Part shown: positions 1 through 43,643 of the stretch, piece by piece
How the letters are laid out: each line of letters begins with the position of its first letter
Position numbering within the stretch: the first letter of the stretch is position 1
NCBI GenBank assembly: GCA_012518875.1
Contig: JAAYRI010000040.1
Coordinates: 1 to 43,643, forward strand
DNA length: 43,643 bases
Direction of reading: 5' to 3'
Source of the DNA: Peptococcaceae bacterium
GTDB taxonomy: Bacteria > Bacillota > Desulfotomaculia > Desulfotomaculales > Pelotomaculaceae
Made by a program: the position numbers and the translations under genes
Notes under the pieces: generated by a model
Told to the model about the DNA's origin: nothing
Database searches by the model: none
What the model saw: the letters and a program-made list of their open reading frames with translations, nothing else

Positions 1-15
1 GCACAAATCACCTGG

Positions 16-44
16 TTGTTAACGCCGGGCAAAACTGATATACT
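16..44 (+). promoter_or_regulatory. Probable sigma-A promoter of typA
   Basis: A TTGTTA box (16-21) and a TATACT box (39-44) are separated by 17 bases, placing a transcription start near base 51 and a leader of about 24 bases before typA. The -10 box matches the consensus at five of six positions and the -35 box at four. Assignment is by eye only. Confidence 0.55.
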
Positions 45-74
45 TAGAGAGTTTGGAAGGAGGCTTTCTGTTAT

Positions 75-1901
75 ATGTCCGGCAACAGATTTAGAAATAT
101 CGCCATCATCGCCCATGTGGATCATGGCAAAACAACCCTTGTGGATGCCCTACTCAAACAGAGTGGCATCTTCAGAAAAAACCAGCAGGTGGCAGAAAGG
201 GTGATGGATTCTAACGAGCTGGAAAAGGAAAGAGGTATCACCATCCTGGCTAAGAATACCTCTATACATTATCAAGGTATAAAAATTAACATCGTTGATA
301 CCCCTGGTCATGCTGACTTTGGCGGTGAAGTAGAGCGGGCCCTAAAAATGGTAGACGGGGTACTTCTTTTGGTGGATGCCTTCGAAGGCGCCATGCCCCA
401 GACCCGGTTCGTTCTGCGCAAGGCGATGGAATTAAATCTTAAAGCAGTAGTGGTAATTAACAAGGTGGACCGGGAAGGTGCCCGTGTACTGGAGGTAGCG
501 GATGAAATCCTTGATCTTTTCATCGACCTGGGTGCAAGTGAGGAGCAACTAGAGTTCCCCATTATTTATACCTCTGCCCGGGAGGGCACGGCAACAACAA
601 AACCTCACGCAAAAGGTAAGGATATGCGGCCGCTTTTTGAAGCTATTTTAAAATATATTCCGGCACCCCCAGGGGACATTGATGGCCCCCTACAACTGCT
701 GGTTAACAATACCGAATACGACAGTTTTGTGGGGAGAATGGGCACTGGGTGTATAAAAAGGGGCCGGCTGATTGCTGGACAACCGGTTATCATTATTGGA
801 CACAGGGGCGAACTGCACCAGGGACGTATCGGCTCTCTGTATGTTTTTGAGGGGCTGGGAAAAACAACTGTTGAAGAAGCCCGCTGTGGTGATATTGTCG
901 CCTTTTCCGGCCTGAATGAAATTAGGATTGGAGAAACAGTAGCCTGCATGGACAAGCCGGAACAACTGGCCCCAATTGCTGTGGATGAACCAACCCTAAA
1001 AATGAACTTCATGGTTAACGATAGCCCCTTCGCCGGCCGGGAAGGCACCTACCTTACCTCCCGTCACCTGCGGTCCAGACTGTTTAAGGAAATGGAGAAA
1101 AATGTCAGCCTACAGGTGGAAGAAACCGATAGCCCCGATGTCTTCCGGGTTTGTGGTAGAGGTGAACTGCACCTGTCAATCCTTATTGAAACCATGCGCC
1201 GGGAAGGCTTTGAACTACAGGTTTCCAAACCAGAGGTAATTTATCAGCGGGACGCTGCCGGCAGCATAATGGAACCAATGGAACTTTTACTGGTAGATAT
1301 CCCCGAAGATAAGATGGGCATAGTGATGGAGAATGTTGGAGCAAGAAAAGGTGAAATGCTAAACATGTCCACCCTCGGGCAAGACAGGCTGCGACTGGAG
1401 TTTAAGGTACCCGCCAGGGGGCTGATTGGTTTTCGTTCCAAACTACTGTCTGAGACCAGGGGCAACGGGGTTATGAATCATTTCTTTTTGGGCTATGAGC
1501 CATACAAGGGGGATATCAAGGAACGTTATCAGGGTGTACTGATTGCCTTCGAATCAGGGGAAGCCAACAACTATGGGCTGCATTCTGTGCAGGATCGTGG
1601 TGTATTATTTATTACGCCAGGCACAAGGGTCTACGGGGGCATGATCGTGGGGGAACATACCCGGGAACAAGACATCGAGGTGAACGTCTGTAAGAAAAAA
1701 CACCTGACCAATATGCGCTCCAGCACTGCTGAAACGGCCCTACGTCTTGAGGAACCCAGACAGTTTAGCCTGGAAGAAGCCCTGGAATATATCGGCACAG
1801 ACGAACTGCTGGAAATAACACCACAAAACCTGCGCATGCGTAAAAGAGTGCTTAGCAAATCAGCACGAGGGCGCGCTCACAAGAATTCCCAGACTGCATA
1901 A
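75..1901 (+). CDS. typA: TypA/BipA ribosome-associated translational GTPase
   Basis: This 608-residue protein is a full-length TypA/BipA, an EF-G-like GTPase that binds the 70S ribosome and is implicated in ribosome assembly and stress or cold adaptation. All G motifs are present: G1 AHVDHGKT (13-20), G2 RGITI (53-57), G3 DTPGH (75-79) and G4 NKVD (129-132). The beta-barrel, EF-G III and V-like domains and the BipA-specific C-terminal region follow in the usual order. The ATG is preceded by AAGGAGG about ten bases upstream and matches the usual family N-terminus. A sigma-A-like promoter lies directly upstream, so it is probably transcribed alone; the next gene faces it. Identification is secure from sequence motifs and length. 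Confidence 0.97.
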   Translation: MSGNRFRNIAIIAHVDHGKTTLVDALLKQSGIFRKNQQVAERVMDSNELEKERGITILAKNTSIHYQGIKINIVDTPGHADFGGEVERALKMVDGVLLLVDAFEGAMPQTRFVLRKAMELNLKAVVVINKVDREGARVLEVADEILDLFIDLGASEEQLEFPIIYTSAREGTATTKPHAKGKDMRPLFEAILKYIPAPPGDIDGPLQLLVNNTEYDSFVGRMGTGCIKRGRLIAGQPVIIIGHRGELHQGRIGSLYVFEGLGKTTVEEARCGDIVAFSGLNEIRIGETVACMDKPEQLAPIAVDEPTLKMNFMVNDSPFAGREGTYLTSRHLRSRLFKEMEKNVSLQVEETDSPDVFRVCGRGELHLSILIETMRREGFELQVSKPEVIYQRDAAGSIMEPMELLLVDIPEDKMGIVMENVGARKGEMLNMSTLGQDRLRLEFKVPARGLIGFRSKLLSETRGNGVMNHFFLGYEPYKGDIKERYQGVLIAFESGEANNYGLHSVQDRGVLFITPGTRVYGGMIVGEHTREQDIEVNVCKKKHLTNMRSSTAETALRLEEPRQFSLEEALEYIGTDELLEITPQNLRMRKRVLSKSARGRAHKNSQTA

Positions 1902-1924
1902 AGGGCCTTCAACAGGAGGCCTTT
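1900..1924. terminator. Short hairpin between convergent stops
   Basis: An inverted repeat, AAAGGGCCT (1900-1908) against AGGCCTTT (1917-1924), overlaps the typA stop codon and abuts the end of the opposing gene. Only a short, interrupted T-stretch follows on the plus strand, so it would be a weak intrinsic terminator that might serve both strands. Confidence 0.4.
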
Positions 1925-2284
1925 CTATCTAGGAAAGGTCTCCTCCATGACCAAATCTATTTGCTCATTTTCCCCGATGGCCACCCAAAAATTCACAGAG
2001 GGGCCGCAAACTCGATATTTAACGCCAGTCTCTGCGAGAAGTCCTATGATTCTCTGCATTTTTGCCTCATCTTTTGATGTCCATTCCATTTTTAGAGAAC
2101 CATACTGCAAAGAAGCATCTATCCTTATGCCCTTCGCTTCTTTACGTAATAGTAACCATAACTCCTCAAATGTAGCTGATCGAATTCCATATCCCTCCAG
2201 TGTGTTAGTCAGAAACCTACCGGCAAACTGCCGATTAATATCATTATAGTTCTTAACACCTAAGAAGTAAACAAGGTTTTCCAT
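1925..2284 (-). CDS. Hypothetical protein, 119 residues
   Basis: I do not recognise this family. The protein has 119 residues, with no signal peptide, no membrane segment and no cysteine cluster; it looks like a small soluble alpha/beta protein. The N-terminal half is rich in aromatic residues, and the C-terminal half contains a GPSVNFWVAIG stretch. The gene is convergent with typA and divergent from the XRE regulator that begins about 60 bases away, so the two may share a control region. The reading frame is open and free of interruptions over its full length. Function cannot be inferred from sequence. Confidence reflects that it is probably a real gene. Confidence 0.6.
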   Translation of the reverse strand: MENLVYFLGVKNYNDINRQFAGRFLTNTLEGYGIRSATFEELWLLLRKEAKGIRIDASLQYGSLKMEWTSKDEAKMQRIIGLLAETGVKYRVCGPSVNFWVAIGENEQIDLVMEETFPR

Positions 2285-2346
2285 TTATCCAGGAATCAAT
2301 TCCTCGGTATTAGGAATAATGATAGTATATATTGGTGGTGGGAAAA

Positions 2347-2772
2347 ATGAGTAATATACTAAGCATTCGCCTCCGGATGGCTCGGGAAGCGAAACATCTA
2401 ACCCAGGTCCAGGTAAAAAAACTAACCAATATAAACAACAAAACATTGTCCGGATATGAAAAAGGTGTCAGCGAGCCGGATGTTGATACTTTAATCACCC
2501 TGGCCAATCTATATGAAACCAGCGTTGATTATCTTGTTGGCAATATTGATGAACCAACCCCACATTTTTTGAAAAAAGAAAAGCCCAACTATAAGAAATA
2601 TATCTTGTCCGCACCAACGTTGGAGGATGCAGCCTGCAGAATTGCGGAACTAAAAAACAAATATTACATCGACAGAGAGACCTATCTGACACTTTCGGAA
2701 ATGGCCTATGATAAACATAACACACTACAAGCAAAAGGTACTACTGAAAAAAATGATCGTTTGAAAAAATGA
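2347..2772 (+). CDS. XRE-family helix-turn-helix transcriptional regulator
   Basis: The product (141 residues from this start) carries an N-terminal Cro/C1-type helix-turn-helix at residues 6-60, ending in the typical YEKGVSEPDVDTL and ANLYETSVDYLVG segments. A lysine-rich C-terminal region of about 75 residues follows with no recognised ligand domain. The start was set at ATG 2347 because GGTGGTGGG sits just upstream; an in-frame TTG or GTG at 2332 lacks a good ribosome binding site. It is divergent from the 119-residue hypothetical gene and may regulate that gene and itself by analogy with other XRE regulators. What it senses is unknown. The helix-turn-helix assignment is firm, the targets are inference. 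Confidence 0.88.
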   Translation: MSNILSIRLRMAREAKHLTQVQVKKLTNINNKTLSGYEKGVSEPDVDTLITLANLYETSVDYLVGNIDEPTPHFLKKEKPNYKKYILSAPTLEDAACRIAELKNKYYIDRETYLTLSEMAYDKHNTLQAKGTTEKNDRLKK

Positions 2773-2920
2773 AACAGGATGTTACACTGAGGACGGGTGG
2801 AGCAATAAGGAAAACAAAATATGCATGGCTTCGAAACAGGTAAACAAGATAAGCTAGAAATAACACTTGGTGACACACTGGCAATACTATCGGTTTTGGG
2901 AGGCTTCCGGAGGTTATGAG

Positions 2921-3745
2921 ATGAGTTTTCTGATCGGTTTGTTAGCGGGGACCTTTGGTGGCCTCGTAGGTCTGGGCGGCGGGGTAATCATGATCCCCTT
3001 AATGGCCGGCCTGTTAAAGATAGGACAACACAAGGCTCATGGCACCAGCCTGATTGCCCTTGTATTCACCGGGACAATGGGTGCCGCAACCTATGCTTTA
3101 CAAGGCAACATTGATGTTTTGGCATCTTTGTTGTTGGCTTCCACAGCAGTTTTTACAGCCCGGTTTGGGGCAAATTTTGCCCACTCCCTACCGGAATGGA
3201 AATTGGAAAAAGCCTTTGGCATATTTCTGCTCCTAATCACTATACTACTGCTGCTGAAACCCTTCTTGCCCCAGCCCCAGGCTGTGGACACTGCTTTAGG
3301 ACTGTCCTGGGGGAAAATACTGGTTTTATTGCTAACGGGGGTATTTACCGGCTTTTTGTCCGGCATGATGGGAGTTGGAGGAGGGACAATCATGGTCCCG
3401 GCAATGGTTTTACTGGCTGGGTTTACACAATATACCGCCCAGGGCAGCTCCCTTTTGGCCATGATACCAGCCGGTGGGGTAGGAGCATATACACATTGGC
3501 GTCTGGGTAATGTACATAAAGGCACCCTTATCGGACTTGTGCCCGGTATCCTCACCGGTACCTTTACCGGAGGCAACCTGGCTCATTTTGTTGCTGAAGA
3601 TCACCTGCGTATGATATTTGCAGCAGTACTGGTATGGACCAGTATACGCTATTTAAAGACACCACTGCCCGACAAGCAAAAGGAAAGGGAAACAAAAACA
3701 AAAAACAGAGGTGAACCACATGCTGGCAAGGGAGATTATGAATAA
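2921..3745 (+). CDS. TauE/SafE-family membrane permease
   Basis: An integral membrane protein of 274 residues with about eight hydrophobic segments and the duplicated architecture of the TauE/SafE (DUF81) family. Each half begins with a glycine-rich motif: GLVGLGGGVIMIP near residue 15 and GMMGVGGGTIMVP near residue 150. Family members export or import sulfite, sulfoacetate, sulfolactate and related organosulfur anions; the substrate here is not determinable. ATG 2921 was chosen over the open frame beginning at 2867 because GGAGG lies eight bases upstream and the protein then begins directly with the first membrane segment. The 3' end overlaps the following CBS-domain gene by 26 bases, implying translational coupling. 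Confidence 0.88.
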   Translation: MSFLIGLLAGTFGGLVGLGGGVIMIPLMAGLLKIGQHKAHGTSLIALVFTGTMGAATYALQGNIDVLASLLLASTAVFTARFGANFAHSLPEWKLEKAFGIFLLLITILLLLKPFLPQPQAVDTALGLSWGKILVLLLTGVFTGFLSGMMGVGGGTIMVPAMVLLAGFTQYTAQGSSLLAMIPAGGVGAYTHWRLGNVHKGTLIGLVPGILTGTFTGGNLAHFVAEDHLRMIFAAVLVWTSIRYLKTPLPDKQKERETKTKNRGEPHAGKGDYE

Positions 3746-4190
3746 AAATGTGATTACTATTCCAGAAGGTGCTTCCATTGAAGAGGCAGCCCTAATTCTA
3801 ACGGAAAACAACATCTCTGGCGCCCCGGTAGTAAACCCGAAAGGGAAGCTGGTAGGTATGGTAACTGAGGAGGATCTGCTGCACCAGGAAACAAATCCCA
3901 GGGCACCGGCCTTCCTGAATATCCTTGGTGCTTTTATTTATGTTAATGGGTTGGAAAGATACCGGGATGACTTTAAAAAGCTAGCCGCCACCAGTACCAC
4001 TGAGATTATGACCAGGGATTTAATCACCGCCCCTGGGAATATCACTATTGAGGAGGTAGCGGCACTGATGATCGAACACAATATTAAACGGGTGCCGGTA
4101 GTTGATCATGGTGACATCATTGGTATCATCAGCCGGGCAGACATCATCAAAACCCTGGCTAAAAAAGCCCCGCCTCAGCAAAATAGATAG
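3720..4190 (+). CDS. Tandem CBS-domain protein
   Basis: A 156-residue protein made almost entirely of two CBS domains (about residues 5-60 and 95-150) joined by a linker containing the AFLNILGAFIYVNG stretch typical of stand-alone CBS proteins. Such pairs bind adenine nucleotides (AMP, ATP, SAM) and act as energy or ligand sensors. The ATG at 3720 is preceded by AGAGGTGA, so it is favoured over the in-frame GTG at 3711 that overlaps this ribosome binding site. The gene starts inside the TauE/SafE gene, so the two proteins are probably made together; a regulatory role for the permease is an inference from this overlap. Confidence 0.9.
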   Translation: MLAREIMNKNVITIPEGASIEEAALILTENNISGAPVVNPKGKLVGMVTEEDLLHQETNPRAPAFLNILGAFIYVNGLERYRDDFKKLAATSTTEIMTRDLITAPGNITIEEVAALMIEHNIKRVPVVDHGDIIGIISRADIIKTLAKKAPPQQNR

Positions 4191-4237
4191 CCCCCTATCC
4201 TGCTGTGTTTTCCCCACATTTCATATAATTATTAACC

Positions 4238-4273
4238 AGGTGCAGATCAAACAAACCCCTTCTGCACCTTTTT
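4238..4273 (+). terminator. Intrinsic terminator after the CBS gene
   Basis: A perfect eight-base stem, AGGTGCAG (4238-4245) with CTGCACCT (4262-4269), has a 16-base loop and runs directly into a T-stretch. It lies about 50 bases after the CBS-gene stop and closes the TauE/CBS transcription unit. Confidence 0.85.
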
Positions 4274-4491
4274 CAATATAAATTTATAAACTATTCATTA
4301 ATATGGCCATCCCCATCCTCTCTATTAATGGCAGCTAAATGCAATATAGCCAAATTTTGTACACCTAAAAGGCAAAACATGACATAACTGAATGGATAGA
4401 ATAAATTGGCTTTCCAAATATTCGCTACCCGGGTGGCATTTGCTTAAAAAAAACATATTTTACAGAAGTAAGTAATACAGGGGGCGATAAT
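4274..4491. other. AT-rich intergenic leader of the ATPase/GTPase/Fe-S operon
   Basis: This stretch holds no convincing gene, tRNA or known riboswitch signature. It is AT-rich and must contain the promoter of the operon beginning at 4492. A TAGAAT sequence near 4400 could be a -10 box but I see no well-spaced -35 box. A GGGGGCG ribosome binding site sits at its right end. Confidence 0.4.
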
Positions 4492-5271
4492 TTGATCACA
4501 GAATTGACAATCCTACCCGGTTTTAACAAGGTGGGTGTTAGAGAGGGTTTTTCCAAAATTACCTTATCAGCAGGGGAAACAGTGTCAATAGTAGGCCCTA
4601 CCGGCAGCGGCAAGACCGCCTTTATTACAGACATAGAACTTTTAGCCCAGGAGGATACAGCCACTAAGCGCAAGGTGTTGGTAAACGGACTTGTTCCTGA
4701 TGATGGGGTTAGATGTAATCCCTGCCGCAAACCTATTGCCATGATCACCCAGAACACAAAATGCTTCGCTGACCTTTCATCAGAAGAATTTCTACGGATA
4801 CATGCCCGGGCCCGAGGCATAAAAGACAATAGTGTTGTAGATGAAACCATTGAATTGGCCAATAAGTTTACTGGAGAAAAAATAAAAAACAATTCACGGG
4901 TTACTGTTCTCTCCGGCGGGCAAACCCGTTCTCTACTAGTTGCTGATGCCATTTTAATCGGTGCTTCACCGGTAATTCTACTTGATGAAATAGAAAATGC
5001 GGGCATTTTTAAGCAAGAGGTTCTTAGAATTATCCAAAACACAGGGAAAATAATTGTTTTTGTCACCCATGACCCGGTAATAGCACTTTTAACTAAAAAG
5101 AGGATCATCATGCAGAATGGGGCCGTTAAAAAGGTAATTATTCGCAGCGATCTGGAGGTAACAGCGGCCTACAATTTATTGGAGTATGACAAAAAAGTAA
5201 GCATTATAAGGGAAAGACTGAGGACAGGAAAAATGATTACCGAAGAATTGGTATCTGCAAGCCTTGCTTAA
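4492..5271 (+). CDS. ABC-type ATPase of unknown function (permease-less)
   Basis: A 259-residue ATP-binding-cassette ATPase. Visible motifs are Walker A GPTGSGKT (35-42), a Q-loop glutamine near 87, signature LSGGQ (140-144), Walker B with D165-E166 and the H-loop histidine near 193. A CNPC pair (cysteines 75 and 78) sits between Walker A and the Q-loop, which is unusual and could bind metal. There is no membrane gene in the operon, so a transport role is doubtful. The TTG start is preceded by GGGGGCG. It is the first of three tightly spaced genes (GTPase, then Fe-S protein), all with non-ATG starts. By context it may power assembly or insertion of a metal centre; that role is inference. Confidence 0.8.
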   Translation: MITELTILPGFNKVGVREGFSKITLSAGETVSIVGPTGSGKTAFITDIELLAQEDTATKRKVLVNGLVPDDGVRCNPCRKPIAMITQNTKCFADLSSEEFLRIHARARGIKDNSVVDETIELANKFTGEKIKNNSRVTVLSGGQTRSLLVADAILIGASPVILLDEIENAGIFKQEVLRIIQNTGKIIVFVTHDPVIALLTKKRIIMQNGAVKKVIIRSDLEVTAAYNLLEYDKKVSIIRERLRTGKMITEELVSASLA

Positions 5272-5295
5272 CAAAAAAACAGGTGGTGTATAAAA

Positions 5296-6006
5296 GTGAA
5301 ACTCCTTGTAATAGCTGGCCCCCCATCTTCAGGAAAGACTTCTTTGGTCAAACAAATCGTTAAAAAAATGAAACATGAAATGAAAATAGCTTTCTTCAAA
5401 ATAGACGTGGTAAAAGCCTTCGAGGATGTGGAGTTAAATAAAGAATTTGGCATATTGGCCAGAAAATTTATTTCCGGTGACCTCTGCCCCGACCATGCCA
5501 GTGTAATGGTACTTGGTGATGCTGTGGAATGGGCAGAAACAAACGGGGCAGAACTGTTTATTGTAGAAAGCGCCGGTCTCTGCCTGCGTTGCTCCCCTTA
5601 TCTAAACCAGGGACTGGGAATCATCGTCCTCAGTTCTATTGCCGGTATTCATGCACCGGAAAAAATGGGCTGCATGGTCACCCTGGCAGATATCGCAGTG
5701 GTAACAAAAATTGACCTGGTAAGCCAGGCTGAAAGAGAGGTTTTGGTGCAAAAAATAAAGGAAACCCACCCAGATTTAATCCTTATGGAAACCAATGCGC
5801 TCCAGGGAACATCACTACACCGACTATATGAAATAATAAGAAAATCCGGTGATATTGACGCTGAAACCCTGGTTTTAAAAGGAAACCCACCCCTCGGCAC
5901 CTGTACAATCTGTGTCGGCAAAAAGGAAATTGGTTGGAAACATCACTTTGGGGTGATTCAAAAACTCGATGGGCAAACCGCGGAATACCTTTACAGAGGT
6001 GAATAG
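5296..6006 (+). CDS. HypB/UreG-like P-loop GTPase
   Basis: A 236-residue SIMIBI-class GTPase resembling the nickel metallochaperones HypB and UreG. The P-loop GPPSSGKTS is at residues 8-16, a TKID guanine-specificity motif lies near residue 136, and the family-like SGDLCPDHAS segment lies near residue 60. Three cysteine features could bind metal: the cysteine in that segment, a CLRC motif after VESAG, and CTIC near the C-terminus. The GTG start has a GGTGG ribosome binding site. It lies 24 bases after the ATPase gene and two bases before the Fe-S gene, indicating one operon. It is not true HypB or UreG because no hydrogenase or urease gene is nearby; the client protein is unknown. Confidence 0.8.
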   Translation: MKLLVIAGPPSSGKTSLVKQIVKKMKHEMKIAFFKIDVVKAFEDVELNKEFGILARKFISGDLCPDHASVMVLGDAVEWAETNGAELFIVESAGLCLRCSPYLNQGLGIIVLSSIAGIHAPEKMGCMVTLADIAVVTKIDLVSQAEREVLVQKIKETHPDLILMETNALQGTSLHRLYEIIRKSGDIDAETLVLKGNPPLGTCTICVGKKEIGWKHHFGVIQKLDGQTAEYLYRGE

Positions 6007-6008
6007 AT

Positions 6009-6656
6009 TTGTCTAAGAAACTGACATGGCTTCCACCGGGTAAAAACTGTGGCCAGTGTGGCGAGAAGAGCTGCATAAGTTTTCTACGCATGGTCGATTC
6101 TGGAAACAAGGGTCTTTCTGATTGTCCCTTCTACACAGAAAACATTGGCAAGCCTTATGGTAGCGGGACAAACGAAACTGCCTATACTGGCCTTGACATG
6201 CTGGGACACCCCTATGATTTTGTTCTTCATCCGCTACCGGGTGAGGTATCCGCCCGTAAAATAGTGCTCCCCTTTCGTGCGGACATGGTGGAGGTAATGG
6301 ATATAAAAAAGGGTGATATTGTACTTGGTAGACCAATGGGAGCAGGATGCCCCATACCCCATGTTTTGCGGGTGATCAAGGCAGAATGGCAGACAGGGTT
6401 GCTGTACACCTGGGTAGTGGGCCCAAAATATTCCCGTGATAGGGAGGTAAAAGATGTAGTAGCCTACCACATGATTGGGTTTGAAGGTCTGGCCAAAAAC
6501 ATCCGCAAGGAGCCCTCCTTCGGCTGCCGGGCATCATTTTTACCAGGTTTCTGTATGATGGCCCTAAACCATACAGGGCTAGTAAACATGCTCCTGGAAA
6601 AGAACTGTGGGCTCCATATACGGATTGAAGACATTCATCTCCTGGCCGGCAAGTAA
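6009..6656 (+). CDS. Fe-S protein with CdhE/RnfB-like cysteine motif, function unknown
   Basis: The 215-residue protein opens with a motif CGQCGEKSC followed about 20 residues later by a fourth cysteine in DCPFY. This matches the four-cysteine [4Fe-4S] domain found in the corrinoid protein CdhE/AcsC and in RnfB (the Pfam FeS family, PF04060). The rest, including GRPMGAGCPIPHVL near residue 115 and several more cysteines, is not a domain I recognise. The TTG start lies eight bases after AGAGGTG. It ends the three-gene operon and is followed by a terminator. Context suggests it is the scaffold, carrier or target of the ATPase and GTPase; that is inference. Confidence 0.75.
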   Translation: MSKKLTWLPPGKNCGQCGEKSCISFLRMVDSGNKGLSDCPFYTENIGKPYGSGTNETAYTGLDMLGHPYDFVLHPLPGEVSARKIVLPFRADMVEVMDIKKGDIVLGRPMGAGCPIPHVLRVIKAEWQTGLLYTWVVGPKYSRDREVKDVVAYHMIGFEGLAKNIRKEPSFGCRASFLPGFCMMALNHTGLVNMLLEKNCGLHIRIEDIHLLAGK

Positions 6657-6691
6657 TGGGCCGAGGAAGAAAATTTCCAGCCCTGTAAAAC

Positions 6692-6719
6692 AGCTGTCAT
6701 GGAGACAGCTCTCTTTTTT
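6692..6719 (+). terminator. Intrinsic terminator after the Fe-S gene
   Basis: AGCTGTC (6692-6698) pairs with GACAGCT (6704-6710) across a five-base loop and is followed by CTC and six T residues. It terminates the three-gene operon immediately before the convergent yitT stop codon. Confidence 0.85.
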
Positions 6720-6720
6720 A

Positions 6721-7620
6721 CTATTCTGTTTTCGTAAAACCTTTTCCCATCACATCTACTGTCTCCGTAATAAAGATAAATGCGTCCCTGTCAATTTCCA
6801 GCACAATTTCTTTGATTTTTGCTATTTGATAATGGCTGACGATACAATTGATAAGTCTTTTCGGCTCACCTGTGTAGGCACCATATCCTTCCAGGTAGGT
6901 GACTCCGCGATAGGTTTCTTTCATAATCCGGTCTGCCATTTCACTGCTGCGGCTGGAAATGATGGTAACAGATTTATTGCGGTTAAAACCATCGATTACG
7001 GAGTCAGTAACCCTGGCTGTCACCCACATACTAATGGCGGTATACATGGCAATTTTTAAATCAAAGAAAAAGAGTGAAAGGAACAGCACTACTATGTTGC
7101 AATAAAAACTAGTAGCCCCGATGGAAATGTTTTTCTTCTTTTTCATGATGATGGCTGCTATATCCGTCCCACCGGTAGATGCACCGAACTTGATTATTAT
7201 GCCCACTCCAATGCCGCTTACTACACCGGAGAAAATGGACGCCAGAAAAAGGTCCAGGGGTGGCTTGGGAATGTATAGCGCCGTTAGAGGCAAGACCAAA
7301 ATCACAACCCCTGTCCCTAATGCGCTGTACAAAACCATTTTCCATCGCAACTCCCTAAAACCCCAGATAAATATGGGGATATTGAGTATAAATATACCCA
7401 GGTTAACTGGAAAACCAATAAGATAATTGCCCATTATGGCTAGGCCTGAAATCCCACCGGCCAGTAGCCCATAGGGCAACACGAAAACATTATAGGAAAT
7501 AGCAATCAGGGCAGCGCCGGCGGCAATACCAGACATCTTTTTCAAAAATTTAAAAGCCACCCTCAATTTGGCAGCATAATTTTTCCTGGTTTTTTCTTTT
7601 TTCTTCATAATCTCAGGCAT
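6721..7620 (-). CDS. yitT: YitT-family membrane protein (DUF2179 C-terminal domain)
   Basis: A 299-residue YitT/YvjA-family protein. After a short basic N-terminus there are about six hydrophobic segments (residues 30-200), including the conserved PYGLLAGGISGLA and FGASTGGTDI stretches, followed by a cytosolic DUF2179 domain of roughly 80 residues. Members are common in Firmicutes, are often present in several copies, and have no firmly established substrate. The ATG is preceded by AGGGTGAG. The gene is transcribed alone, converging on the Fe-S operon. Family assignment is confident, function is open. Confidence 0.92.
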   Translation of the reverse strand: MPEIMKKKEKTRKNYAAKLRVAFKFLKKMSGIAAGAALIAISYNVFVLPYGLLAGGISGLAIMGNYLIGFPVNLGIFILNIPIFIWGFRELRWKMVLYSALGTGVVILVLPLTALYIPKPPLDLFLASIFSGVVSGIGVGIIIKFGASTGGTDIAAIIMKKKKNISIGATSFYCNIVVLFLSLFFFDLKIAMYTAISMWVTARVTDSVIDGFNRNKSVTIISSRSSEMADRIMKETYRGVTYLEGYGAYTGEPKRLINCIVSHYQIAKIKEIVLEIDRDAFIFITETVDVMGKGFTKTE

Positions 7621-7647
7621 AAACGGTGCTCACCCTAAAATCAAACT

Positions 7648-7671
7648 GCTCCCCAAAAAGGGAGCTTTTTT
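7648..7671 (+). terminator. Terminator-like hairpin in a divergent region
   Basis: GCTCCC (7648-7653) and GGGAGC (7660-7665) form a hairpin followed by six T residues on the plus strand. It lies upstream of yitT (minus) and upstream of the ABC operon (plus), so no plus-strand gene obviously needs it. Confidence 0.6.
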
Positions 7672-7737
7672 ATTAGGCCATTAGTTACAGTCCCACCACA
7701 ATCTTACTACCCTGGCAACAAATTTTCAATTAAAACA

Positions 7738-7766
7738 TTGACAGTAGCGGTGACATGGTGTACCAT
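7738..7766 (+). promoter_or_regulatory. Promoter and probable GntR operator of the ABC operon
   Basis: TTGACA (7738-7743) and TACCAT (7761-7766) are 17 bases apart. The -10 box lies inside a perfect palindrome, ATGGT (7755-7759), GT, ACCAT (7762-7766), with further imperfect symmetry outside it. A repressor bound there would block RNA polymerase. The GntR regulator encoded two genes downstream is the natural candidate, as in YtrA-type operons. Confidence 0.6.
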
Positions 7767-7803
7767 TTACCTAATACAGTGATACTAAAATTTAGGGGGA
7801 TTG

Positions 7804-8592
7804 ATGTTCATGAGCACCTGGTTGAATCTACTAGTCAAGGAGTTCCGCTTGACTAGAAACTCTGCTCTCCTGTTGTTTGCCATTATGTTCATCGGTGGTT
7901 TCTGGCTGATCTATCTTTCTTACAGTTACAATATGGGGTTTGTTATCGGCCCGGCTGGTTTACTCCTGGTAGTTTTGCTCTTTTACCCCGCCATATATAT
8001 GCTGAAAAGCCTGGCCTGGGAATGGAAGGTGACCCCCTTGCTCTGGCTGCATTGCCCCCAGCCGGCCTGGATGCTACTGACAGCTAAGCTGGCGGTGGCC
8101 ATACTGCAGATGACAGCAATTATTATTGTGGCCGCAGGGCTGCTGCTACTGGGAATTATTATTAACCCCCAACCAGAGCAGCTGTTGGGAAACATCAGTC
8201 CATCTTCATTACTGCCATTTGTGCTGGAAACCGGTACCTACGCGGCTATTTTCACCATTGCCGCAGGTATTTATATTGGGGCCTGGGCCACCGTTATTTC
8301 TGTTACCAACGCCCTGGCTGGAAATTTTCTGGGTCGACTGCGCTGGCTGGCAGGTATTGTTGTTTTCGCCGTGGCCTTGTTGGGGTTTGGACAGCTGCAG
8401 CAAACCAGTGCCTTCAGGTTCATCACTAATTGGGGTGAGATAAACATCAGCATCCAGCATCTTCCCCTGGTACAACAAACCCCAATAAACATGGGACAGG
8501 TTTATGCAGGAGAGATAATATTTTATGTTCTGCTGACAGTTGCCCTATATGCTCTTTCGGCCTGGTTGATAGACCATAAAATAGAGGTATAG
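7804..8592 (+). CDS. ABC-2-like transporter membrane subunit
   Basis: A very hydrophobic protein of about 262 residues with six to seven predicted membrane segments and no soluble domain, consistent with the membrane subunit of a small ABC-2/YtrC-type transporter. It is the first gene of an operon with a GntR regulator (four bases downstream) and an ATPase, the arrangement seen in Bacillus ytr-like and related clostridial loci that respond to envelope stress or cell-wall antibiotics. AGGGGG lies four bases before ATG 7804; ATG 7810 or TTG 7801 are alternative starts. The substrate cannot be predicted. Membrane-subunit assignment rests on hydrophobicity and context more than on motifs. Confidence 0.75.
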   Translation: MFMSTWLNLLVKEFRLTRNSALLLFAIMFIGGFWLIYLSYSYNMGFVIGPAGLLLVVLLFYPAIYMLKSLAWEWKVTPLLWLHCPQPAWMLLTAKLAVAILQMTAIIIVAAGLLLLGIIINPQPEQLLGNISPSSLLPFVLETGTYAAIFTIAAGIYIGAWATVISVTNALAGNFLGRLRWLAGIVVFAVALLGFGQLQQTSAFRFITNWGEINISIQHLPLVQQTPINMGQVYAGEIIFYVLLTVALYALSAWLIDHKIEV

Positions 8593-8596
8593 TGGG

Positions 8597-8986
8597 ATGA
8601 GAGGAAAATTTGACAACACCAAACCCATTTACCTGCAAATCTTACAGCGCCTCTGTCGACAACTGGTCAGGGGTGAAATCAAAACAGGTCAGAAACTGCC
8701 GTCCATAAGGGAGATGGCCCTGCATATGGGGGTAAACCCCAATACCATCCAAAGGGTTTATAATGAGCTGGAACAAATGGAGATTGCTGAAACCAGGCGC
8801 GGCCTGGGTTCCTATGTCACAGAAAATGAAGAGCGGTTGAGCCGACTGCGGGAAGATTTAAAAAGGGAACAGATTTGTCGCTTTGTTAAAGACATGCGGG
8901 AGTCAGGCTTTAATCCTGGGGAGATCATCGAAGGAGTAGATAACGAACTGAAAATACAAGCAAGTAAGGAAGCGAAGGGGGTATAA
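8597..8986 (+). CDS. GntR-family (YtrA subfamily) transcriptional regulator
   Basis: A 129-residue regulator with an N-terminal winged helix-turn-helix (about residues 8-76) containing KLPSIREMALHMGVNPNT and a YNELEQMEI recognition segment. The short C-terminal helical tail of about 50 residues is typical of the YtrA subfamily, which lacks a large effector domain and usually represses its own ABC-transporter operon. It lies between the permease and ATPase genes, consistent with that role. A palindrome over the operon promoter (7755-7766) is its likely target. The start is ATG 8597 with a weak GGTATAGTGGG ribosome binding site, suggesting coupling to the upstream gene. Confidence 0.92.
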   Translation: MRGKFDNTKPIYLQILQRLCRQLVRGEIKTGQKLPSIREMALHMGVNPNTIQRVYNELEQMEIAETRRGLGSYVTENEERLSRLREDLKREQICRFVKDMRESGFNPGEIIEGVDNELKIQASKEAKGV

Positions 8987-8993
8987 CATAACC

Positions 8994-9698
8994 ATGTCTG
9001 AACACATTGTGGACTTTTGCAACGTGAGCAAAAAATATCTTAACCAATATGCTATAAACGATATCAGCTTTGGGTTAGCACCTGGCAAAATAACCGCCCT
9101 GGTAGGCCCCAACGGCAGCGGCAAATCAACGATTCTAAAACTCGCTGCCGGGTTGATTCGGCCCAGCAGCGGTTCGGTGACAGTAAACGGCAGGACTGCA
9201 TGCCGCCGTATTGCGGCTGAGGTAGCCTTCCTCTCGGAAAAGGATGTTCTGTACCCCTTCTTTACTGTGGATGAAACCATTAAATTCAATGCAGGCCTCT
9301 TTGCAGATTTTGATCTACAAAAGGCTGGGGAAATTTTGCATTTCATGGGGCTAGAGAAAAACAAAAAGGTCCGCCACCTGTCAAAAGGGAATCTGGGGCG
9401 GTTAAAAATTACCTTGGCCTTATCACGCCGGGCACCACTGATCCTGATGGATGAACCCCTGGCCGGGTTAGACCCCCTGGCCCGGGATGTTATAATCAAA
9501 TCCATGATTTCGCACATAGATCTGGGGTCGCAAACAGTTTTGCTTTCGACCCACGAGGTGTCTGAGGTAGAGCCGGTGTTGGACATGGTCATATGTATCT
9601 ATTATGGCAGAATCAAAGGCATCGAGGATGTAGAAAAAGTCCGTGAAGAATACGGGCTGAGCCTGTTGGATTGGATGAAAAAAATTTCTGTAAACTAA
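8994..9698 (+). CDS. ABC transporter ATP-binding protein
   Basis: A 234-residue ATPase subunit with Walker A GPNGSGKS (about residues 38-45), a degenerate signature LSKGN in place of LSGGQ, Walker B ending in DEPLAGLDP, and the H-loop in LLSTHEV. The LSKGN signature occurs in ABC-2 export ATPases such as YtrB. It is separated from the GntR gene by seven bases and is the last gene of the operon. With the membrane protein encoded at 7804 it should form a small exporter or lipid-flipping complex of unknown substrate. A perfect 14-base inverted repeat follows the gene. Confidence 0.92.
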   Translation: MSEHIVDFCNVSKKYLNQYAINDISFGLAPGKITALVGPNGSGKSTILKLAAGLIRPSSGSVTVNGRTACRRIAAEVAFLSEKDVLYPFFTVDETIKFNAGLFADFDLQKAGEILHFMGLEKNKKVRHLSKGNLGRLKITLALSRRAPLILMDEPLAGLDPLARDVIIKSMISHIDLGSQTVLLSTHEVSEVEPVLDMVICIYYGRIKGIEDVEKVREEYGLSLLDWMKKISVN

Positions 9699-9722
9699 AA
9701 AAATATTGTGCCCCTCAAAACG

Positions 9723-9764
9723 CCTTTGACATGGATGATTCCAAGCGGTTATCCATGTCAAAGG
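9723..9764. repeat. Perfect 14-bp inverted repeat
   Basis: CCTTTGACATGGAT (9723-9736) is exactly inverted at 9751-9764 with a 14-base spacer. No T-stretch follows on either strand, so it is not a standard intrinsic terminator. It lies between the convergent ABC and yqeC genes and could be an mRNA-end stabiliser, a processing site or a protein-binding site. Confidence 0.8.
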
Positions 9765-9798
9765 GTTAGGAGAGGAGTATAGGGAGGTTAAGGTTTTT

Positions 9799-10557
9799 TT
9801 AATTTATAATATCAATTACCGGGTTGTCGTCGATTGCTGACCCCAAAATAACACTACTAATTCTGCCCCCTAGCAACAGCCGGGCCAATTTGTACACTGC
9901 TGCCCTGTTAACCAGAAGGTCCACCTTATTTATGAAAGCAACAATTCTGGCTGTGGAAGGACAGGTGCGCAAAACCCCCCGGGGATGCCTAACTAGCCCG
10001 GCAATAGTCTCAGCATCTATTACCGCCCCGGGCTTTAGCCCGGTCATCTGGGTAACTATTTGCAAACGATGTACGGTATCATCATTAAGGGTTCCGCCAA
10101 TAGCGTCAGCCCCGATGACCAGAATTAACACTGTTGTAAACTGAGGGATGACTGGTTCATGATCAAGATAGCCTTTGAAGGAACGCCCCTTTGAACCGTC
10201 AGCTTCTATTAATACATAATCAGTCATACTGTAATTTTCGCTTATTAGCTGATCTAATTTTTCAGCACCGAAACCTTTGATTTTATTATTGGGCACCAAC
10301 CGCAACCCCAAAATTGGTCTGATTCCAGCCCCAACGGCAGCTTGCAGTATCTCTATTACTGGTGCCTGATTTGATAGCAACACTACAGGATGCTTGTCCT
10401 TTGTCGGTCGAAATATTTTGGTTGTTGTAGTTATTATTACCCGCCGGCTATCAGGGATTTCTTCGTTTAAACGAAACATCAGTGTCGTTTTGCCGCCACC
10501 ACCAACAAATGATACGACTTCCCGATCCGACAGGCCCAGGGCCTCCATTATTTTCAC
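9799..10557 (-). CDS. yqeC: Selenium-dependent molybdenum hydroxylase accessory protein YqeC
   Basis: A 252-residue P-loop protein of the YqeC family, with GGGGKTT at residues 19-25 of the chosen frame and the conserved EADGSKGRSFKGY segment. YqeC is found beside YqeB and selenium-dependent molybdenum hydroxylases and is thought to help make or insert the labile selenium centre; its biochemistry is not settled. GTG 10557 was chosen because AAGGA lies eight bases upstream and it begins one base after the yqeB stop; the frame is open further upstream into yqeB but without a ribosome binding site. It is the last gene of the molybdenum hydroxylase operon. Confidence 0.88.
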   Translation of the reverse strand: MKIMEALGLSDREVVSFVGGGGKTTLMFRLNEEIPDSRRVIITTTTKIFRPTKDKHPVVLLSNQAPVIEILQAAVGAGIRPILGLRLVPNNKIKGFGAEKLDQLISENYSMTDYVLIEADGSKGRSFKGYLDHEPVIPQFTTVLILVIGADAIGGTLNDDTVHRLQIVTQMTGLKPGAVIDAETIAGLVRHPRGVLRTCPSTARIVAFINKVDLLVNRAAVYKLARLLLGGRISSVILGSAIDDNPVIDIIN

Positions 10558-10558
10558 G

Positions 10559-11377
10559 TTATTTATCCTTATTGCCTTTGTTGGAAAGGTAAGTACATAT
10601 AGCCTCCAGGGCGCCGCCACCCACAGCAAGGGCCTTGTCTGATATAGTATAGCAATATTCCTTTTTGCCCCGGGGATCAATATCACCAATTTTCATGCCT
10701 CTAGATACCCGGGTGCCGGCCCTAATCATGCCCCTGACAACACCCGCAATTTCCGCCAGCAAAGATGTGCCCCCAACAGTAAGGAGTTTTTCTCCCTTTT
10801 GTACCAAGTCTCCAATATTGCGCAACGGCTCTACTACCCCATCAGCCGGTGCTCTTAAAAGCCTTTCTGTCCCGTAGCCCATTACAACACCAGGCACACC
10901 TGTGTCGGGGATAGCTTGCCCTTCATACAGAACTCGACCCAGATAATGCCCCCTCTTTGTTTCCACTACGGCGTGAACATCAACACCAGCCGTTAATCCG
11001 GGCCCCAAACCGATAACCAGGGGGGCATCATTTATGCTGGTACCGATATTTTTTTTAGCCATCACCCCATCTATTAAAACCAATGGTTTTAGTTGGTTTA
11101 CCACTACAGCTTGGGGATCTATGAGTAATGGTACCTTGCCGTTCTCTAATAATTGTTGGGCTTTTTCTCTATCTTCCGCCAGGACAGCCTCTATCCTCTC
11201 TACCCTCGTTGAACCGGTATAGACTGCTTCCGCAAAGGAAGCCGTCCGTCTTACTACCAGGGGCTGGGGCAACTCCGTCATTAATACCCGAAAACCACTT
11301 CTAAAAAGACGCCAGGCGCATCCTGTGGCCAGATCCCCAGCACCCTTAATTACCACCAACTGCCCTACATAGCTCAA
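10559..11377 (-). CDS. yqeB: Selenium-dependent molybdenum hydroxylase system protein YqeB
   Basis: A 272-residue protein of the YqeB (EF2563) family, a marker for molybdenum hydroxylases that carry a labile, non-selenocysteine selenium. The N-terminus has a Rossmann-like GAGDLATG motif at about residues 13-20, and the C-terminal half contains GYGTERLLRAPADGVV and a biotinyl-like segment rich in glycine and valine. The start is TTG 11377, eight bases after GGAGG. The first 32 bases overlap the end of xdhC, implying translational coupling; yqeC follows after one base. The exact reaction is unknown; selenium dependence of the neighbouring enzyme is inferred from family co-occurrence. Confidence 0.88.
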   Translation of the reverse strand: MSYVGQLVVIKGAGDLATGCAWRLFRSGFRVLMTELPQPLVVRRTASFAEAVYTGSTRVERIEAVLAEDREKAQQLLENGKVPLLIDPQAVVVNQLKPLVLIDGVMAKKNIGTSINDAPLVIGLGPGLTAGVDVHAVVETKRGHYLGRVLYEGQAIPDTGVPGVVMGYGTERLLRAPADGVVEPLRNIGDLVQKGEKLLTVGGTSLLAEIAGVVRGMIRAGTRVSRGMKIGDIDPRGKKEYCYTISDKALAVGGGALEAICTYLSNKGNKDK

Positions 11378-12515
11378 AAGGTTCACCTCCGTAGAATATT
11401 TCAGCATAGCTGCTTACTGGTTCAACGAAAACCTCTATCGCTCCGCCACATACCATGCCGTCTGTAACTGCTATATCTGCATCCATTGATACCTTATAAA
11501 TCATCGGCAAATAGTCATTAATGACGTTTATGGCCCGCATTTTGATTTCATGCTCTGCATAGCCGCCGCCAATGGTACCGCAGGTACGGCCATCCCTATA
11601 TACAAGCATCCTGGCCCCAGCCTTACGCGGCGTTGATCCGACGGATTTAACTACAGTGGCCATCGCCGCCGGGATGTTTTCACTGGCTGCCTTCACTGCC
11701 TTTCTCAAAATTTCCTGGTCTACAGCTTTTGGCATTTCACCAGTGTTCAGTCTCTTTTCTTTGGGCAGACTACCATATTTAAGGGAATGGCCCTTGCCCC
11801 CCCGCCGGGCCTTTACCAGCTCGGCAGCAATACTGATGGCAATTTCCTCAGGGGTTTGAGCCCCGATATCCAGACCAACAGGCATGTATATGGAGTCAAC
11901 CAAATGACGATCAAAACCCTGGTGCATGAGCCCATCTTTAATCATCCCCACCTTGCGACTACTCCCCACCATACCGATGTAGGCCACAGGATATTTGAGT
12001 ACCTTTTGCAGACATTCCAGATCGTGCCGGTGGCCGCGGGTAACAATAATGACACTACTTCGCAGGCTAAAATCGAGATGCTCCTCAATGTATTCAAAGC
12101 TGGAGGAGACACCTCTGTCCGCAGCGGGAACATGCTCGAAGGAAACAAATTCTGGCCGGTCATCAAACACAGTCACATGGTAACCCAACAGGTGGCCGGC
12201 CGCCGCCAGAGGTTGGGCAATATGCCCCCCTCCCAGGATGATCAATTCACATGGTGGGAAATAGGGTTCAACCATCACTTCTACCCTTTCATCCGGCCTG
12301 ACTGGATTGTGAAGGCTGACAACCTTAAATTCCCCGCTGGCTAAAACCTTCCCTGCCTGTTCTGCTGCCTGGGTGTCCAACCACATCAACCCCAGGCTGC
12401 CTGCTTCTTCATCTATAGTAAAGGCTTTTTTCCTCCCAGCCAGGTTGCATGACAATCCTTTCTGACCTACAACCGTCACAATAACAATTTCCTGATTTAG
12501 TTTGAATATACCCAT
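11346..12515 (-). CDS. xdhC: XdhC/CoxI-family molybdenum hydroxylase maturation protein, unusual domain order
   Basis: XdhC proteins bind the molybdenum cofactor, promote its sulfuration and insert it into xanthine-dehydrogenase-type enzymes. In usual members a CoxI domain precedes a Rossmann domain. Here (389 residues) a degenerate CoxI-like segment (about 1-85) is followed by the Rossmann domain, with LGGGHIAQPLA near 95-105 and TRGHRHDLECL near 159-169, and then by an intact CoxI domain with SVGSTPRKAGARML (291-304), GTIGGG (313-318) and GMVCGGAIEVFVEP (353-366). The ATG has a GGGAGG ribosome binding site. It overlaps yqeB. The extra C-terminal copy may replace function lost from the N-terminal one. 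Confidence 0.88.
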   Translation of the reverse strand: MGIFKLNQEIVIVTVVGQKGLSCNLAGRKKAFTIDEEAGSLGLMWLDTQAAEQAGKVLASGEFKVVSLHNPVRPDERVEVMVEPYFPPCELIILGGGHIAQPLAAAGHLLGYHVTVFDDRPEFVSFEHVPAADRGVSSSFEYIEEHLDFSLRSSVIIVTRGHRHDLECLQKVLKYPVAYIGMVGSSRKVGMIKDGLMHQGFDRHLVDSIYMPVGLDIGAQTPEEIAISIAAELVKARRGGKGHSLKYGSLPKEKRLNTGEMPKAVDQEILRKAVKAASENIPAAMATVVKSVGSTPRKAGARMLVYRDGRTCGTIGGGYAEHEIKMRAINVINDYLPMIYKVSMDADIAVTDGMVCGGAIEVFVEPVSSYAEIFYGGEPFELCRAVGGN

Positions 12516-12602
12516 GCCAAATGCTCCCTCCCCCTATTTTGCCCCATTGCCCCCAACATTCGGTAAAGCATGCACCTTTTGTGTTTTTTGGGATAGCCTT
12601 GG

Positions 12603-12639
12603 GGCACGGGCCGCCACCTAGAGCTTGCAAACCCGTGCC
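12603..12639. repeat. 8-bp GC-rich inverted repeat between xdh and xdhC
   Basis: GGCACGGG (12603-12610) and CCCGTGCC (12632-12639) form a perfect stem around a 21-base loop, in the 133-base gap between the molybdenum subunit gene and xdhC. There is no T-stretch, so it is more likely an mRNA processing, stability or regulatory hairpin within the operon than a terminator. Confidence 0.65.
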
Positions 12640-12648
12640 GGGCATTAT

Positions 12649-14985
12649 TTAAACAGTTTTACTGGCCTGTTCTTTTAGGGCTTTAAACATTTTTTCTTCA
12701 GTTACTGGGATTTCGTAAAACCGGACGCCGGTTGCATTATAAATGGCGTTAGTGATAGCAGGTGCTGTGGGCACAAGAGCGCATTCACCCACACCCTTAC
12801 CGCCAAATGGACCTGTTGGTTCATATGTTTCTACGAGGAATATCTCCATTTCAGGCCTATCTTCCACAGTAGGCTGCATGTACTTGTGGAAACTGTCATG
12901 CAATTGTCTACCTTTTTCATCATATTTTATTTCCTCACCAAGAGCGTATCCAACACCTTGCAAAATGGCGCCCTCAACTTGCCCCTCAACGATAACTGGG
13001 TGAATAACCTTGCCCGCATCATGGGCAGCAGCCATTCTCAGCACCTTTATCTGGCCCAGCTCCGTATCAACCTCTACCTCAGCAAAATGGGCGTGCCAGG
13101 GTGGGGCATTGTCAGGTACTATCCGTCCAACACCGATAAACTGTTTGTTGCGCAGGTGCGCTTCGTGAGCCAATTCCTTTAATGTTATTCGTTTTTTCTC
13201 TTTCCCCCCAATTGTACATACCGGGCTACCTTTACAGTCATCCCCGGTAGTTTGGCCCACAGGGTATATGGCTGAATCTTCCAGAACCAGTCTCTCCGGT
13301 GCTACCTTAAAGAGGTCTGCAGCATATTCCAAAACCTGCTTCCTGGCATCCTTAGCTGCGGCAACAACCGCGGTACCGGCTGCATAGAGGGTACGGCTGG
13401 CATGGCTGCCCACATCATAGGGGGTTGAGGCTGTATCTGCGAAAGTCATGCTCATCTGATCAATGCCCACACCCATGACCTCAGCCACTAGCTGGGGCAA
13501 GGTGGTGCTGGTACCTGTCCCCATGTCGGGCACACCGCTGGCCAGGTGCACGGTGCCATCCTGCTGGACGGTCACGTAAGCGTTATCATAGTCGCCACAG
13601 AAGGGCCAGGCGTTACTGACGTGGGTACCAACTGCCATACCAATGCCCCTTAGTTTTTTAGCACCTGGTTTATTTAATTTGTCACGGTTTTCCCAACCAA
13701 TACTTTTTGCACCTTTTTCAATGCATTCAGCCAGGCCGGTCGAACCACATTTGTAGGGAAGTACCCAGGGATCCCCCACCTGCATAATGTTTTTCAGGCG
13801 CAGCTCCAGTGGATCCATGCCCAGCTTTTCCGCCATGATATCTACAGTAGACTCCAGTGCTAAAATGGCCTGCGGGTTACCAAAAGCACGCATAGCCCCC
13901 GCCGGGGTGGTATTGGTATAAACACTATGCCCATAATAAAATTGGTTGGGCACACGATAGACAGCTAAACCCATGCAGCCAAGCACACCGGGGGTTTCCA
14001 CACTAAAGCTGCAGTATGCACCACCGTTTAGTGTCGCTTTTAAATACATGGAGTGAAAGGTGCCATCTTTTTTTGCTCCCAACTTGACAGATACATAACC
14101 AGCATGGCGGGTATCTGAAGCAATAAAGTCTTCCTTCCTACTGTAAACTACCTTAACCGGCTTTTTAGTCAGCAGGGATAGAGCCACCGCAATAGGTTCC
14201 GCCTTCGCGCTGAGGCCGATGCGTACACCAAAACCGCCCCCAATGTAAGGTGGGTTCAGGACCCTAACCTTGCTCTCAGGGACCTGGAAAATTTTTGCCA
14301 GAATAATCTTCGTGGGGTGTGGCGTCTGGGTTGTACTCCAAACCGTTATTTTCCCATCATATCCAACCTGGGCCACAGCGGCCTGAGTCTCCATTTGCGT
14401 CTGCTTTACAACCGGGAGATAATATTCCTTATCGACAATTACATCTGATTCTTTAAAACCCTTTTCCACATCGCCAAAGGGGATCTGGATCACCTCACCT
14501 GGGATATTCTTAAGTTTACACTCGTGAATAACAGGTGCCTCGGCAGTCATCGCCTCCTTTGGGTCATAAACAGTGGGCAGAGGTTCGTATTCAACCTTGA
14601 TCAGCCTTAGGGCTGCTTCAGCAATTTTTTCAGTGGTAGCAGCCACAGCCGCCACCTCATCGCCTACATAACGCACCACATTATCGAAAATGTACTGATC
14701 CAACACTGGTTTTTCCGGAGGCACTGTAAAAGTCATCGTCGCAGAGGTGTTAAACAACTCCCTTGATGTGTTCTTATAGGTAGCCACCGCCTTCACCCCG
14801 GGTAGCTTTTCCGCCTCTGTTGTATCAATACTCGCTATCCGAGCATGAGGGTGTGGGCTGCGCAACACCTTACCGTAAAGCATACCCGGCAATTTTATGT
14901 CGCTGGTAAACCCGGCGGTACCAGTAGCCTTTTCCGCCGCATCCAACTTCCTGACACTTTTCCCAATAACCTTGTATTCTTTCAT
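12649..14985 (-). CDS. Xanthine-dehydrogenase-family molybdopterin-binding subunit
   Basis: The 778-residue large subunit of a xanthine-dehydrogenase/aldehyde-oxidase-type molybdenum hydroxylase. Family motifs include YIGGGFGVR, AMRAFGNPQ, and near the C-terminus GGKGVGE (about residue 734), whose glutamate is the catalytic base in the family. Length matches stand-alone molybdenum subunits of three-subunit enzymes. The ATG follows AGGAGGGGC. It lies between the [2Fe-2S] subunit gene and xdhC/yqeB/yqeC. Those neighbours point to a selenium-containing enzyme of the purine, xanthine or nicotinate hydroxylase type. No purine transport or catabolic gene is in the window, so the substrate remains open. 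Confidence 0.95.
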   Translation of the reverse strand: MKEYKVIGKSVRKLDAAEKATGTAGFTSDIKLPGMLYGKVLRSPHPHARIASIDTTEAEKLPGVKAVATYKNTSRELFNTSATMTFTVPPEKPVLDQYIFDNVVRYVGDEVAAVAATTEKIAEAALRLIKVEYEPLPTVYDPKEAMTAEAPVIHECKLKNIPGEVIQIPFGDVEKGFKESDVIVDKEYYLPVVKQTQMETQAAVAQVGYDGKITVWSTTQTPHPTKIILAKIFQVPESKVRVLNPPYIGGGFGVRIGLSAKAEPIAVALSLLTKKPVKVVYSRKEDFIASDTRHAGYVSVKLGAKKDGTFHSMYLKATLNGGAYCSFSVETPGVLGCMGLAVYRVPNQFYYGHSVYTNTTPAGAMRAFGNPQAILALESTVDIMAEKLGMDPLELRLKNIMQVGDPWVLPYKCGSTGLAECIEKGAKSIGWENRDKLNKPGAKKLRGIGMAVGTHVSNAWPFCGDYDNAYVTVQQDGTVHLASGVPDMGTGTSTTLPQLVAEVMGVGIDQMSMTFADTASTPYDVGSHASRTLYAAGTAVVAAAKDARKQVLEYAADLFKVAPERLVLEDSAIYPVGQTTGDDCKGSPVCTIGGKEKKRITLKELAHEAHLRNKQFIGVGRIVPDNAPPWHAHFAEVEVDTELGQIKVLRMAAAHDAGKVIHPVIVEGQVEGAILQGVGYALGEEIKYDEKGRQLHDSFHKYMQPTVEDRPEMEIFLVETYEPTGPFGGKGVGECALVPTAPAITNAIYNATGVRFYEIPVTEEKMFKALKEQASKTV

Positions 14986-14997
14986 GCTGCCCCTCCT

Positions 14998-15477
14998 TTA
15001 CTGATCCTCTCTCATCTTTTCAGCAGCCGCCCGCACTGCTTCTTCAATTTTCACATAGCCTGTGCAACGGCAGATGTTACCGGAAATGGCCTTTTTGATC
15101 TCCTTGTCGGTAGGGTTGGTGTTTTTGTCAAGCAAGGCTTTGGCAGACATAATCATGCCTGGTGTACAAAAGCCACACTGGATAGCACCCATGTCCATGA
15201 ATGTCTCCTGCACGGGGTGAAACTTATCTGGGCCGCCAACGCCCTCAATGGTCTCCACGACTGCACAACTAGCTTTCATGGCTGGAACCAGGCAAGAATT
15301 TACGGCTTCACCGTTAATGATTACAGTGCAGGCGCCGCATTCCCCCTTACCGCAGCCTTTTTTTGTTCCAGTCAGCTCTAGTCTGTCCCTTAACACATCA
15401 ATAAGCATTTCATCGGGGGACACGGCTATTTCAATCGGCTCCCCGTTAAGTGTAAATTTAAGAATTTTTGAGCCCAT
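14998..15477 (-). CDS. Molybdenum hydroxylase [2Fe-2S] subunit
   Basis: A 159-residue small subunit with the two standard [2Fe-2S] clusters of this enzyme class: an N-terminal plant-ferredoxin-type cluster (CGKGECGACTV plus a later cysteine in NSCLVP) and a C-terminal helical cluster (CGFCTPGM and CRCTGY). It carries electrons from the molybdenum site to the FAD subunit. A good ribosome binding site (AGGAGG) precedes the ATG at 15477. The gene sits 12 bases before the large-subunit gene and 18 bases after the FAD-subunit gene, in the usual operon order. Confidence 0.96.
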   Translation of the reverse strand: MGSKILKFTLNGEPIEIAVSPDEMLIDVLRDRLELTGTKKGCGKGECGACTVIINGEAVNSCLVPAMKASCAVVETIEGVGGPDKFHPVQETFMDMGAIQCGFCTPGMIMSAKALLDKNTNPTDKEIKKAISGNICRCTGYVKIEEAVRAAAEKMREDQ

Positions 15478-15495
15478 AATTTACCTCCTCCTGTA

Positions 15496-16371
15496 TTAAT
15501 TAGATGAGCCGCCTGCATCAGCAACAGCCTGTTCCAAAGCCCTCCTGACCAACACTGGAAGTACAGAGGTGCGGTATTCCTTAGAACCTCTGAGTGCACT
15601 ATTTCTAGGGTTGGCATGTTCCAACGCTGCCAGGGCTGCTTTTTCAATTACATCCCGGGTGATTTTTGCATCTTTCAAAACTTCTTCCGCACCCAACGCC
15701 CGCATAGGACCCGGGCCCACAGGCGCCATACAAATACGAGCCCACTTGAAGTGAGCACCCTCCAGTGTCACCATCACAGCCACATTTAGCATGGGCAAGG
15801 CTAGAGCATTGCGTTGTTGCAGACGCACAAAGGCGGTTCCTTGATTTCCCTGGGCCGCCGGCAAGCTGATCCTTGAAACCAGCTGGCTGGTACTATCAAT
15901 GGTCGATTTTCCCACCCCGGCATACATTTTTTCTACAGGGATATACTCTCTACCATCTGGTGTGTTTATTTCCGCAGTTGCCCCTAGCGCTACCAAAGCC
16001 ACTGCAGCATCTGCGGCAGGCTGGGCATTGCAAACGTTGCCCACAACAGTCCCCGCATTCCTAATTTGATAAGAACCGACATAACCAGCAGCCTGAGCCA
16101 GAGCTGCGGCATTTTGTTGAATAAGTTCTGAACCTGCTACCTGGTTATGGGTCACCGCTGCCCCAATATAGATCAGATCATCTTCCATAGTTATTTCCCT
16201 CAATTCGGGGATGCGGCTGATATCAACCAGGTAGTTTGTTTCAATCTTACCTTCCGGAATGTCCAGCATCAGGTCAGTGCCCCCGGCAATAATTCGCGCC
16301 TGCCCCTTGTGATCTTGCAAAAAGGAAACAGCCTCATTTACGGTTACTGGAAATAGGTAATCCTGCAACAT
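15496..16371 (-). CDS. Molybdenum hydroxylase FAD-binding subunit
   Basis: A 291-residue CoxM/XdhB-type flavoprotein subunit. The PCMH-type FAD fold is shown by IIAGGTDLMLD near residue 30 and TVVGNVCNAQPAADA near residue 110, with a C-terminal CO-dehydrogenase-flavoprotein domain. It accepts electrons from the [2Fe-2S] subunit and in relatives passes them to NAD. Here the two upstream genes encode an Nfn-like pair, a possible alternative acceptor. The ATG follows GGAGG. All three catalytic subunits appear complete. Confidence 0.95.
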   Translation of the reverse strand: MLQDYLFPVTVNEAVSFLQDHKGQARIIAGGTDLMLDIPEGKIETNYLVDISRIPELREITMEDDLIYIGAAVTHNQVAGSELIQQNAAALAQAAGYVGSYQIRNAGTVVGNVCNAQPAADAAVALVALGATAEINTPDGREYIPVEKMYAGVGKSTIDSTSQLVSRISLPAAQGNQGTAFVRLQQRNALALPMLNVAVMVTLEGAHFKWARICMAPVGPGPMRALGAEEVLKDAKITRDVIEKAALAALEHANPRNSALRGSKEYRTSVLPVLVRRALEQAVADAGGSSN

Positions 16372-16393
16372 AGTTGACCTCCTCCAAACAGAT

Positions 16394-17812
16394 TTAGTTC
16401 TTGCCGTTTAAATAAGCATGTATTGACTTTGCCGCTGTGCGTCCGGCACCCATAGCCAGGATTACCGTAGCGGCGCCTGTAACCACATCACCCCCTGCAT
16501 ATACACCGGGTTTGGATGTAGCGCCAGTCTCAGCATCAGCGACGATGTTGCCCCTTTTATTGCAGGCCAAATCTTTGGTGGTCCGGGGAACCAGTGGGTT
16601 TGGACCCTGACCAATAGCCACTACAACAGTATCTACATCCATGACAAACTCAGAGCCCGGTATGGGTACCGGTCTACGTCTGCCGGAATCATCCGGTTCA
16701 CCCAGTTCATACTCCAGACATTCCATTGCTGTCACCCAATAATCATCATCGTAAATAATTCTGGTCGGGCTGGTTAAGAAGGCAAATTTCACACCCTCCT
16801 CCTCAGCATGCTCCACCTCCTCATGGCGGGCGGGCAGCTCGTTTTTCGAACGACGGTAAACAATCCAGGATTCCTCAGCACCTAACCGTAATGCAGTGCG
16901 GGCGGCATCCATGGCTACGTTGCCCCCACCCAGCACCGCCACCTTACGTCCTACCCTAATGGGGGTATCGGCCTCAGGGAAGCGGTAAGCTTTCATCAGG
17001 TTGGTCCTGGTGAGAAACTCATTGGCAGAGTATACGCCACAAGCATTCTCGCCCGGTATATTCATAAAGTAAGGCAGCCCTGCTCCGGTGCCGATGAACA
17101 TTGCGTCATACCCACCCCCATTAAGCAATTCATCCACCACAGCAAACTTGCCCACCACTGCATTTACCTCGATGTTGACACCCAAATTTTTTAGGTTACT
17201 AATCTCGGCCTGCACTACCTTTTTTGGCAACCTAAACTCAGGTATACCGTACATCAAAACCCCACCGGGCACGTGGAGCGCCTCAAAAACATTAACCTTA
17301 TGTCCCAATTTTGCTAAATCAGCAGCGCAGGTTAAACCCGATGGCCCAGATCCCACAACAGCCACTTTTTTCCCTGTGGGTGGTTCCACCTTTTGAGGTA
17401 ATACACCGTTAGCCAGCTCCCAATCCGCGCAAAACCTTTCAATACGGCCGATGGCTACCGGTTCGTGCTTTTTGCCAAGGGTACAATATTTTTCACACTG
17501 GCTCTCCTGGGGACAAACCCTGCCGCATACCGCCGGTAAAGCATTTTTTTCCTTCAGCTTTTTTATGGCCCCAGCAAAATCCCGTTTTGCAACCAGCGCT
17601 ATAAACGCCGGGATGTCTACCTCCACAGGGCAACCCCGGCGGCAGGGAGCGTTCTTGCACTGCAGGCAACGGTTGGCTTCGGCCACAACAGCCTCTTCCG
17701 AATATCCCAGAGCCACCTCATCAAAATTTCTGGCCCGCTGGATCGGGTCCTGGGTAGGCATGGGGTTTTTTTTCGGTGCAATAGTTTTTTTGGGCTTTTT
17801 CCCTTGTGTCAC
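16394..17812 (-). CDS. NfnB/GltD-like NADPH-dependent Fe-S flavoprotein
   Basis: A 472-residue member of the glutamate-synthase small-chain family, of which NfnB is the NADPH-binding, bifurcating subunit of the Nfn complex. An N-terminal pair of cysteine motifs (CLQCKNAPCRRGC and CGRVCPQESQCEKYC) should bind two [4Fe-4S] clusters. GSGPSGL marks the FAD site and GGGNVAMDAARTALRLG the NAD(P)H site. GTG 17812 was chosen since GGAGG lies nine bases upstream and the codon overlaps the upstream stop as GTGA. It precedes the FAD subunit of the molybdenum hydroxylase by about 20 bases. Whether it bifurcates, or serves as electron acceptor for the hydroxylase, is not shown by sequence. Confidence 0.85.
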   Translation of the reverse strand: MTQGKKPKKTIAPKKNPMPTQDPIQRARNFDEVALGYSEEAVVAEANRCLQCKNAPCRRGCPVEVDIPAFIALVAKRDFAGAIKKLKEKNALPAVCGRVCPQESQCEKYCTLGKKHEPVAIGRIERFCADWELANGVLPQKVEPPTGKKVAVVGSGPSGLTCAADLAKLGHKVNVFEALHVPGGVLMYGIPEFRLPKKVVQAEISNLKNLGVNIEVNAVVGKFAVVDELLNGGGYDAMFIGTGAGLPYFMNIPGENACGVYSANEFLTRTNLMKAYRFPEADTPIRVGRKVAVLGGGNVAMDAARTALRLGAEESWIVYRRSKNELPARHEEVEHAEEEGVKFAFLTSPTRIIYDDDYWVTAMECLEYELGEPDDSGRRRPVPIPGSEFVMDVDTVVVAIGQGPNPLVPRTTKDLACNKRGNIVADAETGATSKPGVYAGGDVVTGAATVILAMGAGRTAAKSIHAYLNGKN

Positions 17813-18675
17813 TTTTCGCCACCTCCACAATCGCAGGTGCATCTGTGCTCTTGTTTTTCTACAAAACGGTTTAAGGCCTGCTGCTCCAGCGGCTTATAAA
17901 TCACTGCTCGCCTGGCCATTTCTGCAAAATCTACCTGGTGACCGTCAAACTCGGGGCCATCCACACAGGCAAACCTCATTTCACCACCGACGTTAACCCG
18001 GCAACAGCCACACATTCCTGTACCGTCCACCATAATGGAATTAAGACTAACAATCGTTTTCAAATCATAATCCTTCGTTAGATTGCATACTGCCCGCATC
18101 ATTGGCAAGGGCCCAATAGCCACACATAAACCAACGTCCTTTTTCTCTTCAATTACCTCTCTAAGCAAATCTGTAACAAAACCCTTTCGCACGTAGGACC
18201 CATCATCAGTGGTCACATGCAGCTCACTACAGGCAGATCTCATTTTTTCTTCCCAGAAAAGGAGATCCTTCGTTCGCGCGCCCATGATCCCAATCACTTC
18301 ATTGCCCGCCTCTTTCAAGGCCCGGGCAATGGGGAAAACAGGGGCCACACCAACACCACCGCCCACACAGATCACACGGCCAAAATTTTCAATATGTGAC
18401 GGCATTCCCAATGGGCCAACAAAGTCCTGTAAATAGTCCCCCTCATTTAAGGCACCTAGCTCCTTGGTTGTCTTACCAACCTCCTGGAAGACACAGGTGA
18501 TAGTACCTCTCCCCCGATCATAGTCAGCAATGGTCAATGGTATTCTTTCCCCTACCTCGTCAACACGCAGGATGATAAATTGTCCGGCCATAGCTTTTCT
18601 GGCCACCAGTGGGGCCTCAATTTCAAACAGGTTTAATGTTGGCGCCAATACTGCTTTTTTGACTACCCTGTACAT
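17809..18675 (-). CDS. NfnA/SudB-like ferredoxin-NADP reductase subunit
   Basis: A 288-residue ferredoxin-NADP reductase-type protein matching NfnA and sulfide-dehydrogenase beta subunits. An FAD-binding barrel is followed by the nucleotide motif VGGGVGVAPVFPIA, and the C-terminus carries a [2Fe-2S] site, DGTGMCGCC plus FACVDGPEFDGHQVDF. ATG 18675 fits the family N-terminus; the GGGAGG upstream is about 13 bases away, somewhat long. Its stop overlaps the start of the NfnB-like gene by four bases, so the two are co-translated. It is the first gene of the molybdenum hydroxylase operon, downstream of a sigma-54-type promoter. Confidence 0.87.
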   Translation of the reverse strand: MYRVVKKAVLAPTLNLFEIEAPLVARKAMAGQFIILRVDEVGERIPLTIADYDRGRGTITCVFQEVGKTTKELGALNEGDYLQDFVGPLGMPSHIENFGRVICVGGGVGVAPVFPIARALKEAGNEVIGIMGARTKDLLFWEEKMRSACSELHVTTDDGSYVRKGFVTDLLREVIEEKKDVGLCVAIGPLPMMRAVCNLTKDYDLKTIVSLNSIMVDGTGMCGCCRVNVGGEMRFACVDGPEFDGHQVDFAEMARRAVIYKPLEQQALNRFVEKQEHRCTCDCGGGEK

Positions 18676-18724
18676 AACGGCTTTTATTCCTCCCTTCAAA
18701 AAGAACTTCTATACTAGACAACAT

Positions 18725-18738
18725 GCAAATAGCATGCC
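18725..18738 (-). promoter_or_regulatory. Sigma-54 (-24/-12) promoter of the nfn-xdh operon
   Basis: Read on the minus strand, GGCATGCTATTTGCAT shows GG at 18738-18737 and GC at 18726-18725 with exactly ten bases between, close to the consensus TGGCAC-N5-TTGC. Transcription should begin near 18713, about 40 bases before nfnA. The adjacent genes encode a sigma-54-dependent activator and its kinase. Confidence 0.75.
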
Positions 18739-18745
18739 GGGAGGA

Positions 18746-18784
18746 GGCAAAATTCTGAACATTCGACAAACTGCAGGTTTTGCC
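18746..18784. repeat. Inverted repeat upstream of the sigma-54 promoter (possible activator site)
   Basis: GGCAAAA (18746-18752) is inverted as TTTTGCC (18778-18784). The spacing is longer than a typical single operator, so this is only a candidate upstream activating sequence for the neighbouring response regulator. Confidence 0.35.
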
Positions 18785-18842
18785 TGGTTTATAGGGCTCT
18801 AGGGATAATTCAATTTTCAAACCCATCCAACAAATAGCCGCC

Positions 18843-18887
18843 AAAAAAGCGTCAGGCTGCCGAAATTCCGGCAGCCTACGCTTTTTC
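18843..18887 (-). terminator. Strong terminator after the two-component genes
   Basis: AGGCTGCCG (18854-18862) pairs with CGGCAGCCT (18869-18877), flanked outside by AGCGT and ACGCT and by A and T runs on both sides. It is the end of the kinase/regulator transcript and, being nearly symmetrical, could work on both strands. It insulates that operon from the sigma-54 promoter. Confidence 0.9.
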
Positions 18888-18931
18888 TTATATTTTTTTT
18901 AGTCACAAAAACCTATTTTAAACTTGTCTAT

Positions 18932-20392
18932 TTATTCCTTCTCATGTAGTAAATATCTCAAAACCCTTGGACTTACATGCAAAAGCCTGGCCGCTTCCGA
19001 CCTGTTATTACCCGTTTTCTCAAGTGTTTTTTCAATTATATTCTTGATTATGGTGTCCCCTTCACCTTTTAGCAGTTCTGAAATCTCTCTGATATCTATA
19101 TCTTCATTGTTGGGGACAATTTGCTGCATCTTTTTGGACAGGCCCCTTATGGCTTCCTTTAGGTCCAGGTGGGCAAAATTCACAGACCCACATGTTTGCT
19201 CCCCACCACAGTGGGAGATAATATTTTTGGGCAAGCAGCTTACATCCATGACACTGCTCTCCCTGATTACCATCGCCCTGGCTACAGCGTTAGCCAGCTC
19301 TCTGACATTACCTGGCCAATCATAGTTTTGCAACAACTCCTTCGCTTCGGGGCTGAACCCAACTTTTACCGGAAAACAATCTAGGGGACGGTTTTTTTCA
19401 ATAAAATAATCAACCAAAGGCAATATATCCATCCGGCGTTCACGGAGGGGTGGTATATTAACACGCACCACGTCCAGGCGGTATAGCAGGTCCTCCCTAA
19501 AAAGGTTATCCCTAACAGCTTCCTCAAGATTTTTGTTGGTAGCAGCTATGATCCGCACATCAGCTTTAATTGATTTTTCTGCCCCGACCCTGAAAAACTC
19601 ACCACTTTCCAGAACCCGGAGTAACTTTACCTGTATGGCCGGTGTAGCCTCTCCCACCTCATCCAAAAAGAGTGTCCCTCTATCCGCCAGCTCGAATATG
19701 CCCTGTCTTTGCCCTTGGGCCCCTGTAAAAGCCCCTTTTTCATGGCCAAAAAGCTCACTTTCCAGTAAGGTCTCCGGCAAGGCACCACAGTTAATACTGA
19801 TAAACGGGAAATCAGCGCGTAAACTGTTGGCATGGATAAACCTGGCCAAGACCTCTTTCCCGGTGCCCGTTTCACCTTCAATAAGAACAGAAATTTTCCT
19901 CGTCGCCACCTTTTTACAAAATGACAGCAGGTTTTTAAATGGGCTATCTCCTGAGGTTACTATTCCGTGCCTTAGAGCTAGTTTTTCAATCTCGCCACCA
20001 GCAAATTTGCTCCTATTTAATATCAAATGCACAGCCTGATCAATTATGCTATCAAGCTCATCCAATTCATCAAAGGGTTTGTCAATGTAGTCCAGGGCAC
20101 CTAGTTTCATCGCTTCCACTGCAGTTTTTACGGTACTATAACCCGTCATAATAATTATCTCACAAGTCGGATTGATTTCTTTTATTTCCTTTAGAAGGGT
20201 AATTCCGTCCGTATCGGGCAGCTTTAAATCAAGTAGGGCCAAGTCATATTTTCTTTCGTGGAACAGGGATCGGGCTTCATCCCCTGAGTTGGCCACGTCT
20301 ACAGGCAGCCCCCTCTCCTCGCTCAGGTAAAATTCAAAAAAGGTGCCAACCTCAACCTCATCATCAACAACCAAAACTACTGGTTTTTTCAT
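18932..20392 (-). CDS. NtrC-family sigma-54-dependent response regulator
   Basis: A 486-residue activator with three standard domains. The receiver domain (1-120) has the phospho-acceptor at D55 and K105. The AAA+ domain has Walker A GETGTGKE (173-180) and the sigma-54 contact loop GAFTGA (220-225). A Fis-type helix-turn-helix ends the protein (NNRSEAARLLHVSPRVLRYL). ATG 20392 was chosen because it overlaps the kinase stop as ATGA and has GGAAGGG upstream. The likely target is the sigma-54 promoter 190 bases downstream of this gene, which drives the nfn-xdh-yqeBC operon; that link is inferred from position. Confidence 0.95.
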   Translation of the reverse strand: MKKPVVLVVDDEVEVGTFFEFYLSEERGLPVDVANSGDEARSLFHERKYDLALLDLKLPDTDGITLLKEIKEINPTCEIIIMTGYSTVKTAVEAMKLGALDYIDKPFDELDELDSIIDQAVHLILNRSKFAGGEIEKLALRHGIVTSGDSPFKNLLSFCKKVATRKISVLIEGETGTGKEVLARFIHANSLRADFPFISINCGALPETLLESELFGHEKGAFTGAQGQRQGIFELADRGTLFLDEVGEATPAIQVKLLRVLESGEFFRVGAEKSIKADVRIIAATNKNLEEAVRDNLFREDLLYRLDVVRVNIPPLRERRMDILPLVDYFIEKNRPLDCFPVKVGFSPEAKELLQNYDWPGNVRELANAVARAMVIRESSVMDVSCLPKNIISHCGGEQTCGSVNFAHLDLKEAIRGLSKKMQQIVPNNEDIDIREISELLKGEGDTIIKNIIEKTLEKTGNNRSEAARLLHVSPRVLRYLLHEKE

Positions 20393-22074
20393 ATCTCTTT
20401 TCCCTTCCTTGTTGTGCATTTATTTTTGCACTCTACCGGCAGTATCAGGGAAAATGTACTGCCAACACCCGGTTCACTGCTTACCTCTATCCTCCCGTTA
20501 TGGATCTGGGCTATACCCAGGCTTACCGAAAGCCCTAGACCGGTGCCCCTGGTTTTTTCTTTGGTGGTGTAAAAGGGGTTAAAAATCTGGCTTAGAAGCC
20601 CTTGCTCTATCCCCACACCATTATCACTGACATTTATCGTTACCGCGGGGCCCATTGTCTCCGGATCCTCAATTACTCCTGTGCAGACATCTATCCTTCC
20701 CCCATTTACACCTTCCAGGGCGTCACGGGCATTGAGCAAAAAATTGACGGCTACCTGCTCTAGTTGCAGTTTATTGCCCATGATCATTGGCAGATTATGT
20801 TCTATTCTTTTAACAATGGCTATTTTGTTTTTTTCAATCTGATAGGAAACAAGATAGAGACTACTTTCAACAACCTCGTTCAATGAAACCGGCTCGAAGA
20901 TATAGCTATCCTGCCGGGCGAAGGTCAACAGATTTTGAATTATTCTTTTGCTCCTGCGGCCACAGTTTTTGATATCCAGCAATAGTTTAAAATGCCTATC
21001 ACCACCAGCAGTCTTTCTTAAAATCAAACTGGCATCACCAATGATGGCGGTCAGCGGACTGTTTAACTCATGGGCTACTCCTGCAGCCATTTCGCCAATG
21101 GCGGCTAGCTTGGCCGACTGGAAGAGTTGGGACTCCATTTTTCTTTTAATCGTTACATCCTGCACATAAACTACCATAGCAGATGGTTCACCGCCATCTC
21201 CATATACAGGATAAGCGGAAATATTGTAGATTGCCTTGGTATATGGGTGAGTTATCTCCCTGGTAGTTGATTTACCTGTTTTGAATGCTTCCACAGCAGG
21301 GCAAAATTGTCGGCCATCACCACAGATAGCCAACAATTGGTAGCACTTTCTTTCCATATCGCAGTAGCCCTTGGTCGGGCTTTCCTGTTTATTATATCTT
21401 AGAACATTAAAGGTACGATCTATCAGAAAAAGCTTATCAGGAACTGCCTTGAAGGTTTCCTCCCACTCTCTTTTACTCCGGGAAACTTCCCCAAACAAGC
21501 GGGTGTTGTTGATACATACCGCTAGTTGATCAGCCAATTGCTGTACGAAAATAAAGTCGTTCTCTGAATAGGCGTATGTCTCCTTGCTGCCAAAATTCAA
21601 TGACCCAATAGCTTCATTATTTACCAGCAGTGGAGCCATGATTGCTGATTTAATTTTAACCATGCGTAGGTAATCATCTTCCTGATATTTGTCGGCATCA
21701 TTCCAGATGTCCTGCCGCAAAAAACACCGTTTCTCATGGATTGCCTTCCAGGGTGCCGAGTTGTTGCTGTGCAACACCCAGCCTTCCCCCAGTATTTCCT
21801 GTTCCTTCGGAATGCTGGCTTTAATGATTAGCTGCCCCTTTTCCAGTAAACAAAAACTCAGCAGGTCGTATGACAGCACACTGCGTAACGGGACGGCCAC
21901 CTCATTAATGATCTCCTCATAGCTCATTTCCACATTTATGCTTTTGGCTATCTGCTGGATAATGGCCATGCGATTATTCTGTCTGGTAAGCTCCGCGATA
22001 ACATAGCGACATTCCCCATCTGCCAACTCCTCCTGGAGTGCAGGTGCTGCCTCCTTGTATAACGTCACTATCAT
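20389..22074 (-). CDS. Soluble GAF-PAS sensor histidine kinase
   Basis: A 561-residue cytosolic histidine kinase without membrane segments. A GAF domain spans about residues 45-195, then a PAS domain (205-315) that holds four closely spaced cysteines (within GYCDMERKC and ICGDGRQFC), then HisKA with the phospho-accepting histidine in GVAHELNSPLTA near residue 335, and a C-terminal HATPase with DNGVGI and GTGLGLS. It overlaps the response regulator gene by four bases. The start is uncertain: ATG 22074 is given, but GTG 22068 has better spacing (eight bases) from GGGGG. The cysteines could make the PAS domain redox- or metal-sensitive. The signal is likely intracellular. Confidence 0.93.
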   Translation of the reverse strand: MIVTLYKEAAPALQEELADGECRYVIAELTRQNNRMAIIQQIAKSINVEMSYEEIINEVAVPLRSVLSYDLLSFCLLEKGQLIIKASIPKEQEILGEGWVLHSNNSAPWKAIHEKRCFLRQDIWNDADKYQEDDYLRMVKIKSAIMAPLLVNNEAIGSLNFGSKETYAYSENDFIFVQQLADQLAVCINNTRLFGEVSRSKREWEETFKAVPDKLFLIDRTFNVLRYNKQESPTKGYCDMERKCYQLLAICGDGRQFCPAVEAFKTGKSTTREITHPYTKAIYNISAYPVYGDGGEPSAMVVYVQDVTIKRKMESQLFQSAKLAAIGEMAAGVAHELNSPLTAIIGDASLILRKTAGGDRHFKLLLDIKNCGRRSKRIIQNLLTFARQDSYIFEPVSLNEVVESSLYLVSYQIEKNKIAIVKRIEHNLPMIMGNKLQLEQVAVNFLLNARDALEGVNGGRIDVCTGVIEDPETMGPAVTINVSDNGVGIEQGLLSQIFNPFYTTKEKTRGTGLGLSVSLGIAQIHNGRIEVSSEPGVGSTFSLILPVECKNKCTTRKGKEI

Positions 22075-22251
22075 CACCCCCGGTTGAATGCTTCCTTTGT
22101 GTGAATTTTCCTACAATGGGACACCTTAATTATACCATTATTCTCTCCTATGACCCTAGTTTTTTCTTCTTTCCTTATCATAATCAAACATAGATTGAAT
22201 AAAAGATAGGTCAAACCATTAACAAACGCACTACCCGGCGTCGGTTTTTAG

Positions 22252-22563
22252 TTAAACAATTTTTTTCTTAAACTTAATAATGCTCCCAGCAATCAGGACA
22301 ACAGAAAAAATGAGCAACGCCGCTACCTGAGAGACAGGTAGGGAAATCCGATTCCTTTGAGCACAATACCTCTGATAATAACCAGGTGGTAGGTCAAAGG
22401 AATAATGTTGCTAAGATACTGGATGGCCAGGGGCATGGCTTCCCGGGGAAACAGGAAGCCCGACAGCATAATGCTGGGCAAAAGAACAAAAAAGGACATC
22501 GGGAAGGCCTGCATCTGATTTTTGGCGATATTGGAGATCAGGATGCCGATACCCAGGGAGGCG
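22252..22563 (-). pseudogene. Remnant of an ABC-2-type transporter permease
   Basis: The minus strand encodes the C-terminal part of an ABC-2 permease (for example PSIMLSGFLFPREAMPLA and LSNIIPLTYHLVIIRGI), followed after a frameshift near 22325 by the final membrane segment (QVAALLIFSVVLIAG) ending at 22252. The N-terminal two-thirds is missing: homology stops at 22563, exactly where an IS200/IS605-like terminus begins. No ATPase partner gene remains nearby. This is a doubly broken relic. Confidence 0.75.
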
Positions 22564-22735
22564 TTGACATACTACCACGACTAAAGTCATGGGATTCTAG
22601 CATCATCGAAAATAGCCTGCTATGCAGGTCTCACAGAAGGATTTATACCTTCGCACCTTCTTGAATCCCGGTGGGGCAGTTTTGATGCCGTATTCAAAAG
22701 CTGTGCTTTGAGCCTGTGCACCATATATAAGTTAA
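22564..22735. mobile_element. IS200/IS605-type terminus with structured RNA-like scaffold, no transposase
   Basis: TTGAC (22564-22568) is followed by an imperfect subterminal hairpin, CCACGACT (22575-22582) with AGTCATGG (22585-22592). Four further small hairpins follow: CCTGC/GCAGG (22616-22628), GAAGG/CCTTC (22636-22652), GGCA/TGCC (22675-22689) and AAAGC/GCTTT (22697-22709). Read on the minus strand, the GAATC, GACTTTAGTCGTG and GTCAAC elements resemble the right end of TnpB-encoding IS605 elements, where the omega RNA ends. No tnpA or tnpB frame remains. The outer boundary is approximate. Confidence 0.55.
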
Positions 22736-22903
22736 AAAACCTTCTTTCCCCTATTCCTAGATGCAAATTTAAAAATGAATTTCCATATAATCATCCTTAT
22801 ACGCTGAAAACTGTAGTAAAATAATTTAGTGACCATTGACCGCCGGGGTTTTTTGGATGCAACTATGTGAAGAATTTTGACAGCTTGTGAAAGGGATGAG
22901 TGT
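22736..22903. other. Intergenic region before the MFS gene
   Basis: No gene is visible here. The segment is AT-rich and separates the insertion-element relic from the fosmidomycin-resistance-like gene. I could not identify a well-spaced promoter; an AAAGGGATGA ribosome binding site lies near its right end. Confidence 0.4.
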
Positions 22904-24100
22904 ATGAACAAAAAAGTTTTAGGCCTACTGGGCACCGGACATGCCTTCGCTGATTTAAACCAGGGGGCACTGCCGATAATCCTGACCTTTTTGCAGCCGG
23001 TTTTAGCCCTTAGCCAGTTGCAGGTGGGTATGGTAATGTTATCATTTAACCTTAGTTCCTCGGTGATCCAACCAGCTTTCGGTGTTTTTAGTGATAGGTT
23101 TAATGCTGCCTGGCTAATACCCCTGGGCTGCTTGCTGGCCGGGTTAGGCATGTCGCTGACTGGTTTTGCCACCGGTTACCACATTTTAATGGCAGCCACG
23201 CTGCTAAGTGGACTGGGCGTTGCCGCCTATCACCCAGAGGGCTCAAAATACTCCCGTTTTGCCAGCGGCCGGCAAAAAGCAACCGGCATGTCCTTATATG
23301 CAGTAGGCGGCAATTTTGGCTTTGCTGCCGGCCCCGTCCTGGCCGCCCTATTCCTGGGGTTAGCAGGGCTCAAAGGTACAACCGGTTTTCTAGTGTTAAA
23401 TGGGATCATGGCCCTGTTGCTTTTGTTGTACCTGCCCAGTATCACGGCTACTGATACAGCCGGCCGGCTGCTGGGGCCGATAAATAGCGATGATCAGTCC
23501 CCCAGCAAGAAGGGCCTATCTATTTCCACCAGCGTGGTGATTTCAATCTTGCTACTGGTATTTGTGATCATCATGCGCTCCTGGGTTCATTTTGGCCTGG
23601 TAACCTTTTTACCCCAGTATTATGTCCTCCACCTCCAGCATAGCAACACCTATGCCGCATCTATGGTTACCCTTTATCTGTTTTCGGGGGCCCTGGGAAC
23701 CCTCGTTGGTGGACCCCTCGCCGATCGCTGGGGTCTAAAAAATGTGGTCATAACCTCTATGGCTATAATGATACCACTGCTGTACCTGTTTCCCTACACC
23801 CAGGGTATATGGTCTATGGTTGTGGTTGCTGCTGCAGGGTTCACACTGATTTCAACATTTGCCGTTACAGTTGTTTTAGGACAGGAATTGCTGCCCAATA
23901 ACATTGGGTTGGCCGCCGGACTGACTCTAGGGCTGGGCATTGGTATGGGTGGGGTAGGAGCCACCTTGCTGGGATGGGTAGCAGACACCTGGGGGTTTCC
24001 CTCTATTTTCCTAGTAATGCTGTTTTTCCCTGTTGCAGGTCTGCTACTATCCCTTTTCCTGCCGGGCAAAACAAAACTAGCGGCAGTAAAGTCCTCCTAA
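22904..24100 (+). CDS. Fsr-like (fosmidomycin resistance type) MFS transporter
   Basis: A 398-residue major facilitator protein with twelve hydrophobic segments. The N-terminal signatures GHAFADLNQGALP, the SSVIQPAFGVFSDRF segment and the AAYHPEGSKY motif match the fosmidomycin-resistance (Fsr) group of exporters. ATG 22904 was preferred over the open frame at 22877 because AAAGGGATGA lies just upstream and the family N-terminus then aligns. The gene converges with a cyclodeaminase gene after eight bases. Substrate is uncertain, since Fsr homologues also export other small molecules. Confidence 0.88.
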   Translation: MNKKVLGLLGTGHAFADLNQGALPIILTFLQPVLALSQLQVGMVMLSFNLSSSVIQPAFGVFSDRFNAAWLIPLGCLLAGLGMSLTGFATGYHILMAATLLSGLGVAAYHPEGSKYSRFASGRQKATGMSLYAVGGNFGFAAGPVLAALFLGLAGLKGTTGFLVLNGIMALLLLLYLPSITATDTAGRLLGPINSDDQSPSKKGLSISTSVVISILLLVFVIIMRSWVHFGLVTFLPQYYVLHLQHSNTYAASMVTLYLFSGALGTLVGGPLADRWGLKNVVITSMAIMIPLLYLFPYTQGIWSMVVVAAAGFTLISTFAVTVVLGQELLPNNIGLAAGLTLGLGIGMGGVGATLLGWVADTWGFPSIFLVMLFFPVAGLLLSLFLPGKTKLAAVKSS

Positions 24101-24108
24101 TGCATCAC

Positions 24109-24741
24109 CTAATATATTCTTTTCTTTACCGCAGCTAAAGCCGTATCTCTGAGCTGCCCAGCCTTGCTAGCTAGTTCTTTTCTTTTTTGATTAACCCCGG
24201 CCACAAAGTCAGCATCATTAATCATCTTGACATTGATATCCACATTTAATAACACAGCTTGCAAGGCTGCCTCACAGAGATATGCCGCTACTCCGGCGTC
24301 GCTGATAGCCATCTTGTTGCCTATCCCGGATATCTTTTCCGTTATCACCAGGGCTTCTAGCAAGGTTTCGGCAATTTCCAGAGGCAGCTCAGTGGCTACC
24401 TTTGCTGCTTTCTGCACAGCCTGGTCACGCCTGGCTTTTTCCTCAGCACTATCCCTGGGCAGTCTGTAGGCTTCCATCAATTTGCTAAAAGCGGCTATAT
24501 CCGCCGCCATTAATTTCTCCAATTCCGCCATAACCAGATAGGCCCTGCCTGTAACATCCCGGGCTTCGGCTTCTACCTCTGCATATTTGGGTCTGCCCAT
24601 TGTTAGATGGCCCACCATAGCAGCCATAGCCACACCCAGCGCCCCGGCCAGGGCAGAAATACTGCCCCCCCCTGGAGTAGGCGCATCAGAAGCTGATGCG
24701 GCTAGTATTTTTCTAAATGAATAATCAAATATGTCACTCAT
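24109..24741 (-). CDS. Cyclodeaminase/cyclohydrolase family protein (FchA-like)
   Basis: A 210-residue, mainly helical protein of the formiminotransferase-cyclodeaminase C-terminal family. The conserved TPGGGSISALAGALG stretch lies at about residues 22-36. In acetogens and purine-fermenting Clostridia this family (FchA) is the methenyltetrahydrofolate cyclohydrolase or formimino-THF cyclodeaminase of one-carbon metabolism. No other folate gene is adjacent. A purine-degradation role would fit the molybdenum hydroxylase elsewhere in the window, but the distance makes this only a suggestion. ATG 24741 is preceded by AAGGCGGG. Confidence 0.88.
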   Translation of the reverse strand: MSDIFDYSFRKILAASASDAPTPGGGSISALAGALGVAMAAMVGHLTMGRPKYAEVEAEARDVTGRAYLVMAELEKLMAADIAAFSKLMEAYRLPRDSAEEKARRDQAVQKAAKVATELPLEIAETLLEALVITEKISGIGNKMAISDAGVAAYLCEAALQAVLLNVDINVKMINDADFVAGVNQKRKELASKAGQLRDTALAAVKKRIY

Positions 24742-24792
24742 ACTGTTAGCCCGCCTTAATATATGTGTTTATAGTTTTAAAGATCTCTTTTT

Positions 24793-25200
24793 TCAGGCCC
24801 GTTCCCCGCCCAATTTCTGAACATGCAGCTCGATATTATATAAACCCTGTGCCACAGTCCAACCCCTGACCCGGGGAAAGGGGACATCATCCTTGAGGCG
24901 TTTAAATTTTATGTATGGCTTTTCATTATTCCTTAAATCCTCAACCATCTTTAAACCACCCTCATAAGCAATATGCCTCATCTTGACGCCCTCATCAGCA
25001 AAGGTGATGGAGTATTTTGTTCCCGCATTTAGCCTTTCTATATTCAGTTCCAAAACCTCCGCCTTCACCCAGGGCAGTTTGGCAATAGTCCTTTCCACAT
25101 ATGCGGCATATAGTTTTTTCGATTTTTTATAGCCGATAATGCCCAGAGCAATAATAACAGTAACTATTATTACTCCAACAACAATTAAAAAAATTTTCAT
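24793..25200 (-). CDS. Hypothetical membrane-anchored protein
   Basis: A 135-residue protein with one N-terminal membrane segment (about residues 3-24) followed by a short basic stretch (GYKKSKK), so probably anchored in the membrane with a soluble alpha/beta domain of about 105 residues. I do not recognise the family. ATG 25200 has an excellent ribosome binding site, AGGAGGGA, and is preferred to the open frame starting at 25224. It is about 50 bases downstream of nothing on its strand except intergenic DNA, and 50 bases before fchA, with which it may be co-transcribed. Confidence 0.7.
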   Translation of the reverse strand: MKIFLIVVGVIIVTVIIALGIIGYKKSKKLYAAYVERTIAKLPWVKAEVLELNIERLNAGTKYSITFADEGVKMRHIAYEGGLKMVEDLRNNEKPYIKFKRLKDDVPFPRVRGWTVAQGLYNIELHVQKLGGERA

Positions 25201-25368
25201 ATTCCCTCCTAATAGTATACACATGTCTATTTGCTATTAGTTTTTGACCACCCTGATTATATATTTCTCCTCAATAATAAATAAACCCTCCATGCAAAGC
25301 TGCATAATTGGCTAATAAAAACAAAAAGATCTTTGTTTCACCAGTGCAGGAATGATCGGCACCTGTGC

Positions 25369-25374
25369 TATAAT
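25369..25374 (+). promoter_or_regulatory. Perfect -10 box upstream of tcdA
   Basis: TATAAT at 25369-25374 lies about 30 bases before the tcdA start. A TG two bases ahead is not present and the -35 region is poor, so the promoter is only partly supported. Confidence 0.4.
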
Positions 25375-25403
25375 TGTTGAAATATTAGTTTAGGGTGTGT
25401 TAT

Positions 25404-26162
25404 ATGCGCAAGGAATTTGCCAGAACAGAAGTGCTGATTGGAGGAAAGGCATTGGCAAAGCTTTCACTCAGTAGGGTTGCCGTATTCGGCATCGGCGGTG
25501 TGGGCTCCTTTGCAGTTGAGGGACTGGCCCGGGCTGGTGTGGGGGCTTTCGCCCTGGTTGACGGTGACAATATTGACCCCACCAACATCAATAGGCAGAT
25601 CCACGCCACCAGAAAGACTGTCGGCCAACCCAAGGTAGAAGCAATGGGGGAGCGGATTCTGGATATTAACCCCGGGGCCGAAGTAACCTTACATAAGACC
25701 TTTTATCTGCCGGGAAAGGCCCAGGAACTGATCAAACCGGACTATGACTATATTGTGGATGCAGTGGACACAGTAACCGCCAAGATCGACCTGGTTGTAA
25801 ACGCCAAACAGTTGGGTCTACCGGTAATCAGCTCCATGGGGGCAGGCAACATCCTGGACCCGACAAAGTTCCTTATCGCGGATATATACAAAACCTCAGT
25901 TTGCCCCCTGGCCAGGGTAATGCGCAGGGAACTGCGGAAAAGGGGAATTAAGGATTTAAAGGTTGTTTACTCGCGGGAGCAACCTTTAAAACCCCTAACC
26001 ACAGTAGACCCTGTCTGTAAAACCGGTACATCCCCGGATGAGCCCGGCACCTCCCACCGCCGTGCCCCCGGAAGCATTTCATTTGTGACCTCGGTAGCCG
26101 GCCTGTTGCTGGCAGCCGAAGTGGTCAGGGATCTGATCGCCTTGGACATAGAACGAACTTAA
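25404..26162 (+). CDS. tcdA: tRNA threonylcarbamoyladenosine dehydratase
   Basis: A 252-residue E1/ThiF-like enzyme of the TcdA (CsdL/YgdL) family, which cyclises N6-threonylcarbamoyladenosine at tRNA position 37 in an ATP-dependent dehydration. The nucleotide motif GIGGVGSFAVEGLARAG and the DNIDPTNINRQIHA segment are characteristic, as is the SSMGAGNILDPTKF stretch. ATG 25404 follows AGGGTG and is preferred to the in-frame GTG at 25395. It overlaps the convergent lipoprotein gene tail to tail by four bases. A cysteine in KTSVCPLARVMRREL matches the family. Confidence 0.94.
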   Translation: MRKEFARTEVLIGGKALAKLSLSRVAVFGIGGVGSFAVEGLARAGVGAFALVDGDNIDPTNINRQIHATRKTVGQPKVEAMGERILDINPGAEVTLHKTFYLPGKAQELIKPDYDYIVDAVDTVTAKIDLVVNAKQLGLPVISSMGAGNILDPTKFLIADIYKTSVCPLARVMRRELRKRGIKDLKVVYSREQPLKPLTTVDPVCKTGTSPDEPGTSHRRAPGSISFVTSVAGLLLAAEVVRDLIALDIERT

Positions 26163-27466
26163 TATATAAGATAATTGTGCCGCTCCGCTTTAAATTGATC
26201 CAGCCCCGGAGTATACCTGGCCACAATCTCTTGGGGGGTCAGCCCCTGTTCCAGATACTGGCCGATTTTGTTACTGCCCATAATTTTATCAAACATGATG
26301 ATGGTCTGACTGCTTTTGGGCACGGTAAAATTATTTAGCATGTGGGCGTAGGTTAGGGTATAGATGCCTGTTCGGGCTGGGTTAAAGGAATGATAGTCCT
26401 CGATTTGCAAGCGGACGCCCCCTGCCTCCCCCCTGACCTCCGGTATAAATGTTACCCCCGGAAGCCCAGCCTGATTTAAAAGATCGGCATACCTCTGGGC
26501 GTCAACACCTTTACCACCAATCCATTTGAACTTATCAGCCTGGAAGATGCCTGTTCCTTCACCCAGGCCGGTGGCCATATAGCCGAAAACCGAATCCAGG
26601 TCAGGTATGTTCGGTGACGTTTGCACCCAGGACAACCCTGTATCCTGATAGATCATCTCCCTGGTATAGCCCTCCATAGGAACCACCTTCAAGTCAGCAC
26701 CAATTTTACGATTAAAGAACTGGGCCAGCTCCCCTGCCGTCATACCATGGGCAGTGGGCAGATTGTCCACACCGACAAAGGTGATATAGGGGTCTTCCAA
26801 AACCGGGCCGTCCACAATCGTACCCCCCACCGGGTTGGGACGATCAAGCACCACCACCGGCTTGCCACATTTCTGGGCCGCCACCAGGCAGTAATTCAGG
26901 GTAGACATAAAGGTATAAGTCCGGGCCCCAATATCCTGAATATCAAAAACAAGCACATCAATATTGCTCAGCATCTGGGGGGTGGGCATCCTGGTACTGC
27001 CATAAAGGCTGTAAACAGGAACACCTAGTTCCGGATGGGTGTAAGATTCTACATACTGACCGGCACCGGCGGTACCATCTATACCGTGCTCGGGACCATA
27101 GAGGGCGGTAAGCTGGACAGCGCTGTCCCCAGCCAGCAAATCAATGGTACTTTTGCCGCTGCTGGTCACGCCGCTCTGGTTGGTCACCAGCCCTACCTTT
27201 TTCCCCGCCACCAGGTAGCGATACTTGGTAAGGAGCAGTTCGTTGCCCAGTTTAAACTCCCCGGTGTCTCGAGCTGTTGGCTCCGGGACCGGCGTGGTTT
27301 TCCCCTCGCCTTCCGGATCTGGTTCAATTGCCGCACCAGCGCCGGGCTCCACCGGTTGTTCCAGGACTGGCTGGGGTCCTGTTGCACTTATCTGGTTGTT
27401 TTCGCCACAGCCAGTTAAAAATATTACTGCACAAATAACCAGTAATAACGTCATTGTTTTTTTCAA
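26159..27466 (-). CDS. NamZ-like DUF1343 lipoprotein (predicted exo-beta-N-acetylmuramidase)
   Basis: A 435-residue predicted lipoprotein. The signal peptide ends in the lipobox LTGC (cysteine near residue 20), followed by a proline- and glutamate-rich linker of about 50 residues and a DUF1343 domain. DUF1343 includes NamZ, an exo-acting N-acetylmuramidase of peptidoglycan recycling; conserved GPEHGIDG, DIQDIGARTYTFM and VLDRPNP motifs are present. TTG 27466 was chosen because AAGGAGG lies seven bases upstream and the signal peptide then starts correctly. The gene converges on tcdA. A role in muropeptide turnover at the cell surface is inferred from the family. Confidence 0.88.
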   Translation of the reverse strand: MKKTMTLLLVICAVIFLTGCGENNQISATGPQPVLEQPVEPGAGAAIEPDPEGEGKTTPVPEPTARDTGEFKLGNELLLTKYRYLVAGKKVGLVTNQSGVTSSGKSTIDLLAGDSAVQLTALYGPEHGIDGTAGAGQYVESYTHPELGVPVYSLYGSTRMPTPQMLSNIDVLVFDIQDIGARTYTFMSTLNYCLVAAQKCGKPVVVLDRPNPVGGTIVDGPVLEDPYITFVGVDNLPTAHGMTAGELAQFFNRKIGADLKVVPMEGYTREMIYQDTGLSWVQTSPNIPDLDSVFGYMATGLGEGTGIFQADKFKWIGGKGVDAQRYADLLNQAGLPGVTFIPEVRGEAGGVRLQIEDYHSFNPARTGIYTLTYAHMLNNFTVPKSSQTIIMFDKIMGSNKIGQYLEQGLTPQEIVARYTPGLDQFKAERHNYLIY

Positions 27467-27666
27467 TTCGCCACCTCCTTCCTTTTCTTTTATAAAATTC
27501 ATCATTTGTGACCAAACCCCTGCCTCAGTGTGGGGCCATTTTATGGGAAACCTCTTATCCCCATGAAACATTGCCTACGGCTTGATAATCGGCCTGCCCC
27601 ATGCAGGGTTTTAAACATTTAAACGAGAAATGATCAAGCCTGGCAACATACCTGAAAGGAGATCTG

Positions 27667-28434
27667 ATGGGATTGAGCAAGGTACTGATAATGCCCTGTT
27701 TGGACATAAAAGACGGAAGGGTAGTAAAAGGGGTCCATTTTGTCAATCTAAAGGATGCGGGTGATCCGGTGGAATGCGCCCGGATTTACTGCCGGAATGG
27801 GGCCGACGAGCTGGCCTTTTTGGATATCACTGCTACCATCGAAAAAAGAAAGACCACCTTAGATGTGGTGAAACAGGTGGCCCAGGTGGCCACTGTACCC
27901 TTTACCGTAGGCGGTGGCATTGATTCTATAGCAAGCGCCGGTGCAGTACTAGAAGCAGGGGCCGACAGGGTTTCCATCAGCAGCGCAGCCTTCCGCCACC
28001 CTGGCTTAATAGATCAGGTGGCAACAGAATTTGGTTCCACCAAGCTGGTGGTAGCTATTGATGTGGACCACAACCCGGCCCTCCCTTCCGGCTACGAGGT
28101 ACACGTGGACGGCGGCAACACCCCCACAGGCAAAGATGCGGTGGAATGGGCCCAAGAGGCAGAAGCAAGAGGAGCGGGCTACCTGTTGCCTACCAGCAAA
28201 ACCAGGGATGGGGCCAAAACCGGCTATGACATTCCCCTAATCCATAGTATCAAAAAAGCGGTAAAAACACCGATAATCGCTTCCGGCGGCGCAGGTACAA
28301 TGGCCCACTTTTTAGAGGCAGCCCAGGCAGGTAAGGCAGACATACTACTGGCCGCATCTGTTTTCCATTTTGGTGAAATAAACATCATGGCGCTTAAAAA
28401 ATATCTCCAAGAAAACGGTGTTAAAACCAACTAA
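27667..28434 (+). CDS. Orphan HisF-like (beta/alpha)8-barrel protein
   Basis: A 255-residue HisF-family barrel. HisF normally closes the imidazole ring of imidazole glycerol phosphate with ammonia from HisH. The two catalytic aspartates are retained (PCLDIKDGRVVKG near residue 13 and VVAIDVD near residue 132), as are TVGGGI and ASGGAG phosphate loops. The segment that is usually LLTSxDRDGTK reads LLPTSKTRDGAKTGYD, and there is an insertion after the second aspartate. No hisH or other histidine gene is nearby. ATG 27667 has AAAGGAG upstream. It is either a displaced histidine enzyme or a divergent paralogue with a related reaction. Confidence 0.82.
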   Translation: MGLSKVLIMPCLDIKDGRVVKGVHFVNLKDAGDPVECARIYCRNGADELAFLDITATIEKRKTTLDVVKQVAQVATVPFTVGGGIDSIASAGAVLEAGADRVSISSAAFRHPGLIDQVATEFGSTKLVVAIDVDHNPALPSGYEVHVDGGNTPTGKDAVEWAQEAEARGAGYLLPTSKTRDGAKTGYDIPLIHSIKKAVKTPIIASGGAGTMAHFLEAAQAGKADILLAASVFHFGEINIMALKKYLQENGVKTN

Positions 28435-28517
28435 ATTTCGGCAATGATATAGTCCTCAAACCGGGGTATCTCCATTACCAGAAACAAAGTAAAGAAAACA
28501 ACAACCATCAGACCCAT
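28431..28517 (-). CDS. Predicted 28-residue single-pass membrane peptide
   Basis: A short frame of 28 codons begins with ATG 28517 and ends with TAG at 28431, overlapping the hisF stop codon on the other strand. Residues 2-15 (GLMVVVFFTLFLVM) form one membrane segment, followed by an acidic tail (EIPRFEDYIIAEI). GGGGGG, an unusually strong ribosome binding site, lies six bases upstream but inside one arm of a perfect inverted repeat. I do not recognise the peptide. Support is the coincidence of ribosome binding site, length and hydrophobicity. Confidence 0.5.
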   Translation of the reverse strand: MGLMVVVFFTLFLVMEIPRFEDYIIAEI

Positions 28518-28523
28518 ATCTAT

Positions 28524-28564
28524 CCCCCCGATAAAATTATTCCTGTTTCCAGTATATCGGGGGG
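28524..28564 (-). promoter_or_regulatory. Inverted repeat sequestering the ribosome binding site of the small peptide gene
   Basis: CCCCCCGATA (28524-28533) and TATCGGGGGG (28555-28564) are perfect inverted repeats with a 21-base loop. In a minus-strand transcript the downstream arm carries the GGGGGG ribosome binding site, so the stem would block initiation. It could be a translational switch or, alternatively, a DNA operator. Confidence 0.55.
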
Positions 28565-28605
28565 AGATTAATTAAATGTTTATTATTTATTAACAAATCA
28601 TAAAA

Positions 28606-29478
28606 CTATTGTTTCTCCGGCCCGCTGTAATCCTGAATAATGGCGGCAATATGGCCATGGTCATTTTTTTGCGCCAGGGTCAGTGCTGTATCACCCTGAT
28701 CTGTTTTTGCAGTGACATCTGCGCCCCTCTCCAGCAGGAGCTCCACCACGTCTTTGCGTCCAGTTTCCACCGCTGCCATCAAGGCCGTCCAGCCCCCTTT
28801 GCTCCTGTCATTCACCCTGGCCCCATGATCCAGCAACAGCCTGGCCCCTTTGTAATGGCCATAGAAAGCAGCCCATATCAGGGGGGTTTCCTGACTTTCA
28901 TTACAGGCGTTCACATCCCCACCGCCCTTGATCATTTCCTCCAACCACCCGATATCGCCAATCCGGGCGGCATAAATTAGGTCCGCATTTTGAAAAGAAC
29001 CAGCCCTGTGTAGGATCCTTATCAGCTGGCGGTTCCCCTTCTGTTTGGCCAGATCCAGGGCTGTCCACCCCTTGTCGTTTTTAACGTCAATTTTAGCTCC
29101 CTTTTCCAGCAGATATAGGGTCATCTCCTTGCTGTCAGTGTAAATGGCAGCCATTAGCGGGGTTAACCCCTGTTCATCACCGGCGTTCACATCGGCACCA
29201 CCCTCAACCAGCATCCGGGCAATGTCCCCATTGGCAACATTCTGCAGGGCAGCCATTAATACAGTAACGCCGCCTTTGCCCCGCAGGTTTACATCTGCCC
29301 CCAGATCCAACAACTCTTTGACCACATGCAGGTGCCCAAAAAATGCCGCATGGATCAAGGGAGTCATGCCATTTTCATCCTGTGCATTTATGTCCATGCC
29401 TTTTTCCCGCACCAGATACCTGATTTTTTCCGCAGGATCCCCCTTGCCGGCAGCTCTGATCAGTTTATTTACAGCCAA
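28606..29478 (-). CDS. Ankyrin-repeat protein
   Basis: A 290-residue soluble protein made of about eight ankyrin repeats, recognised by recurrent GMTPLIHAAFFGH, GLTPLMAAIYTD, GWTALDLAKQKGN and GWTALMAAVETGR segments spaced about 33 residues apart. Such repeats bind other proteins; no enzymatic domain or signal peptide is present. The TTG start at 29478 follows AGGAGAGGA closely. It is divergent from tex and not obviously in an operon. The partner protein is unknown. Confidence 0.9.
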   Translation of the reverse strand: MAVNKLIRAAGKGDPAEKIRYLVREKGMDINAQDENGMTPLIHAAFFGHLHVVKELLDLGADVNLRGKGGVTVLMAALQNVANGDIARMLVEGGADVNAGDEQGLTPLMAAIYTDSKEMTLYLLEKGAKIDVKNDKGWTALDLAKQKGNRQLIRILHRAGSFQNADLIYAARIGDIGWLEEMIKGGGDVNACNESQETPLIWAAFYGHYKGARLLLDHGARVNDRSKGGWTALMAAVETGRKDVVELLLERGADVTAKTDQGDTALTLAQKNDHGHIAAIIQDYSGPEKQ

Positions 29479-29693
29479 TTATCCTCTCCTCTCCTTTCCA
29501 ACAAAAATCAGGGTCATACATACCTTAATTCCCGAAATAACTAATGATACCTCTTAATTATTAGCCCATTGCACCAAACAGGCAGCACTATTTCCCTGAT
29601 CTGGGCCGGCCTGAAAAGGGAAAATACTTGCAGCCTGTTACAAAAGATAATAATATAGGAAAAACTACCTCTGCAAAAGGAAAGGAACATATA

Positions 29694-31859
29694 TTGAACA
29701 AAGACCAGGTTGATATCATCGCCATCATCGCTAAGGAAACGGGCATCCAACAGCAAAAGGTAACTAGTACCGTCAAGCTGCTGGCAGATAACACCATCCC
29801 TTTTATTGCCCGTTATCGCAAAGAACAAACTGGTGAACTGGATGAAGAACAAATCCGCAGTATCGATGAACTGCACAAACACTATACCAGCCTGTCCCAG
29901 CGCAAGGCGGAAATAATCCGTTTGATAGACGAACAGGGCTGGCTGACCAGCGAGCTGCAGGCTAAAATAGCCGGCTGTACAAAACTCTCCCAGCTAGAGG
30001 ATTTATATCTACCTTACAGGCCCAAGCGTAAAACCAGGGCTGGTGTGGCCAGGGATAATGAGCTGGAACCTTTGGCCGCCTACCTTTTGTCCCTGCCTGC
30101 CTCCGGCAACCCAGAACAGGAGGCTCAGGCTTATATCTCTGAGTCTGTTCCCACAACAGAAGAAGCTTTGCAGGGGGCGATGGACATTGTCGCCGAAATT
30201 GTCGCCGAGGACGCCGATGTGCGCAGTTGGATACGCAACCAGACCAGGCGCACCGGTCGACTGATCACCAGTGGACGCAACACTATGGAGGACCAGACCT
30301 ATCGCGATTATTATGTTTACAGTGAACCAGTAGGTAAAATCCCACCCCACCGGGTGCTGGCCATTAACAGAGGGGAAAGGGAGGAGGTACTCAGTGTCTC
30401 CGTTGCAGTGGATGAAGTATCGATTTTAAACTGGCTGGGAAGCAGATATTTAAAAAAAGCCTCTGCAACTGCTGCTTACGTGGAAAAAGCAATCAGGGAC
30501 GGCTATAAAAGACTCCTGGCACCCTCGATCCAACGGGATATCCGCAACGAGCTCACGGAAAAAGCGGCCGCCCAGGCAATCAAGGTGTTTTCCCAAAACC
30601 TGCGTAGCCTGCTGCTACAGCCGCCGGTACGTGGTAAGGTGGTCCTGGGTATAGACCCGGCTTACCGTACCGGCTGCAAATGGTGCGTCATTGATGATAC
30701 GGGAAAGCTTTTAGAGACAGGCGTTTTCTACCCTACGCCTCCCCAGAAAAAAACCGGAGAATCGGCAGCAGTTCTATCCCACCTGGTAAACAAGTACGGG
30801 ATTACAGCAATTGTCATCGGCAACGGCACAGCCTCCAGAGAAACAGAGCTCTTTGTAGCGGAATTTATCAAATCCTTTCACCAGCCGGACCTGACCTACA
30901 CTATCGTCAACGAGGCTGGGGCCAGCGTTTATTCTGCCTCCAAACTGGCCAAAAAAGAATTCCCCACCCTGGATGTGTCGGCAAGAGGCGCAGTCTCCAT
31001 TGCCCGCCGCATTCAAGATCCTCTGTCCGAATTAGTAAAAATCGAACCCCGGGCAGTGGGTGTAGGCCAGTACCAGCATGACCTGCCTCCAAAACAGCTG
31101 GATCAAAAACTGTCTGAGGTTGTGGAATCAGTGGTCAACTATGTTGGTGTTGACCTGAATACGGCATCTGCACAACTGCTGAGTTATGTTGCCGGCATCA
31201 AACCAGCAGTGGCTACCAATATTGTCCACTACCGTGATCAAAAAGGCCCTTTCAGGAGCCGCCGGGAGTTGACTGGTATACCCAGGCTGGGGCCCAAGAC
31301 ATTTGAACAATGTGCCGGCTTTTTGCGCATTAGCAGCGGGGAGAACCCGCTGGATGCCACAGCCATACACCCGGAGTCATACGACCTGGCCGGCCGCTTC
31401 CTGGATCTGATCGGTACCAGTTTGCATGAAATTGGCAGCCCAAGCGCCAGGTCCAAAATTGCCGGGGCCAATCTGGAAAAAATCGCGGCGCAACTAAACA
31501 CCGGCGTCCCCACTCTGCGAGACGTTGCCGACAGCCTGGCCCGGCCGGACCGGGACCCCCGGGAAGACCTGCCCCGGCCGGTTTTCCGCACCGACATCCT
31601 CAGTCTGGAAGATTTGCAGCCGGGCATGGAGCTTACCGGCACTGTCCGCAACGTGGTGGATTTTGGTGCCTTTGTGGATATCGGTATAAAAAATGACGGG
31701 CTGGTGCACATCTCCCAACTGTCAGACAACCGCATAGGACATCCGCTGGATGTAGTATCAGTGGGGGATGTTATCCAGGTATGGGTGCTGGCGGTGGATA
31801 CAGAAAGAGGCCGCGTCTCCCTGTCTATGAAAAAGCCTGGCCGGCTGAATGACTGCTAA
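29694..31859 (+). CDS. tex: Tex-family S1 RNA-binding transcription accessory protein
   Basis: A 721-residue Tex protein. The order is the helical N-terminal region with IPFIARYRKEQTGELDE, a YqgF-like RNase H fold beginning around VVLGIDPAYRTGCKW, helix-hairpin-helix motifs (NIVHYRDQKGPFRSR and GIPRLGPKTFEQCAGFLRI), and a C-terminal S1 domain (LTGTVRNVVDFGAFVDIG). Tex binds nucleic acids and affects transcription and toxin gene expression in some bacteria. TTG 29694 was chosen because AAAGGAAAGGA lies close upstream and the family N-terminus MNKDQVDIIAIIAKETG follows; a TTG at 29628 is a weaker option. A selenoprotein gene follows after 29 bases. Confidence 0.94.
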   Translation: MNKDQVDIIAIIAKETGIQQQKVTSTVKLLADNTIPFIARYRKEQTGELDEEQIRSIDELHKHYTSLSQRKAEIIRLIDEQGWLTSELQAKIAGCTKLSQLEDLYLPYRPKRKTRAGVARDNELEPLAAYLLSLPASGNPEQEAQAYISESVPTTEEALQGAMDIVAEIVAEDADVRSWIRNQTRRTGRLITSGRNTMEDQTYRDYYVYSEPVGKIPPHRVLAINRGEREEVLSVSVAVDEVSILNWLGSRYLKKASATAAYVEKAIRDGYKRLLAPSIQRDIRNELTEKAAAQAIKVFSQNLRSLLLQPPVRGKVVLGIDPAYRTGCKWCVIDDTGKLLETGVFYPTPPQKKTGESAAVLSHLVNKYGITAIVIGNGTASRETELFVAEFIKSFHQPDLTYTIVNEAGASVYSASKLAKKEFPTLDVSARGAVSIARRIQDPLSELVKIEPRAVGVGQYQHDLPPKQLDQKLSEVVESVVNYVGVDLNTASAQLLSYVAGIKPAVATNIVHYRDQKGPFRSRRELTGIPRLGPKTFEQCAGFLRISSGENPLDATAIHPESYDLAGRFLDLIGTSLHEIGSPSARSKIAGANLEKIAAQLNTGVPTLRDVADSLARPDRDPREDLPRPVFRTDILSLEDLQPGMELTGTVRNVVDFGAFVDIGIKNDGLVHISQLSDNRIGHPLDVVSVGDVIQVWVLAVDTERGRVSLSMKKPGRLNDC

Positions 31860-31888
31860 TAAAACAAAACAAATGTGGAGGAAAAGGC

Positions 31889-32233
31889 ATGCTGAAATTT
31901 TATTGCTTTCCCACCTGAACCACCTGCCGCAAAGCGAAAGCGTGGCTTTCGGAAAAAGAAGCCGATTATATTTACCATAACATCGTTAAGGAACCGCCCA
32001 CTACTGGGGAACTGTTTGCCCTGGCTGGACTGGGCGGTGTAAAAATGCACGAACTACTCAACAAAAGAAGCAAGACCTATAGGGATTTGAAAATCAACGC
32101 CAAAGACTTGTCTGAGAATGAAATGGCGGAGATTTTATCCGCCCACCCCAAAGCCATGTTCCGTCCCCTGCTCACCGATGGGGAAAAACTGGTGATAGGA
32201 TTCAAACCAGAACAAATGGAGACCATGCTGTAG
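31889..32233 (+). CDS. Probable selenoprotein: ArsC/Spx-like reductase with Sec at the catalytic position (in-frame TGA)
   Basis: The frame from ATG 31889 (GGAGG seven bases upstream) encodes an ArsC/Spx-family thioredoxin-fold protein of 114 residues if the TGA at 31916-31918 is read as selenocysteine. Residue 10 is then U in FYCFPT-U-TTCRKAKAWL, exactly the position of the redox-active cysteine of the family's CxxC motif; Cys13 is retained. The rest of the frame is intact to the TAG at 32231, including the family RP pair in MFRPLL near residue 92. A SECIS-like hairpin follows the TGA. It is downstream of tex and before a terminator. A nonsense mutation is the alternative, but would have to hit this codon by chance. 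Confidence 0.8.
31926..31946 (+). promoter_or_regulatory. Candidate bacterial SECIS element
   Basis: Immediately after the TGA, GCCGC (31926-31930) pairs with GTGGC (31942-31946, one G-U pair), with an AAA bulge, then a GC/GC pair closing a GAAA loop. The apical G is 17 bases after the TGA, within the range reported for bacterial SECIS hairpins. Folding was done by eye. Confidence 0.5.
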
Positions 32234-32273
32234 GTGGCAACCTCCGTATTTGCTTGCCCTGTGCATTGCCGCC

Positions 32274-32294
32274 GGCACCTGGCGGTGCCTTTTT
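32274..32294 (+). terminator. Intrinsic terminator after the selenoprotein gene
   Basis: GGCACC (32274-32279) and GGTGCC (32284-32289) form a perfect stem with a TGGC loop, followed by five T residues. It separates the tex/selenoprotein unit from htpG. Confidence 0.88.
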
Positions 32295-32318
32295 CGCTAA
32301 TTTTTCTACCCACCTATC

Positions 32319-32347
32319 TTGACACTTCAAGCGGCCAATTTTATACT
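32319..32347 (+). promoter_or_regulatory. Strong sigma-A promoter of htpG
   Basis: A perfect TTGACA (32319-32324) and TATACT (32342-32347) are 17 bases apart. Transcription should start near 32354, giving a leader of about 125 bases that includes a GCCCC/GGGGC hairpin around 32390-32415. Confidence 0.8.
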
Positions 32348-32350
32348 TAT

Positions 32351-32367
32351 AGTCAGCAAAGGTCAGC
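32351..32367 (+). promoter_or_regulatory. CtsR-like direct repeat at the htpG transcription start
   Basis: AGTCAGC (32351-32357) and GGTCAGC (32361-32367) are tandem heptamers separated by AAA. The CtsR heat-shock repressor recognises tandem A/GGTCAAA heptamers separated by NAN; here five of seven bases match in each half. The position over the start site fits repression. Confidence 0.45.
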
Positions 32368-32477
32368 ACAATCTCAGCCGGCTACCTGCCCCTGGCCCTA
32401 TCTATACCGGGGCTGGGGGTTTGCTAGTGTTGACTAAAGGTTAAACTAACAAATAATCTTTTGGAGGTGTTTATCTT

Positions 32478-34337
32478 ATGCCTGAAGCTGGTACTGCCCA
32501 GCAATTCGAAAAAAAAGAGTTTCAAACTGAGGTCAAAAGACTGCTGGATATTGTCATTAATTCCCTCTACACAGACCGGGAAATTTTTCTGCGGGAACTC
32601 ATCTCCAACAGTGCCGACGCCCTGGAAAAGCTACGCTATCAATCAGTAGTCAATAAGGAGATCGCAGGTAAAGACCTGCCCCTGGAAATCTCCATCCAGC
32701 CAGACGATAAGGAGCATACCATTACCATTACTGATACCGGTATTGGTATGACCAGGGACGAATTGGTAGAAAATCTAGGCACCATCGCTCATTCTGGATC
32801 CAAAACATTCATTCAGCAGCTCAATGAATCAGAGCAAAAAGACCTCAGCCTGATTGGCCAGTTTGGTGTAGGCTTTTACTCCGCCTTTATGGTGGCCAAG
32901 AAAATAAGGCTGCTCACCCGCTCCTATCTCCCCAACGAGACTGGTTGTGAATGGGTTTCCGAAGGTCTCGGCAGCTACGATATGCGTGGGGTGGGGGATC
33001 TGCCCAGAGGAACAAAAATTATTCTGGAGCTAAAGGAAGACGCCTATGAGTTTGCCGGGGAGGCAAGGATCAAGGAAATAATCAGGGAATACTCCAGTTT
33101 TGTACCCTTCCCCATCAAAGTCAACGGAGAGCAGGTCAATACTGTCCAGGCCATTTGGACGCGCAACAAAAACGAAGTGACGGAAGAAGAATATAATGAG
33201 TTTTACAAATTCGTCGCCACCGCCCATGACGAACCACTTTACCGGCTGCATTTTACCGCTGATGCGCCCCTGGCCATCAATGCCCTTTTGTTTGTGCCCC
33301 AAAATAATTTTGAACGATTCGGTTTTGGCCGGATGGAACCAGGCACAAACCTATACAGCCGAAAAATTCTCATCCAGCCCCATTCAGAAAGCATCCTGCC
33401 CGAATGGCTGCGTTTTGTCAAAGGTATAGTGGACAGCGAAGATATCCCTCTTAACATCTCCCGTGAAACTGCCCAGGATAGCGCCCTAATCGCCAGACTG
33501 AGGAGAGTGATCACCGGGCGTTTTCTCAAGTTCCTGGACAAGGAAGCCCAGGACGACCCTGAAAAATACGCCGAATTCTGGTCCAGGTTCAGTATGTTTA
33601 TCAAGGAAGGGGCCACAACAGACTTTACCCATCGCCAGGATCTGACGAAACTGCTCCGGTTTGAATCCTCAGCGGCAGAACCCGGCCAGCTAATCTCACT
33701 GGCTGATTACGTCGACCGGATGAAAGAGGGGCAAAAGGACATCTATTTCACCAATGGGCCCACCAGGGAAAGCATTGAGGCCGGACCCTATATAGAGGCT
33801 TTTCGGGCCGCTGGTTTCGAGGTCATTTACAACTACGAACCAATAGATGATTTTATTTTTAGCAATCTTGGTGAATACGAGGAGAAAAAATTTGTTTCCG
33901 CTGATCGGGCTGGTCTGGAACTGCCTGATCTGGAGGAAAAAGCGGGGGAAGAACCCCTTGATAGTGAAAAAACAGGCGCCCTCACCACCTGGTTCAAAGA
34001 AGCCCTGGGGGATCGGGTCAGTGAGGTAAAGGCTTCTAAACGGCTGGTGGAAAGCCCGGCGATTATCCTTAATTTAAACCCCATGATCACCAGCAGCATG
34101 GAGCGGGTAATGCAGGTTGCCAACCAGGACATCTCCCACATGGGCGGTAAGGCCCTGGAAATCAACACCAGACACAAGCTGATCAAAAAGCTGGATACTC
34201 TGCGGGAAAAGGACCCGGAATTTGCCCGCACTGTTGCGGAGCAGATTTTTGATCATGCTCTAATCGCCGCCGGTCTGGTGGTCAACCCTCTGGACATGGT
34301 GGAACGTGTCAACCAAATTCTGGAAAAGGCGCTATGA
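32478..34337 (+). CDS. htpG: HtpG, bacterial Hsp90 molecular chaperone
   Basis: A full-length 619-residue Hsp90. The N-terminal GHKL ATPase domain has NSLYTDREIFLRELISNSAD (catalytic glutamate and Mg-binding asparagine), DTGIGMT and GQFGVGFYSAFMV. The middle domain has LNISRETAQD with the conserved arginine region, and a C-terminal dimerisation domain ends the protein. It assists folding and remodelling of client proteins in the cytosol with DnaK. ATG 32478 follows GGAGGTG. It is preceded by a strong sigma-A promoter and a CtsR-like repeat, suggesting heat regulation, and is monocistronic. Confidence 0.98.
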   Translation: MPEAGTAQQFEKKEFQTEVKRLLDIVINSLYTDREIFLRELISNSADALEKLRYQSVVNKEIAGKDLPLEISIQPDDKEHTITITDTGIGMTRDELVENLGTIAHSGSKTFIQQLNESEQKDLSLIGQFGVGFYSAFMVAKKIRLLTRSYLPNETGCEWVSEGLGSYDMRGVGDLPRGTKIILELKEDAYEFAGEARIKEIIREYSSFVPFPIKVNGEQVNTVQAIWTRNKNEVTEEEYNEFYKFVATAHDEPLYRLHFTADAPLAINALLFVPQNNFERFGFGRMEPGTNLYSRKILIQPHSESILPEWLRFVKGIVDSEDIPLNISRETAQDSALIARLRRVITGRFLKFLDKEAQDDPEKYAEFWSRFSMFIKEGATTDFTHRQDLTKLLRFESSAAEPGQLISLADYVDRMKEGQKDIYFTNGPTRESIEAGPYIEAFRAAGFEVIYNYEPIDDFIFSNLGEYEEKKFVSADRAGLELPDLEEKAGEEPLDSEKTGALTTWFKEALGDRVSEVKASKRLVESPAIILNLNPMITSSMERVMQVANQDISHMGGKALEINTRHKLIKKLDTLREKDPEFARTVAEQIFDHALIAAGLVVNPLDMVERVNQILEKAL

Positions 34338-34374
34338 TTTTTATTAGGAAATAATTATATAGGAGCAACCATGC

Positions 34375-34438
34375 AAATAACCCCTTCCCTAGGGTATAAT
34401 TGTGCTTAATGACACAACCAAAGGAGAAGGGGTTATTT
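34375..34438 (+). promoter_or_regulatory. Promoter flanked by a 13-bp perfect inverted repeat
   Basis: AAATAACCCCTTC (34375-34387) is exactly inverted as GAAGGGGTTATTT (34426-34438), with a perfect TATAAT (34395-34400) between them. The left arm overlaps the -35 region, the right arm overlaps the ribosome binding site of the HIT gene. The -35 match is poor, consistent with a regulated promoter. Confidence 0.55.
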
Positions 34439-34444
34439 TATACG

Positions 34445-34834
34445 ATGAAAAAACATTGTCCGTTTTGCGATCCTGAAAGGATAAAAGAAAAAGTAGCGGA
34501 AAACGGCACCGTCTTTGCCCTGGAGGATATGTTCCCCGTCACCCCAGGCCACATGCTGATTATCCCCCACCGCCATACTCTAGACTATTTCACAATGACC
34601 TCACAAGAAATACAGGACGCGGAGGGGCTGATCAGACACCTGCGGGATAAAATCACCAGTGAAGATCCCACGGTGCTGGGCTTCAATATTGGCATCAACT
34701 GCGGGGTAACAGCCGGCCAATCCGTCATGCATGCCCACATTCATCTCATTCCGCGCAGGGAAGGTGACACAGAAAACCCCCGGGGCGGGGTAAGAGGTGT
34801 TATACCCTGCAAAAGGGGCTATAGGCACATCTAA
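34445..34834 (+). CDS. HIT-family nucleotide hydrolase/transferase
   Basis: A 129-residue HIT protein with the active-site motif HAHIHLIPR near residue 100 and an N-terminal CPFCDPER cysteine pair that may bind zinc. HIT proteins hydrolyse or transfer nucleoside monophosphates from dinucleotides or phosphoramidates; the substrate here is unknown. ATG 34445 was chosen since a TATAAT box ends at 34400, so an earlier ATG at 34409 would lie at the transcript start. The ribosome binding site, AAGGGG, is about 12 bases away and inside an inverted-repeat arm. Confidence 0.9.
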   Translation: MKKHCPFCDPERIKEKVAENGTVFALEDMFPVTPGHMLIIPHRHTLDYFTMTSQEIQDAEGLIRHLRDKITSEDPTVLGFNIGINCGVTAGQSVMHAHIHLIPRREGDTENPRGGVRGVIPCKRGYRHI

Positions 34835-34865
34835 CATCACATGCACCGGGGACGGGACATGGGCT

Positions 34866-35864
34866 TTACTTCACCAGCTCAAACAGTAAGACACCCCCAT
34901 GTTCCAACCGGCGTACCTTATTTCGTTGTCTCAGGTGTTCCAGGTGGGAAATAATCTCCCCGGTAGCAAACCACAACTGTTGCAATGGGAACCTATCCCA
35001 GGCGCATGGTATATCCCAGGTCACCCCGCCTGCCACCTGGAAGGCGTTTTTCATGCCACTCTGTAGAACAGTCAAAACTTCACCCAGCCTATTTTCATAG
35101 TGCTGTTTTAATTCCCCAATGCGCCGGTGCACATCCCTAATTATCCCCTGGTGCCCCGGCAGTCCCACACTGATTTCCATGCTGTTCACCTTGTCCAAAC
35201 TCTGCAGGTACCGGCCCAGGGGATCAGCCAAGCCGCCATAAAACATGGTTATATTGGGAGTGATATCACCCAGGATATGATCTCCGGAAATAAGTATTTT
35301 TTTATCTGGTTCGTACAGACAAATATGCCCCGGGGTGTGGCCAGGCGTTTCCACGGCCACAAAAGAATACCCGTCAACCTCCAGCACATCACCTTCCCCA
35401 ATAATACTAAATTCATGTTGTTTGTCGGGCCCATATCTCTGGCTAGGATGCTGCAATAGCTCGTCCCTATACTTGTGCAGTGGGAAACCATGTGATTCTG
35501 CATAAGCGAGGTTTTTTGGCCAGTATGTGGGGGTAAGGGCCATGTTGATGCGTTTGGCGTCCAGCTCACTACAATAGATGGCACTCTTATCTGTGGCCAC
35601 AGCAGAGATCAGTCCACTGTGATCCGCATGCATATGGGTAAGAAAAATATCAGTTTCATCCAGACTGACATCCAAGGACCTTAACCCGTTTAGAAGGGCA
35701 GTACGGCACTCCACCCGGTTAAAGCCAGTATCAATTAGTAAATTACGTTCCCTGCCCCTGACCAGGTAGGCATTTATTGCTTGCAGGGGATTGCCCGGGA
35801 GGGGTACCTTGATCACAAAAATGTTTGGTAAAATTTCTTCGATAATATTAACCCACTTCCTCAC
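34866..35864 (-). CDS. Metallo-beta-lactamase-fold hydrolase
   Basis: A 332-residue MBL-fold protein. The metal-binding motif THMHADH lies near residue 76, with the further ligands in VETPGHTPGHICL, SGDHIL and the LPGHQG histidine. A C-terminal helical extension of about 90 residues resembles that of glyoxalase-II-like and LACTB2-type hydrolases that act on thioesters or nucleic acids. Substrate is unknown. The GTG at 35864 has no clear ribosome binding site, so the start may be slightly downstream. It converges on the HIT gene. Confidence 0.88.
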   Translation of the reverse strand: MRKWVNIIEEILPNIFVIKVPLPGNPLQAINAYLVRGRERNLLIDTGFNRVECRTALLNGLRSLDVSLDETDIFLTHMHADHSGLISAVATDKSAIYCSELDAKRINMALTPTYWPKNLAYAESHGFPLHKYRDELLQHPSQRYGPDKQHEFSIIGEGDVLEVDGYSFVAVETPGHTPGHICLYEPDKKILISGDHILGDITPNITMFYGGLADPLGRYLQSLDKVNSMEISVGLPGHQGIIRDVHRRIGELKQHYENRLGEVLTVLQSGMKNAFQVAGGVTWDIPCAWDRFPLQQLWFATGEIISHLEHLRQRNKVRRLEHGGVLLFELVK

Positions 35865-35902
35865 TAAGCTGTCATTTCATGTTGTTTATTTTGTTAAAGC
35901 CA

Positions 35903-36350
35903 CTACCTGACCGGCAGGGAGATCCGGGTCAACAGTTCCTCTTCAGGTACATCTTGTGGACCATTATAGTAATATTCGTAGGCAACACCTGTTGGCACAA
36001 GATTGCTTTCCTGCATCCATTTGTACATCTCGTCATACACTGGTCCTATCTGGGAATAAGGACCCTGGTACATGCAGGTCACGTACCTGCCGGCAGGGAC
36101 CTCACCGGCCTCAATCTCACCTTTCCCGGGTAGAGGTCTGGCCACGGGAAAACCCATCTCTACATCCATATCCTGCATATCCAAGCTGTAGTAAGCAGTG
36201 TAGGGCATGTCCTCCAACTGCTGACCCAATTTTTCCGTAGGACTCGCCAATCAGCAGGGACAAACCTTCTAGAGATGTCCTTTTTCTAATGAATAAAACA
36301 GGCTGGGCTCCCTGTTCCCGTAATTCGATATTTGGATCTGTCTTGATCAC
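35903..36350 (-). pseudogene. Frameshifted GyrI/AraC effector-binding-like protein
   Basis: Two overlapping minus-strand frames together encode one GyrI-like effector-binding domain. The upstream frame gives IKTDPNIELREQGAQPVLF and LLIGESYGKI; the downstream frame continues with GQQLEDMPYTAYYSLDMQD and runs to LPVR at 35903. The switch occurs around 36226-36235, at GGAAAAATTGGG on the minus strand, and needs one base skipped. GyrI-like domains bind small hydrophobic or cationic ligands. It may be a recent single-base inactivation, a sequencing error, or a programmed +1 shift (least likely). A probable start is GTG 36350. Confidence 0.75.
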
Positions 36351-36555
36351 CTCACTTTCGTCCACCACGACAGTATAAGTTGGGTATTCTACTGGGATTA
36401 GCAATAACAATTTTTATTATATCATTTAGGAAACCCCTGTTTACAAAAGCCCCGTAGAAAAGCGACAAAATTTCGCTCCACCACAGGGCTACATTTTTGG
36501 TGTGAACCGGATGAGGTAACATCCTAGATTCAATTTCCACAATAAAGCAGACAGC

Positions 36556-36574
36556 GGGGTGCTGATAACACCCC
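36556..36574. repeat. Hairpin downstream of the SLH gene
   Basis: GGGGTG (36556-36561) and CACCCC (36569-36574) form a perfect six-base stem. It lies about 60 bases after the SLH-protein stop on the minus strand but lacks a T-stretch. A second, weaker AGCGA/TCGCT hairpin with a few T residues lies near 36460-36480 and may be the actual terminator. Confidence 0.45.
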
Positions 36575-36635
36575 TCATGTCTGATCAAAATTCACAAGCC
36601 ATATTATGCTATGAATTGTTTATGTTACCCTAGTC

Positions 36636-38414
36636 CTATATCCCACTTGGCTTCGGGGGGGTTAGGATAAGAACACCCTTCAGTTCAAAATTTGCACCTT
36701 TTTTTAATGATGCTTCATAGCCAAATTTTAGCTCTTCACCACTAAGAAATGCTTCTGCTGCATCGGGACTGCCTCCAAGTAATATAGCTGCAATTTCTTT
36801 AACACTAGTTTTTGTAATATCCATGTCCTTAGCTAATGTAGCATCACTATTATCCCCAGTAGTGAAGGTTATTGTTCCAAAATCGACTCCATTAAGCATA
36901 CTCTCAAAAAGAGCCTCTGCCGCTCCCCTAGCTCCTTTTACGGTTGCGTCTTCCGCAAAGGTTACGGTGATATCGTCATTATCGTCAATTATAATTGTGG
37001 CTACTTCTGGCAATATCTTTCCTGTTGTCTCCCTTAAGTCTTTAAGGAAAGCTTTTTTAGCTTCAGTTGCACTGCCGGTTCCATTACCACCATTACCGCC
37101 CCCACTGGGGGGACTTTCAGTTGTGACAGTAACCTCACCTTTTTCATCTGAGGTATATGTTTTATTCCCAGCTGTTATGCTCACGTTGGGGGCTGGGGTT
37201 ACTGTGGTGGTGGTAATTGTACCTTCTATGGTTGATCCATCAACATTTGCCAGTGTTGTGACCACTGCCCCCTTACCAGTCACCTTAGTGGCTGCATTAA
37301 GGGTCAGGGTTTCCACCTTTGATTCGCTGGGTATTTCTATTTTAGCATCTTTGGCGTTAACTTCTACTGCGGTGAAGTTACCTTCCAGGGTTATGGCTGC
37401 CTCGGCAGGCACCACCTGGGAAACAACAACCTTCTCGAAGCCTTCACCGTCTAGGGTCACCTCTACCAGGGTAGCACCTGATTCCAGTGTGACTATGTTA
37501 ACTGAGGTGCTGCCTGAGGCTACTACCCGCACTCCTTCACGGGAGATGGTAATGTTGGGTAAGGTGCAATCTTCCAGGTAGACACTATCCGCACCGCCGC
37601 CCTTGATTGTGGTATTACCTTTAACTGTTATGTTCTTCAGGGTCACATCCCCGTCACCAATGCCTTCGCCCAATAGCAGGTTACCGGTAATCAGGGTGTT
37701 TTGCAGTGTTACACCCGGTACGGTGATCATAGCGTTACCTTCCACAGTAGCTGTATCTGTTTCCGGCCCATAGGTCCCTGCTTCATCGTAGGTGTAGGTA
37801 GTAACAGTTTCAATTGCTATTGCGTTATCCAGGGTCACCACTGCTTCTGCTCGGGTAATTGATTTAGCAGCCTGGAAAGTCTGATCCGGATAGCCCCGCA
37901 TATATTCTGCTGCTACCACTGCGTTAACAAATCCTTGACTCCATTGGGGAATGGCTTCTGCATCCTTAAATACACTCAAGGCATCCACGCTGGTGATGTC
38001 CAGTTCTAGTATGCGGGCAATTACTACCGCCACCTCCTGGCGAGTGATTTCCCCGTTGGGCTTAAATGTCCCATCCGGGTAGCCGCTTATGTAGCCGGCC
38101 GCTACTGCCCGGGCTACCTCCCCATAATACCAGTCGGCGGTATTTACATCCGAAAAGGTTACCGGAGCACTGGCCGTGTACCCGCAGGCCTTGTTTGCCA
38201 GCACTGCAAATTCGGCCCGGGTGATGCTGTTATCCGGCTTGAAGGTGCCGTCGGGGTAGCCCGCAATCAGTTCATTATCCACCCAGTTGCTGATTTGTTT
38301 CTCCGCCCAGTGGCCTTTGATGTCTGCTGGTTGGGCATAGGCTGTCCCCACCAGGGAAAGCACCAGCAGAAGTGATAAACATAGGATTAACAGATTTCTT
38401 CGCTTACTTAACAA
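36636..38414 (-). CDS. S-layer-homology (SLH) domain surface protein
   Basis: A secreted 592-residue protein. A signal peptide ends at AYA near residue 27. Three SLH domains follow (about 30-75, 85-130 and 150-195), with repeated AGYPDGTFKPDNSITRAE-type cores that bind pyruvylated cell-wall polymer. Residues 215-410 are rich in valine, threonine and glycine in short repeats (for example NTLITGNLLLGEGIG, ITVKGNTTIKGG), suggesting a right-handed beta-helix. After a PPSGGGNGGNGTG linker comes a C-terminal domain of about 140 residues that I do not recognise. TTG 38414 has AAAGGAGG seven bases upstream. It is probably a cell-surface or adhesion protein. Confidence 0.9.
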   Translation of the reverse strand: MLSKRRNLLILCLSLLLVLSLVGTAYAQPADIKGHWAEKQISNWVDNELIAGYPDGTFKPDNSITRAEFAVLANKACGYTASAPVTFSDVNTADWYYGEVARAVAAGYISGYPDGTFKPNGEITRQEVAVVIARILELDITSVDALSVFKDAEAIPQWSQGFVNAVVAAEYMRGYPDQTFQAAKSITRAEAVVTLDNAIAIETVTTYTYDEAGTYGPETDTATVEGNAMITVPGVTLQNTLITGNLLLGEGIGDGDVTLKNITVKGNTTIKGGGADSVYLEDCTLPNITISREGVRVVASGSTSVNIVTLESGATLVEVTLDGEGFEKVVVSQVVPAEAAITLEGNFTAVEVNAKDAKIEIPSESKVETLTLNAATKVTGKGAVVTTLANVDGSTIEGTITTTTVTPAPNVSITAGNKTYTSDEKGEVTVTTESPPSGGGNGGNGTGSATEAKKAFLKDLRETTGKILPEVATIIIDDNDDITVTFAEDATVKGARGAAEALFESMLNGVDFGTITFTTGDNSDATLAKDMDITKTSVKEIAAILLGGSPDAAEAFLSGEELKFGYEASLKKGANFELKGVLILTPPKPSGI

Positions 38415-38699
38415 AATACTTCCTCCTTTCTCAAATACGGGTCATATTTTTGTAGGCTATTGCTTCGAGCTTCACCTCCCCAAATAATCATAATTATTTA
38501 TTTTTGGTTTCCAGCTTGTGAGGAGATGTAGCAAGGCTGAAATGACAAGGGCCGTTCCCCTTGCCAGATGTTCCGCCGGTCTTTAGGACAAATATTATCT
38601 TAATACAAATTCGAGTCCGCCCGACAAAATCCTGCCAAAATATGTTCGTTAATTAATAATAAATCATTTATGCCACACAAACAACAATAACAGGAATTT
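38415..38699. other. Long leader and intergenic region of the SLH gene
   Basis: On the minus strand this holds the SLH-gene leader. A CAAGGG/CCCTTG hairpin lies at 38546-38563; its CCTTGC arm can instead pair with GCAAGG at 38531-38536, so two mutually exclusive stems are possible. A second AGGTG-containing purine stretch lies near 38476. I recognise no known riboswitch class and no well-spaced promoter. Confidence 0.4.
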
Positions 38700-38801
38700 A
38701 TGGATACACGGAGAATTTTGATCGAAGACAAGGCCAACTTATATTTTGCTTTGGATCTGAAAAAACTGTCTTTAGCAAACCAGCATCAAGGGAAAGGGTG
38801 A
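38700..38801 (+). CDS. Possible 33-residue leader ORF of the nitroreductase
   Basis: A short frame from ATG 38700 to TGA 38801 encodes 33 mostly charged and hydrophobic residues; AGGA precedes the start and the stop lies five bases before the nitroreductase ATG. It is not recognisable and could be a chance frame or a translationally coupled leader peptide. Confidence 0.25.
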   Translation: MDTRRILIEDKANLYFALDLKKLSLANQHQGKG

Positions 38802-38806
38802 AAGAA

Positions 38807-39364
38807 ATGAACGAAGCAATCAAGGTGATTAAAAACAGAAGATCCATCAGAAGGTTCCAGACCGAACAAATTACTGCCGCCCAACTGCAGGAAATACTGG
38901 ACTGTGCTATCCTGGCACCCAACGCCATGAACCAGCAGAAATGGCATTTCACAGTAATTCAAAACAAGGCTGTCCTGGACAGGATGGTGGAAATAATCAA
39001 GGAGAACATACTTAATATGGGCAATGATTTTATGAAAGAAAAAGCCGGTGCTCCCGATTACCACACCTTTTATAAGGCACCAACGGTGGTTCTGATCTCG
39101 GCCCTTGAAGAGGCACCCTGGGTTCAGGTGGATTGCGGTCTGGCAGCGGAAAACATCACCCTGGCGGCAGAGGCGCAAAACATCGGCTCCTGCGTCATTG
39201 CCTCTTCCCGGATATTGTTTGCCTCAGAAAAGGGGAACGCCATGCGCAAAGAGCTGGGCATGCCCGAAGGGTACAACCATGTTTGCACCATCGCCCTGGG
39301 ATATAAAGACGAGAGCCCCCAGACACCTCCTAGAAATAAAGAGGTGTTTAATTACATCAGGTAA
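38807..39364 (+). CDS. Nitroreductase-family FMN oxidoreductase
   Basis: A 185-residue nitroreductase-like protein. The N-terminal RRSIRRFQTEQIT segment binds the FMN phosphate, APNAMNQQKWHFTVI follows, and the C-terminal AALGYK-like IALGYKDESPQTPPR stretch completes the fold. Such enzymes reduce nitro compounds, quinones or related substrates with NAD(P)H; the physiological substrate is unknown. ATG 38807 was chosen because AAAGGGTG is just upstream; an in-frame GTG at 38798 overlaps that site. A terminator follows. Confidence 0.9.
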   Translation: MNEAIKVIKNRRSIRRFQTEQITAAQLQEILDCAILAPNAMNQQKWHFTVIQNKAVLDRMVEIIKENILNMGNDFMKEKAGAPDYHTFYKAPTVVLISALEEAPWVQVDCGLAAENITLAAEAQNIGSCVIASSRILFASEKGNAMRKELGMPEGYNHVCTIALGYKDESPQTPPRNKEVFNYIR

Positions 39365-39400
39365 TTTACGCCTTTCCCCAACACCATTGGGACAGCCTGC

Positions 39401-39427
39401 GGGACAGCCGTTAGTTGTCCCTTTTTT
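39401..39427 (+). terminator. Intrinsic terminator after the nitroreductase gene
   Basis: GGGACA (39401-39406) and TGTCCC (39416-39421) form a stem with a nine-base loop, followed by six T residues. It lies about 35 bases after the nitroreductase stop. Confidence 0.85.
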
Positions 39428-39542
39428 ATGCGCTCGGCCAAAGCGACATCCCAGCACCTACCGTCCTAGACATCATTATCAGAATTTTTTTTACTATGCA
39501 ACTGCCTATTGTGCTATAATTTTTCTTGAAAGAAGGGACAAT

Positions 39543-40961
39543 ATGTCTACCCAGTTAGAAAAGCCTGCCTCTGGGGCAGGACATCGGTACAGGGTACTGG
39601 CTGCAATTATGCTGGGCGGGATTATGGGGCCCATTGACGCCAGCATTGTCAATGTTATTCTACCCACCATTACAGAATTTTTTGGCGCCCCTATTGCCAC
39701 CGCCCAGTGGGTACCCCTGGTCTATCTTTTCACCATCAGTAGCCTGCTGCTGTTCTATGGGCGACTTGGTGATATCCTGGGATACAAGGGGATCTATCTA
39801 ACCGGGCTGGCTTGTTTTACCGTTACCTCCGGCCTTTGTGGTCTGGCACCCTCAATCTACTGGCTGATAGCCTTTCGTGCTGTCCAGGGTATCGGCGCCG
39901 GGATGATGATGTCCGTACCTTTTGCCATCCTCACAGCAGTTTTCCAACCCCAGGAAAGGGGGAGAGCCCTGGGAATTAACGCCATCAGTATTTCTGCCGG
40001 GCTGGCCCTGGGCCCCACCCTGGGCGGGTTGCTTGCTTCCCTGTGGACCTGGCGGCTTGTTTTTTTAATCAACATTCCCATCGGCATTGTCGGTTTAATA
40101 TGGGGTATCAAGGTTATCCCCAGCTTGAAAGGACAACCGGGCCGGATTGATACCCCTGGTGCCATGTCTGCCTTTGTTTGTCTTCTATCCTTTCTTTTCT
40201 TTATTAACCAGTTGCAAAGAACAGGGATGGGGCTGGTTACCGGTATAGCCATCACAATCGCCATTGCTGCCGGGATCATTTTTTTGTACATAGAGAACAA
40301 TTCACCACAACCACTGGTGAACCTGACCCTGTTCAAAAACCATACATTCACGCTGGGTACTGTCAGCTCCCTTCTAAATTTTGCCTCACAGTACATTCTG
40401 GTTTTCCTGACCCCCTTTTATCTTCAACGGGTTATTCACTATTCCCCGGAAAAAATAGGCCTGCTCATGACCTGTTTTCCCCTGGCGGTAATGGCTGTTG
40501 CCCCCTTTAGCGGTGCTATTTCGGACCGGTTGGGCACTAGAGAACTGGCTGGAACCGGGGCAGCTTTTTGTGCTGCAGCCCTGGCGGCGATGGCTTCTTT
40601 ACCCGTGGACGCATCTCCACTGGCCATTGGCTGGCGCCTGGCCTTCTTTGGGCTAGGTACCGGGATATTTCAGTCCCCAAACAATAGCTCTGTTATGGGC
40701 AGCGTACCCCGGCCCCACCTAGGCATCGCATCCAGCATTTTGGGAACTGTAAGAAACATCGGTATGGCCATCGGTATTGCCCTGGCCGGGCTGGTTCTTT
40801 ATTCCCTTACACCGCCGGCAATTATGACTCAAGAGCACCTGAGCGGACTGGGAGCAGTTTCCTTCCTGGGCGGCTTGAAATATGCCTATCTTTTGGGGGC
40901 ACTATTTTCTGCCCTGGCGGCTGTATTTTCCTTTATGCAAGCCAGGCATGCCCATCGGTAG
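39543..40961 (+). CDS. DHA2-family MFS drug exporter (EmrB/QacA type)
   Basis: A 472-residue major facilitator protein with about fourteen membrane segments, typical of the DHA2 group. Diagnostic pieces include GPIDASIVNVILPTI in the first segment, GRLGDILGYKGIY in the first loop, and ALGINAISISAGLALGPTLGG (motif C region). It should export hydrophobic or cationic compounds using the proton gradient. ATG 39543 follows AGAAGGGAC; the frame is open to 39105 but that part overlaps the nitroreductase gene and is not protein-like. A TATAAT-like box near 39518 may be its promoter. Confidence 0.93.
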   Translation: MSTQLEKPASGAGHRYRVLAAIMLGGIMGPIDASIVNVILPTITEFFGAPIATAQWVPLVYLFTISSLLLFYGRLGDILGYKGIYLTGLACFTVTSGLCGLAPSIYWLIAFRAVQGIGAGMMMSVPFAILTAVFQPQERGRALGINAISISAGLALGPTLGGLLASLWTWRLVFLINIPIGIVGLIWGIKVIPSLKGQPGRIDTPGAMSAFVCLLSFLFFINQLQRTGMGLVTGIAITIAIAAGIIFLYIENNSPQPLVNLTLFKNHTFTLGTVSSLLNFASQYILVFLTPFYLQRVIHYSPEKIGLLMTCFPLAVMAVAPFSGAISDRLGTRELAGTGAAFCAAALAAMASLPVDASPLAIGWRLAFFGLGTGIFQSPNNSSVMGSVPRPHLGIASSILGTVRNIGMAIGIALAGLVLYSLTPPAIMTQEHLSGLGAVSFLGGLKYAYLLGALFSALAAVFSFMQARHAHR

Positions 40962-40963
40962 CG

Positions 40964-41392
40964 CTATTCTTGATACCAGGCCCATACATCCCGGTATGAA
41001 GTGAAACCATAGAAACCGAAAAGATCCTCACCCTGGGAGTACAACTCCAACACCTTTTCTGCCTCCCCATCATTGGCATCAATTATCCAGAGGGCGTTGT
41101 CCCGGACATACAGAATGTGGCTACAATCCTGGGACCAGATGGGTTGGTAAACTCCAGCCCCGGCCCCAGTAAGTGGTTGGGCGCCCGAGCCATCGGCATT
41201 GCCTACCCATAGTGTGCGCGTGGCCACCCAGTCAGCCAGTTCCTCCGGCTTGTTAAAACCCCATACATCATCCCCAAGATCTTTGGCCGCAACAAAAGCA
41301 AGCCGGCTGCCGTCCGGGGAAAATGAGGGATCAATGGCCACAGTATCCGCCAGTACTCCTTTTCTAGACGTTTTCCTCCCCCACCTATCAAT
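40964..41392 (-). pseudogene. C-terminal remnant of a TolB-like beta-propeller protein
   Basis: The minus strand encodes about 140 residues of WD40-like TolB repeats (IDPSFSPDGSRLAFV, TLWVGNADGSGAQPLTG, PIWSQDCSHILYVRDNALWII). The frame is blocked upstream by a TAA at 41393-41395 and no start codon with a ribosome binding site is present; the only GTG (41341) lies mid-repeat. The N-terminal blades and any signal peptide are absent, so this is a truncated gene. It ends two bases from the convergent MFS gene. Confidence 0.7.
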
Positions 41393-41435
41393 TTATATAT
41401 TTCCCTAAACGACCTTTTTGTGGTAATATAGGGTT

Positions 41436-41642
41436 ATGAAAAATCTTGACTATTACTTAAACCTAAAATATGAAACGAAGCTGGTTGGTGCCGGTGGGGC
41501 ATGGGCAGCCGCCATTCCTATCCTGCCTGATTGTGTAGCAGAAGGCAAATCGCCCCAGGAAGCTATGGCCAAACTGGAAGAAGCAAAAAAACTCTGGCTG
41601 GAAAAACGCTTGCAGTCAGGTCAACCAATACCGGAACCTTAG
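41436..41642 (+). CDS. HicB-like antitoxin-family protein (no HicA partner)
   Basis: A 68-residue protein of the HicB-like family, a partial RNase H fold (YYLNLKYETKLV and AAAIPILPDCVAEGKSPQEAM) without a DNA-binding domain. HicB proteins neutralise HicA mRNA interferases, but no hicA gene is adjacent, so this may be a solitary member with another role. The ATG is preceded by a weak AGGG. A terminator follows about 70 bases later. Confidence 0.8.
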   Translation: MKNLDYYLNLKYETKLVGAGGAWAAAIPILPDCVAEGKSPQEAMAKLEEAKKLWLEKRLQSGQPIPEP

Positions 41643-41709
41643 AATTGGCCACCATTTTGGGACGGACGGGACATTCCATAATTTTAAAAAGTCTTGTGTG
41701 CTGTAGGCG

Positions 41710-41733
41710 CTGGTGTTAACGCACCAGTTTTTT
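41710..41733 (+). terminator. Intrinsic terminator after the HicB-like gene
   Basis: CTGGTG (41710-41715) and CACCAG (41722-41727) form a perfect stem with a TTAACG loop, followed by six T residues. Confidence 0.88.
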
Positions 41734-41782
41734 GCATTCAACCAACCCTTCAGGGACGAAAATGACTAGATCCGGGCCCAAT

Positions 41783-41810
41783 TTGATTATGCAGCCCATA
41801 AAAATAGAAT
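41783..41810 (+). promoter_or_regulatory. Probable promoter of asnS
   Basis: TTGATT (41783-41788) and TAGAAT (41805-41810) are 16 bases apart, about 90 bases before the asnS start. No T-box antiterminator sequence is visible in the leader. Confidence 0.45.
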
Positions 41811-41901
41811 GGGATATAAGAATAATCACTTAGATTGGAGTAAAAATGAAGAAGGAAGCAAATATAATTTTACATTAGCAAATACCGGGAGGGACGCACA
41901 T

Positions 41902-43293
41902 TTGACAGCAATTACAATTAAGGAGCTATATACGGGGGCAGAAAAATATCTTAACCAAAACATATTAATCAACGGCTGGGTGAGGACAGTCAGAGCATCC
42001 AAGTCCTTCGGCTTTATTGAAGTCAATGATGGATCGTTTTTTTTAAACCTTCAGGTCGTCTACGATGAAAAACTGGCCAATTTCCAGGCGCTATCCAGGC
42101 TGGGAGCCGGTTCGGCCATAACAGCAGTAGGACTGCTGGTTGAATCCCCCGGGGCAAAACAACCTTTTGAACTCAAGGCCGCATCCGTGGAAATCCAGGG
42201 ACCTGCTGCACCAGACTATCCCCTGCAGAAAAAGAGACATACCTTTGAATACCTGCGCACCCAGGCCCATCTGCGCCCGCGGACGAACGCCTTTTCCGCC
42301 GTTTTTCGGATTAGATCGGTAGCCTCCTTTGCCATTCACAAATTCTTTCAGGAGAAGGGCTTTGTCTATGTGCATACTCCGATCATCACCGGCAGCGACG
42401 CTGAAGGAGCGGGAGACATGTTCAGGGTATCCACCCTGGACTTTAGCCGGCTCCCACGCAATGAAAAAGGCACCGTAGATTTCACCAGGGATTTTTTTGG
42501 CAAAGAAACAAACCTGACGGTCAGCGGCCAGTTGGAGGCAGAGGCATACTGCATGGCCTTTAGCAAGGTTTACACCTTCGGCCCCACCTTCCGGGCAGAA
42601 AACTCCAATACTCCCCGTCATGCTGCGGAATTTTGGATGATCGAACCGGAAATCGCCTTTGCCGGTCTCACAGAAAACATGGATCTGGCCGAGGCCATGC
42701 TCAAATTTATAGTTGGCTATGTGCTGGAAAACACCCCGGAAGAAATGAGCTTTTTAAACAAGTTTGTGGACAAATCACTGCTGAAACGCCTGGAAAACGC
42801 CATCAACACGGACTTTGTTCACATTACATACACTGAGGCGGTAGAAATCCTGGGAAAGTCAGGTCAAAAGTTTGAATACCCGGTAGACTGGGGAATTGAT
42901 CTCCAGACGGAGCATGAACGCTACATCACCGAAAAGCACTTCGCCAGTCCGGTTTTCATCACAAACTACCCCCAGGAAATCAAGGCTTTTTACATGCGGA
43001 TGAACGATGATAACCGGACGGTGGCTGCTATGGACCTGCTGGTCCCCGGTATTGGTGAACTCATTGGCGGCAGCCAGAGGGAGGAAAGACCGGACTATCT
43101 ACAAAAGAGGATGGACGAATTGGGGTTAAATAAAGAAGACTACTGGTGGTACCTGGACATCAGAAGGTACGGGGGTGTTAAACACGCCGGCTTTGGCCTG
43201 GGGTTCGAAAGGCTATTGATGTATCTGACGGGTATGGCCAATATTCGCGATGTAATCTCTTTCCCCAGGACCCCTAAAAATGCAGAATTCTAA
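41902..43293 (+). CDS. asnS: Asparaginyl-tRNA synthetase
   Basis: A class II aminoacyl-tRNA synthetase charging tRNA-Asn. The N-terminal OB fold ([22 protein letters not shown]) is followed by motif 2 ([22 protein letters not shown]) split across the active site and motif 3 ([15 protein letters not shown]). The AsnS-type residues distinguish it from AspS. TTG 41902 was chosen because GGGAGG lies about ten bases upstream and gives 463 residues, the usual length; the frame is open to 41809 but that extension is not family-like. It is transcribed alone and converges with the radical SAM gene. Confidence 0.95.
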
Positions 43294-43386
43294 TACCAGC
43301 AGTAAAAACAAAAGAAAGGCCTGCTTTGTTTGTCCCCTGTAATCAAATACAAGCCGGTCACAGGTCACAATTTTTTAGCCAATCAG

Positions 43387-43643
43387 CTACCTAATAGAAT
43401 GATTGCCATTTTCTAGTTGCCTGCACACTTCAATCATGATAGCACACTCAATGCGTTTCTTTTGCATGGCACAGATTGATTCTACCGGTTTTAAAATGTT
43501 TCCATTGGCATAATAGGAATTGGCATGACAGCCACCGGAACAGTAAAGCTTTGCCCAGCAATTACGGCAATCTTCCTTATTTAATATGTTGGCCTGTCCA
43601 AACTGTCCCACCAGGATATTGTTTTTTACGCCTGTGTCCAGGC
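43387..43643 (-). CDS. scfB: SCIFF-type radical SAM peptide maturase, C-terminal part (runs off window)
   Basis: The frame is open to the right edge of the window, so only the last 85 residues are visible. They carry a SPASM-type cysteine set, CRNCWAKLYCSGGCHAN, plus a later cysteine (SICAMQ), the pattern of the maturase that forms thioether bonds in the six-cysteine SCIFF peptide of Clostridia. The SPASM domain would bind auxiliary [4Fe-4S] clusters. The radical SAM core and the short scfA precursor gene, if present, would be beyond 43643. The family is probable; other SPASM maturases cannot be excluded from this fragment. Confidence 0.72.
   Translation of the reverse strand, partial: LDTGVKNNILVGQFGQANILNKEDCRNCWAKLYCSGGCHANSYYANGNILKPVESICAMQKKRIECAIMIEVCRQLENGNHSIR

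Follow-up and report, generated by a model that had tools for sequence, protein, structure and literature searches.

A conserved ATPase, GTPase and Fe-S protein operon probably tied to sulfonate biosynthesis in Firmicutes and methanogens, with a possible role in sulfite supply

Three adjacent genes, coding for an ABC-type ATPase (A), a HypB/UreG-like GTPase (B) and an Fe-S protein (C), recur as a unit in Firmicutes and in methanogens, and their link to sulfonate biosynthesis is well supported and, in our judgement, probable. In Firmicutes, the trio tracks the phosphosulfolactate synthase ComA, adjoins comA or comAB, avoids ATP sulfurylase (Sat) within the set of ComA-positive genomes, and occurs in genomes without ComD and MMP16, an association which is new. 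The reading we prefer, at a probability of roughly 0.4, is that the trio forms a self-contained system of strict anaerobes, in which A and B load a metal onto C or energise it, and C makes or delivers sulfite for sulfonates. We infer both sulfite as the product and the loading of a metal, and taken by itself the sulfite role falls somewhat short of even odds. The stretch of DNA analysed (the window, 43,643 nucleotides) makes up an entire contig of a MAG with a completeness of 79.8%.

The window contains the three tightly spaced open reading frames as originally described (Table 1), separated by 24 bases (A/B) and 2 bases (B/C) and starting with TTG, GTG and TTG, respectively. Judging from the translations of relatives, several of which start with ATG, the non-ATG starts are no conserved trait. 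Among the NCBIfam models shown, no match to A, B or C exceeded the cut-off of its model, and a promoter scan gave no signal above chance. Upstream of the operon, at 2867–4190, a TauE/SafE-family transporter gene overlaps a gene coding for a protein with two CBS domains; the same two genes also precede the trio in L003 and L039. Positions 9799–12515 of the minus strand carry genes for YqeC, YqeB and a protein of the XdhC family, which are accessory proteins of selenium-dependent molybdenum hydroxylases.

Table 1. Features of the operon in the window, with the basis for each assignment
Feature	Position	Strand	Basis
A: ABC-type ATPase, 259 aa	4492..5271	+	ABC_tran, 54.1 bits (cut-off 25); conserved as the leading gene of the trio
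B: HypB/UreG-like GTPase, 236 aa	5296..6006	+	PF02492 (cobW/HypB/UreG), 44.2 bits (cut-off 20.7); HypB structures are the best full-length solved relatives
B: codons of C64, H67, C96, C99, candidate metal site	5485..5592	+	Invariant; aligned to C, H, C of HypB 2hf8
B: codons of C-terminal C203xxC206	5902..5913	+	Invariant
C: Fe-S protein, 215 aa (COG2000 is the label used in PMC12068725)	6009..6656	+	PF04060 FeS domain, residues 10–41, 34.8 bits (cut-off 23); alignments A1, A4
C: [4Fe-4S] motif C14, C17, C22, C39	6048..6125	+	Invariant in 13 diverse rows; fold match to CFeSP N-terminal domain
C: C114, H118, C182, H188, candidate second metal site in the beta-barrel domain	6348..6572	+	Invariant in 13 diverse rows and in 65 rows
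Terminator-like hairpin 3' of the operon	6692..6710	+	Consensus match, followed by a T run

The A protein had been described as an ABC ATPase without a permease but with a CNPC pair. Its domain match and the lack of a permease gene beside A in the window agree with the first part of this description, whereas the CNPC pair is not conserved: it is present in 3 of 15 aligned sequences, i.e., in the window and two close relatives only, and was rejected as a metal site because of this confinement to the nearest relatives. B, as foreseen, belongs to the family of the nickel-insertion GTPases HypB and UreG and has conserved cysteine pairs. Residues C64, H67, C96, C99, C203 and C206 were invariant in the alignments, even in paralogues, and a single weak pairwise alignment (E 0.00022) places C64, H67 and C96/C99 at the C, H and C of HypB 2hf8, the best solved full-length match; in HypB, these positions bind metal. 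However, B differs from both HypB and UreG in that it scored below the cut-offs of the HypB equivalog TIGR00073 (63.5 bits; cut-off 121.2) and the UreG equivalog TIGR00101 (35.8 bits; cut-off 204.2), has an invariant CxxC near its C-terminus, and is paired with an ABC ATPase and an Fe-S protein. Paralogous pairs of GTPase and ABC ATPase with other partners were found at L043:5822-8272 (contig C70 of the window genome), L162–L169 and L183–L185; the third partner of such pairs is an SBP_bac_6 protein or a DUF1858-SBP_bac_6 protein, and a Prismane-family (hybrid cluster protein-like) gene follows the pair in L166. The GTPase and ABC ATPase pair looks like a general module with an exchangeable third part, and since it is found with other partners, the A/B step may be generic.

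C matches PF04060 at its N-terminus, and the predicted [4Fe-4S] motif of the CdhE/RnfB type was thus recovered. The similarity to RnfB and to CdhE/AcsC, the large subunit of the corrinoid/iron-sulfur protein, extends over about 45 residues, whereas the remainder of C, for which a beta-barrel is predicted, does not match a corrinoid domain. All four cluster cysteines, as well as C114, H118, C182 and H188, were invariant in 13 diverse rows with identities down to 31%, and the latter four also in 65 rows of the C-terminal domain; this set could hold a metal. The 65 rows (alignment A6) comprise the window and 64 stretches, their source being 75 stretches kept from 89 loci, with short, identical and stop- or N-bearing ones dropped; alignment A1 of C comprises 22 sequences out of the 40 loci described below and the window, and alignments A2 and A3 contain 16 and 15 sequences, respectively, the latter including a paralogue. 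The C-terminal domain was modelled as an all-strand, beta-barrel-like structure with a pLDDT of 94.6. Comparison with solved folds gave no clear match (best E value of 0.25 with Foldseek in the PDB; best Z score of 5.5 with VIA), and viral structures did not match at E ≤ 0.001, which does not establish a new fold. Selenocysteine in C, considered for four loci flagged with one TGA each, was rejected: the alignment of L128 meets a stop in its last columns, those of L138, L139 and L141 meet none (tblastn), and the flags were read as ordinary gene ends.

Scanning of genome contigs with C yielded 40 loci, 36 bacterial and four from methanogens, and in 38 of these A, B and C occur in the same order and on the same strand. 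The other two are incomplete: the stretch containing B is masked by N in L032, and the contig of L034 starts inside the operon. The original prediction had named conserved co-occurrence of the three genes elsewhere as its check; they do recur, and in the same order, so that the arrangement is not due to chance. Among the hosts are Pelotomaculum, Thermincola, Heliophilum and further Firmicutes, and on the archaeal side Methanofollis and Methanospirillum. In a sample of 249 genomes of one phylum, the Firmicutes, C was detected at E < 1e-100 in 20 genomes, the next matches being short FeS-domain matches at about 1e-6; genomes are called trio-positive in all counts below on this C match, and several genomes belong to both the 40-locus set and the 249-genome sample. 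The eight genomes of the window's own order all lack the trio, indicating a patchy distribution. Among 146 archaeal genomes, a close C was present in 22 (E < 1e-70), and a further 18 contained a diverged C (E 1e-41 to 1e-17). A tree of A and B was calculated from 38 of the 40 loci and the window, leaving out L032 and L034, in which A or B is missing. On this tree, the trio of L037 nests among Firmicutes, yet the record is titled Desulfovibrio sp., which may reflect mis-binning or transfer.

The original prediction held that no known client is adjacent. Across the loci, in contrast, the recurrent neighbours are sulfonate genes, namely, comA and comB in bacteria, and genes for MMP16, a cysteate synthase-like protein and ComD in archaea; in the window, none of comA/comB, the Met genes mentioned below, or the MMP16, cysteate synthase-like, comD and HcyBio genes was seen adjoining the trio. 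The fetched stretches of nine of the 36 bacterial loci contain comA, and comA or comAB is located directly upstream of the trio in five of the 36; in L011 and L021, comB separates comA from A. An apparent comA end at the contig edge of L028 (weak match, G274:C61:3-74) is outside the count of nine. The comA-linked loci stand at three places of the A+B tree when read by eye; a treekit count, from which ungrouped rows are omitted, gave one change. The gene order of L026 is comA-A-B-C-DUF441 and that of its trio-less relative L101 is comA-DUF441, which looks like an insertion of the trio into a comA-DUF441 locus. In Methanomicrobiales, an HcyBio-domain gene directly follows the trio in four of four loci, and a cysteate synthase-like gene and comD come next in all three loci whose contig extends that far.

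Some further genes were observed near the trio or near comA. In Firmicutes, comA often has flanking genes for an MFS transporter and a DUF441 protein (L094–L113 and L188–L197; judged by eye, save for DUF441 in L101). L008, L017 and L027 all have a gamma-carbonic-anhydrase-like gene upstream of the trio, together with varying sets of DUF364/DUF4213, Nitro_FeMo-Co and Mrp/MinD-like genes, of which DUF364 and FeMo-Co were checked in L008 and the rest assigned by eye.

Using the family models PF02679 (ComA), TIGR03845 (ComD) and TIGR03287 (MMP16, coenzyme M synthase), ComA was found over cut-off in 86 and Sat in 48 of the 249 genomes; genomes with below-cut-off matches only (G135 and G190 for ComA, G066 and G185 for Sat) were scored negative. 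ComA is present in 18 of the 20 trio-positive Firmicutes genomes vs. 68 of the 229 trio-negative ones; conversely, the trio occurs in 18 of 86 genomes with and in 2 of 163 genomes without ComA (Fisher, 1.3e-7, a value which ignores kinship, same-family genomes not being independent). Within the ComA-positive genomes, the trio is carried by 17 of 55 Sat-negative but by only one of 31 Sat-positive genomes (p 0.002), whereas the association of trio and Sat alone over all 249 genomes was not significant (p 0.14). A contrast of this kind is seen within family f17, where the four ComA-positive genomes with the trio lack Sat and the two without the trio have it. The two trio-positive genomes without ComA are that of the window (G000, the 79.8% complete MAG), whose nearest relative L039 does have ComA in its genome, and G056, which is 99% complete and a real exception; G061 carries trio, ComA and Sat together. 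In the 40-locus set, 34 of the 36 bacterial genomes and none of the four methanogens contain ComA; L019, one of the two ComA-less bacterial genomes, is on the tree the sister of L013, which has ComA. ComD scored over cut-off in none of the 20 bacterial trio-positive genomes vs. seven of seven archaeal genomes (27 chosen genomes), and MMP16 in none of the 20 vs. 13 of 14 archaeal genomes (34 chosen genomes), so MMP16 was rejected as the client in bacteria. Lacking both, these bacteria cannot form coenzyme M by the archaeal route, and the need they share with the archaea lies upstream of sulfoacetaldehyde.

A counterpart of the archaeal gene set has been depicted before. The legend of Fig. 2 in PMC12068725 (2025) lists genes for an ATPase, a Ni2+-binding GTPase and a COG2000 Fe-S protein beside methanogen coenzyme M genes, and states that the “putative role remains unknown”. 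The three kinds of genes are the same, and the archaeal relatives found here likewise have MMP16, cysteate synthase-like and comD genes as neighbours; that legend, however, covers archaea only and gives no role, while the trio described here occurs in Firmicutes without ComD and MMP16 and is linked to comA and comB. The original statement that no named system has this composition therefore stands as far as a name is concerned, but the archaeal set itself had already been pictured. A search of the open-licence part of PubMed Central yielded no description of the bacterial set, its comA link or any function of the trio.

Coenzyme M synthesis requires sulfite, yet most methanogens are sulfite-sensitive and use sulfide for growth. 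The source of this sulfite is treated as open in PMC3448663 and PMC6286981, where a reverse-acting siroheme reductase is offered as a guess. ComA uses sulfite and phosphoenolpyruvate (PMC3087415), and archaeal cysteate synthase uses sulfite and phosphoserine (PMC12713407); the need shared by the two enzymes points to sulfite supply. A pairing of operons with a similar logic is known from Bacillus subtilis, whose YitA, YitB and YisZ are sulfate-assimilation enzymes, i.e., a dedicated source of sulfite. According to PMC517825, the operons yitBA-yisZ and yitCD are both inferred to act in the synthesis of phosphosulfolactate, and sulfolactate makes up 5% of the spore dry weight. Like the trio, yitBA-yisZ is a partner operon of phosphosulfolactate synthesis; in contrast to it, the trio encodes unrelated proteins and occurs where Sat is mostly absent. 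Sulfite as shared substrate, the operon pairing in B. subtilis, the scarcity of Sat and the open sulfite source of coenzyme M together led us to propose the trio as a provider of sulfite.

In the mechanism we envisage, C would be the working protein, joining a CFeSP-like [4Fe-4S] domain to a beta-barrel with a possible metal site. A and B, at the expense of ATP and GTP, would load this site or keep C active, much as HypB and UreG load nickel; the HypB-type Cys/His/Cys positions of B and the cluster motif of C make metal handling plausible. Starting from sulfide or a different reduced sulfur species, loaded C may then make or deliver sulfite, to be fixed into a sulfonate by ComA in bacteria or by cysteate synthase in Methanomicrobiales, with sulfolactate and coenzyme M, respectively, as presumed end sulfonates. 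Organisms which activate sulfate would obtain sulfite that way, and they mostly lack the trio. A more specific version, namely, that C oxidises sulfide or persulfide to sulfite in an ATP/GTP-dependent reaction common to coenzyme M-forming methanogens and sulfolactate-forming Firmicutes, with neither sulfate activation nor a reversed siroheme sulfite reductase, appears doubtful. The trio cannot be the sole source of sulfite, since 38 of the 55 genomes with ComA but not Sat lack it, and both G056 and G061 count against the sulfite role. Moreover, ComA is linked with sporulation in B. subtilis (PMC517825), and shared ancestry could therefore account for part of the bacterial signal; the sulfonate connection as such is maintained because of the independent archaeal linkage and the physical linkage of comA and trio.

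Alternatively, the trio could mature or activate an enzyme of the sulfonate pathway, with a metal- or Fe-S-containing client and no formation of sulfite. The HypB-like character of B with its conserved Cys/His residues is consistent with this, as is the position, by coordinates, of the gene for the Fe-S metalloprotein MMP16 less than 5 kb away from C in 10 of 13 archaeal genomes with MMP16 over cut-off. Yet the bacterial hosts lack MMP16, there is no Pfam family common to ComA and cysteate synthase, and 68 of the 86 ComA-positive genomes do without the trio, indicating that ComA does not need it; we consider an enzyme-maturation role unlikely.

Quite unlikely, too, is a function in sulfur amino acid metabolism or general sulfur trafficking, involving homocysteine or persulfide, of which the sulfonate link would be a by-product. 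MetY, MetA or MetH genes, and not comA, are located near the trio in five of the 36 bacterial loci, and in L148 an inserted class V aminotransferase gene resembling cysteine desulfurases separates B from C (L148:2177-3340, minus strand). HcyBio is present in 15 of 20 trio-positive vs. 25 of 60 trio-negative genomes (80 of the 249, chosen as all 20 positives and 60 negatives weighted to relatives), but this fits worse than ComA: five of the 20 trio-positive genomes lack HcyBio, for which reason HcyBio/DUF39 was rejected as an obligate client, and the eight trio-less genomes of the window's order all possess it.

A trio which senses, sequesters or detoxifies sulfite near sulfite-using enzymes, rather than making it, would account for the same sulfite-centred neighbourhood and, in the window lineage only, for the TauE/SafE-family transporter gene upstream. 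We regard this as improbable, as 17 of the 18 genomes with trio and ComA are Sat-negative, where less sulfite is expected.

The original prediction of a metallocofactor maturation system, recalling the activation of nickel or corrinoid enzymes, holds with respect to the trio being a gene unit of its own with a HypB-family GTPase and a cluster motif in C; the nickel, CO or corrinoid client does not agree with the sulfonate neighbours. Activation of CODH/ACS, a hydrogenase or a corrinoid methyltransferase would be compatible with the CFeSP-type FeS domain of C and with the genes for a UroD-type methyltransferase and a RACo-like activator which, along with MetY-like genes, accompany the trio in L005 and L031. 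Among the neighbours identified in the 40 loci, however, there is no recurrent client of this type, and 10 of the 20 trio-positive genomes are devoid of a second CdhE-type FeS-domain match (E ≤ 0.001), which makes a constant association with the corrinoid protein of CODH/ACS unlikely and the activation of nickel or corrinoid enzymes very improbable overall. It is scarcely credible that A serves as the ATPase in an ABC transporter with a permease encoded elsewhere, for while its ABC_tran domain is ordinary, the operon is without a permease gene in all 38 complete copies, and A travels together with B and C even across domains of life.

With the trio proposed as a sulfite provider, a compact three-gene candidate common to methanogens and Firmicutes is at hand, by which the source of sulfite for coenzyme M becomes directly testable. 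If the proposal is true, it would also provide the first function for the widespread pair of ABC ATPase and HypB-like GTPase that recurs with other partners.

Follow-up and report, generated by a model that had tools for sequence, protein, structure and literature searches.

Proteins of the ArsC/Spx fold with selenocysteine (Sec) were already known by 2006–2008. A listing from 2006 includes ArsC-like selenoproteins (PMC1794560), and a 2008 study of the GOS ocean metagenome described two Sec groups, of which 'Arsenate reductase 2' corresponded to cd03032 (ArsC_Spx) and carried a UxxC motif (PMC2398784). A 2026 review gives the Sec ArsC families as TIGR00014 (UxxS) and NF041106, 'arsenate reductase-like' (UxxC) (PMC13188914); the GOS 'Arsenate reductase 2' group is probably the NF041106 family of that review. 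Prx/SelW and Prx-like/AhpD selenoprotein pairs are also mentioned in the literature. Here we describe a gene of the ArsC/Spx fold whose clade, termed clade A below, escapes the cut-offs of both NF041106 and TIGR00014.

The window, i.e., the whole stretch of DNA analysed, comprised 43,643 nucleotides from a Peptococcaceae bacterium (GenBank assembly GCA_012518875.1, contig JAAYRI010000040.1); its relevant features are collected in Table 1. The preliminary description had reported a complete 114-codon frame with a strong ribosome binding site, interrupted by a single TGA, and our coordinates and translation agreed with it. Readthrough translation began MLKFYCFPTUTTCRKAKAWL, and the gene stopped at a TAG (32231–32233). 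Position 10 aligned without gaps with Cys10 of Spx, which places the TGA on the redox-active cysteine of the CxxC motif (U-T-T-C), as had been proposed. Likewise, beyond the TGA the next ATG in frame was the one at 32045 from which a 62-residue fragment had been predicted. Ribosome binding sites comparable to that of the window were found in most homologues. In other genes of the window TGA is a normal stop: HtpG and another gene end in it, which ruled out a general reassignment of this codon.

Table 1. Coordinates of the Sec gene, its signals and its neighbours in the window.
Feature	Coordinates	Strand	Remarks
Tex (S1/YqgF/HHH RNA-binding protein), upstream neighbour	29628–31859	+	29 bp before the Sec gene
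Ribosome binding site GGAGG	31877–31881	+	7 nt spacer to the ATG at 31889
Sec-containing ArsC/Spx-like protein gene	31889–32233	+	114 aa, Sec at residue 10 (C6-x3-U10-T-T-C13)
In-frame TGA (Sec codon)	31916–31918	+	catalytic Cys position, codon 10
Candidate SECIS hairpin CGAAAGC[GUG]GCUUUCG	31935–31951	+	7-bp stem, loop 31942–31944, 23 nt after the UGA
Intrinsic-terminator-like hairpin with T tract	32267–32296	+	between the Sec gene and htpG; pattern scan only
HtpG (Hsp90), downstream neighbour	32478–34337	+	promoter-like site at 32319–32347

The gene tex is probably co-transcribed with the Sec gene. Tex and HtpG were considered as functional partners and rejected, because neither lay next to the Sec gene outside the genus. 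An ankyrin-repeat protein was encoded just upstream of tex (28606–29478, minus strand), and it also occurred near the Sec gene in four other loci of the genus.

We scanned named genomes, one per species, with a query alignment that omitted residue 10, and obtained 80 loci. Codon 10 was TGA in 42 of these homologues, TGT in 22, TGC in 16 and any other codon in none. This distribution excluded chance as the origin of the TGA, as the preliminary description had argued, and its expectation that an alignment would show Cys or Sec at residue 10 was borne out. A search of 150 relatives showed that all six genomes of the genus carried the gene with exactly one TGA (61–99% identity), and that TGA homologues extended beyond the genus down to about 28% identity. 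The TGA column was identical throughout the aligned Sec homologues. No second stop was found inside the aligned frame in any of the 80 homologues, and values of dN/dS downstream of the SECIS region (about 0.06–0.4) indicated purifying selection; the rest of the frame was intact, as first claimed. The same description had stated that Sec-containing ArsC-like proteins appear in surveys but are rare. Their listing in 2006–2008 supports the first part of that statement; they are, however, commoner than it implied, and clade A is almost entirely Sec.

The gene could in principle be a pseudogene, an ordinary gene truncated by a chance TGA, or the product of a sequencing error, and the presence of a stop codon is what speaks for this, nothing more. 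Against it stand a TGA kept at one site across the genus and across families, the restriction of codon 10 to TGA, TGT and TGC, the purifying selection downstream, and the Sec machinery in the genome (see below). We concluded that the pseudogene and sequencing error accounts were refuted by TGA conservation, selection and machinery, leaving this alternative a negligible chance, and that the window gene is almost certainly a genuine selenoprotein gene, judging from comparative sequence evidence. Two genomes of one genus (L026 and L027, genus g5) encoded near-identical ArsC-like proteins with a catalytic Cys in one and TGA in the other, pointing to a recent Cys/Sec exchange.

The published model of a bacterial SECIS has a loop of 3–9 nt, a stem of at least 4 bp, a G in the first two loop positions, a distance of 16–37 nt from the UGA and an MFE of at most −7.5 (PMC13188914). 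The candidate hairpin in the window agreed with this model in stem, loop and distance (Table 1), and in homologues that share its core (L064, L066) the isolated hairpin had an energy of about −8.1 kcal/mol. In other Sec genes of the fold, a second type of hairpin, roughly AAGCCAA[GGC]UUGGCUU, occupied almost the same position. At least five consecutive pairs of either hairpin were present in 40 of 43 Sec genes versus 1 of 38 Cys genes, a count for which the two structures were picked after inspection. Scored by the published model against synonymous-codon shuffles, Sec genes of clade A had a mean z of 2.0 and Cys genes of −0.3; the window hairpin scored above 97.6% of its own shuffles. Codons 16–20 (GCG AAA GCG TGG CTT) were nearly fixed in the window's clade and scattered among Cys relatives, while across the same Sec genes GCG accounted for 21% of the Ala codons and CTT for 17% of the Leu codons. 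When the window sequence was folded on its own by minimum free energy, other folds were preferred, with unremarkable stability (z −0.7 to −1.3); the SECIS was singled out by the alignment, the contrast between Sec and Cys genes, and the codon shuffles, not by single-sequence folding. Rfam gave no match in the window, and its SECIS_1 model (RF00031), which matched nothing in the control genomes either, was uninformative. The suggestion that a SECIS would lie within 31916–31960 was supported by a SECIS-type hairpin at 31935–31951, present in Sec genes and missing from Cys genes.

Most of the Sec machinery was found in the window's metagenome-assembled genome (MAG; G000, 2.12 Mb, 80% complete). 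It carried tRNA-Sec (C78:13042–13135, 68.8 bits), selB (C194:5085–6971, 361 bits) and, adjoining selB, selA (C194:7017–8396, 612 bits). The proposed check for Sec machinery was thus positive for these three genes and negative for selD, which was found neither in this 80%-complete MAG nor in G001. Four of the five other genomes of the genus (G002–G005) contained selD, with an in-frame TGA of its own.

A maximum-likelihood tree built from 81 proteins over 118 columns, with many forks unresolved, placed the window protein in clade A, which comprised 39 Sec proteins and 1 Cys protein with support of 93/98, just under the tree's own bootstrap bar. Its hosts were Desulfotomaculaceae, Syntrophomonadaceae, Desulfitobacteriaceae and further Firmicutes, including syntrophs and other anaerobes. 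The remaining 37 Cys proteins fell outside the clade. We rejected the idea that the lone Cys member (L073) marks a loss of Sec decoding: its genome retains selA, so such a loss does not explain the Cys. One clade-A gene (L075) came from a bin named Candidatus Sumerlaeota; because its protein grouped with those of Firmicutes, the contig may be misbinned. A second Sec group of the fold, with the pattern 'YPRUxTVKKAK...NTSG' and no resolving Cys (UxTV), was found in other families of the order (L012, L014–L020, L022–L025).

The window protein matched Pfam ArsC (75.8 bits, cut-off 24) and TIGR01617, Spx/MgsR (89.1 bits, cut-off 75.05). It aligned without gaps to residues 1–111 of B. subtilis-type Spx, with U10 on Cys10 and C13 on Cys13. 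A structure model (pLDDT 96) had Spx and ArsC-family folds as its nearest structures. The protein scored 28 bits with NF041106 (ArsC_rel_Se_1; cut-off 85), for which the best value among 38 clade members was E 4e-10. Residues C6, U/C10, T12, C13, N58, R92 and P93 were invariant in the clade; C6 was present in 40 of 40 clade members versus 9 of 41 others. Within the genus of the window, the Sec protein was the sole full-length member of TIGR01617, and no separate Spx was seen. Short TIGR01617-like matches with an in-frame TGA were observed in two genomes of the genus (G004:C95:7573–7692 and G001:C236:5635–5754); these are perhaps a small Uxx-star/glutaredoxin-type selenoprotein.

Membership of Pfam ArsC, and the naming of Sec forms as arsenate reductases in selenoproteome surveys, would fit a Sec enzyme that detoxifies arsenate as a glutaredoxin-dependent reductase of the ArsC type. 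The key residues argued otherwise. In a tentative ArsC alignment, N58 and about F105 occupy the positions of two of the ArsC arginines. Only R92, the equivalent of Arg94, was retained of the Arg60/Arg94/Arg107 triad of E. coli ArsC (PMC3169414), to which identity was about 19% in the structure comparison, and TIGR00014 gave 50 bits against a cut-off of 106. We consider this function very unlikely. The label 'ArsC/Spx-like' is sound as a family assignment, but its first half does not denote an arsenate reductase, since two arginines of the arsenate-binding triad are absent.

A second possibility is a selenium-containing Spx regulator, in which a U10–C13 redox switch would control RNA polymerase binding and act as a hypersensitive oxidant sensor. 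The closest fold match was Spx in complex with the alpha subunit of RNA polymerase, the TIGR01617 score was above its cut-off, and the window protein had both R60 and K62, which are needed for activation by B. subtilis Spx (PMC2801614). However, R60 was kept in merely 12 of 40 and K62 in 19 of 40 clade members. All three Spx-specific NCBIfam models were below their cut-offs with the window protein (NF002459, 84/123 bits; NF009210, 85/159; NF009885, 60/152), and the C-terminal tail beyond about residue 114 was missing. Moreover, Gly52, the polymerase-contact residue of Spx, was replaced by K52 in the window protein and by K, T, S or E across the clade. Among Spx mutants, G52R is treated separately in PMC2801614. 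This change breaks the RNA polymerase contact of Spx. We regard a regulatory role as improbable, if less so than arsenate reduction. Because the arsenate triad is incomplete and Gly52 is missing, and the arsC and Spx-specific cut-offs were not reached, what remains is a thiol/selenol oxidoreductase.

The gene neighbourhood suggested a partner for such an enzyme. In 13 clade-A members, the next upstream gene on the same strand, 14–134 bp away, encoded an AhpC-type peroxiredoxin, which itself had TGA (Sec) as the peroxidatic residue (FTFVUPTE) and was identified as PrxU (NF040737, 367 bits versus a cut-off of 270). Where the locus extended at least 700 nt upstream, PrxU lay directly upstream in 12 of 33 clade-A loci (21 were without it) versus 0 of 40 others. 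PrxU was divergent and adjoined the Sec gene in L089, and in L067 and L080 a PerR/Fur-type gene, recognised by eye from the sequence rather than by profile, directly preceded the pair. PrxU and the Sec gene look like one operon in several relatives. At L069, what looks like a decayed PrxU, a short stretch of its C-terminus (3874–3951), immediately precedes the Sec gene. The recurrence of PrxU as neighbour also spoke against the Spx regulator, as did the lack of recognised ars genes among recurrent neighbours against the arsenate reductase. Of the 150 relatives, PrxU was present in 7 of the 8 with a clade-A gene and in about 22 of the other 142, counts that are not independent of phylogeny. Against PrxU as partner, one genome of the genus (G002, 85% complete) yielded no PrxU, and throughout the genus the Sec gene adjoins tex instead. 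The PrxU of the window's genome, with its own TGA, lay on another contig (G000:C197:1731–2318; L139:1710–2429), where the TGA after FTFV split it in the ORF lists. PrpU of E. acidaminophilum was considered as a known companion of PrxU and rejected, as this CxxU protein is encoded in an operon for glycine decarboxylase (PMC4056300). In the open-licence papers searched, we found no report of PrxU paired with an ArsC/Spx-like selenoprotein; an earlier report may exist.

The linkage could also be incidental to a broader role, with the protein acting as a general Sec glutaredoxin-like thiol reductase (YffB type, dependent on glutathione or another low-molecular-weight thiol) that serves many proteins and is not specific for PrxU. 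Bm-YffB binds glutathione and likewise has one of the three arginines (PMC3169414), adjacent PrxU is absent from most clade members, and tex takes its place in the window. On the other side, PrxU adjacency recurred in several families and in no case beside the mostly Cys relatives. We judge a general reductase unlikely, yet the most credible of these alternatives.

Our best explanation is that the protein is a selenol/thiol oxidoreductase in peroxide defence, probably the electron donor to PrxU, and we favour this reading with some reserve. Comparative genomics supports a model in which SelB, guided by the hairpin just after the UGA, inserts Sec at residue 10. The U10 selenolate would then attack the oxidised partner to give a mixed selenenylsulfide, which C13 would resolve; the invariant C6 is perhaps a third redox or relay residue. 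Given the position of PrxU directly upstream in relatives, the Sec protein would donate electrons to PrxU in peroxide detoxification. PrxU is the likeliest partner on the sequence data, at roughly even chances. NCBI names the PrxU family 'thioredoxin-dependent', so another donor may serve it. More tentatively, and with the balance somewhat against it, clade A may form a dedicated two-selenoprotein peroxide-reduction module in which the C6-U10-C13 triad would pass electrons to PrxU, selenol to selenol. In strict anaerobes this module, governed by a PerR-type regulator, would take the place of AhpF/thioredoxin.

Standard gene callers can be expected to predict only the 62-residue fragment, which would hide a redox protein conserved among anaerobic Firmicutes, syntrophic propionate degraders included. 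If the pairing with PrxU holds, a Sec peroxiredoxin gains an electron donor that can be tested directly, and the relay would be a case of selenium use by both proteins. L073, the clade's Cys member, and the L026/L027 pair lend themselves to asking what advantage Sec has over Cys.

Comparison with known systems places the window protein beside several families. It shares with GOS 'Arsenate reductase 2'/NF041106 the Sec in first position of UxxC and an ArsC/Spx-type thioredoxin fold, but it comes from anaerobic Firmicutes, and its clade has an invariant C6 and, in several relatives, the pairing with PrxU. With E. coli ArsC it has the catalytic position and overall fold in common; it lacks two of the three arsenate-binding arginines and falls below the TIGR00014 cut-off. 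YffB/ArsC-like reductases (cd03035, cd03036) share the fold, the single ArsC arginine (R92) and the proposed thiol-reductase chemistry; a difference is that Bm-YffB contains just one Cys (PMC3169414), against a resolving Cys13 and a Cys6 in the window protein. With Spx/MgsR it shares the fold, the 111-residue gap-free alignment, the redox pair 10/13 and TIGR01617, whereas it has Sec in place of Cys10, no Gly52 and no C-terminal tail, R60 and K62 being partly kept in the clade. PrxU (NF040737), like the window protein, is a UGA-decoded selenoprotein, but it belongs to a different family, the AhpC-type peroxiredoxins.
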